A program made the translations under genes and the position numbers. From NCBI GenBank assembly GCA_021775995.1, contig JAJFGS010000013.1, positions 930,001 to 994,000 on the forward strand: 64,000 nt of DNA, written 5' to 3'. A model generated the notes under the pieces. The model made no database searches, was not told where the DNA came from, and worked only from the letters and a program-made list of their open reading frames with translations. This DNA is from Alphaproteobacteria bacterium. Its GTDB lineage: Bacteria; Pseudomonadota; Alphaproteobacteria; Micavibrionales; Micavibrionaceae. Within the stretch, counting starts at the first letter, position 1, and each line of letters opens with the position of its first letter. Shown one piece after another: positions 1 through 64,000 of this stretch.

Positions 1-326
1 AAAGATTTATCATCACGTAAAAGAATATTGTAACGCGGCTTTAATTTCTTAATCAGATTGGATTCAAGAAGTAACGCCTCTACCTCAGTATGGGTATCGA
101 CAAATTCCATGCTCGTGGTAAGTGCCACCATCCGTTGCAGGCGCATGGGCAATTTATCAACATGGGTATAGCTCACCACCCGCTTTTTCAGTGCTTTGGC
201 CTTACCGACATATAATATGTCGCCACTTTCACCAATCATGCGATAAACACCAGGTGTGGTGGGCAAGTTCTTCACATACCCACGGATTACCTGTGCTCCA
301 CGCTCAATTGCTAACTCTTTTGTCAT
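1..326 (-). CDS. uvrC: UvrABC excinuclease subunit C, N-terminal part (cut by window edge)
   Basis: UvrC makes the two incisions flanking DNA damage in nucleotide excision repair, acting with UvrA and UvrB. Translating the minus strand from the ATG at 326 gives a protein opening [20 protein letters not shown], then the GIY-YIG nuclease core (TTPGVYRM ... [14 protein letters not shown]), then [24 protein letters not shown]. This is the standard UvrC N-terminal order and the catalytic Tyr, Gly and Arg are visible. About 108 codons are present and the gene continues off the left edge. It is divergent from the methyltransferase gene, so both promoters must lie in 327-387. Its functional partner uvrB is also in this window at 29293-31368. 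Confidence 0.93.
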
Positions 327-387
327 AGAATTCTCTTATACTATTATATATGCTGTCGTTAAAGAGGATAACGAACTTAACACGCCT

Positions 388-1839
388 ATGTCACAAACAG
401 CCCTAAATCGAAAACAACGCCGTGCAACGAAAAACCCGCAAAATGATGCCGCTACATTTTTTAATAGAGCTAAGCTTGCTATAAAACAAAAGCATTACGC
501 CCTCGCAATAGATAATTTCATAGGCGCTATTCAGGCAGATCCAAAAAATCATCATTATAAAATTCAGCTCTGCGGACTCTTAAAAAACATCAGTTTCAAT
601 ACCTTTAATCCAGAGATTAAAAAAATAATTCTAAAGCTTCTCATGACAAAAAACATAGACCACCAAAGTCTATGGCAACCATGGTTCTCTCTTTTAATGA
701 CTGATCCTGCAATGAGTGAATTACAAGAACTCATAAATGGAGGAGATTTAAACGCCAAAAAACTTAGAACTTGTCTCAATGATCCCTATTTACTGACAGC
801 TTTAAATCAACTGCTCTGTTTTGATATAAATTTTGAACGCACCATACAAAAAATTTATACCGATATGAATGGCGGCACCTTATATCCCAAATCTTTCCGC
901 AAAGCTTTAGACGCCTACTGCTCTCATAATGAATATCTAACCGGAGCAATGCCCAAAGATAGCAACCTATATGAAATTGACAAATCCATTGCTACGTTAA
1001 GCACCACGAACAACAAAACCTCTCAAGCAGTATCTTCTCAATATGAAGAAAATCCTTATCCACGTTGGATCAGTTATAACACTCAAACAGCTATACCAGA
1101 CAAAGCCCACAATCATTTAATTGCGGGGTGTGGCACAGGATATGCCGCCTGTATGACGGCCATGCTCTACCCTAATGCAAAAATTACGGCGATAGATTTA
1201 AGTCTCGCCAGCCTATCTTACGCCAAAAAGAAAGCAACAGAACTTGGGCTAAAAAATATTACATTTTATCGGGCTGATATTCTTGATCTCGACGCGCTTG
1301 ACCAAAAATTTGATGTTATTGAATGCTCTGGTGTTCTTCATCATATGCATGATCCTCTAGAAGGATGGCAAAATCTAATAAAAAAATTAAAACCCGATGG
1401 TAAAATGCATATTGGTCTTTATAGCGAGCTGGGTCGTCAAGATATTGTCGCCGCACGCAAATTTATTACGGGACAAAAATATGAAGCAACACCAGAGGGA
1501 ATAAAAACCGCGCGGCAAAAAATAGCTGACCTGCCGGATAATCACCCCGCTCACCCTGTTACCAAGCGGCGTGATTTTTACAGTATGTCCAGCTGTCGTG
1601 ACCTCTTATTTCATGTGCAGGAACATCGTTTTACAATTCCTCAATTGGATCAATCCCTCAAAAACCTAAATCTTGTTTTTGATCGCTTTAATATTGAAAT
1701 CCCTGATGTTTCGCATAAATACCTTCACGCTTTCCCTGATGACCCTCAAATGCAAAATTTAGAAAATTGGGCCATTTTTGAGGATAAAAATCCAGCCAGC
1801 TTTGGCGGGATGTACCAATTTTGGTGCCACTGCGCATAA
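388..1839 (+). CDS. TPR-like class I SAM-dependent methyltransferase
   Basis: This is a predicted SAM-dependent methyltransferase of unknown substrate, 483 aa from the ATG at 388. The reading frame is open back to 256, but that stretch overlaps uvrC, so the internal ATG (MSQTALNRKQRRATK) is the better start. Residues 20-200 are helical and resemble tetratricopeptide repeats (AKLAIKQKHYALAIDNFIGAIQADP-like spacing). About residues 230-350 form the Rossmann methyltransferase core: motif I AGCGTGYAACMTA, an acidic motif II ITAIDLS, and motif IV-like FDVIECSGVLHHMHDP. The C-terminal region (SMSSCRDLLFHVQEHRFT, then NWAIFEDKNPASFGGMYQFW) is typical of alphaproteobacterial TPR-methyltransferase fusions. 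The family is clear; the target is not. Confidence 0.8.
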   Translation: MSQTALNRKQRRATKNPQNDAATFFNRAKLAIKQKHYALAIDNFIGAIQADPKNHHYKIQLCGLLKNISFNTFNPEIKKIILKLLMTKNIDHQSLWQPWFSLLMTDPAMSELQELINGGDLNAKKLRTCLNDPYLLTALNQLLCFDINFERTIQKIYTDMNGGTLYPKSFRKALDAYCSHNEYLTGAMPKDSNLYEIDKSIATLSTTNNKTSQAVSSQYEENPYPRWISYNTQTAIPDKAHNHLIAGCGTGYAACMTAMLYPNAKITAIDLSLASLSYAKKKATELGLKNITFYRADILDLDALDQKFDVIECSGVLHHMHDPLEGWQNLIKKLKPDGKMHIGLYSELGRQDIVAARKFITGQKYEATPEGIKTARQKIADLPDNHPAHPVTKRRDFYSMSSCRDLLFHVQEHRFTIPQLDQSLKNLNLVFDRFNIEIPDVSHKYLHAFPDDPQMQNLENWAIFEDKNPASFGGMYQFWCHCA

Positions 1840-1947
1840 AATAGTGAGTCTCCCATAATCCAATCTTGCAAGCGCGGTAAACATATGTTTTATACGTATA
1901 TCTGTTGTCATACAGGTTTCGGCATGATGGTCATTTGGCTGTTATGC

Positions 1948-2026
1948 TTTGATTTTAGACTAGGCATGAGGCGCGTCGCGTATAATAAAATACGCAAGCA
2001 ACGAAATAACGACGTGTAAAATCAAA
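1948..2026. repeat. Nested inverted repeat upstream of tRNA-Leu
   Basis: The arms TTTGATTTTA (1948-1957) and TAAAATCAAA (2017-2026) are perfect 10-bp complements. Inside them GCGTA (1978-1982) pairs with TACGC (1991-1995). The outer flanks GTCAT and ATGAC extend the symmetry. It lies in the 200-bp gap between the methyltransferase and the tRNA, and could be a terminator for the former or a small palindromic element. There is no clear T-run, so it is not called a terminator. Confidence 0.5.
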
Positions 2027-2040
2027 TGATGACAACCAGA

Positions 2041-2126
2041 GGGGCTGTGGCGGAATGGTAGACGCTGCAGACTTAAAATCTGTTGTCCTTATGGACGTGG
2101 GGGTTCAAGTCCCCCCAGCCCCACCA
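2041..2126 (+). tRNA. tRNA-Leu (UAA anticodon), integration site
   Basis: The acceptor GGGGCTG (2041-2047) pairs with CAGCCCC (2116-2122), followed by discriminator A and an encoded CCA. The anticodon stem GCAGA/TCTGT encloses the loop CTTAAAA with anticodon TAA at 2074-2076. A long variable arm (class II tRNA) and the T-loop GGTTCAAGTCC are visible. The 3' end is repeated at 11336-11352, marking it as the attachment site of the downstream island; the tRNA itself is left intact by the integration. Confidence 0.97.
2110..2126 (+). repeat. attL: tRNA-Leu 3' end direct repeat
   Basis: The 17-bp sequence TCCCCCCAGCCCCACCA at the 3' end of tRNA-Leu is repeated exactly at 11336-11352. The adjacent tyrosine integrase (2213-4009) and the foreign gene content between the copies identify them as attL and attR. 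Confidence 0.9.
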
Positions 2127-2190
2127 TCACCTATATTTCTTATTTAATATCAACAACTTAAAAGACACAATCTGACCACTCCTTACAATT

Positions 2191-2210
2191 TGTTACATAG
2201 GAGTGTTACA
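2191..2210. promoter_or_regulatory. Candidate left integrase arm-type sites (TGTTACA x2)
   Basis: Two copies of TGTTACA begin at 2191 and 2204, 13 bp apart, between attL and the integrase start. The same heptamer recurs at 11234 and 11257 near attR, with a variant TGTCACA at 11244. Short direct repeats inside both ends are what lambda-type integrases bind. The sites overlap the int leader, and AGGAG at 2199-2203 is the probable int ribosome binding site. Confidence 0.4.
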
Positions 2211-2212
2211 CA

Positions 2213-4009
2213 ATGTCTAAACATACTCACCTTTGGAACCGCCAAGGGTATTACTATTTTCGTATTGTCGTTCCAGCTAAATTAATCAATAGATTTGACT
2301 GTAAAGAGCTGAACTGTTCTTTACGTACAAAAGACTTACATCAAGCGAAATATCGTTGCCTAAAGCTTCAAGAGGTTGTTCAATATGTCTTCATGAAGAT
2401 AGAAGCAGATACCAAACTTGAACCTAAAGAAGTTCAACAAATCACAAAGTCTTATTTTAAAGAGGCTTTAATACGCTTAGAAGCACAGCACGATACTTCA
2501 CACGAACAAGCTAAAACATTGGATGCTGTTCGGAGAAGTATTCAAAACAATGTTGGCACTGAGCAAAGCCTAGAGTGTTTATCACCCGCATCTATTAGTG
2601 ACCGCTTAGATTATCTAGTTCCCGCTAACTATAACCATCCTAAGAATGATAACGGGGAGCGAACAGGTTCTTATTTTAGCCCTTTCTTTTTTGATGGTAA
2701 CCCAGATGTAGTTTTAAAATATGTCTTGGAAGAAAATAATTTAGAAGCTTTAAAAGACTATACTCCTAGTTATCGCTCTCTTAAAAATGGAATTGTTAAT
2801 GCTATTGATGAGTTAAAATATAGACAACAACAACTAATTGACGGCGAGTCTGAATTCAAAATAAAACATGATTGGTTTAGAACGGATAAGAATGAACACA
2901 CCTCCCTTAATGAAGATGAAAAGACACTTATTTCCGAAGCTTTCAATGACTATATTTCTCAATTAAAGATAACAGATGAAAGAGGCCTCAATAAAAGAAT
3001 AGCAACATTGGATTTGTGGTTAGAAATCAATGGAGACACACCCCTAGGCCTTATAGATAAGGCAAAAGTACGTAAATTTACTGAGATTTTGCAAAAACTC
3101 CCCTCAAATCGTAAGAAAAAATATCCTGACCTAAGTATTGAAGATATCCTAAAGCGAAAGATACCTACCAATGAGTTAATGAAAAATAAAACCATTAATG
3201 GTCACTTGTCACCGTTAAGTTCTTTCATCGAAAACCACGCTCTAAAGAAGTACAGTTTACATTACGACACTAATCCTTTCACAGGAATGAGTCTAAAAGA
3301 AGAAATACCAGAAGATGAATTGAGAGAACCTTTTTCTGAGGAACAACTTATTGGTGTATTTTCTTCTCCGATATTCCAAGGTTGCTTAGGACACACCAAA
3401 ATAAAACGTTTCCAAAAGGGAACAAAGATAGTCAAAGATTCTATGTACTGGACACTATTGATAGGATTGTATTCAGGTGCAAGATTGAACGAAATACTGC
3501 AACTATACGTAACAGATATATACAAAGTTGAAAATATTTGGGTTTTTGATATCAATAAAGATGGTAACGACAAAAGGTTAAAAACTAAGAATAGCCGAAG
3601 AATAATACCTATTCATAAGAAAGTTATTCAAATGGGTTTCGTTGATTATTTAGAAAAAATTAAAAAGAAAAAAGAAAAACGTGTGTTTCCAGATGCGGAA
3701 ATTTCAAGTGATGGCACATACTCAAATAGATTTTCTAAGAAGTTCTCAAACTTCCTAACACGAGAAGAACTAAAAACAGATATAACTGCGTTTCATAGCT
3801 TTAGGCACAATGTAGCTGATGTCTTACGGCATAGTGAACACGTAGATGAAGAAACAAGCAATGCTATTACTGGTCATGTAAAAGAAGGCACAAAAGGGAA
3901 ATATGGCTCTGGCAAAAGAACACAAGCAGAGTTATCTAAGCATGTACCTAAGCTAGAAAAGGCTATGGAACACCTTCAATACCCATTCTTGGACGATGTT
4001 TTGAAATAA
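2213..4009 (+). CDS. Tyrosine recombinase (phage-type integrase), DUF6538-like N-terminus
   Basis: This is a site-specific recombinase expected to integrate and excise the island at tRNA-Leu. It is 598 aa, long for the family. Residues 1-60 (LWNRQGYYYFRIVVPAKL ... SLRTKDLHQAKYRCLKL) resemble the DUF6538 head domain of many alphaproteobacterial integrases. A SAM-like core-binding region lies near 235-345. The catalytic domain has Arg424 (GLYSGARLNEIL), a Lys near 457-459, His528-x-x-Arg531 (HSFRH), His555 (TGHV) and the nucleophile Tyr564 (GKYGSG). The full catalytic set is present, so the enzyme is probably active. Start: the ATG at 2213 has AGGAG nine bases upstream. It is the first gene after the tRNA, the usual place for an integrase. 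Confidence 0.92.
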   Translation: MSKHTHLWNRQGYYYFRIVVPAKLINRFDCKELNCSLRTKDLHQAKYRCLKLQEVVQYVFMKIEADTKLEPKEVQQITKSYFKEALIRLEAQHDTSHEQAKTLDAVRRSIQNNVGTEQSLECLSPASISDRLDYLVPANYNHPKNDNGERTGSYFSPFFFDGNPDVVLKYVLEENNLEALKDYTPSYRSLKNGIVNAIDELKYRQQQLIDGESEFKIKHDWFRTDKNEHTSLNEDEKTLISEAFNDYISQLKITDERGLNKRIATLDLWLEINGDTPLGLIDKAKVRKFTEILQKLPSNRKKKYPDLSIEDILKRKIPTNELMKNKTINGHLSPLSSFIENHALKKYSLHYDTNPFTGMSLKEEIPEDELREPFSEEQLIGVFSSPIFQGCLGHTKIKRFQKGTKIVKDSMYWTLLIGLYSGARLNEILQLYVTDIYKVENIWVFDINKDGNDKRLKTKNSRRIIPIHKKVIQMGFVDYLEKIKKKKEKRVFPDAEISSDGTYSNRFSKKFSNFLTREELKTDITAFHSFRHNVADVLRHSEHVDEETSNAITGHVKEGTKGKYGSGKRTQAELSKHVPKLEKAMEHLQYPFLDDVLK

Positions 4010-4012
4010 AGT

Positions 4013-4219
4013 TCAATCTTCTAAAAGTTTACTGGATTTAACCTCTAAAGCCTCTGCTATTTTTAGAAGAACTTCTATAGAGAAATTATTGTGACCATTT
4101 TCAATATAGGAAAGAAAGCTTCTATCCATTTCAACCATACCCGCCAAGTCTTCTTGAGTTATTTTTTGCTTAACTCTCTCGTATGCAATCTTTTGACCTA
4201 TGGATTTTAAACTTGTCAT
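4013..4219 (-). CDS. XRE-family helix-turn-helix regulator
   Basis: This small DNA-binding protein is likely the island's regulator. From the ATG at 4219 it is 68 aa; a start nine codons upstream at 4246 is also open. The HTH lies at about residues 10-60: RVKQKITQEDLAGMVEMDRSFLSYIENGHNNFSIEVLLKIAEAL is the full helix pattern of the Cro/C1 family, with Q(E)DLA, S(Y)IENG and LLKIAEAL. There is no other domain. It converges with the integrase (3-bp gap) and diverges from the lipoprotein gene at 4288, so it could repress that promoter and its own in 4220-4287. It resembles restriction-modification controller proteins in size, but there is no methylase here. Confidence 0.82.
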   Translation of the reverse strand: MTSLKSIGQKIAYERVKQKITQEDLAGMVEMDRSFLSYIENGHNNFSIEVLLKIAEALEVKSSKLLED

Positions 4220-4287
4220 TAGATTATTGTGTGGTATATATGCCACTACAACCGTAGAATATATTAGACCAAATTAATGAGGCATTT

Positions 4288-4791
4288 ATGAATAAAGCAT
4301 TAGTTTTAATAACCCTTTTAATCTTAACGGGCTGTACAGGTGGTGCGCAGTTATATCCAGCAAATGCTAAAGCAAAAACATTAGGAGCAATTTCCCTGCA
4401 ATACCAAGCGAGTTTAACGAGTGGCTTAATGGGAACTGTGAGTGGACAAATGCCTAATGGTGAGAGCCTTAGTGGTCAATACACAAGTATAGATAATCGC
4501 ACACAAGGATTTGGTTCTATTTATTCTTCTGTTTATGGCACTAGCACTTCTTCGGCTTCTGCCATTGGTACAGGCGGTTCTGCAATAGGAACTGGGATGT
4601 CTAACTATAGCGGTTCTGGATCAAGTTCGATTTCAACGTTAATCACACCACAATCAAGACTAGGTATGGTCAATGTATTAGGTAATCAAGGTACAGTTAT
4701 CGAATGTGAGTATGTCTATAACAATTCTGGTGGTGGCATTGGTGCTTGTAAGACAGATAAAGGTGCGCTTTACAAAATGCAGATACGTTAA
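4288..4791 (+). CDS. Gly/Ser-rich lipoprotein, unknown function
   Basis: A 167-aa predicted lipoprotein. The N-terminus MNKALVLITLLILTGCTGG carries a lipobox LTGC with Cys16 as the lipidated residue. The mature part begins with AKAKTLGAISLQYQASLTSGLMGTVSGQMPNGESLSGQYTS and has a low-complexity Ser/Gly/Thr stretch at about 90-120 (TSSASAIGTGGSAIGTGMS). It ends with a C(EY)..GIGACKTDKGALYKMQIR segment containing a Cys pair. I recognise no named family. It is followed after one base by the secreted protein at 4793, so the two are probably co-transcribed. As cargo of a defence island it could alter the cell surface, but nothing in the sequence proves this. Confidence 0.7.
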   Translation: MNKALVLITLLILTGCTGGAQLYPANAKAKTLGAISLQYQASLTSGLMGTVSGQMPNGESLSGQYTSIDNRTQGFGSIYSSVYGTSTSSASAIGTGGSAIGTGMSNYSGSGSSSISTLITPQSRLGMVNVLGNQGTVIECEYVYNNSGGGIGACKTDKGALYKMQIR

Positions 4792-4792
4792 A

Positions 4793-5233
4793 ATGAAAAT
4801 TATTCTCTATTTACTTTGTATATCCTTCTTTAGCTTTCCTTCTTATGCGGGAATATTTAACCCTTCATCAAAACAACAATGTATAGAAAAATACGTTCCT
4901 AAAGCTAAAACAAAATATGCGGCTTACGCCTACCACTCGGCTTGTACAAAATTGTTTGCAAATAAACCGAGCAAAGAGGATTTTGTTCTAGAAGAAACAC
5001 AAAAGACCCATAAATTTACTCAAGAAGACTATAAAAATATGAGTAATGAGAAATTTTCTGACGTGATAGATGGAATAGGAATGAAAAGCCAAATTCGTGC
5101 ACAAAAGGCTACTAAATCTTGGAATAAGGGTAAAGATTGGGCAAACTGTATTTTAAATAAAAAGAAGTTGCGTGATGTTGAGACCGATATAGGTGCCAAC
5201 GTGCTTATTCAATCTTGTGATGAAGCTTATTAG
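4793..5233 (+). CDS. Secreted small protein, unknown function
   Basis: 146 aa from the ATG at 4793, which overlaps no other gene; the frame is open further upstream into the lipoprotein gene, but only this start gives a proper signal peptide (MKIILYLLCISFFSFPSYAG). The mature protein has four cysteines (KQQCIEKY, SACTKLF, WANCILNK, IQSCDEAY) that could form two disulfides in the periplasm, and many Lys residues. No family was recognised. It sits directly after the lipoprotein gene and probably shares its transcript. No transmembrane segment follows the signal. Confidence 0.65.
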   Translation: MKIILYLLCISFFSFPSYAGIFNPSSKQQCIEKYVPKAKTKYAAYAYHSACTKLFANKPSKEDFVLEETQKTHKFTQEDYKNMSNEKFSDVIDGIGMKSQIRAQKATKSWNKGKDWANCILNKKKLRDVETDIGANVLIQSCDEAY

Positions 5234-5315
5234 GGTTACCTTAAATGTAAAGTTTGTAAGTTTTAAAGTGTTGTTAAATATGACCTTTTAAAGACCTCTA
5301 AGACTTCACTTGTTA

Positions 5316-5342
5316 AATAATAATAATAATAATAATAATAAT
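5316..5342. repeat. (AAT)9 trinucleotide microsatellite
   Basis: Nine uninterrupted AAT units lie 80 bp after the secreted-protein gene, in non-coding DNA of the island. Read as an open frame it would give an Asn tract followed by a sequence with no protein-like features, so it is treated as non-coding. Perfect trinucleotide runs of this length are rare in bacteria and can be length-unstable. Confidence 0.9.
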
Positions 5343-5377
5343 AACCTTACAAAAACACACAAATGTAAAGTTACAGA

Positions 5378-5985
5378 TAGGCTTAAGCCTTTACCTCTAA
5401 GGGTTCCTTTTTCGCCATGTAGTACCTTGGTGGTGCTTTTAAGGAATGGTTTTAAGTGTCATGAGCGAAGCGAGTATACAGTCACTTCGGTGAGAATAGT
5501 TTTAATCCCCTGTAGAGAACACGTAAAAAAAATACCTATAGAGGTACCTCTTTGTGTTCCCTACAGAGGATAGCTTCTTAAAAACTTTATTGAAGTGATT
5601 GTCACTTGCGGAGCTTGAGTAGCTTCATCCAATAGGGTCTCATAGCGGCTGGAGGTGGGAAGCATTGTACCTCGTCCTTGACCCTGTATCCTTCTTCCGG
5701 TTACACGCCTAAGCGTGAGCGCATATAAAAGCCATTGGAAGCGACTCTTATACGCCCAAGATTGCTCTAACAGCATGGTCTTGGTCTTTTCTCCTGTGTT
5801 CTGCTTCAGTTGAGACTGGTGGTCTATGGAATCTTTATTCTCTTAACCCACCTACTATGATTATACAGGGGTGTATTCTCGTTATTTAAAAAGCTATTCT
5901 CTTAATATACCAGATTGGGATTTCCACTCGCAAGTGGTGCCGTTTTGTACTATAAATACTAAATCATGTGTAGAGAGGATTTTAG
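5378..5985. other. Gene-free structured stretch of the island
   Basis: This 600-bp stretch has no convincing gene on either strand but several inverted repeats: the palindrome AGGCTTAAGCCT near 5378; CTGTAGAGAACAC (5510-5522) against GTGTTCCCTACAG (5554-5566), one mismatch, with an inner TACCT/AGGTA stem (5533-5546); and AAGTGA/TCACTT near 5594. It lies between the secreted-protein gene and the membrane protein at 5986. It could encode a structured RNA or be a control region; I cannot assign it. Confidence 0.45.
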
Positions 5986-6729
5986 ATGTCAGAGGCGAGA
6001 GAAGCTTTAGATTGTCAAAAAAATTTATACAAATATGGGTTTGATGCCCAGTTTTATAAAATTCGACAAGCCTTAATGGTTGTATCTTCAATATGTCTTG
6101 GCATATCGTTTTTGTCACCTACCACTACCGCTGAAGGCAAATCTTTTGAAGTAAATGCACTAATAATTAAAGGGGTATTGGATAACCCACTTTATTTATA
6201 TGCCTTTCTTATTTTTACCAGCCTTTACTATCTCTTTTGGTTTTGTCTCCATGCGGAAAGTTCTGTTATCGATAGCTATAAGAATATACGCCAAGGATAC
6301 ACTCAGCAACTGGCAAGAGTGCACGCCTACAGAAAATATCGTGCCATAGCAATCAAATTTTCAAATGAACACAAAAAACCATCAAACTTCGCACGCAATT
6401 CACCTGACTTTCAGCCTTCGCAGGGGAATTTGGATACTTATCAAGCTAAAGGGATTATAACAAACAATACACCTGTAGACCAATATAAAGAATTGATGGT
6501 CATCTTAGGTCAGCATGAAGGGTTTCGTGTAAAAACCATAGAGAGAGGTTACGAAGTAGAGTATGAGCACAAAATAACAGCTGATGACTATATTTATTTG
6601 AAACAACATTTAAACCTACATTGGATAGGAAGGCGGAAAGATTGGTTTGTTACTCTTCTACCTATAGTTTACTGTGTGTTCAGCTGCACCCTTTTACTAA
6701 ACAAATCAATTGAATTTTGGTCTGCCTGA
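5986..6729 (+). CDS. Three-TM membrane protein of unknown function next to CBASS
   Basis: A 247-aa protein, preceded by AGAGAGG about nine bases upstream of the ATG. Hydrophobic segments lie near residues 27-45 (ALMVVSSICLGISFL), 67-88 (LYLYAFLIFTSLYYLFWFCL) and 221-240 (FVTLLPIVYCVFSCTLLL). The middle, about 90-215, is soluble, basic at first (KNIRQGYTQQLARVHAYRKYRA), then mixed. I do not recognise a family. It converges with cap3 (245-bp gap), so it is not in the CBASS operon, yet it is carried by the same island. A membrane-acting accessory or second effector is possible; unrelated cargo is equally possible. Confidence 0.65.
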   Translation: MSEAREALDCQKNLYKYGFDAQFYKIRQALMVVSSICLGISFLSPTTTAEGKSFEVNALIIKGVLDNPLYLYAFLIFTSLYYLFWFCLHAESSVIDSYKNIRQGYTQQLARVHAYRKYRAIAIKFSNEHKKPSNFARNSPDFQPSQGNLDTYQAKGIITNNTPVDQYKELMVILGQHEGFRVKTIERGYEVEYEHKITADDYIYLKQHLNLHWIGRRKDWFVTLLPIVYCVFSCTLLLNKSIEFWSA

Positions 6730-6974
6730 ACATGTAAAAACTGTATCAATATCAATGAAATATGTTTTTAGGTTCTTAAGAGAAGTCACTATCAGGATGG
6801 GTCATTTTAGATACCTATTTGGGACACCTCTTTAGGTTTTGACTTAGCTCACAAATGGAATGGCTCTATTTGACTCATAGGAGTCCCTAGGGAATCAATT
6901 GAAGTGTGATGGCTACCACCCTGCCTGAAATACTTCGAGAGTCTCTACGAGTCCCTATGGAGTCACAGACATCG

Positions 6975-7439
6975 TTATTTTACGACATCTACATCTATAG
7001 GATTTAAATGAAAGCTTTGGTTGTTATCGATACTTAATACACCCAAGAAAAATTTTAATTCTAAAGGTGTTGATATAGCAAAAACCATTGACCTCTTTGA
7101 CCTCACAACAATCTTTTTCCATGTGTTCTTATCAATAGTTGATGGAATAGCCTCTCCATGAGGGTGCGTATGCCATTCACCTATGTAAGTCTTAGTAAAA
7201 TTTGACTTTTTCCAAGCATCTAAAGCTTTCTTCTGGTGGTATCTCTCTTGTCTTACAAAACTAAACATTTTTGAATTATCATCAGAAGAAGGAAACGTTA
7301 AATCATCAATTTCTAAATGTGGCCCCCTTATCAAACCTATAAATATACCGCCATGCTCAGGTTTATTCTCTCGGCTCTTACCTTTTTCAAGAAGAATTTT
7401 ATATAACTTTTCTGTTATTAAGCATTTAGTATTCGTCAT
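6975..7439 (-). CDS. cap3: CBASS JAB/JAMM isopeptidase (Cap3)
   Basis: Cap3 is the zinc isopeptidase of type II CBASS that removes the CD-NTase from the targets to which Cap2 attaches it. The 154-aa protein is a single JAB domain: Glu28 (EHGGIFIG), then His90-Thr-His92-Pro (EWHTHPHGEAIPSTID) with Ser100 and Asp103, that is, the complete JAMM metal site. The start ATG overlaps the end of cap2 by 4 bp (ATGA), indicating translational coupling in an operon ordered cdn-cap2-cap3. The length matches stand-alone Cap3 proteins. Stand-alone JAB proteins occur in other systems, but the neighbours make the CBASS role secure. Confidence 0.93.
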   Translation of the reverse strand: MTNTKCLITEKLYKILLEKGKSRENKPEHGGIFIGLIRGPHLEIDDLTFPSSDDNSKMFSFVRQERYHQKKALDAWKKSNFTKTYIGEWHTHPHGEAIPSTIDKNTWKKIVVRSKRSMVFAISTPLELKFFLGVLSIDNNQSFHLNPIDVDVVK

Positions 7440-9091
7440 GATTTATACTTAGAACAACAAGGACAAACCTCACTAACTGGTAGATTTTTATTTTTAATTA
7501 ATTTTGTGTTTTCTATATCTATTCGCATAGTCCGAAGCCTTGGAGAATAGCTTTCATTTGCCCACTCTAAAACCATATTACAACATAAAGCTGCTGCAAT
7601 ACATGAACCACTAACGCCATACGGAACATAAGTAGATTCACCGCAAGCCCCCACAATTTCTTTAATAGTTTCGGGATGTTTCCTAGGGTCAGAACGCCAT
7701 ACACCATCATGTTTTGGCTTTAAGCACTTATAACAAGCATTATCATCATTCTGTACAAGAAGGGCTTGAGCCGCTATAGCATTACCAAACAACCAAACGA
7801 AAACTCCTTCTATCTTATTTCCTGATATTTGCTGTTTTTTAAGCCATTCATTAACTACCACTGATAAAGGCTCTTCTCCCGTAGCATCAATTAATAAGTC
7901 AAAATCATAAAGCTCATCCAAACTATCTTGTATATTAGCTTTAACACCCCTTATATTACAATTTGGAAAGAGCCTCGTTAATTCTTTTTCACAAGCCAAT
8001 GCCTTATTTTGACCAATGCGATTAACACCTAGAAAGTGTCTTCCTACATTTTCTGCTTCTAGATTTTGATTATCAACTAAAATAATTTTTCCATTTCCTG
8101 TTCCTGCCCCACTTTGAACTAGCATTTTAGCTAAATGACTTCCAATAGTGCCACAGCCTAACAAAGCAATTTTTTTGCCTTCTAAATTCGTTTTCATGTC
8201 TTTTGTATTTCTTTTGAAAATTATATCGTTTGATACTTTTTTTGTTAATAATCTTTCAATAACTAAATCCTGTGAAAGTCTTTTTATACCTTTATTAAAA
8301 CCAGATTTTCTTGTCAAATCTTTAGGAAGTGATAAGAGGTCAACACAGAAACCTATTAAAGCATTGTTAGCTTCTATAAAGACCGTATCAATTAAGTCAC
8401 CTTGATAAAAATCCAAACTAGATACTATTCTACCCCCTAGATTATCACCTTGTGTATTCGCCCAATAAATTAATTCCTTTAAAGAATTTGGTTGTTTTTG
8501 ACCGTCTAAAAACGTTAAATCTTTAGAATGGTTGACTATTTTAACGTGTCTTTTTTTTCCTTTTGAAAAATCGCCAATACAACTATACTTTGCATCACAC
8601 TCAACAATAATTGCCGATGTACCACTATCATTGTTTACTTCTCTTAAAAGAGCATGTCTATCCTTACTTTTTGATAATTCAGACATATAAAAATCTTTAC
8701 TATGCCAATGCTGAGAAAACTCTTGAATTATATCTTTTGTTAAGTCGTTTATTAAGTGTGCTTCAACAGCATCTTTCATCATATTAATATGAGATAAAAT
8801 CGCTTCCTTTGGGGAATATTTATTTATAATATTCTCACCATTTCCTACATAACAATAAAACCCTTTCTCATCAAAGTGAGCTATAGATTTATCTATTAAT
8901 TTATCATCTAGTATTTTTAGCTTTGGTAATCGAATAAAATCAGTATCCACTACATGAATCTCACATGCTATCTTAGATTTTTTTAATTTTAGAAATCCTT
9001 GATAGATTGGTGGATATTTACCCGCATTAATTAAATTAAATCCATCTGCTAACAAATGCTCATGAATAAGGGATAGGTTACTAACGGACAC
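7436..9091 (-). CDS. cap2: CBASS E2-E1 ubiquitin-transferase-like fusion (Cap2)
   Basis: Cap2 activates the C-terminus of the CD-NTase with ATP and conjugates it to a target, priming cyclic oligonucleotide synthesis. The protein is 551 aa. Residues 1-150 form the E2-like domain, with Cys80 in GFYCYVGNG as candidate active-site cysteine. After a linker, about 300-545 is the ThiF/E1 adenylation domain: IALLGCGTIGSHLA (nucleotide loop, 308-321), ILVD ending at Asp340, and a paired-Cys zinc site formed by Cys453/Cys456 (CYKC) and Cys543-Cys546 (CPCC). Cys483 in GACGESTY is a candidate E1 cysteine. It lies 3 bp after the CD-NTase gene and overlaps cap3 by 4 bp. Confidence 0.93.
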   Translation of the reverse strand: MSVSNLSLIHEHLLADGFNLINAGKYPPIYQGFLKLKKSKIACEIHVVDTDFIRLPKLKILDDKLIDKSIAHFDEKGFYCYVGNGENIINKYSPKEAILSHINMMKDAVEAHLINDLTKDIIQEFSQHWHSKDFYMSELSKSKDRHALLREVNNDSGTSAIIVECDAKYSCIGDFSKGKKRHVKIVNHSKDLTFLDGQKQPNSLKELIYWANTQGDNLGGRIVSSLDFYQGDLIDTVFIEANNALIGFCVDLLSLPKDLTRKSGFNKGIKRLSQDLVIERLLTKKVSNDIIFKRNTKDMKTNLEGKKIALLGCGTIGSHLAKMLVQSGAGTGNGKIILVDNQNLEAENVGRHFLGVNRIGQNKALACEKELTRLFPNCNIRGVKANIQDSLDELYDFDLLIDATGEEPLSVVVNEWLKKQQISGNKIEGVFVWLFGNAIAAQALLVQNDDNACYKCLKPKHDGVWRSDPRKHPETIKEIVGACGESTYVPYGVSGSCIAAALCCNMVLEWANESYSPRLRTMRIDIENTKLIKNKNLPVSEVCPCCSKYKS

Positions 9092-9094
9092 TTT

Positions 9095-10324
9095 TTAACC
9101 AGAAATCTCTCTCTTCACATGAGGTTGGGGCATGGTTGCTGGCTCGTAAGCTTCAACAGCAGAAAAGTCACTCTCCGAAACAATAAGAGTTTCATCATCA
9201 GGCATTTTTTTTCCAAATTTTGCTCTAAGCTTTTGTATTATCTCTTCTTCCGACATGTCTTCATTTAAGACACTATTAAGAGAAAACCTGAGAGAGCGAG
9301 CTTTTTCAACATAATCTGCTTGCATTTCTTTCGTCCAGTTATCATTTAGAAATTTTCCCTCAACAACGGGGTTTGACACTTTTCCAAGGAAGTAATCAGG
9401 TAATTTTTTTGTTACTTCAAGTAAAGCTATATCGTCCCTATCTTCAGAAACTCTAGACTTCAAGTCTGTGTAAGCCATAACTGCACACTGCATAAGAGTG
9501 ATTGAACTTAATTTACATTGCTCTGAATCAATCCAATTAAAATCACGCCACCCCTTCAAGTAGCGACATACACGTCTAAGCTGTTCTCCATGAATTTTAA
9601 CTTGTTGCTCAAACCAATCTTCCATTTTTCTAGGGTCAGATTCCATCCAACCATCTTTACGGTGGGCTAGCCTGATACCGTTAAAGTCTATTTCTTTGTA
9701 AATCTGTTCATCTAAAGCAAATCCATGATTCAAGTCATTAATAAACCCATCATTAAAAGCGGCTTGTTTTCTGCTTTCAACTAACGCCTCGTATGAGTCA
9801 TCAGGAATGGCGTAAAGAGGGATATCTAAATGTGCTCCACATTTTAAATCTATTCTGATACAGCTATCTTTAGACTTAATTAGCTCCCACTTTTTTTCTT
9901 TACACAAAGGCTCTAAAATATTTTCAATTAAAGTAAAAAAACCCTCACTCATAATTTTAGGGCTATGCTTTCCCTCTTCCTCAAGGAAACTAATGGGTAA
10001 GAATAAGCCATCATCTAAATCTACTTCTTGAGGAGGTTTGTACGCTGGGTCATTCAATGTCTTATATTGATAACTACCCTGTGTCTTAAACTTTGCCCGT
10101 AGTGTCAGTTGATGGCTAAATTGGTTTAAGACAGAATACCTAAAGAGTATATTGTCTTCGGTATATGTTTGCCAGTTAGCTAAACCATCATTTATGTGTT
10201 TACGAACCGTGCTTCTTGAATCAGACAATACGTCATTAAGCCCTTCTGGTATATCTAATGCGCCAATAAGACCTTGTTTGGTAGAAGTTCCGTAAAATAA
10301 TTTGTGTGTGTTTGCAGTTGTCAT
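9095..10324 (-). CDS. DncV-like CD-NTase (cGAS/DncV-like nucleotidyltransferase)
   Basis: This is the signal-generating enzyme of CBASS. The chosen start is the ATG at 10324 (409 aa, MTTANTHKLFYG); a GTG at 10363 is an in-frame alternative. Residues 81-110 hold TQGSYQYKTLNDP followed by PPQEVDLDDG: the GS motif (Gly83-Ser84) and the first two catalytic aspartates (Asp102, Asp104). The third is Asp167 in HLDIPLYAIP. The spacing and wording closely follow Vibrio DncV, which makes 3'3'-cGAMP; the product here is inferred. The protein ends ...VKREISG with a terminal glycine, as expected for a Cap2 conjugation substrate. It heads the operon with cap2 and cap3 and is divergent from the effector. 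Confidence 0.94.
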   Translation of the reverse strand: MTTANTHKLFYGTSTKQGLIGALDIPEGLNDVLSDSRSTVRKHINDGLANWQTYTEDNILFRYSVLNQFSHQLTLRAKFKTQGSYQYKTLNDPAYKPPQEVDLDDGLFLPISFLEEEGKHSPKIMSEGFFTLIENILEPLCKEKKWELIKSKDSCIRIDLKCGAHLDIPLYAIPDDSYEALVESRKQAAFNDGFINDLNHGFALDEQIYKEIDFNGIRLAHRKDGWMESDPRKMEDWFEQQVKIHGEQLRRVCRYLKGWRDFNWIDSEQCKLSSITLMQCAVMAYTDLKSRVSEDRDDIALLEVTKKLPDYFLGKVSNPVVEGKFLNDNWTKEMQADYVEKARSLRFSLNSVLNEDMSEEEIIQKLRAKFGKKMPDDETLIVSESDFSAVEAYEPATMPQPHVKREISG

Positions 10325-10402
10325 CAATAAGCCTATGTAGTACGTTCTTTCAATATAGAACACAATATATAGTATGCTCTAACTTATCTCAAGGACATTT
10401 AG
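10325..10402. promoter_or_regulatory. Divergent CBASS promoter region with inverted repeat
   Basis: The 78 bp between the CD-NTase and effector starts must hold both promoters. GTTCT (10344-10348) and AGAAC (10357-10361) form an inverted repeat with 8-bp spacing, followed by the AT-rich CAATATATAGTATG, which contains TATA-like -10 candidates in both directions. It may be an operator for the island's XRE protein. AAGGA at 10391-10395 is the effector's ribosome binding site. Confidence 0.45.
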
Positions 10403-11056
10403 ATGATAAAAATATTACATTGGAAAACAATTCTCTACATCGTTGTAGGCCTAACAACTCTAGTTGCGGCCATAGGGTGGATATTCAATGAACCTGATAA
10501 TACTCTAGATTTTTTAAAGCTTTTTGGTGGTGTTGGATTTGTATTTACTATCTTAGTCATAGGTATAGGAGAAACTTTCCTTTTCCGTATTCTATGCAAA
10601 AAAACAAAATTAGGTAAAATATTTCCCGAGATACACGGTGATTGGGAAGCAGATATTTTTTCAAATTGGCCAACGATAGCTGAAAAGTGTGATATCAAAG
10701 ATTCTAATGGCGAACCATTTAAAGAAAATATTACAAAAACAACAGTAAATATAAAGGCAAGTCTTTTATCTATATCTATTCATTTGAATTCAAATTCAGG
10801 TTATCAAGACTCAAGAACTCTATCATCATCTATTAAAAAAGATACTCATGGAAACTACGAGCTTTGTTATATTTATAGAGCTTTTGTTAATAACCCTAAG
10901 CCTTCAGACGAACAAAGTTTTTTAGGCGCTGGATTGATTAGATTTAGTGACCTCAAAAATAATACACTAAAAGGTGAATTTTGGACTAACCGTAAGTGGA
11001 AGGAAGGTTTAAATACAGCGGGGACAATTACATTAAAAAGAATAGAAGATGAGTAA
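10403..11056 (+). CDS. cap15: CBASS two-TM beta-barrel effector (Cap15-like)
   Basis: This is the likely killer protein of the module: Cap15-family effectors sit in the inner membrane, bind the cyclic nucleotide with a beta-barrel and then disrupt the membrane. The protein is 217 aa. Two hydrophobic segments lie near 9-28 (TILYIVVGLTTLVAAIGWIF) and 38-60 (GGVGFVFTILVIGIGETFLF). After a basic loop (CKKTKLGKIF) a beta-rich domain begins with PEIHGDWEADI, matching the G-x-W entry of the family, and continues as alternating strands to ITLKRIEDE. Its size and two-TM-then-barrel order fit Cap15. It is transcribed away from the CD-NTase, unlike many CBASS operons where the effector is co-directional. 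Confidence 0.82.
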   Translation: MIKILHWKTILYIVVGLTTLVAAIGWIFNEPDNTLDFLKLFGGVGFVFTILVIGIGETFLFRILCKKTKLGKIFPEIHGDWEADIFSNWPTIAEKCDIKDSNGEPFKENITKTTVNIKASLLSISIHLNSNSGYQDSRTLSSSIKKDTHGNYELCYIYRAFVNNPKPSDEQSFLGAGLIRFSDLKNNTLKGEFWTNRKWKEGLNTAGTITLKRIEDE

Positions 11057-11335
11057 AAGGTCACCATCTTTACAATGTAAAGTCTCTAAAAATTGCCTCG
11101 TAATTTAGGCACGCTTATTACAGTACTGAAGGTACCCCCCTTTTTCTTGGGTGGGGTGTCCTATTTAGGCTTTTATATATACAGAAGGTCAATCCAGATT
11201 TAAACGAAACAAGTCTAGGAAAAACCCGAATTTGTTACACTTTGTCACAGGTTTGTGTTACATTGTTAGCTTAAATCCAGTGGTCAAAGTCTTCTAGTTA
11301 CCGCTATTACTAAGATTTACAGTTATGGTAGGGAT
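11057..11335. other. Right end of island, gene-free
   Basis: No gene is seen in these 279 bp between the effector and attR. The stretch holds a CCCCCC-TTTTTCTTGGG-TGGGG hairpin-like segment near 11134-11155 that may terminate the effector transcript, and the candidate integrase arm sites described separately. Confidence 0.4.
11234..11263. promoter_or_regulatory. Candidate right integrase arm-type sites
   Basis: TGTTACA occurs at 11234 and 11257, with TGTCACA at 11244, all in the same orientation. The undecamer AATTTGTTACA at 11230-11240 is identical to 2187-2197 at the other end. Matching short repeats inside both att ends suggest integrase or accessory-factor binding. Confidence 0.4.
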
Positions 11336-11352
11336 TCCCCCCAGCCCCACCA
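11336..11352 (+). repeat. attR: 17-bp duplicate of tRNA-Leu 3' end
   Basis: Exact copy of 2110-2126. Only the terminal 17 bases of the tRNA are repeated and there is no second tRNA body, so this is the distal junction left by integration. Confidence 0.9.
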
Positions 11353-11386
11353 ATTGGTTTAGAGAAACTGTGTTCTCCACATACTA

Positions 11387-12154
11387 CTATGAAATACTGT
11401 GAACTTGATTGGTCTTGTTAACATCAAGACGCCCTAAGGCAACGTTTTCCGCTAACTCTCTAATAGAAGGTTCAAATAAATCACCCGTTCTATTGAATAA
11501 TGCATCATAAAATGAGCTACTCGCTTCTAATGTAGAATGTAATTTTTCAGCTAAACAATCAGTTCCTGTCTTAGGCTGCTCTACCTTTTTTAATTTTTCA
11601 TTCCCATACAACGCTTGCATACAATTATGAGTCGCTGTTAATGCGGCACCCATCATAAGTTCATTACGCCTATCAGCTAAAGAAATTGGTTGATTGCCTG
11701 ATGCTTTTGCAATGAGATCAGCAGCCCTTTTAGATTCTGCCTTTATTTCGGCATTAAATATATACAATAGTGGAATAGCTGCAGCAACGCCTTGGCAAGT
11801 CAGTCCTGATTTTGAAGAATCAATGATGCGCGTACTACCTTCAAGAAATACATCTGCATCATCTCCTTCTCTTTCAATACTGAAACCAATAAAAGGTACG
11901 CCAGGATCTGCTGAAAAATTAAAGACAGTTAATCTAAACTCTTTCCCAGCTCTAAATATTTTTAACGTGGGCTGATCTTCTTCTGGGAGCTCACTTTGAG
12001 ATTCCGTATATGGCATCTCATTCCTATCAAGTAGGGTAACATGACCAGAATTTTGAACAAATATTTCTTCTGCTTCGTCTGGGGATGTAGCGTGTCGTCG
12101 TACACGAAGGGAACTAATTTTAGGAGAAGGATTACTAGAAACTAATTTCAACAT
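11387..12154 (-). CDS. Hypothetical protein just outside attR
   Basis: A 255-aa protein I do not recognise. It starts MLKLVSSNPSPKISSLRVRR, has an acidic Pro/Glu-rich stretch near 45-65, a beta-like middle (KIFRAGKEFRLTVFNFSADPGVPFIGFSIERE) and a helical C-terminal half (IFNAEIKAESKRAADLIAKAS ... LMMGAALTATHNCMQALYG). There is no signal peptide or clear TM segment. It lies 34 bp beyond attR, so it belongs to the chromosome by the att boundaries, and it is divergent from the MBL hydrolase gene. Base composition is like the chromosome. Confidence 0.6.
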   Translation of the reverse strand: MLKLVSSNPSPKISSLRVRRHATSPDEAEEIFVQNSGHVTLLDRNEMPYTESQSELPEEDQPTLKIFRAGKEFRLTVFNFSADPGVPFIGFSIEREGDDADVFLEGSTRIIDSSKSGLTCQGVAAAIPLLYIFNAEIKAESKRAADLIAKASGNQPISLADRRNELMMGAALTATHNCMQALYGNEKLKKVEQPKTGTDCLAEKLHSTLEASSSFYDALFNRTGDLFEPSIRELAENVALGRLDVNKTNQVHSIS

Positions 12155-12395
12155 ATTTTCTTTACGCTCACTTTAATAAATACATTTAAAACGCATGCCT
12201 GCCATGCCTTAAGACAAAATCATATTAATCATTTTCATAAGAGTCAATCAACGTTTTGATTTATTTTTATCAGAAACTATGACATTGCGGAAACCTTGAA
12301 GCTTTTAGTATCAATAAGTTAGAGTACTAGATGTATTTTTGGATCGTTTTCCTCTAATCTGACCACTCATGAACCATCATAGAAAGAGCCACAGC

Positions 12396-13277
12396 ATGAA
12401 ATATCTATCCGTCCTTATCCTTATCTTTTTAACGCTTCCCTCTTCTGCTCAGGCCGAGGACGATGTTGAAATTACACAGATCAAAGATAATCTTCATATG
12501 TTGGTTAGTCCCATGGGCGGCAATGTTGCTATTTCATCTGGTGAAGATGGAATTTTTATTATTGATGATCAACTCACCGAGCGGAGTAAAATTATTGATA
12601 ACGCCATCAAGACTATTCGCAATAAAGATGTTAAATTTATTTTAAACACGCATTATCATTTTGATCATACAGGTGGTAACGAATATTTTGGTAACAAAGA
12701 TGCTGTTATTGTTGCCCATGACAATGTGCGTAATCGTTTAAGCACAAAACAATTCATTACATATTTTAAACGTGAAATGCCGCCAATGCCGAAAGCTGGC
12801 CTGCCCGTTGTCACCTTTACCAATGACATGACATTTCATTTTAATAATGACGATATTCGCGTTATTCATTTACCCACCGCCCATACAGACGGGGATTCTG
12901 CCGCCTATTTTACCAAAGAAAATGTTATCGTAGCGGGTGATACAATCTTTAATAACATGTACCCCTTTATTGATGACGAGCATGGCGGTTCTATCAAAGG
13001 AATCTTGGCAGCGCATGATGTCTTGCTCAATTTAGCGAATGATCAGACCGTTATTGTTCCCGGACATGGTGCCTTAATGAGCAAGTCTGACCTTGTTGCC
13101 TATCGTCAAATTTTACAATCGATCACCGATAATATTGAATCGGCTATAAAAGAAGGCAAAACGCTTGAACAGATAATTGCGATGCAACCGACAAAAGAGT
13201 TTGATAAAATCGTTGATAAAGGCATTATTCCATCAAAAGATTTTGTAACACTTATATATAAAGAGCTAAGCCGTTAA
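12396..13277 (+). CDS. Exported MBL-fold metallo-hydrolase
   Basis: A metallo-beta-lactamase-fold hydrolase, substrate unknown. I chose the ATG at 12396 (293 aa), which has AGAAAGAG upstream and a clean signal peptide MKYLSVLILIFLTLPSSAQA; an ATG nine codons earlier is possible. Metal ligands are all visible: the HYHFDHTGG motif (zinc site 1 and 2), the third His in LPTAHTDGDSA, the bridging Asp in AGDTIFN, and the last His in VPGHGALM. The order and exported nature fit subclass-B-like periplasmic MBL proteins that accompany oxidised-substrate detoxification, but resistance to antibiotics should not be assumed. Confidence 0.85.
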   Translation: MKYLSVLILIFLTLPSSAQAEDDVEITQIKDNLHMLVSPMGGNVAISSGEDGIFIIDDQLTERSKIIDNAIKTIRNKDVKFILNTHYHFDHTGGNEYFGNKDAVIVAHDNVRNRLSTKQFITYFKREMPPMPKAGLPVVTFTNDMTFHFNNDDIRVIHLPTAHTDGDSAAYFTKENVIVAGDTIFNNMYPFIDDEHGGSIKGILAAHDVLLNLANDQTVIVPGHGALMSKSDLVAYRQILQSITDNIESAIKEGKTLEQIIAMQPTKEFDKIVDKGIIPSKDFVTLIYKELSR

Positions 13278-13290
13278 TATAACGAACCGC

Positions 13291-13920
13291 TCACGTATTA
13301 AAAATTCTATCGCCGGCATCACCAAGGCCAGGAAGGATATAAGCATTTTCATTTAACTTCTCATCCAGCGCACCTAAATAAATATCAACCTCTGGATGTT
13401 TATCATGCACCTCTTTCACACCTTCGGGGGCACCAATAAGACCGATAAATTTTATTTGTTGAACGCCCCACTCTTTTAATATTTCTATTGTCGAGAGCGC
13501 AGACCCGCCTGTCGCCAACATCGGGTCAATAACATAGGCCACCTCTACGGGGTTTCCTTTAGGCAGTTTATTATAATATTGTACAGGTTGATGCGTTTCT
13601 TCATCACGATACATTCCCAAAAAATGAACTTCGGCTTGCGGCAGGAATTCTAAGAACGGATCAACAAAACCAATCCCTGCTCTTAATATAGGAACAATTC
13701 CTATACGCCCCGAAACAACATCTTCTTCTGTGACTTGAAGTGGTGTTTCACAAGACTCAGATTTTGTTTTCAAATCCCGTGTTGCCTCAATCGCCAACAT
13801 CAGACCCAAACGCGCCACCTGCTTTCTAAAAACTTCTGAAGAGGCGTTTTTATCCCTTAAATCTCTAAAATACCCACCCTTTAAAGGGTGATTTAAAACA
13901 CGAACATTCTTTTGAGGCAT
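13291..13920 (-). CDS. upp: Uracil phosphoribosyltransferase
   Basis: UPRT converts uracil and PRPP to UMP in pyrimidine salvage. The 209-aa protein has the family's full set: VPILRAGIGFVDPFLEFLPQ (flexible-loop region), the PRPP-binding loop YVIDPMLATGGSA at about 128-140, and the C-terminal uracil-binding segment YILPGLGDAGDRIFNT. Length is standard (208-209 aa). Its ATG overlaps the stop of a 14-codon ORF (TAATG), suggesting translational coupling. It converges with the MBL hydrolase gene. Confidence 0.96.
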   Translation of the reverse strand: MPQKNVRVLNHPLKGGYFRDLRDKNASSEVFRKQVARLGLMLAIEATRDLKTKSESCETPLQVTEEDVVSGRIGIVPILRAGIGFVDPFLEFLPQAEVHFLGMYRDEETHQPVQYYNKLPKGNPVEVAYVIDPMLATGGSALSTIEILKEWGVQQIKFIGLIGAPEGVKEVHDKHPEVDIYLGALDEKLNENAYILPGLGDAGDRIFNT

Positions 13921-13964
13921 TACAGCGCGGCCTTTCCTTTCAAATATTTAATGGGGTCAAGCAT
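13920..13964 (-). CDS. 14-aa leader ORF coupled to upp
   Basis: On the minus strand an ATG at 13964 is preceded by AGGAGA six bases upstream, a better ribosome binding site than upp itself shows. It encodes MLDPIKYLKGKAAL and stops at TAATG, sharing a base with the upp start. The peptide would be translated immediately before upp. It could be a regulatory leader peptide or a coupling device; it is too short to judge conservation from one sequence. Confidence 0.5.
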   Translation of the reverse strand: MLDPIKYLKGKAAL

Positions 13965-14093
13965 CGCACTCTCCTATAAAGACCGCAGACCTCCCAGTTG
14001 TAACGTTAAAATAATTAATTTCAAGCCTAGTATTTCAACTTTTCCCCTGCTAACGAGAGGCATAAATTTTATAAATAATAGGGGTCTATATTA

Positions 14094-15056
14094 ATGGATA
14101 TTCATACAATTTACGCAGGAATTGGCTTTATGCTGGCGGCTTACGCCGTTATCGGTAACGATTCGGTTCAAACACTCGGAACGTTTATTGCCTCTAATAT
14201 TAGGGTTTTTAAATGGTACTGGCTCTGGATCGCCGCCAGTGTGGTTTTAGCCTTTACTCTTACTTATGGCTGGTACATCAATGATGGCGATATAACCTAT
14301 GGCCGTTTGGACAAAATCCCTCCCGTTGAAATCCAATGGTATCACGCTGCCGCCCCTGCTATTTTGGTGCTCTTAACTCGAATCGGTATTCCCGTTTCTA
14401 CCACATTCCTTGTCTTATCGGTCTTTGCTTCCACCTTCATACTAGAAAAAATGCTGGTCAAATCCATCGTTGGTTATGGTCTGGCGGCTACTGTTGCCTA
14501 CGTTCTCTGGATGGTGCTGTCGCATTTCATGAATGAAAAGTTCAATACCGTGAAAAAAGGAAGCCGTAAATATTGGCGGACTGCACAATGGCTGTCGACT
14601 GGATTTTTATGGTTTTCATGGCTCTCGCATGACATGGCAAATATTGCTGTGTTCTTGCCACGTGATCTCCCACTTGAAATTCTTATCGGGGCTATCACTG
14701 TTTTGGTCTTTTGGCTTGGCGTTATCTTTTATACCCATGGCGGTAAAATTCAAAAAATTGTCTTGGAAAAAACAGGCTCTCGCTTTATGCGCTCGGCAAC
14801 CATTATCGACCTAATTTACGCTTGTATCCTCTGGTACTTTAAAGAGCTGAACTCAATCCCTATGTCTACAACTTGGGTCTTTGTTGGCTTGCTGACGGGA
14901 CGTGAATTGGCTATCGCCACAGTACACCGCGCAGATTATAAATTTGGCTACGTCTTTCCATTAATTGGTAAGGATTTCGCCAAAATGATGCTGGGCTTAA
15001 TTGTTTCTGTTGCCTTGGTGCTAACGATCCATTACCTCATTAACCCCACTCCATAA
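14094..15056 (+). CDS. PiT-like inorganic phosphate transporter homologue
   Basis: A 320-aa integral membrane protein with eight or more hydrophobic segments. Two inverted copies of the PiT-type signature are visible: AVIGNDSVQTLGTFIAS near residues 20-37 and SHDMANIAVFLP near 178-190, corresponding to GANDVANA-type motifs of PiT phosphate carriers. Also matching is GIPVSTTFLVL in the first half and SIPMSTTWVFVG in the second, the paired PxSTT motifs. The second signature is altered (D-M-A-N), so the substrate may not be phosphate. It stands alone, with its promoter in the 170-bp gap shared with upp. Confidence 0.65.
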   Translation: MDIHTIYAGIGFMLAAYAVIGNDSVQTLGTFIASNIRVFKWYWLWIAASVVLAFTLTYGWYINDGDITYGRLDKIPPVEIQWYHAAAPAILVLLTRIGIPVSTTFLVLSVFASTFILEKMLVKSIVGYGLAATVAYVLWMVLSHFMNEKFNTVKKGSRKYWRTAQWLSTGFLWFSWLSHDMANIAVFLPRDLPLEILIGAITVLVFWLGVIFYTHGGKIQKIVLEKTGSRFMRSATIIDLIYACILWYFKELNSIPMSTTWVFVGLLTGRELAIATVHRADYKFGYVFPLIGKDFAKMMLGLIVSVALVLTIHYLINPTP

Positions 15057-15187
15057 AAGTGGGATTAATGGGTTAGCGCCCTCTTGATCTGTCTAAAGGT
15101 GATGACAAATAACAACGCTGTAACACCGAATGATAACTCAACGGTTTATCTCATGCGTTCATAGATTGCGTTTTAATTGTAGATTTA

Positions 15188-15520
15188 TTACTCGTGGCCA
15201 AGCTTAAACTGAATGTTTAGAAATGGTGCTGGTGTCGGACTAATATCATTATCTGTGAGATCTCCAGCTTGCGGCTCTATTAAAGCAACACCAAGTCCTG
15301 CACTCCAATCGCCATCATCACTATCATAAAATTTAAGACGTCTTTGTTTTGGAATAGAGGGCGCCGCCAAATCTTGAGAAGCCTCAACTGCGCTAAAAGC
15401 CTCAGACATCTCGAATGACAACTCTTCTTCTATTTCTGCGTTTGCTGGTACTGCATAAAAAGACAAAGCAACAACGACGCAAAGGCATAGATAAATTGGT
15501 TTTTTTAGTTCTGATATCAT
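15188..15520 (-). CDS. Small exported protein, unknown
   Basis: 110 aa from the ATG at 15520, which has GGAG eight bases upstream; an earlier in-frame ATG exists at 15547. Signal peptide: KKPIYLCLCVVVALSFYAVPANA, cleaved before EIEEE. The mature part is acidic, with SFEMSEAFSAVEASQDLA, and ends FLNIQFKLGHE, a C-terminal strand ending in an unusual residue for an outer membrane protein. Too short to be a porin. No family recognised. It lies alone between the PiT-like gene and cinA. Confidence 0.55.
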   Translation of the reverse strand: MISELKKPIYLCLCVVVALSFYAVPANAEIEEELSFEMSEAFSAVEASQDLAAPSIPKQRRLKFYDSDDGDWSAGLGVALIEPQAGDLTDNDISPTPAPFLNIQFKLGHE

Positions 15521-15682
15521 TTTAAACTCCATTATTAATGGTAACATAACCCTAATGTATAGATAAAATTTTAATAAAATTATAATTGATTATGAAAATA
15601 AAACACGATAAAACAATGACTTACGCCACCGCTGAAGACTTCAGTCAATAATACTAGAAACTGCAAAAGTAGCAAGGGCGCT

Positions 15683-16435
15683 CTACACAATAATCGGATT
15701 ATCTTCGCCTAGAGACTTAACCAAATCTGCGACTTCCTGCGTAGATTTCGCCAGCGCAGCCTCATCTATGCCACGCAGCACCAATGTTGTGCCAAATTTT
15801 CCATTTTGATATTTCGGGTATGACCCAATAGAAACCATCGTATATCGGTTTTGAATGTCTGCCAAACCATCGGCAACCTCGCTCTCTGGCAAATTACAAC
15901 TGACAGAGCGTGAAACAACAGGCTTACCACCCACTAAAGTTGGCAGGACGCTATCAAACATCGCCTGCATAATGCGGGGCACGCCCGCCATCACATAAAC
16001 ATTACCAATATGAATACCGGTTGCACCACTTACTGGATTTTCAATCAACGTTGCGCCCTTGGGAATAATCGCCATCTTCTTGCGGCTCTCTGTTATATCC
16101 GCAGGGTCATCATAATAAGCCAGCAATGCGTTAAAGGCTTCTTCGTTTAACTCCAACTCAACACCAAAAGCCTTCGCAACATTTTCTGTTGTCATGTCGT
16201 CATGTGTTGGACCAATACCACCTGTGGTAAAAACATAATCATGAGCAGCACGCATTTCATTGACGGTATCAATAATCGTCTGCCCTTTATCGGGAATAAT
16301 CCGCACCTCGGTTAACCTGACACCGCTTTCATTCAGCTTTTCCGCAATATAAGGCGTATTGGCATCTTTCGTGCGACCAGAAAGTATTTCATCGCCGATA
16401 ATAATAAGCGCCGCCGTATAAATCTCTTTTGCCAT
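15683..16435 (-). CDS. CinA N-terminal (molybdopterin-binding-like) domain protein
   Basis: This is a COG1058-type protein, often annotated competence/damage-inducible protein A; in related enzymes the domain is a nucleotide pyrophosphatase-like (ADP-ribose/NAD-related) MoCF fold. The 250-aa protein opens with AALIIIGDEILSGRTKDANT, has the TTGGIGPTHDDMT motif at about 70-82 and GVPRIMQAMFD near 155. The C-terminal NMN deamidase domain of full CinA is absent, the common alphaproteobacterial form. It is divergent from map, with starts 44 bp apart. Confidence 0.88.
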   Translation of the reverse strand: MAKEIYTAALIIIGDEILSGRTKDANTPYIAEKLNESGVRLTEVRIIPDKGQTIIDTVNEMRAAHDYVFTTGGIGPTHDDMTTENVAKAFGVELELNEEAFNALLAYYDDPADITESRKKMAIIPKGATLIENPVSGATGIHIGNVYVMAGVPRIMQAMFDSVLPTLVGGKPVVSRSVSCNLPESEVADGLADIQNRYTMVSIGSYPKYQNGKFGTTLVLRGIDEAALAKSTQEVADLVKSLGEDNPIIV

Positions 16436-16479
16436 ATTTTATCCTTTAACTTTGCGCTTATATATATAAACTGTCCTCC

Positions 16480-17307
16480 ATGATGACACAAGCCGAAGCC
16501 AATACAGAAAGTAAGTATAACCACAGCGGGATTGAAATCCACACCGAGGCTAATTTTGAATCCATGCGCGCCGCAGGGAAACTTGCCGCGCAAACTTTGG
16601 ATATGATTACCGAGCATGTTCAACCCGGTGTCACCACCGAAGAACTCGACAGGCTCTGCCATCTTTTTATTACCAAGCATGGCGCTGTCCCTGCGCCGCT
16701 TAATTATAAAGGCTTTCCTAAATCTATTTGTACGTCAATCAACCATGTTGTTTGTCACGGCATCCCCGAAGAAAAATCTTTACGCGAAGGCGACATCGTT
16801 AATATTGATGTCACGGTTATTTTAAATGGCTGGCACGGCGATACATCGCGCATGTTTTTTGTTGGCGAAAAAGTTCCCGTCAAGGCACGCAAGCTTTGTG
16901 ATGTCACCTATGATTGTTTAATGGCGGGGATTGATGTTGTGAAACCCGGGGCCACATTGGGTGATGTGGGTCATGCTATTCAATCCATGGCAGAAAAAAA
17001 TCGTTTTTCTGTTGTGCGTGATTTTTGTGGTCACGGTTTAGGGCGTGTATTTCATGCGCCGCCATCCGTTGTTCATTTTGGTGAGCCCAACACGGGCGAA
17101 ATATTAGAGGCTGGTATGTTCTTTACCATTGAGCCAATGATTAACGCAGGAAAATATCACACCAAAATACTTCAAGATGGTTGGACGGCTGTCACCCGTG
17201 ACCGTTCGCTCTCGGCACAGTTTGAACATTCCCTCGCTGTCACCGAGACAGGATTTGAAATTTTTACACTCTCACCGAAGGGGTTTACAAAACCGCCTTA
17301 CAAATAA
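16480..17307 (+). CDS. map: Type I methionine aminopeptidase
   Basis: This enzyme removes the initiator methionine from nascent proteins in the cytoplasm. 275 aa; an ATG one codon downstream is equally possible. The five metal ligands are visible in order: two aspartates in VNIDVTVILNGWHGDTSR, the His in CGHGLGRVFH, Glu in IEPMINAG, and Glu in QFEHSLAVTE. The His of HVVCHGIP in the substrate pocket is also present. The length fits type Ia enzymes with a short N-terminal extension. The gene is followed after 4 bp by a 21-bp tandem repeat. Confidence 0.96.
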   Translation: MMTQAEANTESKYNHSGIEIHTEANFESMRAAGKLAAQTLDMITEHVQPGVTTEELDRLCHLFITKHGAVPAPLNYKGFPKSICTSINHVVCHGIPEEKSLREGDIVNIDVTVILNGWHGDTSRMFFVGEKVPVKARKLCDVTYDCLMAGIDVVKPGATLGDVGHAIQSMAEKNRFSVVRDFCGHGLGRVFHAPPSVVHFGEPNTGEILEAGMFFTIEPMINAGKYHTKILQDGWTAVTRDRSLSAQFEHSLAVTETGFEIFTLSPKGFTKPPYK

Positions 17308-17311
17308 TGAT

Positions 17312-17424
17312 TAGTCATACCCGCACCTTATATAGTCATACCCGCACCCTACATAGTCATACCCGCACCCTATATAGTCATACCCACACCCTATATAGTC
17401 ATACCCGCGCAGGCGGGTATCCGG
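17312..17424. repeat. 21-bp tandem repeat (five units) ending in a palindrome
   Basis: Units start with TAGTCATACCC at 17312, 17333, 17354, 17375 and 17396, exactly 21 bp apart, most reading TAGTCATACCCGCACCCTA. The last unit runs into the palindrome ACCCGCGCAGGCGGGT (17403-17418). This looks like the left half of a REP-type element amplified in tandem. It fills the gap between map and the GIY-YIG gene. There are no unique spacers, so it is not CRISPR. Confidence 0.9.
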
Positions 17425-17428
17425 CAAG

Positions 17429-17731
17429 ATGACAAAAGAAAATAAGAAATTTTACGTTTATATTTTAGCAAAAGAACGGAACAGTACATTTTATGTTGGC
17501 ATAACTTCGAATTTGCCAAAGCGGATATGGGAACATAAGAATGAAGTTGCTGATGGCTTTACGAAGAAATATTCTATAAAGAAATTAGTATATTATGAAA
17601 TCTTCGATGATCCTGAAAATGCAATAATACGCGAAAAACGCTTGAAAAAATGGAATCGTCCATGGAAGATGCGCATTATAGAAGAAATGAACCCCAACTG
17701 GGATGACTTATATGAAAAAATCTGCGCGTGA
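17429..17731 (+). CDS. Stand-alone GIY-YIG nuclease-like protein
   Basis: A 100-aa protein consisting of one GIY-YIG domain: FYVYILAKERNSTFYVGITSNLPKRIWEHKNE, the Y-V-Y...Y-V-G-I core with Arg in KRIWEH, then REKRLKKWNRPWKMRIIEEMNPNWDDLYEKI typical of the UPF0213-like/YhbQ-like single-domain group. These proteins often occur as scattered copies beside short palindromic repeats, and here repeats flank it on both sides (17312-17424 and 17739-17767). Function unknown; a role in nicking DNA is inferred from the fold only. Confidence 0.88.
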   Translation: MTKENKKFYVYILAKERNSTFYVGITSNLPKRIWEHKNEVADGFTKKYSIKKLVYYEIFDDPENAIIREKRLKKWNRPWKMRIIEEMNPNWDDLYEKICA

Positions 17732-17738
17732 TACAAAT

Positions 17739-17767
17739 AGCCAGACCCCCGCCGTCGCGGGGGTGAC
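17739..17767 (+). repeat. REP-like palindromic repeat at radC 5' end
   Basis: A 29-bp unit centred on ACCCCCGCCGTCGCGGGGGT. Its reverse complement recurs at 19372-19400 with one mismatch. It is followed by two degenerate copies of GTGACAGATAAT. The unit lies upstream of the preferred radC start, but inside the reading frame if the longer start at 17703 is used. Confidence 0.85.
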
Positions 17768-17813
17768 AGATAATACTACGGAGGTGACAGATAATGCTAC
17801 GGGGATAACAGAT

Positions 17814-18509
17814 ATGTCAGCAACGATAACAAAAAAAGACAAACCCCATTACACAGGTCATCGTGATCGCTTGAGAGAACGCTTTCTTGATGCCCCTGAC
17901 TCTCTACCAGATTACGAGCTGCTGGAAATTCTTCTTTTCATGGCGATACCCCGCAAAGATGTCAAACCCATTGCCAAACAACTGATTGATCGTTTTAAAA
18001 ATATCAATGGCGTGCTGAACGCCTCCTTGAATGATCTAGAAGGCGTTGACGGCATCAGCCACAATAGCGCCATCGCCATTCGCGCCATTCGCGCCGCAGG
18101 ACTTCGCCTGCTCAAACAAAATATCATGGGTCGCCCCATCCTCAACAGTTGGCAACGGCTGATTGAATATGTAGAGGCGGCAATGGCGAATGAAAATAAT
18201 GAACATTTCCGCATTATCTTTTTGAACAAAAAGAACGAGGTCATGGCTGATGAAGTGCAACAAACCGGCACTGTCGATCACACCCCCGCCTACCCGCGTG
18301 AAATTATGAAGCGTAGTTTAGAACTTGGCGCCACCGCGCTCATATTGGTGCATAACCACCCCAGCGGTGATGCCACACCATCGGATGCCGATGTCACACT
18401 GACCAAACAAATCATTGCCGCCGCCAAACCCTTTGATATCATGATCCATGACCACCTCATCATCAGCCGTAACGGCACGCAAAGCTTCAAGAATTTAGGA
18501 TTGATTTGA
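17814..18509 (+). CDS. radC: RadC-family JAB-domain protein
   Basis: RadC proteins are JAMM-type metalloproteins of unsettled role, formerly linked to DNA repair. From the ATG at 17814 the protein is 231 aa, the usual length; the frame is also open from 17703, which would add 37 residues encoded by repeat DNA (SQTPAVAGVTDN...). Visible parts: HRDRLRERFLDAPDSLPDYELLEILL, the helix-hairpin-helix NLEGVDGI-like segment (LNDLEGVDGISHNSAIAIRAI), and the RadC/JAMM site LVHNHPSGDATPSDAD with its upstream Glu in NKKNEVMADEVQQTG. It is followed by an AT-rich orphan gene starting 3 bp downstream. Confidence 0.93.
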   Translation: MSATITKKDKPHYTGHRDRLRERFLDAPDSLPDYELLEILLFMAIPRKDVKPIAKQLIDRFKNINGVLNASLNDLEGVDGISHNSAIAIRAIRAAGLRLLKQNIMGRPILNSWQRLIEYVEAAMANENNEHFRIIFLNKKNEVMADEVQQTGTVDHTPAYPREIMKRSLELGATALILVHNHPSGDATPSDADVTLTKQIIAAAKPFDIMIHDHLIISRNGTQSFKNLGLI

Positions 18510-18511
18510 AA

Positions 18512-19105
18512 ATGTTTAAATACCTATTGAATAATCCCTATGATTTATATTTAGTAGAAATTGAAACTAATTGTTTAATAATAAAAAAAGCTTATAAAAC
18601 CTTAATAAACCAACACCTATATTACACTGACCCAAGATGCAAAACTACCGACTATACCTGCTCTCCTATAGAACTACTAGCTAGTATAAATTTATTTATT
18701 AACTCCACCAGCATAATCAAAAAAATATTTTTTCCTGTCCCTGATAAAAACACAGAAAACAAAGATTTTACAGTTTATAGGGGGAAAAAATTACTAAATT
18801 TTTTTTCAAATCCACAATTAACTCACCTAAGAAAGGTCAAAGTTAGAAATTCCTATGAACACATAGATGATCGTTTTGATAATATTTTTCAAAATCACAA
18901 TAATAAAAAGTTAGTACTTTATGATTGCACAAAAAATTCAAATACAGAAGATGAATTAGTTATAAAAAAGTTCCACCCAGTAGAGTTCACAATATCTTTA
19001 GAACATCGTCATGAAGAAATAAATGTTAAAAAACTATATGAAGAAATTTCTTTAATTGAACAAAATATTGAAATAGCAAGAAAGGCTATTAATCAAAATA
19101 AATGA
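18512..19105 (+). CDS. AT-rich orphan protein, unknown
   Basis: 197 aa from the ATG at 18512. Helix-rich with a central segment LRKVKVRNSYEHIDDRFDNIF, where R-N-x-x-E-H-x-D-x-R resembles a motif seen in HEPN-like helical proteins, though I would not name a family on this alone. The rest (ETNCLIIKKAYKTLINQHLYYTDPRCK, ELVIKKFHPVEFTISLEHRHEEINV) is not recognised. Codon usage is far more AT-rich than radC just upstream, and a large palindromic element begins 4 bp downstream, both suggesting an acquired gene. Confidence 0.6.
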   Translation: MFKYLLNNPYDLYLVEIETNCLIIKKAYKTLINQHLYYTDPRCKTTDYTCSPIELLASINLFINSTSIIKKIFFPVPDKNTENKDFTVYRGKKLLNFFSNPQLTHLRKVKVRNSYEHIDDRFDNIFQNHNNKKLVLYDCTKNSNTEDELVIKKFHPVEFTISLEHRHEEINVKKLYEEISLIEQNIEIARKAINQNK

Positions 19106-19108
19106 TAT

Positions 19109-19273
19109 CGTCATTGCGAGGAAGGCGAAAGCCTGACGCGGCAATCCAAAAAGGCGTAACCCCGTATTCATTACGGGGTCTCTTCACGCCCTGCAATAGG
19201 CCCCGCAACAAGTGCGGGGTTACAGTAAAAAATCTGGATTGCTTCGCCCAAATAAATTTACGCTCGCAATGAC
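19109..19273. repeat. Palindromic interspersed element with a second palindrome nested inside
   Basis: The outer arms read CGTCATTGCGAGGA at the left and CGCTCGCAATGAC at the right, with inner GCGGCAATCC/GGATTGCTTCG. The same outer element occurs at 52899-52986. Inside this copy an unrelated inverted repeat, GTAACCCCG (19156-19164) with CGGGGTTAC (19215-19223), has been inserted. It follows the orphan gene immediately and may act as its terminator. Confidence 0.88.
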
Positions 19274-19371
19274 AAGTAATGGGTACTCCACCGTCACCTT
19301 CCCACCTCGTCACCCCTCACCCAACAACGTCACCTTCGCCTTTCCACCTCGTCACCCCCACCCGCCCCAAC
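19274..19371. repeat. Degenerate CGTCACC tandem stretch
   Basis: C-rich DNA with repeated GTCACC and CCACCTCGTCACC units between two palindromic elements. It probably arose from decayed REP half-units. Open frames running through it are repeats of Pro/His/Thr without protein character and are not called as genes. Confidence 0.6.
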
Positions 19372-19436
19372 GTCACCCCCGCGAAGGCGGGGGTCTGGCT
19401 TTTTATTTTTCCAGATGCCCGCCTACGCGGGCATGA
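19372..19436. repeat. Head-to-head pair of REP-like palindromes
   Basis: Unit one at 19372-19400 (GTCACCCCCGCGAAGGCGGG and following) and unit two at 19411-19436 (CCAGATGCCCGCCTACGCGG and following) face each other across a TTTTATTTTT spacer, the layout of a BIME. Unit one is the reverse complement of the radC-leader repeat at 17739-17767 with one mismatch. Confidence 0.85.
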
Positions 19437-19592
19437 CAATAGAGAGGAAACAAGCATGACAATAAAAAAGAGAATCGTCGCGCTCTTTGTGTGTCTTCGC
19501 GTCCTTTGCGTTAAAATGAAGAGATCCCCGCACTCAATAAAATACTGGGCAGGGATGACAGTATAACCTTTTCATGCTATACTCGTTCCACT

Positions 19593-19680
19593 GTCCGCGA
19601 GACACCGCCCTTCCGTTTACGGATATGGCGGCCTCATAAAAAAGCGGCATGGCTTGGCGGGAGACATCGTCACGCAGGAC
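19593..19680 (+). ncRNA. Candidate structured RNA in the long purB leader
   Basis: The stretch can fold as a closed multibranch structure. GTCCGCG (19593-19599) pairs with CGC-A-GGAC (19673-19680); CCGCC (19605-19609) pairs with GGCGG (19656-19660); TCCG-TTTA-CGGA (19612-19623) is a hairpin; GCC/GGC pairing is possible around CTCATAAAAAAGC. TATACT at 19579-19584 is a plausible -10 box just upstream. I do not recognise a known riboswitch or RNA family. It could also be debris of the neighbouring repeats. Confidence 0.35.
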
Positions 19681-19741
19681 GAAGCCAGACGAACTCCTCT
19701 TCACCCCCTTGTCATTATGAAAATAAGGCAGGCGGGTGCTA

Positions 19742-19752
19742 CCCCCCCCCCC
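19742..19752. repeat. C11 homopolymer tract
   Basis: Eleven consecutive C residues in the non-coding DNA upstream of purB. Such tracts can be length-variable or be sequencing/assembly artefacts; it interrupts no gene here. Confidence 0.85.
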
Positions 19753-19918
19753 TCAAATTTCCAGCGAGCAAACTGAAGATGGAGTGTTTTTGTAAACTCT
19801 TTCAATAGGTTACAGAGCAGGAAATCGCTGAAAAACTAATCATTTATGGTGTCATTATAGTGTCGGGGGCTGGTATATTGGGCAAAGCGGTGCTAAAACA
19901 CTCTTTGAATAAGAAAAA

Positions 19919-19958
19919 GCCCTCATGCGCGCCCATCAATTTATTTGGTGCGAGGAGG
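19919..19958 (+). promoter_or_regulatory. Hairpin motif upstream of purB shared with RNA near sucD
   Basis: GCCCTCATGCGC at 19919-19930 and TTTATTTGGTGCGAGGAGG ending at 19958 form a hairpin (CCCTC..GCGC against GTGC-GAG-GAGG). Nearly the same 40 nt occurs on the minus strand at 62050-62090. It ends 34 bp before the purB start, too far for its GAGGAGG to be the purB ribosome binding site. A cis-acting control element or the start of a small RNA is possible. Confidence 0.5.
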
Positions 19959-19992
19959 TTGCTAATCCATCAACCTAAAGAGTAATTAGAAC

Positions 19993-21300
19993 ATGATCCC
20001 CAGATATACCCGCCCCGAAATGGCCGCCATATTCGAGCCAGAAAATCGCTTCAAAATCTGGTTAGAAATTGAAACGCTGGCTTGTGAAAAAATGGCGGAA
20101 CTGGGTGTTATTCCTGAGGCGTGCCCGAAAGCGTTACGCGAAAAAGGTGGGTTTGATGTGAAGCGCATTGATGAGATCGAGCTTGAGGTCAAACATGACG
20201 TCATCGCTTTCTTGACCAGCGTCGCCGAGCATATTGATGATCCCGATGCGTCACGTTATGTGCATCAAGGGATGACCAGCTCCGATGTTGTCGATACATG
20301 TTTTGCCTATCAACTGACGCAGGCGGCGGATATTTTGCTTGGTGATTTAGATAAGCTTTTAGCGGCACTCAAAAAACGGATTGAGGAACATAAAAATACC
20401 TTATGTATCGGGCGCTCTCACGGTATTCATGGCGAGCCAACAACTTTTGGCTTAAAGCTCGCAGGGCATTATGCCGCTTTTAAACGGGCGAAACAAAGGC
20501 TAACGGCGGCGCGCGAGGAGATTGCAGTTTGTACAATTTCTGGTGCGGTGGGAACTTATGCGACCATTAATCCGCAAGTCGAGGAATATGTTGCGGCACG
20601 TTTGGGTCTTCGTCCCGAGACTGTCGCCACGCAAGTCATTCCCCGTGATCGTCATGCAACTTTCTTTTGCACGCTCGGTGTTATTGCGAGCTCTATCGAA
20701 AACTTTTCCATTGAGATACGCCACCTGCAAAGAACTGAAGTGCGCGAAGCTGAAGAATTTTTCTCTAAAAATCAAAAAGGTTCTTCTGCGATGCCGCATA
20801 AGCGCAATCCAATCTCCACCGAAAATCTCACTGGCTTGGCACGTGTTATTCGCGCAACAGTAACGCCAGCCTTGGAGAATGTCGCTCTCTGGCATGAACG
20901 TGATATCTCTCATTCCTCTGTCGAGCGTAACATTGGTCCTGACGCAACTGTGACATTAGACTTTGCGCTTCACCGCCTGACCAACGTTGTTGAAAATTTA
21001 ATTGTCTATCCAGAAACAATGATGGAGAACTTAGAGAAAATGGGGGGCTTGGTTTTCTCCCAACGTGTTCTCCTCGCCCTCACCCAAGCAGGAATTTCTC
21101 GTGAAGATGCCTACCGCATTGTCCAACGTAATGCGATGAAAGTTTGGGAGAGCAAGGCCCAGACAACTTTGTTAGACGCACTTGTAACCGATGAGGACGT
21201 CACTGCGAAACTATCTGAGGGCGACCTAAAGGCAATTTTTGATTATAAAGCCTACACACGTCATATTGAGTCAATTATTCACAGAGCATTAAACTCTTAA
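19993..21300 (+). CDS. purB: Adenylosuccinate lyase
   Basis: PurB catalyses two steps of purine synthesis: cleavage of SAICAR to AICAR and of adenylosuccinate to AMP, releasing fumarate. 435 aa, matching the short bacterial form. Visible motifs: MIPRYTRPEMAAIFEPENRF at the N-terminus, HQGMTSSDVVDTC (substrate loop), GRSHGIHGEPTTFG with the catalytic His, and the family signature SSAMPHKRNPI at about 263-273 containing the catalytic Ser. The leader is unusually long (about 430 bp from the preceding repeat) and holds two candidate RNA structures. The gene is followed by bacterioferritin in the same direction. Confidence 0.97.
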   Translation: MIPRYTRPEMAAIFEPENRFKIWLEIETLACEKMAELGVIPEACPKALREKGGFDVKRIDEIELEVKHDVIAFLTSVAEHIDDPDASRYVHQGMTSSDVVDTCFAYQLTQAADILLGDLDKLLAALKKRIEEHKNTLCIGRSHGIHGEPTTFGLKLAGHYAAFKRAKQRLTAAREEIAVCTISGAVGTYATINPQVEEYVAARLGLRPETVATQVIPRDRHATFFCTLGVIASSIENFSIEIRHLQRTEVREAEEFFSKNQKGSSAMPHKRNPISTENLTGLARVIRATVTPALENVALWHERDISHSSVERNIGPDATVTLDFALHRLTNVVENLIVYPETMMENLEKMGGLVFSQRVLLALTQAGISREDAYRIVQRNAMKVWESKAQTTLLDALVTDEDVTAKLSEGDLKAIFDYKAYTRHIESIIHRALNS

Positions 21301-21331
21301 AAACAAGTATTCTTAGAAGGAGAACAACATC

Positions 21332-21814
21332 ATGAAGGGCGACAAAGAAGTCATCAAACATTTAAACAATGCATTGAAAGGCGAACTTACCGCAATCAAT
21401 CAATATTTCTTGCATGCCAAAATGCTAGAAGACTGGGGCATCACAAAACTTGCCAAGCATGAAAAAGCTGAATCCATTGAAGAAATGGTTCATGCTGAAA
21501 AAATTATTGATCGTATTCTTCTCCTTGAAGGCCTACCAAATTTGCAAGATCTTGGTAAAATTAAAATTGGTCAAAATGTCAAAGAAGTTATCGAATGCGA
21601 TATGATTTTAGAAAAAGGCGGTATTGAAGATTATCGCGTAGGCATTAAGTCTGCTGAAGCCGCCAGCGATTATGTTACTGCTGATTTATTCAAAGCTATA
21701 TTGGCGGAAGAAGAAGAACATTTAGATCATCAAGAAACACAGCTTCAAATGATCGAAGATATGGGCATTGAAAACTTCATCGCCCTGAACTCTGACGGCG
21801 AAGGTGCTGAATAG
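21332..21814 (+). CDS. bfr: Bacterioferritin
   Basis: Bacterioferritin stores iron as a haem-containing 24-mer and oxidises Fe(II) at a di-iron centre. The 160-aa protein has every ferroxidase ligand at canonical positions: Glu18, Glu51, His54, Glu94, Glu127 and His130. The haem ligand Met52 is also present, so this is a haem-binding Bfr and not a plain ferritin. The ribosome binding site AGAAGGAG is strong. It is followed after 9 bp by a conserved unknown gene and then by a Bfd-like ferredoxin, an iron-homeostasis cluster. Confidence 0.97.
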   Translation: MKGDKEVIKHLNNALKGELTAINQYFLHAKMLEDWGITKLAKHEKAESIEEMVHAEKIIDRILLLEGLPNLQDLGKIKIGQNVKEVIECDMILEKGGIEDYRVGIKSAEAASDYVTADLFKAILAEEEEHLDHQETQLQMIEDMGIENFIALNSDGEGAE

Positions 21815-21823
21815 GTACTAGAA

Positions 21824-22336
21824 ATGGCAGTTAAAATAGGCACAGTCGTTCATGTTAATGACTTAATGCAAACTGCTTATTCTTACGAATTATCTGCACC
21901 AATGGGGAAAGAATTTGATCCCAGTTTTACACCAGCGTTTTCACCAAAAGAAATGCTTGAATATGGTGTATTCGAAGGAAAATATTGCAATGATTGCCGT
22001 GATGAATTTCCCAAAAATTGGTTTACCAAAGCAAAGTTAAGCGACGCACCAGCCCCTTCCGTTAATTGCTTTGGTATTAAAAGCCGGCAGTCCTTACAAG
22101 TATGGCAGGACAAGGGATGGATTATCTCCCCTGACCCACGTGGTTGGTTTCAATGGTACTGTCGTTATTATATGGGACGTCGTATACCCGATGTGGACAG
22201 CAAACAAATCAAACGTTGGCGTGCCTTTACACGACATTTAGCTCAAGTAAAAATAGGCTGCGACCCTTTAGATTTTAACTGTCGTCCACGACAACGCCAA
22301 GGACTGCTACAATGGTCATATGACCCTTTTATTTAA
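21824..22336 (+). CDS. Conserved hypothetical protein downstream of bfr
   Basis: A 170-aa soluble protein rich in Trp, Tyr and Cys. Notable segments: KYCNDCRDEFPKNWFTKAKLS (Cys pair), DKGWIISPDPRGWFQWYCRYYMGRR, and HLAQVKIGCDPLDFNCRPRQRQGLLQWSYDP. This pattern is familiar from widespread conserved hypothetical proteins in bacteria and some eukaryotes but has no function I can name. It is almost certainly co-transcribed with bfr (9-bp gap). A metal-related role is suggested only by its neighbours. Confidence 0.75.
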   Translation: MAVKIGTVVHVNDLMQTAYSYELSAPMGKEFDPSFTPAFSPKEMLEYGVFEGKYCNDCRDEFPKNWFTKAKLSDAPAPSVNCFGIKSRQSLQVWQDKGWIISPDPRGWFQWYCRYYMGRRIPDVDSKQIKRWRAFTRHLAQVKIGCDPLDFNCRPRQRQGLLQWSYDPFI

Positions 22337-22352
22337 AACTGTTAAAATCTAC

Positions 22353-22369
22353 TTGAGAATTATTCTTAA
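22353..22369. promoter_or_regulatory. Iron-type operator (Irr/Fur-like inverted repeat)
   Basis: TTGAGAATTATTCTTAA is a 17-bp inverted repeat with a single asymmetric pair, very close to the alphaproteobacterial Irr box (TTTAGAA-N3-TTCTAAA type) and also to Fur-like sites. It lies 70 bp upstream of the Bfd-like gene, where a promoter is expected. A second palindrome, AGATATAGAGA with TCTCTTATATCT, follows at 22386-22411. Confidence 0.55.
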
Positions 22370-22439
22370 TTGCACTAGATTCAAAAGATATAGAGAATCT
22401 CTCTTATATCTAAATAACCTGAGCTGGAACTACTAAATT

Positions 22440-22640
22440 ATGTATATCTGCATGTGCAATCCCTTTACCGACAAAGACCTTGATGGTGCGCTAAAGAATG
22501 ATTCCGTAAAGAAAAAAACCTCTGCCGTATACAAAGCTTGCTCTGGCGGCGTTAAGCCTTGCTGTGGAACCTGTATCTGTGAAATACGTGAGCGTATAGA
22601 TACTCATAACACCGAAGCTCCTGTAATAGCGGCTGAATAA
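22440..22640 (+). CDS. bfd: Bacterioferritin-associated ferredoxin-like [2Fe-2S] protein
   Basis: Bfd reduces the haem of bacterioferritin to release stored iron. The 66-aa protein has the four [2Fe-2S] ligands in Bfd arrangement: C-x-C at residues 4 and 6 (MYICMCN) and C-x-x-C in KPCCGTC. The N-terminus closely follows E. coli Bfd (MYVCLCN). Its placement two genes after bfr, and an iron-type operator in its promoter, support the role. The extra cysteines (CSGGVKPCC, TCIC) could confuse exact ligand choice. Confidence 0.88.
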   Translation: MYICMCNPFTDKDLDGALKNDSVKKKTSAVYKACSGGVKPCCGTCICEIRERIDTHNTEAPVIAAE

Positions 22641-22727
22641 CTTAAAATATTAACTTATACTTGCCTTGTAATTGCCCAATTACTGTGGCAATTTTGGTAC
22701 CTATTCAATCTTTTAAGAGGATTAACT

Positions 22728-23345
22728 ATGCTTAAAACTATCACTTTATTATTAGGGAGCTTACTCATTATGACAGCCGCAACAACAACGAAAGCCGCAG
22801 AGCTTGATCCAGAAAATACACTCTTGCTGGATTTAAAAGATGGTCAAGTAACCATTAAATTAATGCCAGACATTGCACCAAAGCATGTTGAGCGTGTTAA
22901 AAAACTAACACGTGATGGATTTTATGATGGGATTGTTTGGCACCGTGTTATTGATGGCTTCATGGCACAATCTGGTGACCCAACAGGAACAGGAACTGGC
23001 GGTTCTGACCTTCCAGATTTAAAAGCTGAATTCAATGACTATAATTTTGGTCGTGGCACAATCGGAGCAGCACGTTCCGCATCTCCAGACAGTGCAAACT
23101 CACAATGGTTTATTTGTTTCGATGATTGTTCGTTCTTAAACAACCAATATACTGTATGGGGTCAAGTTGTTAAAGGCATGGAACATGTTGACAATGTTAA
23201 ACGTGGTGAACCACCTACAGATCCAGATAAAATCGTAAAACTTCAAGTTGCCGCAGATGTTAAAGAAAAAGCTACGGATATAAAAGCAGAGGCAACAGAA
23301 GCAGCACCCACAAAAGAAACAGTAAAGAAAGCTGCTGCTGAATAA
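22728..23345 (+). CDS. Exported cyclophilin-type peptidylprolyl isomerase
   Basis: Catalyses cis-trans isomerisation of proline peptide bonds, here predicted in the periplasm. 205 aa with signal peptide LLLGSLLIMTAATTTKAAE. The cyclophilin domain covers about 25-175: FYDGIVWHRVIDGFMAQSGDPTGTG (catalytic Arg, Phe and Gln), ARSASPDSANSQWFICFDDC and LNNQYTVWGQV. A charged Lys/Glu/Ala-rich tail (VKEKATDIKAEATEAAPTKET) follows. A short variant GIVWHRV instead of the eukaryotic motif is normal for bacterial PpiA/B. An 11-bp hairpin lies 25 bp after the stop. Confidence 0.93.
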   Translation: MLKTITLLLGSLLIMTAATTTKAAELDPENTLLLDLKDGQVTIKLMPDIAPKHVERVKKLTRDGFYDGIVWHRVIDGFMAQSGDPTGTGTGGSDLPDLKAEFNDYNFGRGTIGAARSASPDSANSQWFICFDDCSFLNNQYTVWGQVVKGMEHVDNVKRGEPPTDPDKIVKLQVAADVKEKATDIKAEATEAAPTKETVKKAAAE

Positions 23346-23369
23346 TCAAAATACTTAAAGTTAATATTC

Positions 23370-23401
23370 AAGGCGATACTTTTTAATAAGAGTATCGCCT
23401 T
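23370..23401 (+). terminator. Hairpin after the cyclophilin gene
   Basis: AAGGCGATACT (23370-23380) and AGTATCGCCTT (23391-23401) form a perfect 11-bp stem with a 10-nt AT-rich loop. No T-run follows, so termination would be weak or of another kind; it may also separate expression of the following glucosidase. Confidence 0.5.
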
Positions 23402-23438
23402 AATCATATGAAAGAAAATCCTAACGAAAGAGATATCT

Positions 23439-25025
23439 ATGTCTGATATAAAATGGTGGAAAAAGGGTGTTTTTTACCAAATCTATCCACGTTCCTACAT
23501 GGATAGCGATGGTGACGGCATCGGCGATATTGCTGGCATCACAGACAGACTAAATTACATCGCCAATTTAGGTATCGACGGCCTTTGGATTTCGCCTTGC
23601 TTTGAATCACCCATGAAAGATTTTGGATATGATGTATCAGACTATCGAAAGATTGATCCTATTTTCGGAACCAACGAAGATTTCGATGTTCTTTTACAAA
23701 AAGCACATGAGTTAGGTATTAAAGTTATCATTGATATGGTGATGTCTCATACATCAGATCAACATACTTGGTTTAAAGAAAGCCGGCTCGGCAATGATAA
23801 TCGTAAAGCTGACTGGTATGTTTGGGCAGATCCTAAACCAGATGGTTCTCCCCCTAATAATTGGCAAGCTATTTTTGGTGGCCCTGCATGGACTTATGAT
23901 ACAAAACGTTGTCAATATTACATGCATAGCTTTTTAAAAGAACAACCTGATTTAAATTTTCACAATCCTGACGTTCAAAAGCAAATGCTAAGCGAGTGTG
24001 AATATTGGTTAGAAATGGGCGTTGATGGTTTCCGTCTTGATGCAGTTAATCACTGTTTCCATGATCAAGAATTACGCGATAACCCAGTAAAAAATAAAAA
24101 TGATCTTTCTACTGGGTTACAGATTGATAGCGTTATTCCTTATTCAATGCAAACACATCTATATGATAAATCGCGCCCTGAAATGATAGATCTTTTACAA
24201 AAAATACGTGCCTTAATGGATGAATACCCTGACACAATGACCTTGGGCGAAATTGGTGATGATAATCCATATATGCGCACGGCTGAATATACATCGGGTC
24301 ATGATAAACTTCATACAGCCTATAATATTGACTTTATTGCAGGATCAAGCGAAACAAACCTAAATATAAACAAAATTAAGTTGCCATTCCGTGAAGTAAA
24401 AAAACATCCTGAATATGGATGGCCAAGCTGGGCCTTTACAAACCATGATTCCGTTCGGGTTGTTACAAGGTGGGGCAAAAATATAAAAGACAAAGATGCC
24501 TTTGCAATCATGCTCAACAAGCTACTTCTCTCCCTAAGAGGAACACCTTTTCTATATCAAGGGGATGAACTTGGCTTACCTGAAGCCACAATACCATTTG
24601 AAAAAATTCAAGACCCATGGGGGAAGTTTTTATGGCCTGAGTGGCAAGGGCGCGATGGATGTAGAACACCGATGCCTTGGCGTTCTGATGCCCCACATGG
24701 ACGTTTTGCACGCAACGTAGGTGAGCATTACGAAACATGGCTCCCTATTCCCAATGAACATTATAGACATGCCGTTAACTTACAGGAAGATAATAAAAAC
24801 TCTGTTCTAAATCAAACGCGCCAATTCATAAAATGGAGAAAAACACAACCGCTACTACAAACAGGTGAGATTGAATTCAAAGAAGATGCAGAAGATTCAC
24901 TACTCGTCTTTGATCGTTACGACGATAACAACCGCATGAGATGTATATTCAATATTACTGAAAAAGATGTGAAATATAACGATGAAATTTATGCGCCATT
25001 AAGTGCAAGTTTTATTGTTCTATAA
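23439..25025 (+). CDS. GH13 alpha-glucosidase
   Basis: An alpha-glucosidase of the oligo-1,6-glucosidase/alpha-glucosidase group that hydrolyses short alpha-glucans. 528 aa. The (beta/alpha)8 barrel motifs are in order: WWKKGVFYQIYPRSYMDSDG, region I DMVMSHTSDQHTWF, region II DGFRLDAVNH (nucleophile Asp), region III TLGEIGDD (acid/base Glu), region IV FTNHDSVRVVTRWG (transition-state Asp). The C-terminal beta domain is short, normal for the family. No signal peptide, so it acts in the cytoplasm. No sugar transporter is adjacent, so the imported substrate is unknown. Confidence 0.94.
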   Translation: MSDIKWWKKGVFYQIYPRSYMDSDGDGIGDIAGITDRLNYIANLGIDGLWISPCFESPMKDFGYDVSDYRKIDPIFGTNEDFDVLLQKAHELGIKVIIDMVMSHTSDQHTWFKESRLGNDNRKADWYVWADPKPDGSPPNNWQAIFGGPAWTYDTKRCQYYMHSFLKEQPDLNFHNPDVQKQMLSECEYWLEMGVDGFRLDAVNHCFHDQELRDNPVKNKNDLSTGLQIDSVIPYSMQTHLYDKSRPEMIDLLQKIRALMDEYPDTMTLGEIGDDNPYMRTAEYTSGHDKLHTAYNIDFIAGSSETNLNINKIKLPFREVKKHPEYGWPSWAFTNHDSVRVVTRWGKNIKDKDAFAIMLNKLLLSLRGTPFLYQGDELGLPEATIPFEKIQDPWGKFLWPEWQGRDGCRTPMPWRSDAPHGRFARNVGEHYETWLPIPNEHYRHAVNLQEDNKNSVLNQTRQFIKWRKTQPLLQTGEIEFKEDAEDSLLVFDRYDDNNRMRCIFNITEKDVKYNDEIYAPLSASFIVL

Positions 25026-25028
25026 GGG

Positions 25029-25721
25029 TTAAGAATCCGCTTCTTGCTCTTTGTCCCTATCATCTTTCTTTTTAACGTAAAGTTTTTTATAACCCGTTAC
25101 CTCTTTTTGAGTTGGAAGTAACTTATTGATACTTGCAATCAATTTGCTAACAAGCTTATCAATCTTTACTTCATCGGTTAAAGGATTAAATGTTTCAAAA
25201 CGAAACACCCCCTCTTCGCCATCCAATAAAACAAGATTGTCGGAATTCGAAAGCTTTAAAATATTGTTCAAAACAACAATACGCTCCTCTGTTAAATATG
25301 AATCAACCGCTTCTTTATTCTGCGAATAGATATGATTTGCCTTAGCATCCCATTTTTCATTTTCTAATGAATGAGGGGTAATAGTTTCCAAGGAATTTAA
25401 AAAAGGTAACATCTCGGCTGTTCCTGCACCGATAGAATCAACAAAAGGTTTTCCAAGAATAATTTGTACAACAGTAAGTTGGCGGTTTTTACGCGAATCT
25501 TCTTTTTGTTGAGTCGCTGTAAAAAAGGAAACATTCATACCATCAATAGAACCTTCCATAGCACAAGGCCCTGCTAAAGTGCCTTTCGTAAATACTAATT
25601 CTTTACTTTTAGCATATGCCGCCCAGGCCCGCTTTTGTTTAAAAAGAATAACAAGCGACCACGCCGTTGTCCCCAAAAGTATAAAAGACAAAACAAACCA
25701 TAAGAACCACCAGATTGACAA
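25029..25721 (-). CDS. Membrane-anchored hypothetical protein
   Basis: 230 aa with one N-terminal TM helix (WFLWFVLSFILLGTTAWSLVILF) followed by a basic stretch and a soluble domain: KELVFTKGTLAGPCAMEGSIDGMNVSFFTATQQ, then VVQIILGKPFVDSIGAGTAEMLPFLNSLETI. The C-terminus is very charged (KLYVKKKDDRDKEQEADS). Family unknown to me. It converges with the glucosidase, leaving only 3 bp between stops. Confidence 0.6.
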   Translation of the reverse strand: MSIWWFLWFVLSFILLGTTAWSLVILFKQKRAWAAYAKSKELVFTKGTLAGPCAMEGSIDGMNVSFFTATQQKEDSRKNRQLTVVQIILGKPFVDSIGAGTAEMLPFLNSLETITPHSLENEKWDAKANHIYSQNKEAVDSYLTEERIVVLNNILKLSNSDNLVLLDGEEGVFRFETFNPLTDEVKIDKLVSKLIASINKLLPTQKEVTGYKKLYVKKKDDRDKEQEADS

Positions 25722-26009
25722 AAAAGACTCCTGATATTTTTGAAAAACGAATTACTAGTTATATTGTATCGCAGACAAGAACAAAAAGTCACTTTTTATC
25801 GTAATTTTCGTCATATACCCGCCTAGACTGCCAAACTGCGCCTTTCTATAATATAAAAATAACTACCTGAAAAAGCTTATATAATCAAAATATTATGTAA
25901 TACCAAGGGGATAGAGTAAAGCAAATTTGCTTTTTAAGGGCTAAAAATGGAATCATTAAACTATAAGAAATGAAAAACGTTTTACCTTGGGAAGAGAATT
26001 AGGAAAAAC
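25722..26009. other. Intergenic stretch with one palindrome
   Basis: No gene is seen. AAAGCAAATTTGCTTTTT at 25918-25935 is a perfect hairpin with a T-run on the plus strand, but no plus-strand gene ends nearby, so its role is unclear. The region likely holds the promoter of the gene at 25029-25721 (minus) and of 26010 (plus). Confidence 0.4.
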
Positions 26010-26441
26010 ATGAAAAAGACCGAACCAACAAATGATAACCTCACATCACGCGTTATAGCAGGCTTAAAATCACAATATAGAATTGTATCACTACCCTATT
26101 GGGCATGGTTTTGGCTCGATGACTTCATGCTTCAAAACCGAATCAGCTACCAAGGAATATTGGATACATTTGGTTATAACGGTGATGTGAATAATACCTT
26201 ACGTGGCATTGCTGAACTTCACCAAGATCATTGTATGCGCGGCATGCATAATTTGGCCAATGACAATATGTTTTATGAACCTAAAAACTACAGCAACTTA
26301 GTGCATTCAAAAACACTCCAAAAATTAAAAGATTATAATATGCCTAAGATTTATAAATTATTTGGATTTGTTACTTGTACGACAACATTAAACTCTGTTT
26401 GGACAAGAAAGAATTATGATGACCGCCACCAAATTAATTAA
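26010..26441 (+). CDS. Hypothetical protein
   Basis: 143 aa, no signal or TM segment. It begins with a polar stretch, then RVIAGLKSQYRIVSLPYWAWFWLDDFMLQNRISYQGILDTFG, an aromatic-rich helix pattern, then HQDHCMRGMHNLANDNMFYEP. The C-terminus (IYKLFGFVTCTTTLNSVWTRKNYDDRH) is not informative. No family recognised. A good terminator follows at 26530-26562, which supports a real transcription unit. Confidence 0.5.
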   Translation: MKKTEPTNDNLTSRVIAGLKSQYRIVSLPYWAWFWLDDFMLQNRISYQGILDTFGYNGDVNNTLRGIAELHQDHCMRGMHNLANDNMFYEPKNYSNLVHSKTLQKLKDYNMPKIYKLFGFVTCTTTLNSVWTRKNYDDRHQIN

Positions 26442-26529
26442 AATAAAATTATCAACGACGCGATTAATAAGAATTCGCGTACCACTTTGTAATACGTAAT
26501 AATTCAGTTTATTTCTCCCCCCACTAAAG

Positions 26530-26562
26530 CGCCGCGTGGTCCCCAACCACCGGCGTTCTTTT
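26530..26562 (+). terminator. Rho-independent terminator
   Basis: CGCCG-C-GTGGT (26530-26540) pairs with ACCAC-CGGCG (26546-26555), one bulge, followed by TTCTTTT. It lies about 90 bp after the hypothetical gene at 26010-26441 and faces the same way. Confidence 0.75.
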
Positions 26563-26643
26563 ATAACGCTCTCCAACCATATCAAATTATGTTAATTTTT
26601 TAGATTGTTGATAGTTAAGGCCATCCAGCTTATCATCCCTCTC

Positions 26644-27288
26644 ATGGAGAACGCTCAATTTAAAACCGATAGCGCTACTGATTTCATCACAAAAGCACTA
26701 GATGATTTTCTACGTGACAAAAAATTACAGCTCACCACCCAACAGCATGAGAAATTAAAAAAACTACTCATGGTACGGCTGTTGGAAGAAGAGATGAGCT
26801 ACGCCAACGCCTATAACCACCTCAATGACATCATGGAATATCGTAAAGATTACGAAATCAATGCCAATGCCCTTGAGGAAGCTGAAGAAGAAATGATCCG
26901 CATTATTGGGGCGGCAGATATACAAGAAAAAGAGGTTATTGTTGAAACGGCGCGTTACAAAAAACGCTTTATCGCTACCATTGCTTTATTGGCACTGTTC
27001 TGTGTTGGCATTGTTGGGTTGCAGGCCGTGACCTATTTTAAAAACAAGAACACTGAAATGACTGCGGTTATTACAACAGCGGAAGAACAAGAACTCAAGG
27101 CCTTGGTTCAAAAACTTGTTGAGCTCGAAAAATCTCGTGGGCAAGAGATCACACATAATGCGATCTATAATCAAATTAAGAAATTAGAGAGCGTTCAATC
27201 CCTCGGCACCGCCACCAGCTACAAAAAATTCAACCGCGCACAATATGATGCAGCAATGGTGTTTTTGAATAAGCAAATTATAGATTAA
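26644..27288 (+). CDS. Single-pass membrane protein, coiled, unknown
   Basis: 214 aa from the ATG at 26644 (MENAQFKTDSATDF); the frame is open from 26605 but that start has no ribosome binding site. A long acidic helical region (about 1-110, KLKKLLMVRLLEEEMSYANAYNHLNDIMEYRKDYE, EEAEEEMIRI) is followed by one TM helix (FIATIALLALFCVGIVGLQAVTYF) and a second coiled segment (AEEQELKALVQKLVELEKSRG). Domain organisation suggests a scaffolding or sensing protein, but none is recognised. Its stop overlaps the convergent gene at 27285 by 4 bp. Confidence 0.6.
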   Translation: MENAQFKTDSATDFITKALDDFLRDKKLQLTTQQHEKLKKLLMVRLLEEEMSYANAYNHLNDIMEYRKDYEINANALEEAEEEMIRIIGAADIQEKEVIVETARYKKRFIATIALLALFCVGIVGLQAVTYFKNKNTEMTAVITTAEEQELKALVQKLVELEKSRGQEITHNAIYNQIKKLESVQSLGTATSYKKFNRAQYDAAMVFLNKQIID

Positions 27289-29087
27289 GCAGCTTTTTTA
27301 GTAGTCTTATTAACTGTTGGGTTTTCTATTTGAGTGATTTGTAACTTCTTATCTAGGATTCTCATATCTCTAGCAAGATTATTAAGTGAGAATTTAGCTA
27401 TGGTTGAGTTAAAATCTTTTATATTTTTAAAACTGCGTTTTTTTGAACTTGTATCTGATACAGCAAGAACAAAAACAATACTTCTTTTTTTATTATCAAA
27501 TAAATTTAAAAAATCATTTTCAGATATATTTAATGCTTGATTTCCAATATCTCCCTTTCTATTCTTCATCTTATTATAAATCTTTTTTAAATAAGACTTA
27601 GGAGCTTTACCATTAATATCCTGATTTAATCTTTTAGCGGCAACAACAATTTGATTAGACAATTCTCTCATCTTATTCGTAAAACCAGACTTAACATGAA
27701 TAAGATAAATATTATTGTCATCCCAACGTAAAATATCGCACAATTCTACACCATCAGGTGTTAAGGTATCTAATACTAGAGTATTCTTAAGCCCTATATA
27801 TTCTAAATTATAAGCACCTTCTGTAGTTTTATTACTATCCCAGGGTTTTAAATTATCTTGGTATATGTTCTCAGAAATAATGCTTTGGCATGATTTTTCC
27901 AAATCTAAAATAAAGTCATTTTCAATTAAATACCACTGCCTATCAATACAAAAATACTTTTGTGGTTTATTTTTGATAGAAACGTCTCCTATCAAATGCT
28001 TACTTAAACTACCCTCCGACAAAAGCACCCCCTCCGAATCATAAGAAGAAATTTTTATTTTATCCATTAAAGATATAAATTTATTTTTATCAACTATATT
28101 TAAGTCTGACTTAATTTTTTTAAATAAAATATCTATATCGTTTAATATTTCAAATTTATAATCACCCTTAAAAATATTTTTATCCGTCCGCTCACCTTTT
28201 ACTGCGCCCTTTTTAGTAACTATATAATAATCTGCCACAAGATATTCTTCAAACTTATCACAATGACACAAATCAAAATCTATAAAATAGTTAAAATTGT
28301 TATACCTATCCCAAAGATCATCAATTAATGAATTTTTTAAATCAGATATAAGAGTTTTATGCTTAGAATTATTCAATTTTTCTACATTATTAATCTTGAT
28401 ATTAGCGTCGGATTTTAAAAGTTTTTCACAGCCCATAAGCACTTTTATTAGTTCATTTATATCTAAGGACTTTGTTATTTTAAAAGAAGATTTTGCAACA
28501 CAAGAAGTTCCAGATTTTATTTTTTTCTTATCAATATCAAAGGAATTTGATAATAAATCTCTATCAACTGTGGCTTTTAATTCTTGAATAATAGACCCAA
28601 ATTCCTGATTTTCATATAAAGTACTGTCTTGCCTAAAAAACTTACTTACACCCAATATTCCTCCAGCTAAACTAATCTCTCTCGTTGACTTTAGATTACG
28701 ATCATCCATTTTTTCTAATCTTGAAATAATCTCCATACCAAAATCATTTTTTATATGATCTTTTATAACATTATATCCATTGCCACCTGAAATTGCATAG
28801 ATTGCATTAGTAGACTTCATAAAGAGAAGAAGAACAAAATTTTCTGAGGTACTTTTATCAATTTTAAGAATATCTTCTTTAGAATCAGTTATAGGCTTGA
28901 TAAAATTTTTCCATGGAGGGGTTCTATCAAAATCCTTATAAAATAATGACAAGCTAAACCCATCAATCGTTGGCTTGGTCAATTTTTGTTTTTTATAGCT
29001 ATGACTTAAAATATCTTTTTCAATATCAGAAAGTTTTTTATTTTTTTCTATTTTATAAATAGAAATTTGTTGTTTCTGCCCCGTCAT
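27285..29087 (-). CDS. TIGR04141/DUF6119-type sporadically distributed protein
   Basis: 600 aa, very AT-rich and Lys/Ile/Asn-rich, unlike its neighbours. The opening QQISIYKIEKNKKLSDIEKDIL, the segment NAIYAISGGNGYNVIKDHI and the repeated start RDLLSNSFDIDKKKIKSG match my knowledge of the TIGR04141 (DUF6119) family. Near residues 430-460, TPDGVELCDILRWDDNNIYLIHVKSG has the E-x-x-D ... H-V-K spacing of a PD-(D/E)xK nuclease core. A strong ribosome binding site (AGAAGGAGA) precedes the ATG at 29087. No partner gene is nearby. The family's patchy distribution and this composition point to horizontal transfer; a defence role is only inferred. Confidence 0.65.
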   Translation of the reverse strand: MTGQKQQISIYKIEKNKKLSDIEKDILSHSYKKQKLTKPTIDGFSLSLFYKDFDRTPPWKNFIKPITDSKEDILKIDKSTSENFVLLLFMKSTNAIYAISGGNGYNVIKDHIKNDFGMEIISRLEKMDDRNLKSTREISLAGGILGVSKFFRQDSTLYENQEFGSIIQELKATVDRDLLSNSFDIDKKKIKSGTSCVAKSSFKITKSLDINELIKVLMGCEKLLKSDANIKINNVEKLNNSKHKTLISDLKNSLIDDLWDRYNNFNYFIDFDLCHCDKFEEYLVADYYIVTKKGAVKGERTDKNIFKGDYKFEILNDIDILFKKIKSDLNIVDKNKFISLMDKIKISSYDSEGVLLSEGSLSKHLIGDVSIKNKPQKYFCIDRQWYLIENDFILDLEKSCQSIISENIYQDNLKPWDSNKTTEGAYNLEYIGLKNTLVLDTLTPDGVELCDILRWDDNNIYLIHVKSGFTNKMRELSNQIVVAAKRLNQDINGKAPKSYLKKIYNKMKNRKGDIGNQALNISENDFLNLFDNKKRSIVFVLAVSDTSSKKRSFKNIKDFNSTIAKFSLNNLARDMRILDKKLQITQIENPTVNKTTKKAA

Positions 29088-29292
29088 CTTATCTTCTCCT
29101 TCTATAAGCGAGTTAAATTTATGCTCCCCTAAAATTAGGCAGAGCTAAAACTGAACGTAACAATTTACGATTGCCTTAATGCTCTCATAAAATTGATTTA
29201 AAAAAAAGAGAAAAGAACAAAAGAGAACAAATCTGTGGATAAAAAACTGTATAAGTTAGTGTATAAACTTGTGAACTGTTACGTAAATAATG

Positions 29293-31368
29293 CTATAACC
29301 CCAACTCCAATTGTTCCAACTTTTTAATCTCATCACGGATTTTGGCGGCTTGTTCAAATTCTAAATTACCAGCCGCTTCACGCATATCCTGCTTGAGCTT
29401 TTCAATATGTTTGGTGAGTTGCGCAGGGCTAGCCTCTAACGCATCTTGGCTTTGATCTGACAGGCTGGCCACAGTACGGCGTGTATCCATCTCGACATCA
29501 TATTCTTTCATGCCTTGCATCAAATCACCAATTTTCTTTTTCACGCTTTCCGGCGTGATGCCATGCTCTTTATTATAAACCTTTTGTTTTTCACGGCGAC
29601 GATCTGTCTCTGTCATGGCGTATTCCATTGAGCCTGTCATTTTATCAGCGTATAAAATCACACGGCCATCAACATTACGCGCCGCACGACCAATCGTTTG
29701 CACCAATGAAGTTTTGGAACGCAAGAAACCTTCTTTATCGGCATCTAAAATTGCCATCAACATACATTCAGGAATATCAAGCCCTTCCCGCAGCAAGTTA
29801 ATTCCCACCAACACATCAAATTCCCCAAGCCTCAAATCACGGATAATCTCAATACGTTCCAAGGTCTCTATATCTGAATGAAGATAACGACATTGCAACC
29901 CGTTTTCATTGAGATACTCCGTCAATGCCTCTGCCATTTTCTTGGTCAGTGTTGTGACCATGATGCGCCCACCTTGCGCTTTCACCTTGTGGCACTCACT
30001 CATCAGATCATCGACTTGATGCTCTGTCGGTCGAATTTCAACGGGTGGGTCAATCAGACCCGTCGGGCGGGCGACTTGCTCCGCCGAAATACCACCTGCC
30101 TGCTCAACTTCCCACGGTGCTGGCGTTGCCGACACGTAAATTGTTTGCGGGCGGAACTGGTTCCATTCTTCAAATTGGAGCGGACGATTATCCAACGCCG
30201 CAGGAACACGAAAACCATAATCAACCAAATTTGTTTTGCGTGCCCTATCCCCTTTATACATCGCCCCAATCTGCGGCACCATCACATGAGATTCATCCAG
30301 AAACATAATGGCATCTTTAGGGAGATACTCAATTAATGTCGGTGGCGGCTCACCCGGTGCGCGTCCTGTTAAATATCGGGAATAATTTTCAATCCCCTGA
30401 CACATGCCTGTCGCTTCCAACATTTCAATATCAAACTGTGTCCGCTGTGCCAAACGTTGCGCCTCGACCAGCTTTCCTTCACCTTCAAACCACTTCACAC
30501 GTTCTTTAAAATCTACTTTAATTTGTTTTATCGCCTGAGAAATTGTTGGCCCTGGTGTGATATAATGTGAGTTCGCATAAATACGAACACCATCCATTTT
30601 CTTATATTTTTCACCTGTCAGCGCATCAAACTCGGTAATTTCTTCTATTTCATCGCCAAAGAAAGAAAAACGCCATGCCGCATCCTCCATATGAGAAGGG
30701 AATAATTCTACCGTATCGCCACGCACCCGAATGTTGCCACGCTCGAACGCCAAATCATTACGTTTATACTGCAATTTAATAAGCTTTTTAATCAGCTCCT
30801 GCCTGTCCATCTCCATGCCTTTGGTAATATCAAAGGTCATCGCCACGTAATCTTCTTTTGATCCTATGCCATAGATAGAAGAGATAGAGGCAACAATAAT
30901 TGTATCCTTACGTTCGAACAGCGCCCGCGTTGCTGCATGGCGCATGCGATCAATTTGTTCATTGATCGAACTATCTTTTTCAATAAAGGTATCTGTCCGT
31001 GGAACATACGCTTCTGGCTGATAATAATCATAATAAGAAACAAAATATTCAACCGCATTATCAGGAAAGAAATTTTTGAACTCACCATAAAGCTGCGCCG
31101 CCAAAATTTTATTGGGCGCCATAACAATTGCGGGACGTTGCAACTGTTCAATGATATGCGCCATCGTGAATGTCTTACCTGATCCCGTTACCCCCAACAA
31201 AACCTGATCACTCAACCCTTCATTAATCCCCGTGCAAAGCTTAGCAATAGCCTGCGGCTGATCACCAGACGGTTCAAAGTCTGAATGGATTTTAAAGGGC
31301 TGCGAGTTATCAATGCCATTGGTTTGCATCTCACTCGCCGCCTGATTAAGTTCGGCAACATCACGCAT
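29293..31368 (-). CDS. uvrB: UvrABC excinuclease subunit B
   Basis: UvrB verifies damage and loads UvrC in nucleotide excision repair. The 691-aa protein begins with a short N-terminal extension, then FEPSGDQPQAIAKL, Walker A GVTGSGKTFT near residues 59-68, the beta-hairpin segment FVSYYDYYQPEAYVP, DESHV (Walker B), and helicase motifs in LREGLDIPE and VQTIGRAARN. The C-terminal UvrC-binding coiled coil AGNLEFEQAAKIRDEIKKLEQLEL is intact. Length is slightly above E. coli (673). uvrC lies at the left edge of the window. Confidence 0.97.
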   Translation of the reverse strand: MRDVAELNQAASEMQTNGIDNSQPFKIHSDFEPSGDQPQAIAKLCTGINEGLSDQVLLGVTGSGKTFTMAHIIEQLQRPAIVMAPNKILAAQLYGEFKNFFPDNAVEYFVSYYDYYQPEAYVPRTDTFIEKDSSINEQIDRMRHAATRALFERKDTIIVASISSIYGIGSKEDYVAMTFDITKGMEMDRQELIKKLIKLQYKRNDLAFERGNIRVRGDTVELFPSHMEDAAWRFSFFGDEIEEITEFDALTGEKYKKMDGVRIYANSHYITPGPTISQAIKQIKVDFKERVKWFEGEGKLVEAQRLAQRTQFDIEMLEATGMCQGIENYSRYLTGRAPGEPPPTLIEYLPKDAIMFLDESHVMVPQIGAMYKGDRARKTNLVDYGFRVPAALDNRPLQFEEWNQFRPQTIYVSATPAPWEVEQAGGISAEQVARPTGLIDPPVEIRPTEHQVDDLMSECHKVKAQGGRIMVTTLTKKMAEALTEYLNENGLQCRYLHSDIETLERIEIIRDLRLGEFDVLVGINLLREGLDIPECMLMAILDADKEGFLRSKTSLVQTIGRAARNVDGRVILYADKMTGSMEYAMTETDRRREKQKVYNKEHGITPESVKKKIGDLMQGMKEYDVEMDTRRTVASLSDQSQDALEASPAQLTKHIEKLKQDMREAAGNLEFEQAAKIRDEIKKLEQLELGL

Positions 31369-31414
31369 GATTATTTTATAAAGGAAAGTAAGAAGAAAAG
31401 CTAGAAAACTAAAT

Positions 31415-32140
31415 CTATAAAAACCCTATATCTTTAAGTATTTTCTTTTCTTTTTTACTTAAGTTTTTAAGACCGAGTGTTTCATTTATATAAACAAGGT
31501 AATTATTGATATAACCCTTTTGCTTGTTTTTGGGTTGTGATTTCACAAACTCAGCAAAGCCTTCTACATATGATTGTGATAACTCACCTTCAACAACCAT
31601 TTTATCATTCTCACTATTGTAATAGGCGACGCCATTGTAAACCTTATGTCCCTGCCCCTGCATTAACAACCTAGCTTTTATTTGTTGAAACAAATCTGAC
31701 CAAGGGCGTTTTTTTAAGAAAGGACTATTTTTTATAGGCTCGTCTTCAGGTAAATTATAAGCACGACGAATAAAAGTCTCTACCAGTACCTGGCGATCAT
31801 TTTCTTCTATTTCTTTTGACGTCATTCCAATCCAAAGAAACATAATGTGAGTAACCAAACTATCAACTTGGGTATAATTTACAAAAAGATAAGCTTCATC
31901 ATAAGACAGTAACTCCTTGACCTTCTGATGAAGCTCTCCATTTTTTTTCATTGCAGAATCTAAATCATCCAAGTTACCCATTGCAGGAATACTGAGCACC
32001 ATATCTTTATTGGCAGTATTTTTTATTGGCGACGAAAAGAAAGAATAAACAACAATAATTAAAACTACACTTGCAATAGAACCAAGAATAATTTTCTTGT
32101 TCTGTTTAAAATCAAACCGCTCTAAATAATTTTTAATCAT
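31415..32140 (-). CDS. Membrane-anchored hypothetical protein downstream of lysS
   Basis: 241 aa with an N-terminal anchor (KKIILGSIASVVLIIVVYSFF, about residues 14-34). The periplasmic or cytoplasmic domain is helical: SAMKKNGELHQKVKELLSYDEAYLFVNYTQVDSLVTHIMFLWIG and GELSQSYVEGFAEFVKSQPKNKQKGYIN. Family unknown. Its start overlaps the lysS stop by 8 bp, so the two are co-transcribed. Confidence 0.65.
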   Translation of the reverse strand: MIKNYLERFDFKQNKKIILGSIASVVLIIVVYSFFSSPIKNTANKDMVLSIPAMGNLDDLDSAMKKNGELHQKVKELLSYDEAYLFVNYTQVDSLVTHIMFLWIGMTSKEIEENDRQVLVETFIRRAYNLPEDEPIKNSPFLKKRPWSDLFQQIKARLLMQGQGHKVYNGVAYYNSENDKMVVEGELSQSYVEGFAEFVKSQPKNKQKGYINNYLVYINETLGLKNLSKKEKKILKDIGFL

Positions 32141-33662
32141 TCTTCGGTTTTAAGGTTGGAAAGCAAATAACGTCACGAATATTAGATGAATTGGTCAGCA
32201 ACATAACCAAACGATCAATACCCATCCCCCAACCACCCGTTGGTGGCAGACCAACCTCTAAGGCTGTAACAAAATCATCATCCATCATTTGTGCTTCTTC
32301 ATCACCGGCTTCACCTTGCTTTACTTGCTCTTCAAAACGCTGATGCTGAATTTTTGGATCATTCAGCTCACTAAATGCATTCGCAATTTCCCAACCATTA
32401 ATATATGTCTCAAAACGCTCAACAAGACGTGGGTTATCACGGTGAACCTTAGCAAGTGGAGAAATATCCAACGGTAAGTCCATGACATGTGTTGGTTGAA
32501 TCATTTTTGCTTCACAACGTTCATCAAAAACTTCAGCAACAACTTGCCCCCAGTTACTGCCTTCATCCATATGAACACCCTTTGTTTTAGCCAAGGCAAT
32601 GGCATCTTCTGCTGTTTCGACAGCCATAAAATCAAGACCTGTATGTTCTTTTATAAGATCACACATGGTCGCACGCTTCCAAGGTGTTCCAAAATCAATT
32701 TCATTTTTACCAAACGTAATTTTCTTGGTTCCATGAACTCTCTCAACCACTGTTCCGACCAAGTCTTCAACCAAATCCATAAGATCATAATAATCATAAT
32801 AGGCATGATAGGCTTCAATAGAAGTGAACTCAGGATTATGTTTGATGGAGATACCTTCATTTCTGAAACAACGACCAATCTCGTAAACACTATCAGAAAG
32901 GCCACCAATAATAAGGCGCTTTAACGCCAACTCTGGCGCTACCCGCAAATAAAAATTACTATCGAGTGCGTTATGATGCGTTACAAATGGTTTTGCCGAA
33001 GCGCCGCCCATAATGGCTTGCAGATTAGGTGTTTCAACTTCAATCGCCCCCATATCATCCATGTAATCACGAATAAAACGAACAATTTTTGAACGCGTGC
33101 GTAACGTCTCACGACTTTCTTCGTTCACAACCAAATCCAAATAACGTTGACGGTACCGTGTTTCAACATCAGCCAACCCCGCATGCTTATCTGGCAAAGG
33201 CATTAAAGATTTGGTCAACATAACCGTTGATGTACAGCGTACTGATAATTCACCACGTGGTGTGCGGCGCATTGTTCCTTCTGCCCCGATAACATCACCA
33301 ATATCATAAAGCTTGAGTAAGTCTAATGCTTCTTCGTCCATAGAATCTTTATGACAGAATATCTGCACCTTACCACTCGCATCCATCAAATCGATGAACA
33401 TGCCATTATTACGGATCGCCATAATACGTCCCGCAACGCGCACAACATCTTTGGTTTCCTCGCCATTTTCAAGCCCTTCATATTTGGCTTGAATTTCTGC
33501 CGCCTGATGAGAGCGGTCAAATTTGGGTGGATAGGGGTTAATGCCCTTTTCCAGTAATAATTGTAATTTATGCTCCTTCGCCTGACGAGGGTCAGTAAGG
33601 TCTGGGCTATTTTCATCTTTAGCAGTATTTTTTTCTTGTGCCATGGCTTTGTTAACTGTCAT
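32133..33662 (-). CDS. lysS: Lysyl-tRNA synthetase, class II
   Basis: Charges tRNA-Lys with lysine. Start at the ATG 33662 gives 509 aa, close to E. coli LysS (505); the frame is open further to 33731, which would run into the neighbouring divergent gene. The OB-fold anticodon domain contains RVAGRIMAIRNNGMFIDL; class II motif 1 is in FIRDYMDDMGAIEVETPNL, motif 2 in YEIGRCFRNEGISIKHNPEFT, and motif 3 in GLPPTGGWGMGIDRLVML. All are intact. It is divergent from the pilin-like pair. Confidence 0.96.
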   Translation of the reverse strand: MTVNKAMAQEKNTAKDENSPDLTDPRQAKEHKLQLLLEKGINPYPPKFDRSHQAAEIQAKYEGLENGEETKDVVRVAGRIMAIRNNGMFIDLMDASGKVQIFCHKDSMDEEALDLLKLYDIGDVIGAEGTMRRTPRGELSVRCTSTVMLTKSLMPLPDKHAGLADVETRYRQRYLDLVVNEESRETLRTRSKIVRFIRDYMDDMGAIEVETPNLQAIMGGASAKPFVTHHNALDSNFYLRVAPELALKRLIIGGLSDSVYEIGRCFRNEGISIKHNPEFTSIEAYHAYYDYYDLMDLVEDLVGTVVERVHGTKKITFGKNEIDFGTPWKRATMCDLIKEHTGLDFMAVETAEDAIALAKTKGVHMDEGSNWGQVVAEVFDERCEAKMIQPTHVMDLPLDISPLAKVHRDNPRLVERFETYINGWEIANAFSELNDPKIQHQRFEEQVKQGEAGDEEAQMMDDDFVTALEVGLPPTGGWGMGIDRLVMLLTNSSNIRDVICFPTLKPKND

Positions 33663-33690
33663 TTTTCTTCGTTTGTGATAAAATTTAAGA

Positions 33691-34512
33691 ATGTTAAGAA
33701 ACTCATCGAAAAGTAAGGGCTTTTTGCCCAAAAAACAAGATTTTAAAGAGAATTCAGGCGTTAATCCTCAATCAGGTAGCGTGATTGTCTGGATTTTAGT
33801 CGCAGTTGCCCTTTTTGCCGCCCTTAATTATGCGGTTAGTTACAGTTCGCGTAGTGGCGGCGCTCAAATTTCATCAGAACAAGCAAAATTAGCCGCTACA
33901 GAAATTCTTGATTATGGTCACGCCATCAGAAATGCTGTGCAAACCCTTCAGATCAATGGCTGTAACGATACAGAAATTAGTTTCGATCAGGCCATTGTTT
34001 CAGGGTACTCCAACCCAAATTCACCATCCGATAATTCATGTCATGTTTTTCACCCCAATGGTGGCGGATTAAGTTATCAGGCGTTACAAGATGACTGGTT
34101 AGATGGACTGGCGACAAGTCAAGCGGCGACACACTATGGCACATGGTATACAAATGGAGGAGCTTGGATTACTGGTTTAGGAATTGACGGTTCAGGCTCA
34201 GCTTGTGCAACTGCCGTGCAAGACTGTCGAGAGCTTTTAACAGGCGTTCCTTTTATAAAAGAAGAAATTTGCAAAGAAATTAATAAAAAACTGGATTGGG
34301 GAACAGATAGTAACGGGACACCTTATAAAGACACTGGTACTTCTTACGGTGCTAGTCCAAGTCTATTTTTTGATGGAGCCTATGACAATGAGCTTCACAT
34401 GGGGACAGCAACACCCTCTAATTACTCAAGCATAATGGCTGGGTGCATTGAAGGGGACACTAGTCCTGCTTCTGGTACCTATAGCTTCTTCCAAGTATTA
34501 ATTGTGAGGTAA
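33691..34512 (+). CDS. Pilin-like exported protein, copy 1 of a tandem pair
   Basis: 273 aa. After a 27-residue polar leader comes SGSVIVWILVAVALFAALNYAVS, a hydrophobic helix in the position of a type IV pilin or pseudopilin N-terminus, though the usual Glu at +5 is missing. The body contains ATEILDYGHAIRNAVQTLQINGCNDTEISFDQA, then GYSNPNSPSDNSCHVFHPNGG. Both blocks recur in the next gene. The C-terminal half has paired cysteines (ACATAVQDC, MAGCIEGD). Surface display is likely, function unknown. Start is uncertain because the ribosome binding site is weak. Confidence 0.65.
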   Translation: MLRNSSKSKGFLPKKQDFKENSGVNPQSGSVIVWILVAVALFAALNYAVSYSSRSGGAQISSEQAKLAATEILDYGHAIRNAVQTLQINGCNDTEISFDQAIVSGYSNPNSPSDNSCHVFHPNGGGLSYQALQDDWLDGLATSQAATHYGTWYTNGGAWITGLGIDGSGSACATAVQDCRELLTGVPFIKEEICKEINKKLDWGTDSNGTPYKDTGTSYGASPSLFFDGAYDNELHMGTATPSNYSSIMAGCIEGDTSPASGTYSFFQVLIVR

Positions 34513-34516
34513 TAAA

Positions 34517-35200
34517 ATGAACACTCAAAAAGGTAATGCACTGTGGTTTATTTTGGTTGCTATCGCCCTACTCGGCTTATTGACCGTGATGATGTCACGC
34601 TCCTCTTCCACCAGTAATGAAACAGGCAATTACGAACAAGGCGTTATCTTCGCCAACGAAATATTAAGCTATGCTAAAGGCATGGAAAACGCCGTACAGG
34701 GATTATTAGCACGAGGTTGCAGTGAAAACGAAATTTCTTTTCAAAATGCTATGATAGCTGGCTATAGCAATACAATTTCTCCAACGGATAACTCCTGCCA
34801 TGTTTTTAATCCAGCTGGGGCTGGAATGACATTGCTCACACCTAATGAAAACTGGTTAGATAGCAGTGAAAGCGGTGGATTTAATTTTGGTGACTTTGTA
34901 TTTTCAAGCACCAACACCGTTACCAATCTTGAAGACAATAAAGATGAACTTATTATTCTTTTAGAATGGTTAAATCAAAGCACCTGCGAAGCTATAAACA
35001 ATACCCTTTTCTCAGAAATAACAATTACAGAAGATCCGGATAGTTTCAGTTATGACCCTAATGCCAGTGGCGGTTTCGATACAATAGCCGATAACATTAA
35101 TCTATCGAGCTATGCACTACATGACGGTCAAACTTCCGCCTGTTTTTCTTCAGCAGACGAAGGTGGATTTCATTTCTATCATGTGCTTCATACCCGATAA
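34517..35200 (+). CDS. Pilin-like exported protein, copy 2 of a tandem pair
   Basis: 227 aa, 4 bp after copy 1. The N-terminus KGNALWFILVAIALLGLLTVMMS is a hydrophobic anchor. Shared with copy 1: ANEILSYAKGMENAVQGLLARGC, NEISFQNAMIAGYSN, SPTDNSCHVFNPAGAG, and a C-terminal Cys near the end (SACFSSADEGGFHFYHVLHTR). The two have diverged outside these blocks. They look like minor-pilin-type paralogues, but no pilus assembly gene is in the window. Confidence 0.65.
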   Translation: MNTQKGNALWFILVAIALLGLLTVMMSRSSSTSNETGNYEQGVIFANEILSYAKGMENAVQGLLARGCSENEISFQNAMIAGYSNTISPTDNSCHVFNPAGAGMTLLTPNENWLDSSESGGFNFGDFVFSSTNTVTNLEDNKDELIILLEWLNQSTCEAINNTLFSEITITEDPDSFSYDPNASGGFDTIADNINLSSYALHDGQTSACFSSADEGGFHFYHVLHTR

Positions 35201-35536
35201 CTACTTCGCGCAGTTAATACAAATTGCTATGGCAGGATCTAACCTTAATCGCTCTTTAGGTATCTCTTCGTCACAAGAAGCACAATAACCAAAGTCTTCA
35301 GACTCAATTCGTTTAAGCGCAGCCTCTATCCGTGTCATATCAATTTGTCGGCGACGGCCTGTTTCCTTTGCCATTTCTTGTTGAATGAGCGCATCCTGAC
35401 GTGACAATCGCCCCTGCGTTGTTTGATCAAGCTCTACAGGTGCTCGCGATTCTTCTGATATTTCCATTAAACGCACCAAATCTTTTTGATGTTTTAATAA
35501 TTCATCTTTAAAAAAATTTAGATCGGACCGATCCAT
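35201..35536 (-). CDS. DksA/TraR-family zinc finger protein
   Basis: DksA-type proteins enter the RNA polymerase secondary channel and tune transcription. 111 aa: a long helical region (LNFFKDELLKHQKDLVRLMEIS ... ALKRIESEDFGYCASC) followed by a four-Cys zinc finger CASCDEEIPKERL ... CINC. It is shorter than E. coli DksA (151) and closer to the alphaproteobacterial short forms. It lies 3 bp after the small gene at 35540, so the two are likely one operon. Confidence 0.88.
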   Translation of the reverse strand: MDRSDLNFFKDELLKHQKDLVRLMEISEESRAPVELDQTTQGRLSRQDALIQQEMAKETGRRRQIDMTRIEAALKRIESEDFGYCASCDEEIPKERLRLDPAIAICINCAK

Positions 35537-35539
35537 AAC

Positions 35540-35764
35540 TTATGACTTGTTCGCCAATTTCCAAATTTCGGCTGGGGATTCTTTAACCGAATCAGGAAAG
35601 CCTAATCCCTCCATTCCTTTATCTTTATGGACAAAGTACAGCTTTGTATAAGGCTCTTTAATCGTTGAGTCTTTATCAGGAAATTTGCGTGCTGCCGCGT
35701 TCAGACTATTGGCATTCACGAGAACTTCTTCATCTTCAAGGCTATGGAGTATTATTAGGCTCAT
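35540..35764 (-). CDS. Small hypothetical protein (FlbD-like?)
   Basis: 74 aa. MSLIILHSLEDEEVLVNANSLNAAARKFPD resembles the strand-turn-strand beginning of FlbD-type flagellar regulators, which read as a hydrophobic strand followed by a stretch with NA, but the rest (EPYTKLYFVHKDKGMEGLGFPDSVKESPAEIWKLANKS) does not clearly fit. Identity uncertain. It is probably co-transcribed with the DksA-type gene. Confidence 0.4.
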   Translation of the reverse strand: MSLIILHSLEDEEVLVNANSLNAAARKFPDKDSTIKEPYTKLYFVHKDKGMEGLGFPDSVKESPAEIWKLANKS

Positions 35765-35825
35765 AAGCTAATCTTTTCATGATTCACGACTATTGTACAG
35801 GGGGCGAATATGCTAAATATTATCC

Positions 35826-38609
35826 ATGAATTCACAGCCACAAAAGCAAGCTTTGCAGGCAAAAATCGCCTTGCCAGACATTCCCGCTTTATGCGTTAAT
35901 GCGCGGCAAGCCGCTATCCTGACAACCGATGGTGAAATTCGTGTTCTGAACCATGAACAAGCTGGTCAACTTATTCATAAAAAACCTGTCTTGGTTTGCC
36001 ATGCGCCCTATACATGCAAAACTTTAGAAACCGAAGATATTAACGGATATGATTTACTAGAACTTTTTGCTTTTGTTCATCCTGCAAAATTTTGTGTGCC
36101 AACACCTGTGGGATTATCTAAAGCTTTAGGAATTTCTCCTCCCGCCTCTTTTGATGAATATCCGTTTACTTTAATGGAAGCCGCCCGCGCCCTACTTTCT
36201 GATTTACGCCAAGACATTTGGCAAGCCAAAGCCAATCCACTTAAAATTGCGAACGTCATGGGGCAACAAGGTAAGGGGTGGAACTGGACGCCTTTTATAT
36301 TCAGTGCGCTCGGTGAAGAATATGATCCACGCATCCCCGTCATTAGTAAAACAGATTTAAATATCTGGAAAAATTTACCTGAATGGTCAGAGGAAGCACC
36401 ACCGCCGCCGCCTTCTCATCATCCTGTTACTGGCGAAGAAGCACGTGCCCGATTAAAAGAATTATTGGGCAATAATGCCGAACCCCGCGAACAACAAATA
36501 AATTACGCCAGTTTGTTAACTGCAGCCTTTGCCCCTAAAGATGACGCAGAAGAACCCCATATTGTCTTGGCAGAAGCCGGAACAGGCGTTGGTAAAACCC
36601 TTGGTTACCTTGCCCCTTCCTCCGTTTGGGCAGAAGAAAATAAAGGCGCCGTTTGGGTTTCAACTTATACCAAAAATTTACAACGACAGGTTGATCAAGA
36701 ATTAGATAAACTTTATCCCAACGAAGATTTAAAAGACAACAAAGTCGCTATTCGAAAAGGACGTGAAAACTATTTATGCCTGCTTAACTTGGAAGAAGCA
36801 GCCGCAGGTGCAGCCCTCTCAAAAGATAGAAAACAAGCCATCGCCCTTGGCATTATGGTGCGATGGGCCGCAGCAACCAAAAATGGTGATTTAGTCAGCG
36901 GATCTGACTTCCCTGGTTGGTTGAATGATTTAATGGGTTATAAATATACAGGCGGACTATCTGATAGACGTGGTGAATGTATTTATTCCGCCTGTGATCA
37001 TTACCACCGATGTTTTGTTGAACAATCTGTACGGCGCGCACAGCATGCCTCTATCGTTGTGGCCAATCATGCCCTTGTTATGATACAAACCGCCATCAAT
37101 CAAAACATAGACGAGCTTCCCAAACGATATGTTTTTGATGAAGGACATCATCTATTTGATGCTGCCGATAGTGCCTTTGCAGGGCACTTAACCGCACGCG
37201 AAACTTATGACCTACGTCGGTGGTTACGCGGTGCAGAATCAAGCAGTAAAAGTCGTATGCGTGGATTAAAAGCACGCGCAGAAGATCTTGTTAGTGGTGA
37301 TGAAAAAGCACAACATGACTTGCAAGACATATTAGAACAGGCCAGACATTTAACCACTGATGGATGGCAGAAACGTTTACGTGAAAATACTCCCAAGGGA
37401 CCAACCGAAGAATTTATATTGGCCGTCTACACGCAAACTTTTTCTCGTGCCAATGGTCGTAACAACGCCTACTCCCTGGAAACACAAACTTACCCTCTAC
37501 ATGATGATGTTGCCAAAGCCATTCCAAAATTAAAAACGGCCTTAAAAAATCTACAAAAACCAATGCTATCACTGGCAGCTCTTCTTCGTAAAAAACTAAA
37601 TGAGCAGGCAGAAACGTTAGAAAGTGATACACGCAAACGTATTGATGCGGTACAAACTGCACTGGAAAGACGAGCGCAACTTAATATTGGTGCATGGATA
37701 ACTATGCTTGAAAATATTGAACAAGGGATAGAGAACAAAGATTTTGTTGATTGGATGGAAATTGAACGTTTTGAAGGACGTGCGATTGATATTGGTTTAT
37801 ACCGTCACTGGATTGATCCAATGATTCCTTTTTCTACCGCCTTAAAACCTCATGCACATGGCGCCGTTATAACATCGGCCACTTTAAAAGACGGTACAGA
37901 TGATGATGAAAAAAATTGGCAGGTCGCCCATCAACGCACTGGTGCTAATTTATTAACCAGTAATGTTGTTCAAGAAAACTATAGCTCTCCCTTTGATTAT
38001 AAAAACAAAACTAAAGTTTTTATTATTGATGATGTCCGCAAAGATGATACAGACCAAGTCGCCAGCGCCTATAAAGCTTTATTTGAATCCAGTAATGGTG
38101 GTGCTATTGGTTTATTCACCGCCATCTCTCGTCTACGCGCTATACATGAAAAAATAAATTTACCCTTAAGCGACAAAAATATTCCACTTTATGCGCAACA
38201 TATTGACCGTATGGATGCAGGAACATTGGTTGATATTTTCCGTGAAGAAGAACATGCCTGCTTACTTGGAACTGATGCAATTCGTGATGGTGTTGACGTG
38301 CCGGGTAGCTCCCTTAGACTGATTGTATTTGACCGTGTACCTTGGCCTCGCCCCAACATCCTACATAAAGCTCGCCGTGAAGCATTTGGCAAAAAACAAT
38401 ATGATGATATGCTGACGCGCTTAAAGCTAAAACAAGCTTTCGGTCGCCTTATTCGCCGCACCGATGATAAAGGAGTTTTTGTCATGTTAGATTCAATGAT
38501 GCCCTCACGACTTTATGGAGCCTTCCCTGAAGATGTAGAAATAGAGCGGGTTGGATTGAGTGAAGCCACTACTAAAATTAAAGGGTTTCTTGATGTCCCA
38601 AAACAATAA
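35826..38609 (+). CDS. DinG/Rad3-like iron-sulfur DNA helicase
   Basis: An XPD/DinG-type superfamily 2 helicase of 927 aa. After a 230-residue N-terminal region of unknown role come Walker A EAGTGVGKTLGY, the four cysteines of the Fe-S cluster (NYLCLL, then ECIYSACDHYHRC), DEGHH (Walker B), and the C-terminal helicase motifs LLGTDAIRDGVDVPG and LKQAFGRLIRRTDD. The expected order is complete. Its last 17 codons overlap the upstream part of the pabB frame; pabB is called from its internal ATG instead. Confidence 0.9.
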   Translation: MNSQPQKQALQAKIALPDIPALCVNARQAAILTTDGEIRVLNHEQAGQLIHKKPVLVCHAPYTCKTLETEDINGYDLLELFAFVHPAKFCVPTPVGLSKALGISPPASFDEYPFTLMEAARALLSDLRQDIWQAKANPLKIANVMGQQGKGWNWTPFIFSALGEEYDPRIPVISKTDLNIWKNLPEWSEEAPPPPPSHHPVTGEEARARLKELLGNNAEPREQQINYASLLTAAFAPKDDAEEPHIVLAEAGTGVGKTLGYLAPSSVWAEENKGAVWVSTYTKNLQRQVDQELDKLYPNEDLKDNKVAIRKGRENYLCLLNLEEAAAGAALSKDRKQAIALGIMVRWAAATKNGDLVSGSDFPGWLNDLMGYKYTGGLSDRRGECIYSACDHYHRCFVEQSVRRAQHASIVVANHALVMIQTAINQNIDELPKRYVFDEGHHLFDAADSAFAGHLTARETYDLRRWLRGAESSSKSRMRGLKARAEDLVSGDEKAQHDLQDILEQARHLTTDGWQKRLRENTPKGPTEEFILAVYTQTFSRANGRNNAYSLETQTYPLHDDVAKAIPKLKTALKNLQKPMLSLAALLRKKLNEQAETLESDTRKRIDAVQTALERRAQLNIGAWITMLENIEQGIENKDFVDWMEIERFEGRAIDIGLYRHWIDPMIPFSTALKPHAHGAVITSATLKDGTDDDEKNWQVAHQRTGANLLTSNVVQENYSSPFDYKNKTKVFIIDDVRKDDTDQVASAYKALFESSNGGAIGLFTAISRLRAIHEKINLPLSDKNIPLYAQHIDRMDAGTLVDIFREEEHACLLGTDAIRDGVDVPGSSLRLIVFDRVPWPRPNILHKARREAFGKKQYDDMLTRLKLKQAFGRLIRRTDDKGVFVMLDSMMPSRLYGAFPEDVEIERVGLSEATTKIKGFLDVPKQ

Positions 38610-39939
38610 AAAGAATAATAAACAGATTAATATTCAAAAATGGGATGGATCTGATGCAATAACGTGCGCTAGGGATTTAGCGCGCAAACCTTACACGCTT
38701 TTCTTTGACAGCAACCACCCCTCCCACCCCCTTAATCAATGGAGTTTTATTTGTTTTGATCCTATTGAAATTATTGAAACAAAAAATGGCATCATCACTC
38801 ACAATGATAAAAATATAGATGAAGTTGATTTTTTTGAATTTTTACAAAAACGTCTCGAACATTATAATCCCCAAGAAATAGAAACTGATATTCCTTTTAT
38901 TGGTGGTGCTGCGGGGTATTTTGGTTACGATTTGGGGCGTCAACTTGAAGTCATTCCCAATAATACAATAGACAATCTGAATACGCCCGATGCCTGTATC
39001 GGCATATACACCAACATTCTCGCCTTTAATCACACAAATGATGAAGCGTGGTATATAGGAGATAATATGCCGGAGATTGGCGGTGTTCCTGCCGCTCCTT
39101 ACATTGTGAGAGACATAAACTGGGCGACAGACAAGACGGAAAATCAATATTGCGCCGACATTCAAAAAACTATTGATTATATTTATGCTGGTGAAATTTA
39201 TCAGGCTAATATTTCCCGCCGTTTTGAAGCCACTTTACCTGATAGATTCGACAGCTTTTCTCACTATGAGTATTTACGCAAGATAAACCCTGCGCCATTC
39301 TCCACTTATATGAATTTTGGTGATTTACAATTAAGCTCTTGCTCTCCCGAACAATTTTTATCTATAAAAAATAATGAAGTGACGACACGCCCTATTAAAG
39401 GCACCCTGCCTTCTTTTAAAGACTCAAAAATTTTACAACAAAGTCAAAAAGATATTGCTGAAAATACAATGATCGTCGATCTTCTCCGCAATGATCTGTC
39501 TAAAGTTTGTGAATATCATTCGGTGCAAACACTTGAACTTTGCAAGCTCGAAACTTTTGAAGGATTACATCATTTAGTATCCACAGTAAAAGGCACATTA
39601 CAAAAAGATAAAAAAGCAACCGATGTCATTCGCGCCTGTTTCCCTGGAGGATCAATTACTGGCGCGCCCAAGATACGTGCCATGGAAATTATTGAGGAAT
39701 TAGAAGAAACCCGTCGTGGTCCTTATTGTGGAGCCATGGGTTATATTGGGTTCGACGATAAAATGGATACAAATATTATCATTCGTACGATAATATATAA
39801 AAATAACAAAGCCTACCTTCAAACAGGAAGCGGTATTGTTAGTGATTCCACGCCCAAACAAGAGTTACAAGAGAGTCTAGACAAGGCCGCAAAAATATTT
39901 GAAAGCTTTAAAAACAAAAATAAGGAAAATGTAGCATGA
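38593..39939 (+). CDS. pabB: Aminodeoxychorismate synthase component I
   Basis: PabB makes 4-amino-4-deoxychorismate from chorismate in p-aminobenzoate/folate synthesis. 448 aa from the ATG at 38593, with AAAGGG about eight bases upstream; a GTG at 38560 is possible but lies deep in the helicase gene. The chorismate-binding domain is intact: YQANISRRFEA, NTMIVDLLRNDLSKV, GSITGAPKIRAMEIIEELE, and GPYCGAMGYIGFD. No glutaminase subunit (pabA) is seen nearby. It overlaps pabC by 4 bp. Confidence 0.94.
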   Translation: MSQNNKKNNKQINIQKWDGSDAITCARDLARKPYTLFFDSNHPSHPLNQWSFICFDPIEIIETKNGIITHNDKNIDEVDFFEFLQKRLEHYNPQEIETDIPFIGGAAGYFGYDLGRQLEVIPNNTIDNLNTPDACIGIYTNILAFNHTNDEAWYIGDNMPEIGGVPAAPYIVRDINWATDKTENQYCADIQKTIDYIYAGEIYQANISRRFEATLPDRFDSFSHYEYLRKINPAPFSTYMNFGDLQLSSCSPEQFLSIKNNEVTTRPIKGTLPSFKDSKILQQSQKDIAENTMIVDLLRNDLSKVCEYHSVQTLELCKLETFEGLHHLVSTVKGTLQKDKKATDVIRACFPGGSITGAPKIRAMEIIEELEETRRGPYCGAMGYIGFDDKMDTNIIIRTIIYKNNKAYLQTGSGIVSDSTPKQELQESLDKAAKIFESFKNKNKENVA

Positions 39940-40688
39940 GCCTCTTATTTTTAAATGATGATTACATTGAAGATAGCAGTCCATTCATCTCTCACCGTGA
40001 CAGTGGTTTCACAACGGGAATAGGTATTTTTGATTCTATGCTCGTAGAAAATAGAAAACTTATTTACGCTGCTGAACATTTTGAACGTATAGTTCATGAC
40101 TCTAAAGCTGTTATTGGTATCAAACCTTATTTTTCATTCGAAAAATTTGAAGAAATTTGTAACACATTAATAGAAAAAAATAATTTTAAAGAAAATTATG
40201 TTCGCATAAGAACAACCATCACGGGTGGCGTTGTCAAAGCTCCTCTTTTCCCTACACACACACCAACAATTTTAATCGATGCGAGGGCTTCGGCAAACCC
40301 CGAAAACGTTAAACCTGCAAATTGCGTTATTATAACCGACTTTCCTCGTATTGCTGGATGTGTCCTTGAAAATTGCAAACGTTTAGACTACTCACGTAGC
40401 TATGCTGCCCGCCGCGCCGCTGAGAAACTCGGTGGTGATGAAGCCATCCTCACCAATACAGATGGCAACATAGCTTGCGGCACAACCAGTAATCTTTTTA
40501 TTGAAGAAAAGGGAGTGCTCATAACACCACCTTTATCCGATGGCGTACTCGCCGGCGTCACGCGCCAAAAACTAATAGAAGAGCGTGATGGTAAAGAAGA
40601 ATCTATTTCTATCGACCGCCTCAAAGCTGCCGATAAAATATATCTCACCAACAGCTTTATTGGGTTACGTCCCTCTTCCATTCTTTAA
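39936..40688 (+). CDS. pabC: 4-amino-4-deoxychorismate lyase (class IV aminotransferase fold)
   Basis: Converts aminodeoxychorismate to p-aminobenzoate plus pyruvate using PLP. 250 aa. The fold is visible: ISHRDSGFTTGIGIFDSM, YVRIRTTITGG, the PLP-lysine candidate in ENCKRLDYSRS, then DEAILTNTDGNIACGTTSNLF and GVLAGVTRQKLIEE. The order after pabB in an overlapping pair decides between lyase and branched-chain aminotransferase. It converges with ygjV; the 3' ends overlap by 24 bp. Confidence 0.88.
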   Translation: MSLLFLNDDYIEDSSPFISHRDSGFTTGIGIFDSMLVENRKLIYAAEHFERIVHDSKAVIGIKPYFSFEKFEEICNTLIEKNNFKENYVRIRTTITGGVVKAPLFPTHTPTILIDARASANPENVKPANCVIITDFPRIAGCVLENCKRLDYSRSYAARRAAEKLGGDEAILTNTDGNIACGTTSNLFIEEKGVLITPPLSDGVLAGVTRQKLIEERDGKEESISIDRLKAADKIYLTNSFIGLRPSSIL

Positions 40689-41219
40689 TATATAACGCCC
40701 CACCCCAATCACATTTGATGTACCACTCATGAGCGTCAAGGTAAGACCTGCATACGAACCTATAACTAAATATACAGCCACCCATGTCACCTGACAGGCG
40801 ATAGAAAAGAATCTATAAGTATAAAATCTATCTCTAAACAAAGATGCAATACTCATAAAGCTAGATGCTATTGGCGGAAGGTAATCAATAACGTCTTGCG
40901 CAATATAAAAACTAATCATCCAGACCAAAAACAGATTGAAAACAACAACTATTTTCACCCATTTTTCGTTTTTGGAAAAAGCAGCAACAAAATTGCGAAG
41001 AGCACCAAAAAGAATAACAACAAGCGTTGTTAAAGGAGCATTAATTCCATACAGGTGAGGCAAGAGAACAAGAGCCGAGATCCCGACCATCAACAAAGTC
41101 TTACGCGGTTCTAAAATCTGATAGGAAAATACAAAACAAGCAACGGAAACCCAACCAATAATTTGCCAAATAGAAAAAGGATTGTCGAACGCAGAAAAGA
41201 GATTTTCTACGACATCCAT
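40665..41219 (-). CDS. YgjV-like inner membrane protein
   Basis: 184 aa with five to six TM helices: IWQIIGWVSVACFVFSYQI, TLLMVGISALVLLPHLYGI, TLVVILFGALRNFVAAFS, IVVVFNLFLVWMISFYIA, IACQVTWVAVYLVIGSYAG. The sequence IGWVSVACFVFSYQ and LRNFVAAFS match the Imp-YgjV family of inner membrane proteins of unknown function. The start overlaps the atpC stop by one base (TAATG), placing it at the end of the atp transcript. Confidence 0.7.
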   Translation of the reverse strand: MDVVENLFSAFDNPFSIWQIIGWVSVACFVFSYQILEPRKTLLMVGISALVLLPHLYGINAPLTTLVVILFGALRNFVAAFSKNEKWVKIVVVFNLFLVWMISFYIAQDVIDYLPPIASSFMSIASLFRDRFYTYRFFSIACQVTWVAVYLVIGSYAGLTLTLMSGTSNVIGVGRYILKNGRGT

Positions 41220-41650
41220 TAAGCCGCTAAAACGCCTGTGACTGCTGTCAGTTTAGCCTTAACGATGGATAATTGTGTTGTATAACGATTTACCTCAACA
41301 TTATCTGTAGCAGCATTTAATTTTTCTTCTAAATCAGAAATTTCTTTTTCAATTTCTGACTGATCTAAATCATCGACCATCATGGCTTCTTCCGCTAAAA
41401 TTGTACAGTTAGCTGCCGTTACATCAGCAAACCCGCCAGCAATAAATATCTTCGTTGGGGCATCACCTTGAGCAGAAAGGATTTCTATTACACCTGGGCG
41501 AACAGAAGAAACCAGAGAACTATGATTAGCGAGCACACCAAAGTCACCCTCCTCACCAGGGATAGTGACCCGCCATACTTTTTCAGACATAAGCTTGCGT
41601 TCTGGTGACACCAGTTCAAAATCAAAATTATTTTCTGTTTGTTCGTTCAT
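41219..41650 (-). CDS. atpC: F1 ATP synthase epsilon subunit
   Basis: Part of the central stalk of F1F0 ATP synthase; also an intrinsic inhibitor. 143 aa: the beta-sandwich NFDFELVSPERKLMSEKVWRVTIPGEEGDFGVLANHSSLVSSVRPGVIEIL is intact, followed by the helical hairpin (SEIEKEISDLEEKLNAATD). Last F1 gene of the operon, with atpD upstream separated by a small membrane protein and a palindromic repeat. Confidence 0.95.
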   Translation of the reverse strand: MNEQTENNFDFELVSPERKLMSEKVWRVTIPGEEGDFGVLANHSSLVSSVRPGVIEILSAQGDAPTKIFIAGGFADVTAANCTILAEEAMMVDDLDQSEIEKEISDLEEKLNAATDNVEVNRYTTQLSIVKAKLTAVTGVLAA

Positions 41651-41703
41651 TTTCTTTCTTCCTTTTTAACCACAGAGACACGGAGTCACAGAGTTATACC
41701 ATT

Positions 41704-41916
41704 TTATTCTTTTACAAACTTCTCACCACTAATAATTGAGGCCGCATCTCGAAAAACCAAATAAATAAAAATAGAAATTGCTATGACAACCGCAGCATAT
41801 TCTGGAGAACGATAAATTGATTCCCCTTTGTCCGTTTCTATCATGACTTCAAACAAATTAGTAAGTGCGCAGAAAAAACCTGCAAAATACAAAAAATACG
41901 AAAATGCTTTTCTCAT
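41704..41916 (-). CDS. Small two-TM protein inside the atp operon
   Basis: 70 aa, two hydrophobic helices: AFSYFLYFAGFFCALTNLFEV and YAAVVIAISIFIYLVF. The soluble tip is short. Family unknown. It lies between atpD and atpC, with extra spacing on both sides and a palindromic element upstream, so it may have been inserted secondarily. Confidence 0.5.
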   Translation of the reverse strand: MRKAFSYFLYFAGFFCALTNLFEVMIETDKGESIYRSPEYAAVVIAISIFIYLVFRDAASIISGEKFVKE

Positions 41917-41946
41917 TTAAAATACCTCTCCGTGTTTAAACTTTTA

Positions 41947-41976
41947 AGATCCCTCGACTACGCTCGGGATGACAGT
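41947..41976. repeat. Short palindromic repeat between atpD and atpC
   Basis: ATCCCTCGACTACGCTCGGG is an inverted repeat (TCCCTCG/CTCGGGA) followed by ATGACAGT. This is the widely scattered GTCATCCCGAGCG-type motif. A further stretch at 41663-41690 (ACAGAGACACGGAGTCACAG) is another common interspersed pattern. Confidence 0.7.
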
Positions 41977-42093
41977 CTTATTAGTTATTTTAAAAGCTAA
42001 CAGTGTTTTGGTCTGTCTAGGCAAATAAGGCGAAGTTTATAATTTATAAACGAGCCGAAATTTAACAACGACAGAACGAAACAATGAACGCTT

Positions 42094-43542
<1,449 letters not shown>

Positions 43543-43568
43543 TTAAATATTCGTTGTTAATTCAATCA

Positions 43569-44351
43569 TTATGTACTCTTCTTTTTAGAAGAAGCATCCT
43601 TCTTGTCCAATTCATATAAGTTCTTAACATCATCCAACTCTTGCCGAACAGAATCTACTTTAATCAAAGCGGCAAAAAATTGATCTGCCATATCCTTACC
43701 AGCTTGTGAATCAGAAGGATAATGAAGACCAAAAATTTCACGACGGAGTGCAGCAGCATCAGATCTCTGCAAATACGTAGAAGCCTGCGCAGAGTCAATA
43801 TACCCATAAACATGGGCAAATACGCGCGCCTGCATCGCATGTCCCGAAGGATAAGATGCGTGTCCTGGAATAGGAATCCCCGCCTTCAAGGTCGAAGAAA
43901 GTTGGGTAGGTCTTGCCCTTTTAAACCTTCTCTTTTCACGAAAGAGAAAATAAGACAAGTCATGATTGGCTATATCAATTAGCCCCTTAACCCTTTTCTG
44001 AACATCTGGTGAAACAAATGTCTCTAAACCAAACTTCATAGTTTTTACAAAAGTGCTTACTTCAATTTTTACAGCCTCCAACTGTTCCGGCGTACGCATC
44101 GTTTCTTGATACTGAAGCAACAAATCAATTTCCTTGGCTGTTTCTGGCGTACTATTCGCCGGGAAAGGTGGAATTGAAAAACTTAAATCTTTACTTAGAT
44201 GTGTAGGAGCACTATCTAGAATTTTAACAAAACCTGGTTCCCACATATCATCAGAAAATTGAATGTCATCTAAAGATGTTGCCCGTGCAGCCCCACTCAA
44301 CAAAAGGATACATAAAGTTATAAAGGTAATTTTAGAATAAAAAACAGACAT
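43569..44351 (-). CDS. Periplasmic PAP2 / class A acid phosphatase, inside atp operon
   Basis: A 260-aa phosphatase of the PAP2 superfamily with signal peptide ITLCILLLSGAARATS. The three active-site motifs are in order: KRRFKRARPTQ (motif 1, Lys and Arg), SYPSGHAMQARVFAHV (motif 2, catalytic His), and REIFGLHYPSDSQAGKD (motif 3, Arg and nucleophile His). This matches bacterial class A nonspecific acid phosphatases. It sits between atpG and atpD in the same direction with gaps of 8 and 53 bp, an unusual break in a conserved operon. Confidence 0.88.
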   Translation of the reverse strand: MSVFYSKITFITLCILLLSGAARATSLDDIQFSDDMWEPGFVKILDSAPTHLSKDLSFSIPPFPANSTPETAKEIDLLLQYQETMRTPEQLEAVKIEVSTFVKTMKFGLETFVSPDVQKRVKGLIDIANHDLSYFLFREKRRFKRARPTQLSSTLKAGIPIPGHASYPSGHAMQARVFAHVYGYIDSAQASTYLQRSDAAALRREIFGLHYPSDSQAGKDMADQFFAALIKVDSVRQELDDVKNLYELDKKDASSKKKST

Positions 44352-44359
44352 GATCCGTA

Positions 44360-45262
44360 CTAAACTGCCTCCGCACCTGAAATGATTTCAATTAATTCTT
44401 TTGTAATGGCCGCTTGACGTGCGCGGTTATACACAAGTGTGAGACCATCAATTTTCTCACCCGCATTACGTGTTGCATTATCCATCGCCGTCATACGCGC
44501 AGCCTGCTCCCCTGCGGCACTATCCAACAACGCACGGAACATTTGCACGCCTAAATTACGTGGCAATAACAAACCCAAAATTTCATTTTCTTCTGGCTCA
44601 AACGCATAAGGTGATAAAAGATTTTCTTCTTTTTCATCACTGACTTCAACTTGAGCATTCTCAGGAAGCTTAAACGGAATAATTTGTTGTGTAAGCGGCT
44701 CTTGCGTCAACACAGATTTAAAATTGTTATAGATCATAGAAACAACATCAATATTACCTGCTTCAAATTGCTCTAATACCATTTGTGTAATTTCATTGGC
44801 TTCGCTAAAATTAACGCGACTACCACCACCAATACCCGTAAAGCTATGCAAGATTTTATCTTTATGTGCACGTTTTAATAAATCGCGGGCTTTACGGCCG
44901 ACAGTAATAAGTTTCACCGTCTTTCCCTCACCCTCCAGTCGCATAATTTCTAACCGTGCTAAGCGGATAAGGTTTCCGTTAAATCCTCCACAGAGCCCAC
45001 GGTCGGAAGTCACAACAACCAAAAGATGTGTTTGGTCTGAACCAGTTCCAATTAATAGCTTTGGCGAAGAGCTTGTAACGATAGCACCTTCAGCTACACG
45101 CGCCAACATTTCACCCATCGCACGGGCATAAGGCTGTGATGCCTCAGCTTGGCTTTGCGCTTTTTTAAGCTTGGACGCCGCCACCATTTTCATTGCCGAC
45201 GTAATTTTTTTTGTCGACTTAACGGAAGCGATTCTATCGCGATAATCTTTCAAACTTGGCAT
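44360..45262 (-). CDS. atpG: F1 ATP synthase gamma subunit
   Basis: Rotating shaft of F1. 300 aa: the N-terminal helix [32 protein letters not shown] and C-terminal helix [46 protein letters not shown] are both intact; [12 protein letters not shown] is the conserved loop. It follows atpA after 25 bp. Confidence 0.97.
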
Positions 45263-45287
45263 TTGAAAATTCCCTAACTTTTAAACT

Positions 45288-46838
45288 TTAAGCTGCTTTT
45301 TTATGTGCAGATACGTAACCCTTGGTGAATTTCTCCAAGAAGTTTTTCATTTCAGCTTCGAGCTTATCATCCAACTTTTGCTGTTCCGTAATTGTTTTCA
45401 AAACGTCTTTACCGTTTGCACGAACATCATCTAATAGCTTACGTTCATAATCAGAAACATCGGCAACAGCTACATCATCCGCATACCCCTTTGTTCCTGC
45501 ATAAATAACGAAAACCTGCTCAGCCATTGTTAGTGGTGAGTATTGCGGTTGCTTCAATAATTGTGTCAAACGTGCGCCACGTGCGAGCAATTTTTGCGTT
45601 GCGGGATCAAGGTCTGATGCGAACTGAGCAAAAGCTTCCATTTCCCTGTACTGTGCAAGCTCAAGCTTAATAGAACCAGAAACCTGTTTCATTGCTTTTG
45701 TTTGTGCCGCAGACCCAACACGAGAAACTGATAAACCAACGTTAATCGCAGGACGAATACCTTTAAAGAACAAGTCCGTTTCCAAGAAAATTTGACCGTC
45801 TGTAATAGAGATCACATTTGTTGGAATATAGGCAGACACGTCACCAGCTTGTGTTTCAATAATAGGAAGTGCCGTCAATGAACCAGAACCTTTTTCTTCG
45901 TTCAATTTACATGAACGCTCAAGAAGGCGAGAATGAATGTAGAAAACATCTCCTGGATACGCTTCACGTCCTGGTGGACGACGAAGAAGTAAGGACATTT
46001 GACGATAAGCCACAGCTTGCTTAGACAAATCATCATAAATGATAAGGCCGTGCTTACCATTGTTTAAAAAATACTCACCCATTGCACAACCTGTATATGG
46101 CGCAAGGAATTGCATCGGTGCAGGATCAGAGGCTGTAGCGGCAACAACGATTGAATATTCCATCGCACCATTATCTTCCAGCTCTTTAACAAGCTGTGCC
46201 ACAGTTGAACGTTTTTGGCCAATCGCTACATAAATACAGTAAAGTTTTTTGCTTTCATCATCACCAGCATTCACATACTTTTGATTAATGATTGTATCAA
46301 CAGCCACCGCAGTTTTACCTGTTTGGCGATCCCCAATAATAAGCTCACGTTGACCACGACCAACAGGCACAAGTGCATCAATCGCTTTAATACCAGACTG
46401 CATAGGCTCATGCACAGATTTACGAGGAATAATTCCTGGGGCTTTCACCTCAACACGACTAAATTCTTTCGTTTTTATCGGACCTTTTCCATCAATAGGA
46501 TTTCCTAAACCATCAACAACACGACCTAACAGCTCTTCACCAACAGGCACCTGAACAATTTCACCTGTACGACGAACAATATCACCTTCTTTAATATCAC
46601 GGTCATTACCAAAGATAACAACCCCAACATTATCAAGCTCAAGGTTCAATGCCATACCTTTAATACCACCAGGAAACTCAACCATCTCTCCGGCACGCAC
46701 TTTATCAAGACCGTAGACACGTGCCACACCATCTCCAACAGATAATACTTGACCAATCTCAGCTACGTCAGCTTGAGCACTAAAATCAACAATCTGTTTT
46801 TTTAAGATTTCTGAAATTTCTGCTGCTTTAATTTCCAT
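45288..46838 (-). CDS. atpA: F1 ATP synthase alpha subunit
   Basis: Non-catalytic nucleotide-binding subunit of F1. 516 aa: begins [16 protein letters not shown], has Walker [13 protein letters not shown], and the signature [19 protein letters not shown]. Length is typical. It follows atpH after 40 bp. Confidence 0.98.
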
Positions 46839-46878
46839 TTACTTTTTCCTCTTTTTTTAAACTTATAAAATTTTTATA

Positions 46879-47487
46879 TTAATTTTGATTAGCAACTTTT
46901 TTATTGCTTGTGTTGCTATTCGCATTTGATTTCATCGCAATTTTCAAACGTTCCAATTTACGTTTCACAGAATCGTCAACCATTTGCGAGCCAACAGTAA
47001 CAACCATACCGCCAATTAAATCTTCTTGAACATCAACCTTAACAGCCACCGCTTGCCCCATGGCTTTTGTCAGTGACTCTTGCAAGGCGTTCTCTTGCTC
47101 TTTTGTTAGCTTGAACGCAGAAGAAACATGGGCGGAAACTTCTCCACGAAGGCGCGATATATTTATACGTGCCGCATTCATAATACTTGGCAACATACCT
47201 AAACGACGGTTCTGCGCCAAAAGGCTAAGAAAATTAACTGTGATATCCTGAAACTTAGCTTTTTCGGCAATAGCCTGAATAGCTTGTTGTTGCTGAATTC
47301 TTGATACAAGCGGAGATTTGATTAATGTTTGTAAATCAATAGAGCTAGCCATCATAGCCTCAAGATCATTCAAATCTTGCTCAACAGAATCAATTTTACC
47401 AGCACCATTGGAAGAATCGGCGGCAATTTCCACCAGAGCGGTTGCATATCTTAAGGCGGCTGCGCCAGAGGTCTGTTTGGAGGCCAC
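46879..47487 (-). CDS. atpH: F1 ATP synthase delta subunit
   Basis: Stator subunit linking F1 to F0. The frame is open from 47568, but the strongest ribosome binding site (AAAGGGA) lies just before a GTG at 47487, giving a 202-aa protein starting VASKQTSGAAALRYATALVEIA, which matches family starts. An ATG at 47535 is a weaker alternative. The C-terminal signature LIGGMVVTVGSQMVDDSVKRKLERL is intact; a hydrophilic tail (SNTSNKKVANQN) follows. First gene of the F1 operon; Fo genes are not in this window. Confidence 0.9.
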   Translation of the reverse strand: MASKQTSGAAALRYATALVEIAADSSNGAGKIDSVEQDLNDLEAMMASSIDLQTLIKSPLVSRIQQQQAIQAIAEKAKFQDITVNFLSLLAQNRRLGMLPSIMNAARINISRLRGEVSAHVSSAFKLTKEQENALQESLTKAMGQAVAVKVDVQEDLIGGMVVTVGSQMVDDSVKRKLERLKIAMKSNANSNTSNKKVANQN

Positions 47488-47617
47488 TTTTGGTCCCTTT
47501 TGTTTGCTTATTAAAACTTGATGAGGATTTAGCATAGGAAACCGAGCCATGCAAGCGTTCCCAAGCAAAAATTAAGCAAAAAACGTAGTTTTCAAGAAGT
47601 TATTCCAAAAGGGGCGC

Positions 47618-48421
47618 TTAACCGTATAACCAATGCCACTGAAACCAGCCAAAACGCTCAGGATACAGATAAAACGCAATTGATTTCAGTATAAGCAAAT
47701 GAACCACATAAATCTCTAAACTATGGCGTCCCATGAGCTGTAAAGGCGCTATTATGAAATGGGGGCATTTTACCGTAAATTCAGGATAAGTCTTTGGCTT
47801 AAATAAGATTAACATATAACAAACAGCCACGAGCCCAACGACCAGCAGAATTGCTTCCACCTGATTAAAAGCAAAGCTCAATGCTTCAAACCCTGCATGT
47901 GTCAAAACGGCCAATAACATGAACCCATATTTAACTTGAGCTGAAATATTATTTTCTTTATCCCTTACAAAATAGCCAAGCATGGCAAACAAAAAAGCAA
48001 ACGTCCCATAATCAAAAACCACCGAGGTTGGAATAACCAGCAACGCTAAAAGAACATAAGTAAACAATGCAGATTCTTTATTTTTTAAAAAATTAAGTGC
48101 CAAACTGTCGACAACCAGACGTGCCGCTAATATTGTAAAAAATATATTCAAACTAAAGATAGATTCTCCAACAACAATATTACTGACAACAAGAATAGAA
48201 CCACCAATCCATAGCAAAGGTGCCAGCTCCCTTGTCTGGGCATACCCAATAAGGAACAGCCAAACAGGCATCGACATACGCCCTACCAATCTCCATTCAT
48301 TCTGTTCGGGAAATAAATACATGCCGATGTGATCAACAACCATCGTAATCACGGCAAATGATTTCAAAAGATCATAAGAGGTTAGCTCTTGAGGCAAATT
48401 TTTAGAAAGCTGTATTTTCAT
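47618..48421 (-). CDS. TraX-family multi-pass membrane protein
   Basis: 267 aa with seven or more TM helices. LTSYDLLKSFAVITMVVDHIGMYLFPEQNEWRLVGR is the characteristic N-terminal pattern of TraX-family acyltransferase-like proteins, and the C-terminus GRHSLEIYVVHLLILKSIAFYLYP also fits. In F plasmids TraX N-acetylates pilin, but chromosomal homologues have unknown targets. No conjugation gene is present. It is upstream of atpH in the same direction, 130 bp before its start. Confidence 0.78.
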   Translation of the reverse strand: MKIQLSKNLPQELTSYDLLKSFAVITMVVDHIGMYLFPEQNEWRLVGRMSMPVWLFLIGYAQTRELAPLLWIGGSILVVSNIVVGESIFSLNIFFTILAARLVVDSLALNFLKNKESALFTYVLLALLVIPTSVVFDYGTFAFLFAMLGYFVRDKENNISAQVKYGFMLLAVLTHAGFEALSFAFNQVEAILLVVGLVAVCYMLILFKPKTYPEFTVKCPHFIIAPLQLMGRHSLEIYVVHLLILKSIAFYLYPERFGWFQWHWLYG

Positions 48422-48464
48422 TCATTAATTATATGTCATTTATAATGAATCTGAATAATTAAAA

Positions 48465-48489
48465 TAAACTTATTTGTATAATAAGTTTA
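48465..48489. promoter_or_regulatory. Palindrome in divergent promoter region
   Basis: TAAACTTATT (48465-48474) and AATAAGTTTA (48480-48489) are perfect 10-bp arms with a 5-bp spacer, in the 110-bp gap between the TraX-like gene and the spermidine-synthase-like gene. It could be an operator for one or both. Confidence 0.45.
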
Positions 48490-48531
48490 TCTATCTATCC
48501 TAATATCTCCATAATAAAGAAAAGCAAAAGA

Positions 48532-49965
48532 ATGAAAAAAGCTATATTTCTCTATTTTATAATATTTATAGAAGGATATGTTGTTCTATCCACTGAGCTT
48601 CTTGCCATAAGGCAAATAACGCCCTATGTCGGTGCAGGTACTGATACAACATCAATTATTATTGCTGCCGTTTTATTACCCTTGGCTTTGGGGTATTACG
48701 TTGGCGGAAAGTTTAAGCCAAAATTAGGCTTAATGGGTAAACGAATTACAATTCGTCGCAAACTTCTTCAAAATATCTTTATCTCAACAATATTTTTAAT
48801 CTTTGGATTATCTTTTGTCTTTGTTCATGATTTTTTTGAACTGTTTTTTATTTCCGTTCATCACAACAGCAGACTAAACACGTTTATTTATGCAATGGTA
48901 TTTATCGTGTTTCCTGTTTTTCTTTTGGCACAAACCATACCACTTACAAGTAATTTATTTAAAGAACAGAAATTATCTACAATAACTGGAAAAATGCTTT
49001 TTTTCTCAACTCTCGGCTCTTTAATGGGCGCTACTTTTTCTACATTGGTTTTAATGGCGACTATAGGTGTTAATTTAACCGTGACAGTGACGATTTTTTG
49101 CCTGTGTTTTTTATATATACTTTTATCTAAAAGACTAATATCGAAGCAAATTATAGCCATCATCTTATTGGCAAGCGCCTCCCTATATATAAACAGCGAC
49201 ACAGTCATGAAAAAATCTAATATCGTTCAGAGCAACAACTATCATACAATACAAATAACCGAAAATAAAAACGGCAAACGATTAATGAAATTAAATGGTC
49301 ATTATTCAGCTGGCCTCAATAAAAATGAAAGCCTTCCTTTTGGTTATATGAAATTTTTTGAAAATAATTTTATTCGCCCCATCCAAAACAAAGGAGAAGT
49401 TAAGTCAATCTTAGTTATAGGATCAGGTGGATTTACCCTTGGCTTACAAGATAAAAAAAATAACTACGCTTTTGTAGATATTGATGGGGACCTTAAAGAC
49501 ATTTCTGAACAATATTTTTTGAAACAAAAACTAGGTGAAAATAAAAAATTTCATGTAATACCGGCAAGAGGTTTTTTACAACAAGCCATCAGTAAAAACC
49601 AAAAATATGACCTCATTATTATTGATACCTTTTTAGGCGTTAAGATCCCTGAACATCTTATCACTAAAGAATTTTATGAAACTGTTAAGTTAAGCCTAAA
49701 AGACAATGGCATTGTTGCCATCAACATTATTGCATCGCCTACATTTAACAATGCATTTAGTGTAAATTTGGATAACACGCTGAACGAAGTATTTCCGAAT
49801 ATAAACCGAGATGTTGTTGGCAACTATAACGCTTGGATAAGCAGGCCTCAAACTGTTAGAAACATCGTCTATAGCTATTTCAACAAAAAATATGATGAAG
49901 AGCCTGCTATTTATATAGATGATAAGGCTTCTCCCTACTATGATAAGACCAAGCCCATTGACTAA
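48532..49965 (+). CDS. Membrane-fused spermidine synthase-like protein
   Basis: 477 aa. The first 200 residues are hydrophobic with six to seven TM helices, beginning FLYFIIFIEGYVVLSTELLAIRQITPYVGAGTDTTSIIIAA, the pattern of fused MFS-like/spermidine synthase proteins. The C-terminal half carries the aminopropyltransferase-like Rossmann domain: SILVIGSGGFTLGL, FVDIDGDLKDISEQYF, and YDLIIIDTFLGVKIPEHLITKEFY. The SAM loop is degenerate (GSGGFT), so catalysis of true polyamine synthesis is uncertain. AT-rich. It converges with priA, 6 bp between stops. Confidence 0.75.
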   Translation: MKKAIFLYFIIFIEGYVVLSTELLAIRQITPYVGAGTDTTSIIIAAVLLPLALGYYVGGKFKPKLGLMGKRITIRRKLLQNIFISTIFLIFGLSFVFVHDFFELFFISVHHNSRLNTFIYAMVFIVFPVFLLAQTIPLTSNLFKEQKLSTITGKMLFFSTLGSLMGATFSTLVLMATIGVNLTVTVTIFCLCFLYILLSKRLISKQIIAIILLASASLYINSDTVMKKSNIVQSNNYHTIQITENKNGKRLMKLNGHYSAGLNKNESLPFGYMKFFENNFIRPIQNKGEVKSILVIGSGGFTLGLQDKKNNYAFVDIDGDLKDISEQYFLKQKLGENKKFHVIPARGFLQQAISKNQKYDLIIIDTFLGVKIPEHLITKEFYETVKLSLKDNGIVAINIIASPTFNNAFSVNLDNTLNEVFPNINRDVVGNYNAWISRPQTVRNIVYSYFNKKYDEEPAIYIDDKASPYYDKTKPID

Positions 49966-49971
49966 GTATAT

Positions 49972-52149
49972 TCAGTAGAAACTTTGTGGATCTATATCTA
50001 TTTGCACACGAATTTTTGAAGACAGCTTTATGCTTCCAACCCAATGCTTAATTGTTTTTTGAACGTCGATAGATTTGTCACTACGTATTAACAAGCGACG
50101 GCGAAATTTTCCACGCAAACGATACATCGGTGCTTCAGCGGGGCCTAGTGTTTGAATTTTTTCACCTTGTGGTGCAGCACGGCCTAGCACCATAGCGGCC
50201 TGTTCTACTTCATTTTCATCACGCCCCGATACAATGATTCCCACCAACCTAGAAAAAGGCGGCATGTTTGCAGATTCACGTTCAGATAGCTCTACTTCCA
50301 TAAATTCATCGCGCTCTCCACTGGCTAACGCCTGCATCACCCGCGCCTCTGGTGTAAAGGTTTGCAAATAAACAACACCCTTTTCAGCTTCGCGCCCTGC
50401 ACGTCCTGCCACTTGATGAAGAAGTTGGTAAACACGTTCTGTTGCCCGCAAATCACCGCCTGTTAACCCTAAATCACCATCAACGACACCCACACAAGTT
50501 AGCTTAGGGAAATGATGACCTTTGGCAATAATCTGCGTGCCAATAATAATATCAACGTCACCGCTTTGTATTTCATCTAACTTCGCTCGTAATTCATCAT
50601 GCGTTGTCGCTGTATCACTGGACAGCACACAAACACGAGCTTCAGGGAAACGCTCTTTAACTTCTTCTAATATACGCTCCACCCCTGGGCCACAGGCAGC
50701 TAAGGAATCAGGCTCGCTACATTCAGGACAAATGTCAGGCATTTTCACGTAATGATCGCAATGATGACAGTGTAACTTTCCCGTGCGGCGATGTTCAATC
50801 AACCACGCGGTACAACGTGGACATTGAAACCGATGTCCACAATGGCGGCACAATGTTAATGGGGCATAGCCTCGACGATTCAAAAACAATAAGGCTTGCT
50901 GTTTTTTCTCAAGTGTTTCCGCTACCGCTTTTTCTAAGGTAGGCGCAATAAAATGTTGCCGGTCTTCTGGTTTATCGACTTTTAAATCAATTAAATGAAT
51001 ATCAGGCAAGCTTGCGCCGCCATGACGCATTGGTAAGCTTAAGTGCTTATACCGCCCTTCCCATGCATTTTGTATTGTCTCTAAGGATGGCGTTGCCGAT
51101 ACCATAACGATAGGAAAGCTTCCTAAACTTGCTCGCACCACCGCCATATCTCGTGCATGATAAATCACACCTTCTTCTTGCTTATAGGCTGGGTCATGTT
51201 CTTCATCAACAATGATCAGACCTAAATCTTGGTATGGTAAAAACAGAGCCGAACGCGCACCAATCACAACCTTGCTCTGTCCTTCAGCAACACCACGCCA
51301 TGTGGTTTTACGTTTTGCTACACTTAATGATGAATGCCAAAGAGCTGGCGCACAACCAAACCGTGTTTTAAACCGATCCAAAAACGCATTTGATAGGGCA
51401 ATTTCAGGAAGCAATATAAGCACTTGTTTATTTTGCCTTAACGCTTCTGCTACCGCTTCAAAATAAACTTCTGTTTTTCCTGCACCCGTTACACCATCCA
51501 ATAACGCCGCGCTATAGCTCTTATCTTTCACCATACTCACTAAAGTGTCAGCACATTCGCGTTGCGGTGCAGACAGCAACGCCCCTGCCCGCTCACTATC
51601 AGGCACCCGACAAGGTGGCGGTGTTTGCAGTTCTACTGTTTTTAAAAAACCTTTATTAAAAAGTGTTTTAATAACACCTGTTGAACATTCTGCCTCTTCT
51701 GCCAATTCCGAAGCACGGCGCGGTAACCCATCTTGTGCGACATCTAATATCCGTTTAGCCGCAGGAGATATTCCCTTATCATCTGGCCTTTGTTCCCCAA
51801 TCACATAACCCGTTATTGTTACAGGCGGTTCTAATGCTTTTGGAACACTCAACGTTAATTTTAAAACCGCCCCCTTGGCCGCCATGGTATAGCCCGCCAT
51901 CCAATCCAAAAACTTCCGATGGACATCAGGCAACGGTGGTAGATTATAATTAGAAATAATGGGTTTAATTTTATTGGGTTTTACATCTCCCGCACCATCA
52001 CCCCAAATGACGGCGGGAATCTCGCGACTTCCCAACGGTACACACACATAATCCCCCGCCTGCCCCTCAATATGTATCGGTAGGGCATAGTCATAGGCCT
52101 TATCAATAGGGTAAGGGGTCAATACGGCTTTGGTATTCTGTGTGTTCAC
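49972..52149 (-). CDS. priA: Primosomal protein N' (replication restart helicase)
   Basis: PriA recognises stalled forks and reloads the replisome. 725 aa, standard length. The N-terminal DNA-binding domain is followed by Walker A LLDGVTGAGKTEVY, DEEHDPAYK (Walker B), and SATPSLET. Two zinc-binding Cys clusters are clear: CRHCGHRFQCPRC and CHHCDHYVKMPDICPEC. Helicase motifs GTQIIAKGHHFPK and HQVAGRAGREAEKG are intact. It is divergent from the aldolase gene. Confidence 0.97.
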   Translation of the reverse strand: MNTQNTKAVLTPYPIDKAYDYALPIHIEGQAGDYVCVPLGSREIPAVIWGDGAGDVKPNKIKPIISNYNLPPLPDVHRKFLDWMAGYTMAAKGAVLKLTLSVPKALEPPVTITGYVIGEQRPDDKGISPAAKRILDVAQDGLPRRASELAEEAECSTGVIKTLFNKGFLKTVELQTPPPCRVPDSERAGALLSAPQRECADTLVSMVKDKSYSAALLDGVTGAGKTEVYFEAVAEALRQNKQVLILLPEIALSNAFLDRFKTRFGCAPALWHSSLSVAKRKTTWRGVAEGQSKVVIGARSALFLPYQDLGLIIVDEEHDPAYKQEEGVIYHARDMAVVRASLGSFPIVMVSATPSLETIQNAWEGRYKHLSLPMRHGGASLPDIHLIDLKVDKPEDRQHFIAPTLEKAVAETLEKKQQALLFLNRRGYAPLTLCRHCGHRFQCPRCTAWLIEHRRTGKLHCHHCDHYVKMPDICPECSEPDSLAACGPGVERILEEVKERFPEARVCVLSSDTATTHDELRAKLDEIQSGDVDIIIGTQIIAKGHHFPKLTCVGVVDGDLGLTGGDLRATERVYQLLHQVAGRAGREAEKGVVYLQTFTPEARVMQALASGERDEFMEVELSERESANMPPFSRLVGIIVSGRDENEVEQAAMVLGRAAPQGEKIQTLGPAEAPMYRLRGKFRRRLLIRSDKSIDVQKTIKHWVGSIKLSSKIRVQIDIDPQSFY

Positions 52150-52231
52150 AAAACCTCTCTCTTGAAATTATAGATCTAACTGTTTACTTATATTAAGCAG
52201 AATACACTTAAACCATAAGAGAGATAAACCC

Positions 52232-52888
52232 ATGAAATTTTTTGCCGATACTTCCGATCTTGATGCCATTAAAGACCTTGCTGACTGCGGCATGCTGGAC
52301 GGTGTAACCACCAATCCTTCAATTATTGCAAAATCAGGCAAAGAATTTATCCCACTTATCCAAGAAATCTGCAAAATCTGCGATGGCCCCGTCAGTGCTG
52401 AAGTCGCCTCTACTGACTTTGCAACCATGATGAAAGAAGGCGAGAAATTGGCTGGAATCGCCGAAAATATCGCCGTAAAAGTCCCTTTAACCGAAGCGGG
52501 TCTTAAAGTATGTAAAAATCTAAGTGATAACGGCACAATGGTGAATGTGACACTATGTTTTTCACCCTTACAGGCTCTCTTGGCCGCCAAAGCTGGCGCA
52601 ACCTTCATTTCTCCTTTTGTTGGACGTCTTGATGATATTGGTCAAACAGGCATGGATTTAATCGCTGAAATTCTCACAATTTATGATAATTATCCTGAAT
52701 TCTATACCGAAGTCCTCGTGGCTTCCGTCCGTCACCCACAACATATCCGTGAAAGTGCGCTAATGGGTGCCGATGTCGTAACCTGCCCACCAGCTGTGAT
52801 TAAAAAACTTTATAAGCACCCTCTAACCGACAATGGTCTTGCCGCTTTCGTTGAGGACTGGAAAAAAACGGGGCAAAGTATCCTTTAA
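52232..52888 (+). CDS. fsa: Fructose-6-phosphate aldolase / transaldolase-like
   Basis: Small transaldolase of 218 aa, which in this subfamily often has fructose-6-phosphate aldolase activity. [32 protein letters not shown] is the family start. The Schiff-base Lys is in [12 protein letters not shown] at about residue 86, and [11 protein letters not shown] is also conserved. A palindromic element begins 10 bp after the stop. Whether it acts as transaldolase (tal) or aldolase (fsa) cannot be read from the sequence. Confidence 0.93.
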
Positions 52889-52898
52889 TCTCTTTTTT

Positions 52899-52986
52899 CG
52901 TCATTGCGAGGAGCCTATAAGGCGACGCGGCAATCCACCTTATAATCTCTCTGGATTGCTTCGTCATTTCATTCCTCGCAATGACG
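52899..52986. repeat. Palindromic interspersed element between fsa and DUF484 gene
   Basis: Arms CGTCATTGCGAGGAG and CTCGCAATGACG with inner GCGGCAATCC/GGATTGCTTCG. It is the same element as at 19109-19273 but without the nested insertion. It may terminate fsa and leaves only 21 bp for the DUF484 promoter. Confidence 0.88.
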
Positions 52987-53007
52987 TAATATATGCTAAA
53001 ATGAAGG

Positions 53008-53709
53008 ATGACTGATTCAAAAGAGATTGATATGCCGCGCCTGACTGCCGATGATGTAATAGAATTTTTGAGAGATAATCCAAAATTTCTACAACAAAAT
53101 CCAGAGGCTTGCGATTTTCTTATTCCACCCAAAAATGATGATAAGAATGTTACAGACTTCCAAGGCTTCATGATTAAACGTCTTAAAGACGATAAAGAAA
53201 AAGTAATCGAGACCACCCAAAGCATTGTTGAAAACGTGCGCTCCAACATGAACAATCAACAACGCATTCATAAAGTTATTTTACGCCTGCTTGAAGCACG
53301 CAACTTCGAAGAATTCATCCACATTATTACGATGGATTTATCAACCATGCTGGACACAGATATTTCGGTCTTGGTTGTTGAAAGCAACGGGGAAGATATC
53401 CCTAATATAACGACCAGCGGCATCCGTGTTCTGCCTGAAGGTACAATCGATAAATGGATGAACGGACAAAATGTCTTATTACAATCCAATATCACAGGCA
53501 TTGAAGCCATTTTTGGCGGTGGTGCAACCCTTGTTCAATCGCAAGCCTTATTACGTGTTGGCATATCAATGGATACACCACCCGCAATTCTTGCCTTTGG
53601 TTCTCGTGACCCTATGATGTTCCAAGATAGCCAAGGTACTGAGCTTATTGCTTTTCTTGCTCAAGTCGTTGAACGTAGCTTTAGAAGCTGGCTTAATTTA
53701 GCAAGTTAA
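53008..53709 (+). CDS. DUF484 family protein
   Basis: 233 aa, a GAF-like DUF484 protein usually found beside xerC. The N-terminus DVIEFLRDNPKFLQQNPEACDFLIPP, then VTDFQGFMIKRLKDDKEK, the HKVILRLLEARNFEEFIHI helix and the C-terminal FGSRDPMMFQDSQGTELIAFLAQVVERSFRSWL fit the family. The ATG at 53008 has GAAGG directly adjacent (too close); the ATG nine codons later (53032) may be the true start. It is followed by xerC after 30 bp, the common arrangement. Confidence 0.9.
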   Translation: MTDSKEIDMPRLTADDVIEFLRDNPKFLQQNPEACDFLIPPKNDDKNVTDFQGFMIKRLKDDKEKVIETTQSIVENVRSNMNNQQRIHKVILRLLEARNFEEFIHIITMDLSTMLDTDISVLVVESNGEDIPNITTSGIRVLPEGTIDKWMNGQNVLLQSNITGIEAIFGGGATLVQSQALLRVGISMDTPPAILAFGSRDPMMFQDSQGTELIAFLAQVVERSFRSWLNLAS

Positions 53710-53739
53710 AAAAACCTTCTTCTATGCTAAACTATTTTC

Positions 53740-54669
53740 ATGATACCGCTCATCACCTTAGAACGATGTGAAGCTGACTTTGCCAAAATATTAAATAATT
53801 GGCAAACATGGTTACAGGTTGAAAAAAATGTTTCGAAACATACTTTTCGTGCTTATTGCAGTGACATGTCCCGCTTCATTGATTTTCTCAGCCAACATCA
53901 AAGCGAAGCTATCTCTATTAATTCTTTAAGTGCTGCCAATATCACAGACTTTAGAAGCTGGCTTTCCAAACAAGCTGTCGATGGTGCTTCTAGCCAAACT
54001 CGTGCGCGGGCTTTATCAAGTATTAAAAATTTTCTTAACTGGATGGACAAACAAGGCATCGCTCATAATGCCGCTATCAACAATATACGAAGCCCAAAAC
54101 TTCCCCGTAAACTTCCCCGCCCACTGGAAGAAACCCAAGCCTTCCGTTTACTTGATGATATGATATTAGAAGACTGGATTGCCATTCGTGATCGTGCTCT
54201 TTTTACACTTCTCTATGGCTGTGGTTTGCGTATTAACGAAGCATTATCTTTAAATATTGAACATCTACCACGTGATGGATTTTTGCGCGTCATTGGGAAA
54301 GGTAATAAAGAACGCCAAGTTCCTATTTTAATGCAAATTGAAAAACGTCTTGAAGAATACCGTGCGGCCTGCCCCTATCCAGAAACGTCTGATCGCTCTT
54401 TCTTCTTAGGTCAAAAAGGAGGGCGTCTTCACCAAGGCGTTGTTCAAAAATCTATGCGGGATTTGCGGGCGCAACTTAATTTACCTGAAACCGCAACGCC
54501 ACATGCCCTCCGCCACAGTTTTGCGACGCATCTTCTACAAAACGGTGCAAACTTACGTGAAATTCAAGAATTGCTTGGCCATGTTTCACTCAGCACGACC
54601 CAACGGTACACTGATGTAAACTACGAAGACCTAAAAAAAGTTTACAAGAAAGCTCACCCTAGAAGCTAA
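53740..54669 (+). CDS. xerC: Tyrosine recombinase XerC
   Basis: Resolves chromosome dimers at dif with XerD. 309 aa, standard. The core-binding domain begins ERCEADFAKILNNWQTWL; catalytic residues: Arg in YGCGLRINEAL, Lys in GKGNKERQVP, HALRH, GHVSLSTTQRYTDV with Tyr. All are intact. It converges with lpdA. It is distinct from the island integrase. Confidence 0.96.
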   Translation: MIPLITLERCEADFAKILNNWQTWLQVEKNVSKHTFRAYCSDMSRFIDFLSQHQSEAISINSLSAANITDFRSWLSKQAVDGASSQTRARALSSIKNFLNWMDKQGIAHNAAINNIRSPKLPRKLPRPLEETQAFRLLDDMILEDWIAIRDRALFTLLYGCGLRINEALSLNIEHLPRDGFLRVIGKGNKERQVPILMQIEKRLEEYRAACPYPETSDRSFFLGQKGGRLHQGVVQKSMRDLRAQLNLPETATPHALRHSFATHLLQNGANLREIQELLGHVSLSTTQRYTDVNYEDLKKVYKKAHPRS

Positions 54670-54674
54670 CAGAA

Positions 54675-56066
54675 CTACATATGGATTTCGCCACCATGCA
54701 CCGCAAGTGCTGCTTCTTTAACTACCTCTTCCAATGTTGGATGTGCATGACAAGTACGTGCTATATCTTCACTCGATGCACCAAACTCCATGCCTAACAC
54801 AACCTCGGCAATCAATGTTCCTGCCTCTGGCCCGATAATGTGACAACCTAAAACACGGTCAGTTTTAGCATCGGCAATAATTTTAACAAAGCCATCAACG
54901 GCATTCATCGCCCGCGCACGACCATTGGCCATAAAAGGAAACTTTCCTACCTTATAGGCAACGCCAGATTCTTTTAATTGCTCCTCAGTTTGTCCAACAT
55001 TCGCCACTTCTGGCCATGTGTAAACAACACCAGGAATTAAATTATAATCAATGTGACCTGATTGACCATCCAACATTTCAGCCAAGATAAAACCTTCATC
55101 TTCGGCTTTATGGGCAAGCATCGGTCCTGCTATCACATCACCAATGGCATAAATACCATCAACATTTGTTTTAAAATGACCATCGGTTTTTATACGTCCA
55201 CGCTCGTCTGTTTCAACACCAACGGTGTCTAACCCTAAACTTTCTGTGTAAGCTTTACGGCCAACTGAGACCAAAACAACATCGGCATTTAATTTTTCCG
55301 ACGTTCCACCCGCTGCAGGTTCAAGTGTTAAGTCAACACCAGATTTCGTTGCTTTAGCAGATGTAACTTTGGTTGATAACTTGAACTGAATACCTTGTCG
55401 TTTGAAAATTTTATTGGCTTCTTTACGAATCTCACCATCCATACCCGGTAAAATTTGATCTACAAACTCAATAACCGTCACATTACTGCCCAAGCGTGAC
55501 CAAACAGAGCCAAGCTCTAACCCAATCACACCGCCGCCAATGACAACCATTTCTTTTGGTACTTTGGTTAATTCTAATGCACCCGTAGAAGATACAATTT
55601 TTTCTTCATCAATTTTAATACCAGAAAGTCCAGCGACATCGGACCCCGTAGCAATAACAATATTTTTTGTTTCATATTCAGTGCCATCAACATCGACTTT
55701 GTTTTTAGCAGTAATTTTACCTTCTCCTTTAAGCCAATCGATTTTGTTTTTCTTAAAGAGAAACTCAATACCCTTCGTATTGGCTTCAACAACACTATCT
55801 TTATATTTCATCATAGTCGGCAGATCGAGCTTTACACCGCCTGTTTTAATACCAAATTTTTCAAACTCGGATTGAGCGGCATGATATTTTTCAGATGTAC
55901 TCAATAATGCTTTTGATGGGATACAGCCAATATTCAAACAAGTACCGCCAAGTGTGTCACGTTTTTCAACACAGGCCACCTTCATACCGAGTTGCGCCGC
56001 ACGAATTGCACAAACATAACCACCAGGACCAGAACCAATAACTATAAGATCATAAACTGAAGACAT
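54675..56066 (-). CDS. lpdA: Dihydrolipoamide dehydrogenase (E3)
   Basis: Reoxidises the lipoyl groups of 2-oxoacid dehydrogenase complexes using NAD+. 463 aa. FAD loop VIGSGPGGYVCAI, redox-active CLNIGCIPSK (two Cys), NAD loop VIGGGVIGLELGSVWSRLG, and catalytic HAHPTLEE near the C-terminus are intact. In order after sucA-sucB it is the E3 of the 2-oxoglutarate dehydrogenase complex, but it is separated from sucB by a gene on the opposite strand. Confidence 0.97.
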   Translation of the reverse strand: MSSVYDLIVIGSGPGGYVCAIRAAQLGMKVACVEKRDTLGGTCLNIGCIPSKALLSTSEKYHAAQSEFEKFGIKTGGVKLDLPTMMKYKDSVVEANTKGIEFLFKKNKIDWLKGEGKITAKNKVDVDGTEYETKNIVIATGSDVAGLSGIKIDEEKIVSSTGALELTKVPKEMVVIGGGVIGLELGSVWSRLGSNVTVIEFVDQILPGMDGEIRKEANKIFKRQGIQFKLSTKVTSAKATKSGVDLTLEPAAGGTSEKLNADVVLVSVGRKAYTESLGLDTVGVETDERGRIKTDGHFKTNVDGIYAIGDVIAGPMLAHKAEDEGFILAEMLDGQSGHIDYNLIPGVVYTWPEVANVGQTEEQLKESGVAYKVGKFPFMANGRARAMNAVDGFVKIIADAKTDRVLGCHIIGPEAGTLIAEVVLGMEFGASSEDIARTCHAHPTLEEVVKEAALAVHGGEIHM

Positions 56067-56172
56067 AATTTAATATCCATAACCGTTTAAAAGTTGAATT
56101 TTACACGTAGATTTGTAGCTTATTGGGTAAATTAAGGCTAGTATAATTACAATTAAAGGCTGAATAACTCTT

Positions 56173-57138
56173 ATGACATCTCCCCCTTTCTTACATATGC
56201 AGGCTGCAATTGATATTGTTCCCAAAAGCCAGCACCCAACCAACAAAATAGCCGCCGCTCTTTTTGGTATCAATAAAGATGGAAAAGAATTTTCAATATC
56301 TCGCACCAATCATTGGCCTGAGCCTATCTATGAAAAAATTGGCACCACAAAAGATGTTGGTAATTCTTCAGGTACGATTCATGCTGAAACCGCCTGCATT
56401 TTGAATTCGCCTTACGCGACTGAAAACGCATCACTTTGTATTACCGATCCCTTTTGTCCCAACTGCGCAAAAAATATTGCTGAATCTGGTATAAAAAATA
56501 TTTATCTTGATGAAAATGGATTTGATAAAGATTTCTTTAAACGGCGTGGTGATCATTTTGATCGTATGTCGATGCAAATTTGCGAACGTGCTGGCATTAA
56601 TGTTTATGCTTTAAGTATGCTGGCCAAAAAAACACGCACTATTTTAAAAATCCCTGATAACTATAAGCCTGCTGAAGACAGCCCTATTATAGCCGAGCCT
56701 ATTGAAAGCGTTAGTGATGCAATTTTACATGACATTATTGAGTCTGCGACAACACATAACAAACGCCGCAAATTCGCTATTGCAATGGTTAAAACAAAAA
56801 ATGGAAATGATTTTGCCCTCATTGCGCGCGCCCATGCTGTTATCGGTTATTCTATGCAAGAACCCGAAGAAGCTCTCGATCTTCTGACTCCGCGCGGTAA
56901 ATACAGCTTTATCCAAGAACCCATTAATAGGCTAATGATGTACTTAGCACGCAAGGGGCACACACTCCATCCTGATTATTTATATTGCAGCCAAGTTCCC
57001 ACGGCACGAGAACAAGTCAATCTTGTTGGTGCTAATATTAAACGCATTACAGTCGGCAATACACAACGTTGCCGCGATCCGCGTGGGCTTGATGCCATGA
57101 AAATTCTAAAAGACAAAAAAATATTAGATTATTCTTAG
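56173..57138 (+). CDS. Two-domain deaminase-like protein
   Basis: 321 aa. The N-terminal half has a cytidine-deaminase zinc site: HAETACI (zinc His and catalytic Glu) followed by [20 protein letters not shown] with the C-x-x-C pair. The C-terminal half ([37 protein letters not shown]) looks like a second, decayed deaminase fold with no HxE motif. Substrate unknown; candidates include free cytosine nucleotides or a tRNA base. It lies on the opposite strand between sucB and lpdA and overlaps the sucB stop by 4 bp. Confidence 0.7.
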
Positions 57139-58355
57139 ATATCCAATAACAATCGTTGAGGGTCTTCCAAGGCTTCTTTAACACGCACCAAGAAGCTCAC
57201 AGATTCTTTACCATCAATAATACGATGGTCATAGGAAAGCGCTATATACATCATCGGACGCGCTTCAATCTCACCATTTGGCATGACCATTGGACGTTTC
57301 TGAATTTTATGCATCCCTAAAATTGCTGATTGCGGCGCATTCAAAATAGGTGTGGCCATCAACGATCCAAAAACACCCCCATTGGTAATGGTAAAGGTGC
57401 CGCCTTGCATTTCTTCAATAGCAATTTTTCCATCACGCGCACGCCCACCAACATCCATAATATCTTTTTCAATTTGTGCCATAGATTTTTGATCACAATC
57501 ACGAATAACAGGAACGATCAAACCTTGTGGCGTACTAACAGCAATACCAATATCGTAATAATTCTTAAATACAATCTCATCACCATCAATTTCAGCATTC
57601 ACAGCAGGGAATTCTTTTAGAGCCTGTACGGCGGCTTTGACGAAGAAAGACATGAAGCCTAATTTTACATCATGTTTCTTCACAAAATTATCTTGATACT
57701 CTTTACGCAAAGCCATAATTGCGCCCATATCAATCTCATTAAACGTTGTTAAAATTGCTGCTGTTTCCTGCGCACTCTTTAAACGTTTAGCAATAACTTG
57801 TCTTAATCTTGTCATACGCACCCGTTCCTCACGTTGCGTATTATCTGGTGCTACATTCGTCGGTGCTGCAGATGGCATTGGAGGGGCTGGCTCTGCCGAT
57901 TTTTCTACACCACCCGCCATATGATTTTGAACATCTTCTTTAGTCAAACGACCATCTTTACCTGTGCCATCAATTTTTGAAGCATCTAGATTATTGTCAT
58001 TCACCATTTTTGTTACAGCTGGTGATAACTTATGGGCTTCATCATTTTTAGTGGGCGCAGGTGCGGGTGCTTCCTTTGGTGCTTCAACTGGTGCAGCGGC
58101 AGGTTTTGAATCATTCGCAACACTGCCACCAATTTCACCGAGCAATGCCCCCACTTCAACATTTTCACCCTCTTTAACAACAATAGAACTAATCACACCT
58201 GCACTTGGTGCATTAACTTCTAAGGTCACCTTATCAGTTTCCAACTCTACAATAGGCTCATCAACGGCAACGGTGTCGCCTTCTTTTTTAAGCCATTGAG
58301 CAACCGTCGCCTCGGATACAGACTCACCTAAGGTTGGAACTACAATCTGGGTCAT
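57135..58355 (-). CDS. sucB: Dihydrolipoyl succinyltransferase (E2 of OGDH)
   Basis: Core of the 2-oxoglutarate dehydrogenase complex. 406 aa: a lipoyl domain with the lipoylated Lys in ETDKVTLEV, an Ala/Pro/Glu linker, an E3-binding domain ([23 protein letters not shown]), then the catalytic domain with [13 protein letters not shown]. One lipoyl domain, as usual for this class. Overlaps the deaminase-like gene by 4 bp on the other strand. Confidence 0.97.
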
Positions 58356-58389
58356 TTTTTATTTCCTTTAATACTACTCTATAGGTTTA

Positions 58390-61272
58390 TTACAAAGTAA
58401 GAGCCTCATCAACCAATTTAGCTTGTTGGGCATTATGGATTGTTAAAGATCCTGTAGCCGGCGAAGCCGCAGCTTCCCGTCCTATATAAGACGGACGACC
58501 TACCTTATGCTTAACTTCCGCTAAAACACCCTCAATACGGCGATCAACAAAATTCCATGCCCCCATATTTTGGGTTTCTTCTTGGCACCAAACAATCTCC
58601 GCATTTGGATATTGTGATAATTCTTCTACCAATACATCATGTGGGAATGGATAAAGCTGTTCTATACGTACAAATATAATATCTTTAATCTTACGATCCC
58701 GACGCTCCTGCAATAAATCATAATAAACTTTACCTGTACAAAGTATGACACGTTTAATATCTTTTGGTTTAGCCAACTCATCTTTATCATGATCCTCAAA
58801 AATACGATGAAAACTAGAACCTTCAGAAAAATCTTCCATATTAGAAACACAGAGTTTATGACGAAGCAAAGATTTGGGGGTCATTAGAATTAATGGCTTT
58901 CTAAAATCGCGGCACATTTGACGGCGTAAAATATGAAAGTAGTTGGCTGGCGTCGTACAATTTGCTACCTGCCAATTATCCTCAGCACTCGCTTGCAAAA
59001 ACCTTTCAAGACGCGCAGAAGAATGTTCAGGCCCCTGTCCTTCCATACCATGTGGCAACATCAACACAAGACCGCACATTCTAAGCCATTTTGTTTCACT
59101 AGAAGAAATAAATTGATCAATAATCGTTTGCGCTCCATTAACAAAATCACCAAACTGCCCCTCCCACATTACCAATGTTTTTGGGTCGGCAGACGCATAA
59201 CCATACTCAAACCCCATCACCGCAAATTCGGACAATGGGCTGTCATGGGCCTCAAAACAGCCTTGGTCTTTCTTAATATGTTCCAAGGGAAGATATTTTT
59301 TTTCAGTTTGTTGGTCATACAAAATCGCGTGACGTTGTGAAAACGTACCCCGCCCCACATCTTGGCCAGACAAACGCACACTAAACTTTTGGTCAACCAA
59401 TGAACCAAAGGCCATCGCTTCAGCTGTCGCCCAATCAAAACCTTTTCCTGTTTCAAACATTTTGGCTTTCGTCTTTAACTGACGTAGAATTTTACTATTG
59501 ATATTAAAATCACTTGGCGTACTCGTTAAAACTTTACCAATTTCTTGCAATGTTTTTTCATTTACAGCCGTATCGCCACGACGGTCACCATCTGGTGCTA
59601 TTTTAAATCCACTCCATTGACCTTCTAGGTAATCAGCCTTGTTAGGTTTAAAATCTTCTGCTGCTTTAAAGGATACACTTAAATATTCGTTAAATTCATC
59701 AACGATTTTTTGCGCCTCATCTGCGCTTATCACTCCATCAGCGACCAGTTTTTCACCGTACTTCTCACACGTTGTTTGTTGACTGGAAATTTGTTTATAC
59801 ATGATAGGCTGTGTAAAGGAGGGCTCGTCCCCTTCATTATGACCGAAACGACGATAACAAAACATATCAATCACAACATCTTTTTTAAATTTCTGACGAA
59901 ATTCTGTAGCAATACGCGCTACATGAACCACAGCCTCTGGGTCATCCCCGTTCACATGAAAGATTGGTGCCGCCAACATTTTAGCTACATCGGTACAATA
60001 AGGACCTGAACGCCCATAGGCAGGGCGGGTTGTAAAACCAATTTGGTTATTAATAACAATATGAAGTGTTCCACCAACTTGATATCCTGGCAATTCAGAA
60101 ATCATCAATGTTTCAGGCACAACTCCCTGCCCTGCAAACGCCGCATCACCATGAAGCAACATAGGCATGACCTCAACAGATTCTGTATCACCCGACCTGA
60201 CTTGTTTGGCACGCACTTTTCCAACAACGACAGGGTTTACACATTCTAAATGTGATGGGTTTGCTGCTAAAGATAGATGAATGTTATTTCCATCAAAGTC
60301 ACGGTCACTTGATGTTCCCATATGATATTTTACATCACCAGATCCTTGCACATCATCAGGTTTCGACGATACGCCGTGAAACTCTGAAAACATTGCTGTA
60401 AATGACTTACCCAATACATTGGTCAAAACATTTAAACGGCCGCGATGCGCCATACCCAACGAAATTTCCTTTAAACCCAATTGCCCGCCGCGCTTCATAA
60501 TTTGTTCGATGCATGGCACCAAAGCCTCACCACCATCTAAACCAAAACGTTTTGTGCCTGGATACTTAACGTGAAGGAATTTTTCAAACCCTTCTGATGC
60601 AACCAACCTTTGATAAATCGCTTTTTTTCCTGTTTCAGTGAAATTTGTTTTATTATGCGGTTCTTCAATACGCCGTTGAACCCAACTTTTTTCATCTGGG
60701 TCAGTAAGGTGCATAAATTCAACACCAATCTTCCCACAATAAGTTTCTTTTAAAACTTTTATAATTTCATGTAGACCGGCACTCTCAAGACCTAAAACCC
60801 CATCAATAAAAATTGGGCGGCCATAATCAGTTGATTCAAACCCATAATGCGCAGGATCTAATTCTGGACGATACACTTCTTCACGCAATCCCAATGGATC
60901 AAGATCTGCCATTAAATGTCCACGGGCACGATAAGCGCGGATCAACATAATTGCACGAATAGAATCCAATGCTGCCTGACGCGCATCACTACCCATATCC
61001 ATTTTTTCATGCCCATCAGAAATAACAGGCGCAGTTTCAACTAAATGTTCACCACCTTCATGGGAAAATCCATTACCATCACGGCGGTTTTGTTCTGGTG
61101 TCCAACTGGCTCCATGAAGTTCTTTCAAAATAGAAATTTCTTCATCATTCAAATCGTCAAAAAATTGTTTCCAGCTTGAATCAATCTTTGCAGGATTGCG
61201 TCTGTACTGAGCATAAAGATGCGCAATATATTCAGAATTTATACCAGTTAAGAAAGACAGATTTTCAGACAT
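58390..61272 (-). CDS. sucA: 2-oxoglutarate dehydrogenase E1
   Basis: Thiamine-diphosphate-dependent E1 that decarboxylates 2-oxoglutarate and transfers succinyl groups to SucB. 960 aa, normal for alphaproteobacteria. MSENLSFLTGINSEYIAHLYAQYRRNP is the conserved N-terminus. The E1 core includes LGMAHRGRLNVLTNVLGK, GDAAFAGQGVVPETLMISEL and HNEGDEPSFTQP; the transketolase-like C-terminal half includes HDSPLSEFAVMGFEYGYASADP and LMLPHGMEGQGPEHSSARLERFL. It follows the 178-aa hypothetical gene after 46 bp. Confidence 0.98.
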   Translation of the reverse strand: MSENLSFLTGINSEYIAHLYAQYRRNPAKIDSSWKQFFDDLNDEEISILKELHGASWTPEQNRRDGNGFSHEGGEHLVETAPVISDGHEKMDMGSDARQAALDSIRAIMLIRAYRARGHLMADLDPLGLREEVYRPELDPAHYGFESTDYGRPIFIDGVLGLESAGLHEIIKVLKETYCGKIGVEFMHLTDPDEKSWVQRRIEEPHNKTNFTETGKKAIYQRLVASEGFEKFLHVKYPGTKRFGLDGGEALVPCIEQIMKRGGQLGLKEISLGMAHRGRLNVLTNVLGKSFTAMFSEFHGVSSKPDDVQGSGDVKYHMGTSSDRDFDGNNIHLSLAANPSHLECVNPVVVGKVRAKQVRSGDTESVEVMPMLLHGDAAFAGQGVVPETLMISELPGYQVGGTLHIVINNQIGFTTRPAYGRSGPYCTDVAKMLAAPIFHVNGDDPEAVVHVARIATEFRQKFKKDVVIDMFCYRRFGHNEGDEPSFTQPIMYKQISSQQTTCEKYGEKLVADGVISADEAQKIVDEFNEYLSVSFKAAEDFKPNKADYLEGQWSGFKIAPDGDRRGDTAVNEKTLQEIGKVLTSTPSDFNINSKILRQLKTKAKMFETGKGFDWATAEAMAFGSLVDQKFSVRLSGQDVGRGTFSQRHAILYDQQTEKKYLPLEHIKKDQGCFEAHDSPLSEFAVMGFEYGYASADPKTLVMWEGQFGDFVNGAQTIIDQFISSSETKWLRMCGLVLMLPHGMEGQGPEHSSARLERFLQASAEDNWQVANCTTPANYFHILRRQMCRDFRKPLILMTPKSLLRHKLCVSNMEDFSEGSSFHRIFEDHDKDELAKPKDIKRVILCTGKVYYDLLQERRDRKIKDIIFVRIEQLYPFPHDVLVEELSQYPNAEIVWCQEETQNMGAWNFVDRRIEGVLAEVKHKVGRPSYIGREAAASPATGSLTIHNAQQAKLVDEALTL

Positions 61273-61318
61273 CGTTACTTCATAATTAAGGTTACCAAAA
61301 GAAATTCAGGAAAGACCA

Positions 61319-61855
61319 TTACCCTTTAAGAACAGTGCGTAGTTTATTCAAGGCAGCTTTTTCAGCGTCACTTATATTCTCAGGATTTTTACCTAGGTTA
61401 GCACCACCACCTAAACTGCCCATCCATTCGAAAAGACGATTAAAATGCATTTCATTATCAGGGTCTATTTGCTCACCATAAGCTTGAGCAACCACCATAC
61501 CCATTCTCCAAATTGTTTGTTTATATTGTGCCAAAGCTTTGTCGCCTGCCTTTTCTTTACAAAGATTGAGTGCTGTTTCGACTTCAGCTAAAAACTTACC
61601 TTCATCCGCTACACTTGCCCATGACGGCCAAGAAGATTTGTTTTGCTCCACACCTTGCATCACCGCAGCGGCAAAAGGAGCTTTATTCTGTTTTGCTAAA
61701 CCGGAAATCGCCGCTTCCATGGCTTTGCTTTCCTCACGCTCATCAATCTTGCTACCCGTATTATCATCAACATTTGATACCCAAACGCCGACGCGATAAG
61801 GAATAGAGGCAATCAAAGTACGTTCTTCAGCGGTAAATTTTGATAAGTCAGCCAT
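61319..61855 (-). CDS. Hypothetical protein between sucD and sucA
   Basis: 178 aa, helical, no signal peptide. MADLSKFTAEERTLIASIPYRVGVWVSNVDD ... DEREESKAMEAAISGLAKQNK resembles tellurite-resistance TerB-like helical bundles in texture, but lacks a decisive motif. The C-terminal part FEWMGSLGGGANLGKNPENISDAEKAALNKLRTVLKG is Gly-rich. It is probably transcribed with sucA; the terminator at 61907-61952 lies just upstream of its start, so it has its own promoter in the short gap or depends on read-through. Confidence 0.65.
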   Translation of the reverse strand: MADLSKFTAEERTLIASIPYRVGVWVSNVDDNTGSKIDEREESKAMEAAISGLAKQNKAPFAAAVMQGVEQNKSSWPSWASVADEGKFLAEVETALNLCKEKAGDKALAQYKQTIWRMGMVVAQAYGEQIDPDNEMHFNRLFEWMGSLGGGANLGKNPENISDAEKAALNKLRTVLKG

Positions 61856-61906
61856 GGTGAATCCTGCTTTTGAATTATTTTAACTCTATATTCTGCCATG
61901 TAAGCC

Positions 61907-61952
61907 AAAAAAAAAGAAGGGATAGGTTGAAATTTTCAATACCTATCCCTTC
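61907..61952 (-). terminator. Strong Rho-independent terminator (minus strand)
   Basis: GAAGGGATAGG (61916-61926) and CCTATCCCTTC (61942-61952) make a perfect 11-bp stem with a 15-nt loop, followed on the minus strand by nine T (A run at 61907-61915). No coding gene ends just before it, so it terminates the non-coding RNA candidate. Confidence 0.85.
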
Positions 61953-62091
61953 TTAAGAGGGGCTCTACCTTCATAACGAAGGGAAATGAGGTAAAGCTAT
62001 GGGTGGTGTGCGCCATAAACCGGTATGCGGCTATGACGACTTGGTTTAAGCCTCCTCGCGCCAAATAAATGAATGAGGGCGCATGAGGGCT
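61907..62091 (-). ncRNA. Candidate non-coding RNA (possibly 6S-like), sucD-sucA gap
   Basis: About 185 nt on the minus strand between the small ORF at 62147 and a strong terminator, with no open frame. It begins with a hairpin GCCCTCATGCGCC/GGCGCGAGGAGGC (62090-62050), continues CTTAAACCAAGTCGTC, reminiscent of the GCCTTAAAACTGCGACGAC segment of 6S RNA, then a GCCGCATA/TATGGC hairpin and a CCTTCGTTATGAAGG hairpin before the terminator. The length equals that of E. coli 6S (184 nt). The first 40 nt match the purB leader hairpin at 19919-19958. 6S identity is tentative; another alphaproteobacterial small RNA is possible. Confidence 0.42.
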
Positions 62092-62146
62092 TACTTTAAA
62101 AGAGGGGTTCAGGCTCTTTTGGGAATTCAATTTTTACATTAAAAAC

Positions 62147-62266
62147 CTAAAAAGTTATAATTTGACCTGCAAGGTCAGTCATATTCTCTAAAGGGTGAAA
62201 ATCAGCAATTTTTGCCAAAGTAATCAACCATAATGTTGTTCCTACGAAATATATCTTGTTTGTCAT
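62147..62266 (-). CDS. Small ORF, 39 aa, hydrophobic N-terminal half
   Basis: Minus-strand ATG at 62266 with GGGAG seven bases upstream. The peptide starts MTNKIYFVGTTLWLITLAKI and ends NMTDLAGQIITF; the first 21 residues could be a membrane helix. A hairpin AAAAGAG/CTCTTTT at about 62103-62125 lies downstream and may end its transcript. It lies after the sucD terminator and before the RNA candidate. A coding role is plausible but unproven. Confidence 0.4.
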   Translation of the reverse strand: MTNKIYFVGTTLWLITLAKIADFHPLENMTDLAGQIITF

Positions 62267-62356
62267 GTTAAGGCTCCCAAGTTCTAGTTATCTTCTTTCC
62301 TAATACGTTGCAAAGCCAATGCCAAAAATTAATCAAATAAAATCAATAACTTAAAT

Positions 62357-62380
62357 AAAAAGAGGGCTCTAAGCCCTCTT
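62357..62380 (-). terminator. Rho-independent terminator after sucD
   Basis: AAGAGGGCT (62360-62368) and AGCCCTCTT (62372-62380) form a 9-bp stem with a 3-nt loop; the minus strand continues with a T-rich run. It lies 36 bp after the sucD stop and faces the same way. Confidence 0.85.
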
Positions 62381-62415
62381 CACTTTCTGCCCATAGGCAC
62401 TATTTTCCGTAACGA

Positions 62416-63291
62416 TTAGGCCGCCATCGCCTCTTTCATGGCACGCCCCAATCCACCAGGACTGTCTGATACAACAAAGCCTGCGGCGCGCATCGCATCC
62501 ATCTTGGCTTCAGCAGTATCATCACCACCAGAAATAATGGCGCCAGCATGCCCCATACGTTTTCCTGGAGGAGCCGTAGCCCCTGCGATAAAGCCTGCGA
62601 TTGGCTTTTTATTTTTCAGACCTTTATAAAATTCAGCTGCATCAATCTCTGCGGCACCCCCAATTTCACCAATCATCAAAATACCTTGAGTCTCATCGTC
62701 TTTCATAAATAATTCGATACAATCGATAAAGTTCGTTCCATTTACTGGATCGCCACCAATACCTATACAGGTTGATTGCCCCAATCCAACCGCCCCTGTT
62801 TGAGCAACAGCTTCGTATGTCAACGTACCAGAACGTGAAACGATTCCAATTTTACCTTTTTTATGAATGTGACCCGGCATAATACCAATCTTACATTCAT
62901 CTGGTGTAATCACCCCTGGGCAATTTGGTCCGATAAGACGTGTGTTAGAACCTTGAAGTGCACGCTTCACTTTTACCATGTCCAAAACAGGAATACCTTC
63001 GGTGATACAAACAACCAATTCAATTTTGGCATCAATTGCTTCTAAAATTGAATCTGCGGCAAATGGTGGCGGCACATAAATAACAGAGGCATTCGCTCCT
63101 GTTTTAGCTCTCGCTTCATCAACCGTATTAAAAACTGGCAACCCTAAATGGTCTTGCCCGCCCTTACCTGGGGTTACACCACCAACCATATTGGTACCAT
63201 AGGTAATGGCTTGCTCACTATGAAATGTACCTTGTGAGCCAGTAAAACCCTGACAGATAAGCTTTGTATTTTTATTCACTAGAACAGACAT
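62416..63291 (-). CDS. sucD: Succinyl-CoA synthetase alpha subunit
   Basis: Makes succinate and ATP/GTP from succinyl-CoA in the TCA cycle. 291 aa, standard. CoA-binding Rossmann motif [18 protein letters not shown], the [10 protein letters not shown] segment and the phosphorylated His in [13 protein letters not shown] are intact. The beta subunit gene (sucC) normally precedes it directly but here a membrane HhH gene does; sucC may lie beyond the right edge. Confidence 0.97.
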
Positions 63292-63330
63292 GTTTTTTCT
63301 ACTTTATTGAAAGGTTATAATAATATTTTT

Positions 63331-63963
63331 TTAAATAGTAACAACAGGACTCATGTTTTTCGCGTTAGAAATCCAATCATTCACTTCATCAACGGTTGGC
63401 ACTGTCGGTGCAATGGTTTCTTTACCTGCATTATTGACGGTTTCCATTTCCGCAACCAAGTCATCCGCATTGGCTTTTGCCAACTGTGATATTGTTGAAA
63501 TTCCAGTCGTATAAGCAAGTTCAGCATATTGATGATCTATTCCTTCAACACGTAATAAATCAGACATCGACGCCCAATCATGAATAGGTTTAACCAAAAT
63601 GTTTAAATCCTTTGCCGCTAATTCACGAGAAGATGGTGTATGAAGTTTACGTAGTAAATCACCCACTGTTGAAATACCGTACTCACGGAACAAACCACCC
63701 GTTTGAGGGCCAACCCCTTCCAAAGTTTCAATGTCATACCCATCAGCATCAAGATTAACATTTGTATCCAAATTAATCGTTGCCGCATCCTCAGCATCAT
63801 CAACATAGGGAGATGAAAAACTTGTTGCCGTATTTGCAACATCTTTTTTCTCTTTTTTACTTTTGCCGCCGCAACACATCTTACATAGCAAGTACCCTAA
63901 AAGCAGACCCAATAAAAACGAGATAAGAAGACACAATAAAATTTGAGTGATAAGATATGCCAT
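63331..63963 (-). CDS. TM-anchored helix-hairpin-helix (DUF4332-like) protein
   Basis: 210 aa. The N-terminal TM helix ITQILLCLLISFLLGLLLGYLL is followed by a Lys-rich and Cys-containing stretch, a spacer, then two HhH-like units: DIETLEGVGPQTGGLFREYGISTVGDLL and SDLLRVEGIDHQYAELAYTTGISTISQLA. This matches DUF4332-type helical repeats. Function unknown. It is 39 bp upstream of sucD in the same direction and may be in the same transcript. Confidence 0.75.
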   Translation of the reverse strand: MAYLITQILLCLLISFLLGLLLGYLLCKMCCGGKSKKEKKDVANTATSFSSPYVDDAEDAATINLDTNVNLDADGYDIETLEGVGPQTGGLFREYGISTVGDLLRKLHTPSSRELAAKDLNILVKPIHDWASMSDLLRVEGIDHQYAELAYTTGISTISQLAKANADDLVAEMETVNNAGKETIAPTVPTVDEVNDWISNAKNMSPVVTI

Positions 63964-64000
63964 GGTTATTTCCTCTATTAATTATTTTTGTTAATTTGTA

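Follow-up and report, generated by a model that had tools for sequence, protein, structure and literature searches.

CGTC-tagged REPs, as described by Di Nocera et al. (2013), include dRS3 of Neisseria and RPE-4/RPE-6 of Rickettsia, occur mostly in Alphaproteobacteria, have no dedicated transposase, and are reported as inverted pairs, predominantly head-to-head dimers (PMC3733652). They are defined by an unpaired tag, a stem of 8 to 9 bp from complementary AT, a loop of 4 to 5, and a tail that is mostly CCA (PMC3733652). The GTAG REPs and REPINs of E. coli and Pseudomonas, associated with RAYT transposases, are short imperfect palindromes dispersed between genes. A different kind of repeat is found in the Beggiatoaceae, where TAACTGA heptamers are lineage specific and lie near start codons, including those of ribosomal protein genes, and a translational role has been suggested (MacGregor 2015; PMC4679880).

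The repeat described here, seen as two copies in the window (the whole analyzed stretch of 64,000 nucleotides), resembles the CGTC REPs in carrying a CGTC, CCTC, or TGTC tag with AT and a hairpin after it, in being dispersed and mostly intergenic, and in lacking a linked transposase. It departs from those families, however, in that its tag base-pairs with the 3' end (GTC with GAC, in covariation) and the AT lies opposite AG in an internal loop. The inner stem is 5 bp long with a loop of two bases, a CCA-type tail is missing, and the copies are concentrated before ribosome-binding sites in one orientation. As the tag and AT are present but the tag is paired and stem, loop, and tail depart from the definition, the repeat is related to the defined CGTC families yet falls outside them. 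It is a palindrome of 28 to 40 nt with many copies, mostly extragenic, as are REPs in the broad sense, and by these sequence features it is a variant with a closed (paired) tag that works like a REP. With GTAG REPs it shares the short imperfect palindrome and the dispersal between genes, but its consensus has no GTAG tag and no RAYT gene is flanked by copies; the hairpin itself resembles that of the E. coli REP. Like the TAACTGA repeats, it is lineage specific, dispersed, and close to start codons, including those of ribosomal protein genes, but it is a hairpin with compensatory changes and not a heptamer direct repeat. A limited literature search found no description of it.

Two copies near purB and in the suc operon

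The original prediction proposed a 40-nt hairpin shared by two distant loci, and both copies are indeed there, with 42 nt at 88% identity between 19917-19958 (+) and 62051-62092 (-), the top inverted pair of the whole window. The features concerned are as follows.

19915..19963, + strand: copy A, hairpin repeat, long-loop subtype (covariance model R1, 43.2 bits, E 1.3e-10)
19993..21300, + strand: purB, adenylosuccinate lyase, downstream of copy A (Pfam Lyase_1 and ADSL_C)
62046..62095, - strand: copy B, hairpin repeat, long-loop subtype (covariance model R1, 44.3 bits, E 5.9e-11)
62416..63291, - strand: sucD, succinyl-CoA ligase alpha subunit, upstream of copy B (Pfam CoA_binding and Ligase_CoA)

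The cores read GCCCTCATGCGC-GCCCATCA-ATTTATTTGGTGCGAGGAGG at 19919-19958 (+) and GCCCTCATGCGC-CCTCATTC-ATTTATTTGGCGCGAGGAGG at 62051-62090 (-). Allowing up to 3 mismatches, TTTATTTGGYGCGAGGAGG matched the window exactly twice, at both copies, against 0.03 matches expected from shuffled windows, and GCCCTCATGCGC, with at most 1 mismatch allowed, gave 2 matches against 0.11; shuffled windows thus yield essentially no such matches, and the resemblance is, as had been proposed, not due to chance. The 40-mer pattern with up to 3 mismatches occurs twice in the whole 2.0-Mb genome and is absent from all 94 relatives searched. Predicted folding of the two copies with their flanks gave z values of about -1.4 and -3.0, which are modest for single copies. 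The single T/C difference, which had been read as a G-U to G-C swap, is no clean swap. The stems of the two copies are paired in different registers, so that in the MFE folds the T in the purB copy has another G as its partner than the C in the suc copy. At the Rfam 15 gathering score neither copy had a match, those at an E value of up to 5 being weak and far below threshold, and over the whole window only a tRNA was detected.

Both copies can also be read as a short peptide, MRxHxFIWxEE, since each has a reading frame that starts at an ATG within the motif and runs to a stop (MRAHQFIWCEEVANPST and MRPHSFIWREEA). Every codon that differs between them alters the amino acid, in other members of the family the central sequence and the length are both different, and a peptide-type pattern found in 58 genomes, beyond these two sites, only scattered, chance-like matches. 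The peptide was therefore rejected, and we give it practically no chance of being real.

Copy A lies 35 nt upstream of the purB start codon and copy B between sucD and a 178-aa ORF ahead of sucA, each in forward orientation relative to its gene or operon, which is the minority orientation before genes. No copy was seen in the region upstream of purB in the congeners (the contig of genome G007 offers only 57 nt there), nor at the corresponding place in the suc gap of genomes G005, G003, and G008; the suc gap of G007 does contain a copy, at a different place beyond a small ORF. Being 2 of about 70 copies, absent there from the congeners and in the minority orientation, they do not form the regulatory pair that had been proposed; they look like lineage-specific insertions and gave no sign of a regulatory role.

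The same gap contains two ORFs. A 39-aa ORF, MTNKIYFVGTTLWLITLAKIADFHPLENMTDLAGQIITF, at 62147-62266 (-) lies between sucD and the 178-aa ORF and looks like a conserved small protein; similar small ORFs are present in the suc gap of G005, G003, G008, and G007. The 178-aa ORF (61319-61855, -) is kept beside the suc genes across the genus and had no convincing Pfam family.

A dispersed family within one genus

The copy behind sucD in G007 reads GCCCTCATG-CCCGC-AA-GCGGG-AGGAGGC, with ends as in the window copies and a center that is different but complementary. A pattern with the conserved ends and a free center found 8 copies in the genome of the window (G000) and 3 in G007, while its reversed control had zero matches. 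A covariance model was then built from 13 copies, and with E of up to 1 (rough values, the calibration being short) it gave 72 matches in G000, 46 in G005, 45 in G007, 30 in G002, and 16 in G006, against 0 to 4 in the remaining congeners and most other genera. Weak matches at the same threshold appeared in genomes of other families and orders (18 in G065, 8 in G061, 8 in G066; best E about 0.006), and an exact-flank pattern run over 84,980 genomes had several matches per genome only in four related MAGs, with scattered single matches elsewhere. The window pair is thus two copies of a dispersed hairpin family in one alphaproteobacterial genus, with about 70 copies in this genome.

In a tree from NusA, PurB, and SucD, the repeat-rich genomes form two well-supported groups, (G000, G005, G007) and (G002, G006), both inside a clade (support 80) to which the repeat-poor G004 also belongs. 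Most copies are intergenic (95 of 127, versus 16.5% for random positions in the same loci), and there has been gain and loss between species: the rimP-nusA junction is occupied only in G000 among the genomes compared, and two copies in locus L131 are missing from G005 and G007. At the rimP, pnp, nusG, rpsE, rpmA, and yceD sites, on the other hand, a copy is common to two or three species with unchanged orientation. G005 has two tandem arrays, with 8 copies at a period of 43 (L166:1480-1805) and 4 copies at a period of 39 (L170:1870-2010). Most copies in the fetched loci appear single, with some direct neighbors (an impression and not a systematic count), and orientations along contig C5 look mixed by eye, with no apparent replication-strand bias.

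Hairpin structure and covariation

About 130 copies give the consensus AGC-c-STC-ATR-N5-AA-N'5-AG-GAS-GCT, preceded by a T-run and then an A-run and followed by T-rich sequence. The unit is a 28-nt hairpin with T/A-rich flanks, extended to 40 nt in a long-loop subtype with about 14 T-rich loop bases, to which both window copies belong. The outer stem, AGC.S.TC / GA.S.GCT, consists of the pairs A-T, G-C, C-G, S-S, T-A, and C-G plus one bulged C (C in 95 of 103); RNAalifold favors an equivalent register at the bulge. Inside it come the ATR x AG internal loop, five freely varying pairs, and the two-base loop. The internal loop and bulge are invariant, and in the tag region, C-STC-AT, the S is G in 62% and C in 31%.

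The pattern STCATRNNNNNAANNNNNAGGAS leaves the stem free, so pairing is not built into the search. At least four of the five inner-stem pairs are Watson-Crick in 64 of 70 distinct matches (mean, 4.43 versus 2.58 when shuffled), and 66 of the 70 distinct sequences have complementary S-S ends (shuffled mean, 39), as do 42 of the 45 in alignment A5. In the alignment of 45 sense-strand sequences, two-sided changes occur at 9 of 11 pairs and the covariation score is 0.465, versus 0.151 when shuffled and at most 0.083 when slid, although the events are not independent because the copies are related. At junctions common to several species, 17 comparisons of equal length gave 32 compensatory double changes, 5 one-sided changes, and 12 changes with one side unpaired.

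Of the regulatory RNA motif family that had been proposed, what holds is a genuine hairpin family that keeps its stem by compensatory changes. Many copies scattered as a plain repeat had been named as what would speak against it; scattered copies are largely what we see, but they keep their structure, have a strand preference, and favor translation and transcription operons, so that to call them a plain repeat would fall short as well. The restored pairing at shared junctions would fit evolution in place under constraint and also gene conversion that overwrites copies. A purely selfish or inert REP is a reading that we find rather doubtful. Dispersal, empty sites, and tandem arrays are what such an element would leave, but retention with restored pairing in two to three species (which gene conversion between copies could also explain) and concentration in essential operons argue against it.

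Strand bias and neighboring genes

Taking as a start an ATG with a Shine-Dalgarno (SD) sequence and an ORF of at least 60 codons within 60 nt, 33 copies have a start after the reverse strand and 9 after the forward strand (p 0.0003) in a sample of loci from the best covariance-model hits, with mechanical ORFs and with sites common to several species that are not independent. G000 alone gives 17:5 (p 0.017). Within essential-gene operons, the copies lie 13 to 26 nt before SD and ATG. The genes directly downstream of a sense-oriented copy include rpsD, rimP, nusA, pnp, secE, nusG, rpoB, yceD (assigned on a weak Pfam match), rpmF, rpmA, and rpsE; slightly further downstream are rplY, obgE, rpsF, and probably infB (a weak IF2_assoc match), and rplS immediately precedes one copy. 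By our own count, translation and transcription genes make up 13 of 24 sense-downstream genes, with a p of about 6e-9 against a genome share of 8% that is our estimate and not a measured background.

A selfish or inert element could still show such a bias if selection acted against the forward strand near start codons, where its GAGGAGG is a strong SD-like sequence, or if insertion preferred A-rich leader DNA. The forward-strand count of all starts is about that of random positions, which is in line with a selfish element.

The bias is likewise what would be expected of an RNA regulon, in which a trans-acting RNA-binding protein or ribonuclease would recognize the conserved part, which on the sense strand has a bulged G and reads UCCU ... 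YAUGA, in the leaders of translation and transcription genes and between their cistrons, and would coordinate these genes. Strand bias, tight spacing to SD and ATG, the kind of genes downstream, compensatory change at common junctions, and the invariant internal loop and bulge speak for it, and so do the canonical CGTC REPs of the same genome, which have no such bias: a strict pattern finds 25 in G000, with only 2 forward and 2 reverse starts. Against it stand the lack of a known binding factor, the many copies that are found away from such sites or face the opposite way, the rimP-nusA copy, which among the genomes compared is confined to G000, the several congeners that manage without the element, and the mostly unpaired SD of the predicted folds. 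We therefore hold a regulon of this kind to be possible but not probable.

Canonical CGTC-type REPs (GTCAY-N-CCCGC...GCGGG-N-RTC) also cluster near purB, at 17398-17421 (+), 17745-17768 (-), 19372-19395 (+), and 19414-19437 (-), and a tandem 21-bp repeat, TAGTCATACCCGCACCCTATA, in four overlapping copies at 17312-17416, runs into one of them. Palindromes of the CGTCATTGCGAGGA type at 52881-52912 and 52973-53004, and in locus L154 near 1540, apparently represent a third dispersed family.

Sequestration of the SD by the UCCU arm was rejected, as in predicted folds the SD is mostly open (mean, 0.75 unpaired) and mostly not paired with the hairpin; an insulating, processing, or stabilizing role would be likelier. 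Weak intrinsic terminators or attenuators between genes, with a G+C-rich hairpin followed by TTTTAAAA, are improbable in our judgment: on the reverse strand of most copies a T-rich tract comes right after the hairpin, but it is only about 4 long with A's next, termination so close to SD and ATG in essential-gene operons would be harmful, and a terminator scan called neither window copy.

Mobility and a possible mode of action

Taken together, we consider the repeat to be probably a REP-like, nonautonomous palindromic element of one alphaproteobacterial genus that is transcribed as an intercistronic hairpin. Its spread may be due to a transposase that recognizes the conserved GTCAT-hairpin in trans, a mechanism that has been proposed for REPs. 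The single Y1_Tnp gene of the genome was rejected as the mover, since it is unlinked to the copies, has Q-I-H at the place expected for the HUH motif, and is also present in congeners without the repeat; no copy adjoined any Y1_Tnp gene examined. The encoded RAYT-like protein (contig C11, L089:1180-1863, -) is single copy and kept in 9 of 10 genus genomes, and the Y1_Tnp proteins read in the genus carry Q-I-H or Q-V-H instead of the HUH motif; the protein is possibly domesticated.

Within an operon, the reverse strand would be read as RNA in the order hairpin, UUUUAAAA, SD, AUG. With its closing C-G or U-A pair, the UU loop could be a CUUG-type tetraloop, which would favor the reverse strand as the RNA. 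The operon transcript would fold an intercistronic hairpin by which mRNA segments may be protected or separated, while the downstream SD site stays exposed. Several points weigh against a REP-like element: structure-keeping copies common to several species exceed the expectation for neutral mobile debris, no transposase is tied to the repeat, the copies appear mostly single versus the inverted pairs of CGTC REPs, and the gene enrichment stands on an assumed background. A REP-derived hairpin might also have been co-opted in this genus as a dispersed, strand-specific RNA element that sits in the leaders and between the cistrons of transcription and translation genes (the set listed above as directly downstream of a sense-oriented copy) and is recognized by one trans-acting factor, a regulon made from mobile palindromes, an idea that we put forward only tentatively.

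It has long been asked whether REPs are junk or functional RNA. As a presumed regulatory pair, purB and suc drop out. One genome holds two palindrome families that are related: the canonical CGTC REP has little gene-start bias, whereas the closed-tag variant shows strong compensatory change at common junctions and a strand-specific place before the ribosome-binding sites of essential operons. This contrast allows the question of junk versus function to be tested inside a single genome and hints at a way in which a mobile palindrome could turn into a dispersed RNA element.

Follow-up and report, generated by a model that had tools for sequence, protein, structure and literature searches.

A divergent DUF6119/TIGR04141 protein with a predicted nuclease-like domain, encoded beside uvrB: a candidate one-gene phage defence

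The stretch of DNA analysed here (64,000 nucleotides, referred to throughout as the window) carries beside uvrB a lone gene of the TIGR04141/DUF6119 family, which is a good candidate for a one-gene phage defence. It seems fairly probable, on the evidence set out below, that the gene was acquired horizontally and that its product is a self-contained, infection-triggered anti-phage nuclease effector. DUF6119/TIGR04141 is an unnamed, nuclease-like, defence-associated family, and the window copy is an extreme orphan within it. A single-gene defence or toxin role, which the first-pass annotation of this DNA had raised as a possibility, fits both the insertion of the gene at its present site and the defence-rich neighbourhoods of its relatives. 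The coordinates of the gene, the inserted stretch, the predicted domains and the conserved residues are collected in Table 1.

Table 1. Positions in the window of the gene, the insertion, the predicted domains and the candidate active-site residues
Feature	Position	Strand	Basis or remark
TIGR04141/DUF6119 gene	27285..29087	-	600 aa; stop codon within coordinates
Inserted stretch (DUF6119 gene plus ~205 bp upstream of the gene)	27289..29292	.	Empty-site comparison with sister genome G005
N-terminal domain, residues 1-225	28413..29087	-	Mixed alpha/beta; AlphaFold model
Middle region, residues 226-384	27936..28412	-	AlphaFold model, partly low confidence
C-terminal PD-(D/E)xK-like nuclease domain (predicted), residues 385-592	27312..27935	-	AlphaFold model, VIA
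E423, start of first core helix	27819..27821	-	79/79 rows
D440, after first core strand	27768..27770	-	79/79 rows
E448-L-C-D451, with D451 at the D of PD	27735..27746	-	E448 and D451 79/79 rows; C450 77/79
H464-V-K466, at the (D/E)xK place	27690..27698	-	H 79/79 rows; K 78/79
Q479, in following helix	27651..27653	-	79/79 rows

The gene and its family

The reading frame opens with ATG and runs for 600 codons with no internal stop. The family assignment, which had been made from the letters alone, was borne out when the HMMs were run: the TIGR04141 model (NCBIfam) matched the protein with 107.6 bits (E 5.6e-31; curated cut-off 35 bits) and the PF19614 DUF6119 model (Pfam) with 119.8 bits (E 1.7e-34; curated cut-off 27 bits), the latter match running from residue 9 to residue 580 of the protein and from position 2 to position 516 of the 524-position profile. 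The protein therefore belongs to the family, passing both cut-offs over most of its length. The earlier description of a 600-aa, AT-rich and foreign-looking gene holds also, since its GC content of 26.8% (GC3 20%) compares with a mean of 39.7% (sd 4.8) for the window and places it second in AT-richness among the 52 compared ORFs with a length of 150 aa or more. The ORF that ranks first, a 199-aa frame at 18506-19102 (+) with 25.5% GC, is a candidate for another foreign gene, or a chance frame.

Within the family the window protein stands far out. It is ~18% identical to the 78 relatives with which it was aligned, its end branch in the tree measures 4.18 substitutions per site, and phrog_18579, which matches typical relatives, finds no match in it. 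PADLOC 2.0 defence models matched neither the window protein nor any of the 78 relatives, scores being otherwise at chance level only, and a PDB sequence search with the window protein returned no match. A search of open-licence PMC papers found no paper on the family and no function on record under the names DUF6119, TIGR04141 or PF19614, in agreement with the initial remark that the family is uncharacterised; the available portion of PMC12799240 makes no mention of DUF6119 or TIGR04141.

Insertion beside uvrB

In the window, 2004 bp separate the stop codons of the gene at 26605 and of uvrB. In a sister genome (G005) the counterparts of these two genes, which are 76% and 88% identical to them, respectively, lie ~50 bp apart, indicating that a single-gene insertion of ~1.95 kb has taken place in the window; the proposal that the gene had been inserted near uvrB is thus supported by an empty site. 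The DUF6119 gene is absent from the uvrB site in all seven sister genomes that were read there. uvrB itself, which encodes an excision-repair helicase subunit, was found in all ten genomes of the genus, and gene order around it is not kept outside the genus in the 47 loci examined. The neighbours of the inserted gene are conserved in the genus and are not defence genes, a circumstance that was counted against its being an anti-phage effector. No convincing pair of direct or inverted repeats and no integrase was found at the borders of the insert, and promoter-like sites show no excess (13 observed compared with 12.4 in shuffled sequence).

In two sister genomes (G009 and G001) the uvrB site is occupied by two or three other genes. 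In another (G006), a different orphan of 403 aa starts 4 bp after uvrB (L117:2724-3932); it has a SIR2-like FILGAGAS segment at its start and a weak match to the PADLOC SIR2 model (7.9e-5, 19.7 bits), with no match in Pfam or NCBIfam.

Predicted fold and candidate active site

AlphaFold2 gave a model of the window protein with a mean pLDDT of 69.3 and a pTM of 0.67, and a model of a typical relative, from Brevundimonas, with values of 88.7 and 0.84, respectively. The alignment underlying the window model is dominated by sequences at ~18% identity, and residues 129-198, within the N-terminal domain, are of low confidence. Structure prediction had been put forward at the outset as the means of finding a PD-(D/E)xK fold, and a C-terminal domain resembling this kind was predicted, at moderate scores. 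With the Brevundimonas relative as query, all 11 VIA rows with Z of at least 5 (up to 6.6) are nuclease-fold proteins that align with the C-terminal domain, as are eight of the 12 such rows for the window protein (up to 6.7, for FokI, at 3.2 A over 125 residues), although no structural match reaches a Z of 8, below which the tool cautions that arrangements may arise by chance. The matches of the relative's domain are EndoMS/NucS, HamA, CdiA-CT, SfsA, Can2 and SduA, and those of the window domain FokI, NucS, EndoMS, OkrAI, BspD6I2, HamA, AF1548 and XisH, each of which we take to have the PD-(D/E)xK fold. Foldseek searches of the PDB with either model gave no significant E-value. The alpha-beta-beta-beta-alpha-beta order of the core is present in both models. 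Taken together with the fold matches, which are moderate at Z below 8, the C-terminal domain probably adopts a PD-(D/E)xK-like fold.

The other four of the 12 VIA rows for the window protein point to a weak resemblance of its N-terminal domain to triphosphate tunnel metalloenzymes (Z 6.1-6.3, over 91-94 residues at 2.3-2.4 A). The N-terminal part of the relative was matched by VIA with RdgC (Z 4.2), and a Foldseek search of viral structures gave a phage exonuclease as the best match (E 4.9e-3), followed by RdgC proteins. Because the two models disagree, the N-terminal fold was assigned neither to the triphosphate tunnel enzymes nor to RdgC.

Conservation was examined in an alignment (A5) of 79 rows, comprising the window protein and 78 relatives. 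The E-x-x-D...H-V-K segment picked out in the first-pass annotation proves to be part of the family's conserved core: its glutamate, aspartate and histidine are present in every row and its lysine in all but one (Table 1). The single sequence of the 79 without the motif lysine, from Mycobacterium interjectum (L056), has H-I-Q in place of H-x-K. The aspartate and the H-x-K lie on neighbouring strands, with a spacing of 13 residues in the window protein (10 in the typical relative), an arrangement like that of PD...(D/E)xK; in the model of the relative, D410 opens the second core strand, H420-x-K422 is on the third, and Q436 is in the helix that follows. The D and K of a D...(D/E)xK motif are in place, with an invariant histidine standing where aspartate or glutamate is usual—which is the odd point of the predicted active site.

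Of the polar positions that are near-invariant among the 78 relatives, the window protein keeps seven of eight in the core and one of 12 elsewhere (Fisher p 0.0008), and it keeps 12 of 35 at all other near-invariant positions (p 0.014), these p-values being illustrative, as the core region was chosen after the alignment had been seen. From the S-H-L-F/W-x-Q-G segment and the C-terminal P-F-F-S, which are near-invariant in the 78, it retains only L476 and Q479, and at the S474, H475 and G480 and the P561-F562 positions it does not have the residues that are invariant in all of the others. Loss of these two signatures, which is not a curated criterion, marks the window protein as a divergent branch, and the invariant residues lost mean that its function may have drifted or died. 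A copy as divergent as this is useful nonetheless, in that the residues it has kept point to those that do the work.

Neighbourhoods of the relatives

The genomic context of the family was read in 79 loci from a scan of genome contigs (the best 80 of 334 relatives). Two or more type I hsd genes are found no further than 8 kb away in 36 of the 79, commonly in an operon with the order hsdM, sometimes a gene for a DUF4357 protein, hsdS, DUF6119, hsdR and a gene for a YgjP-like metallopeptidase. The DUF6119 gene in these 36 loci has a co-directional gene no more than 30 bp upstream in 29 cases and no more than 30 bp downstream in 26, and the close junctions are mostly 4-bp overlaps; it is on this gene order and these overlaps that the association with type I operons is argued. 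The embedded relatives suggest, by analogy with the PrrC system considered below, that the protein may be tied to type I complexes. Two further features of these operons were observed. The YgjP-like metallopeptidase gene follows hsdR in 24 loci (L028-L102), making it the near-constant last gene of DUF6119-holding type I operons, and a 199-aa gene ahead of hsdM (L046:3675-4271; cluster in 22 loci) aligns with roughly half the length of PADLOC type I specificity models, as would a second, half-sized specificity subunit.

The other 43 of the 79 loci from the best 80 of 334 relatives do not have two hsd genes within 8 kb. Among 91 neighbour proteins scanned at these loci, some match restriction endonuclease, DNA methylase, RmrA, BrxL, AbiJ or STAND models, and no single fixed partner emerged. 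A family of ~447 aa is encoded directly upstream of DUF6119 in seven loci (L036, L037, L039, L041, L043, L044 and L045), where it shares 4 bp with the start of DUF6119, also at sites with no type I operon found nearby; it has no match in Pfam, NCBIfam, PADLOC or PHROGs, and is a possible partner of DUF6119. The window gene likewise stands alone, outside any type I operon. The Methylase_S model (hsdS) has no match in the window genome, in a search that as a control found matches in nine of 14 known genomes, and the window copy is therefore a true orphan; one N6_Mtase match, in a 1086-aa frame, is present.

These observations bear on the proposal that DUF6119 proteins are accessory subunits of type I complexes—serving, for example, as an additional nuclease, in the regulation of HsdR or in restriction alleviation—and that the copy in the window has been stranded as a relic or has taken another role. 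The position of the gene between hsdS and hsdR, tightly co-transcribed with 4-bp overlaps, speaks for such a subunit, as does a window genome with one N6_Mtase match and none to Methylase_S. However, more than half of the loci are without the complex by the measure given above, and the label of restriction-modification-associated or solo changes 14 times on the tree by parsimony (four rows carry no label, and well-supported branches require at least 10 of the changes), so the protein has repeatedly lived without it; the window frame, moreover, is intact. An accessory subunit consequently appears unlikely.

Distribution and mobility

The sporadic occurrence ascribed to the family in the first-pass annotation was evident at each taxonomic level, the DUF6119 model matching in two of 58 genomes of relatives, three of 142 of the order, 10 of 385 of the class and 11 of 398 of the phylum, in sets that overlap and each of which counts the window genome. 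The other match in the genus, in G006, is a typical member at a different locus and not an orthologue of the window copy; by eye, a fragment of an HsdM-like gene and a putative integrase could be seen close to it. No close relative of the window protein was found among the 142 genomes of the order. Used as a query, it found no relative in viral contigs, plasmids or phages, and four typical relatives gave no match in viral contigs. A typical relative did match 25 plasmid records, 13 of them predicted to be conjugative, and one phage, Pseudomonas phage vB_PaeS-D14B, in which the DUF6119 gene is cargo between two integrase genes. Very short tree branches link proteins from different families of Actinomycetota (Cutibacterium, Brachybacterium, Brevibacterium), a pattern that fits recent transfer. 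Four TIGR04141 proteins from two genomes, G305 and G339 (L009, L010, L012 and L014), are 767-885 aa long and have an insert as well as starts that resemble signal peptides; the 1.6 Mb genome of G339 carries several TIGR04141 copies, and the family may therefore have another use there.

Comparison with known systems and proposed role

Two defence nucleases are among the proteins with which the predicted domain could be compared. HamA, the nuclease effector of Hachiman, is among the best fold matches (VIA Z 6.6 for the relative and 5.6 for the window protein), and SduA (PF14082, Shedu), a stand-alone defence nuclease, gave Z of 5.0 and 4.2, respectively. The HamA motif is given as D-E(X)K in PMC12278908, whereas the window protein has H-x-K, and there is no adjacent HamB helicase gene, the neighbours being uvrB and the gene shared with the empty site. 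Neither the HamA model (PF08878) nor the SduA_C model (PF14082) has a match in the window genome, and hhalign comparison of the family with seven HamA proteins, and with SduA, scored no better than controls, albeit by a procedure that is weak for distant kinship, since HamA against SduA also gave nothing. By HMM and profile comparison, the window protein is not of the HamA or SduA family.

HamA nevertheless illustrates (PMC12278908) how a nuclease of this sort can be held and then released. A second precedent is PrrC of EcoprrI, described in PMC12707154 as an anticodon nuclease that acts on tRNA and becomes active upon inhibition of the enzyme by T4 Stp. The same logic is proposed here for the DUF6119 relatives embedded in type I operons, although no sequence or structural link between PrrC and DUF6119 was found, and PrrC has a restriction-modification partner that the window copy does not.

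In the mechanism proposed for the window protein, the N-terminal and middle regions would form a sensor or substrate-binding part, joined to the predicted PD-(D/E)xK-like nuclease domain, in which H-x-K unusually replaces (D/E)xK. Until an infection-specific signal arrived, the protein would be kept inactive, or away from its substrate; it might then cut DNA and stop the infection, probably sacrificing the cell. For relatives within type I operons, the likely role would be that of a second defence coupled to the restriction complex, in the way that PrrC is coupled to EcoprrI. The window protein would act without any such complex, and would need a different trigger.

Without a methylase, a solo nuclease has to stay off host DNA, which calls for a trigger, for dependence on a modification or for a partner that is regulated. 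In a different interpretation, the protein is a solo restriction nuclease, either modification-dependent (type IV-like) or sequence-specific, that cuts phage DNA directly through recognition of a modified base or a motif, with no infection signal. That the gene is alone, that FokI and type II enzymes are among the fold matches, and that a C-5 cytosine methylase is encoded next door to two stand-alone relatives (L070 and L075) are all consistent with this; nevertheless, a Pfam search of the window protein recognised no known modified-base-binding domain, and a methylase in the fixed place is lacking from most solo loci, making such an enzyme an improbable explanation. Poorer still are the prospects of a degenerate, non-functional selfish insertion, in which a once-active family is represented by a decaying copy, for although the extreme divergence and long end branch, the AT-rich composition, the lost signature residues and the want of a close relative in the order all lean that way, the 600-codon frame has stayed open and the E, D, E, D, H, K and Q of the core have been retained, together with W385, F116 and G117.

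Implications

For the family at large, a more speculative proposal is that DUF6119/TIGR04141 proteins are a group of defence effectors that combine an H-x-K nuclease with a sensor domain, and that they either guard type I complexes, firing upon inhibition by phage, or, as in the window copy, act alone; we put this forward tentatively, as a possibility on the doubtful side. The family is widespread and mobile, and in the literature search of open-licence PMC papers it has no recorded function. Should it prove to be a variant nuclease linked with type I restriction-modification, it would be a new effector for the defence arsenal, and the link with type I complexes would broaden the PrrC idea, in which a second defence guards the first, to include a different enzyme. 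It would also raise the question of how solo copies, lacking any restriction complex to monitor, are turned on. If the reading as an H-x-K nuclease with a sensor is true, the window protein would be a minimal one-gene infection-sensing nuclease, with the trigger held within its own N-terminal part.
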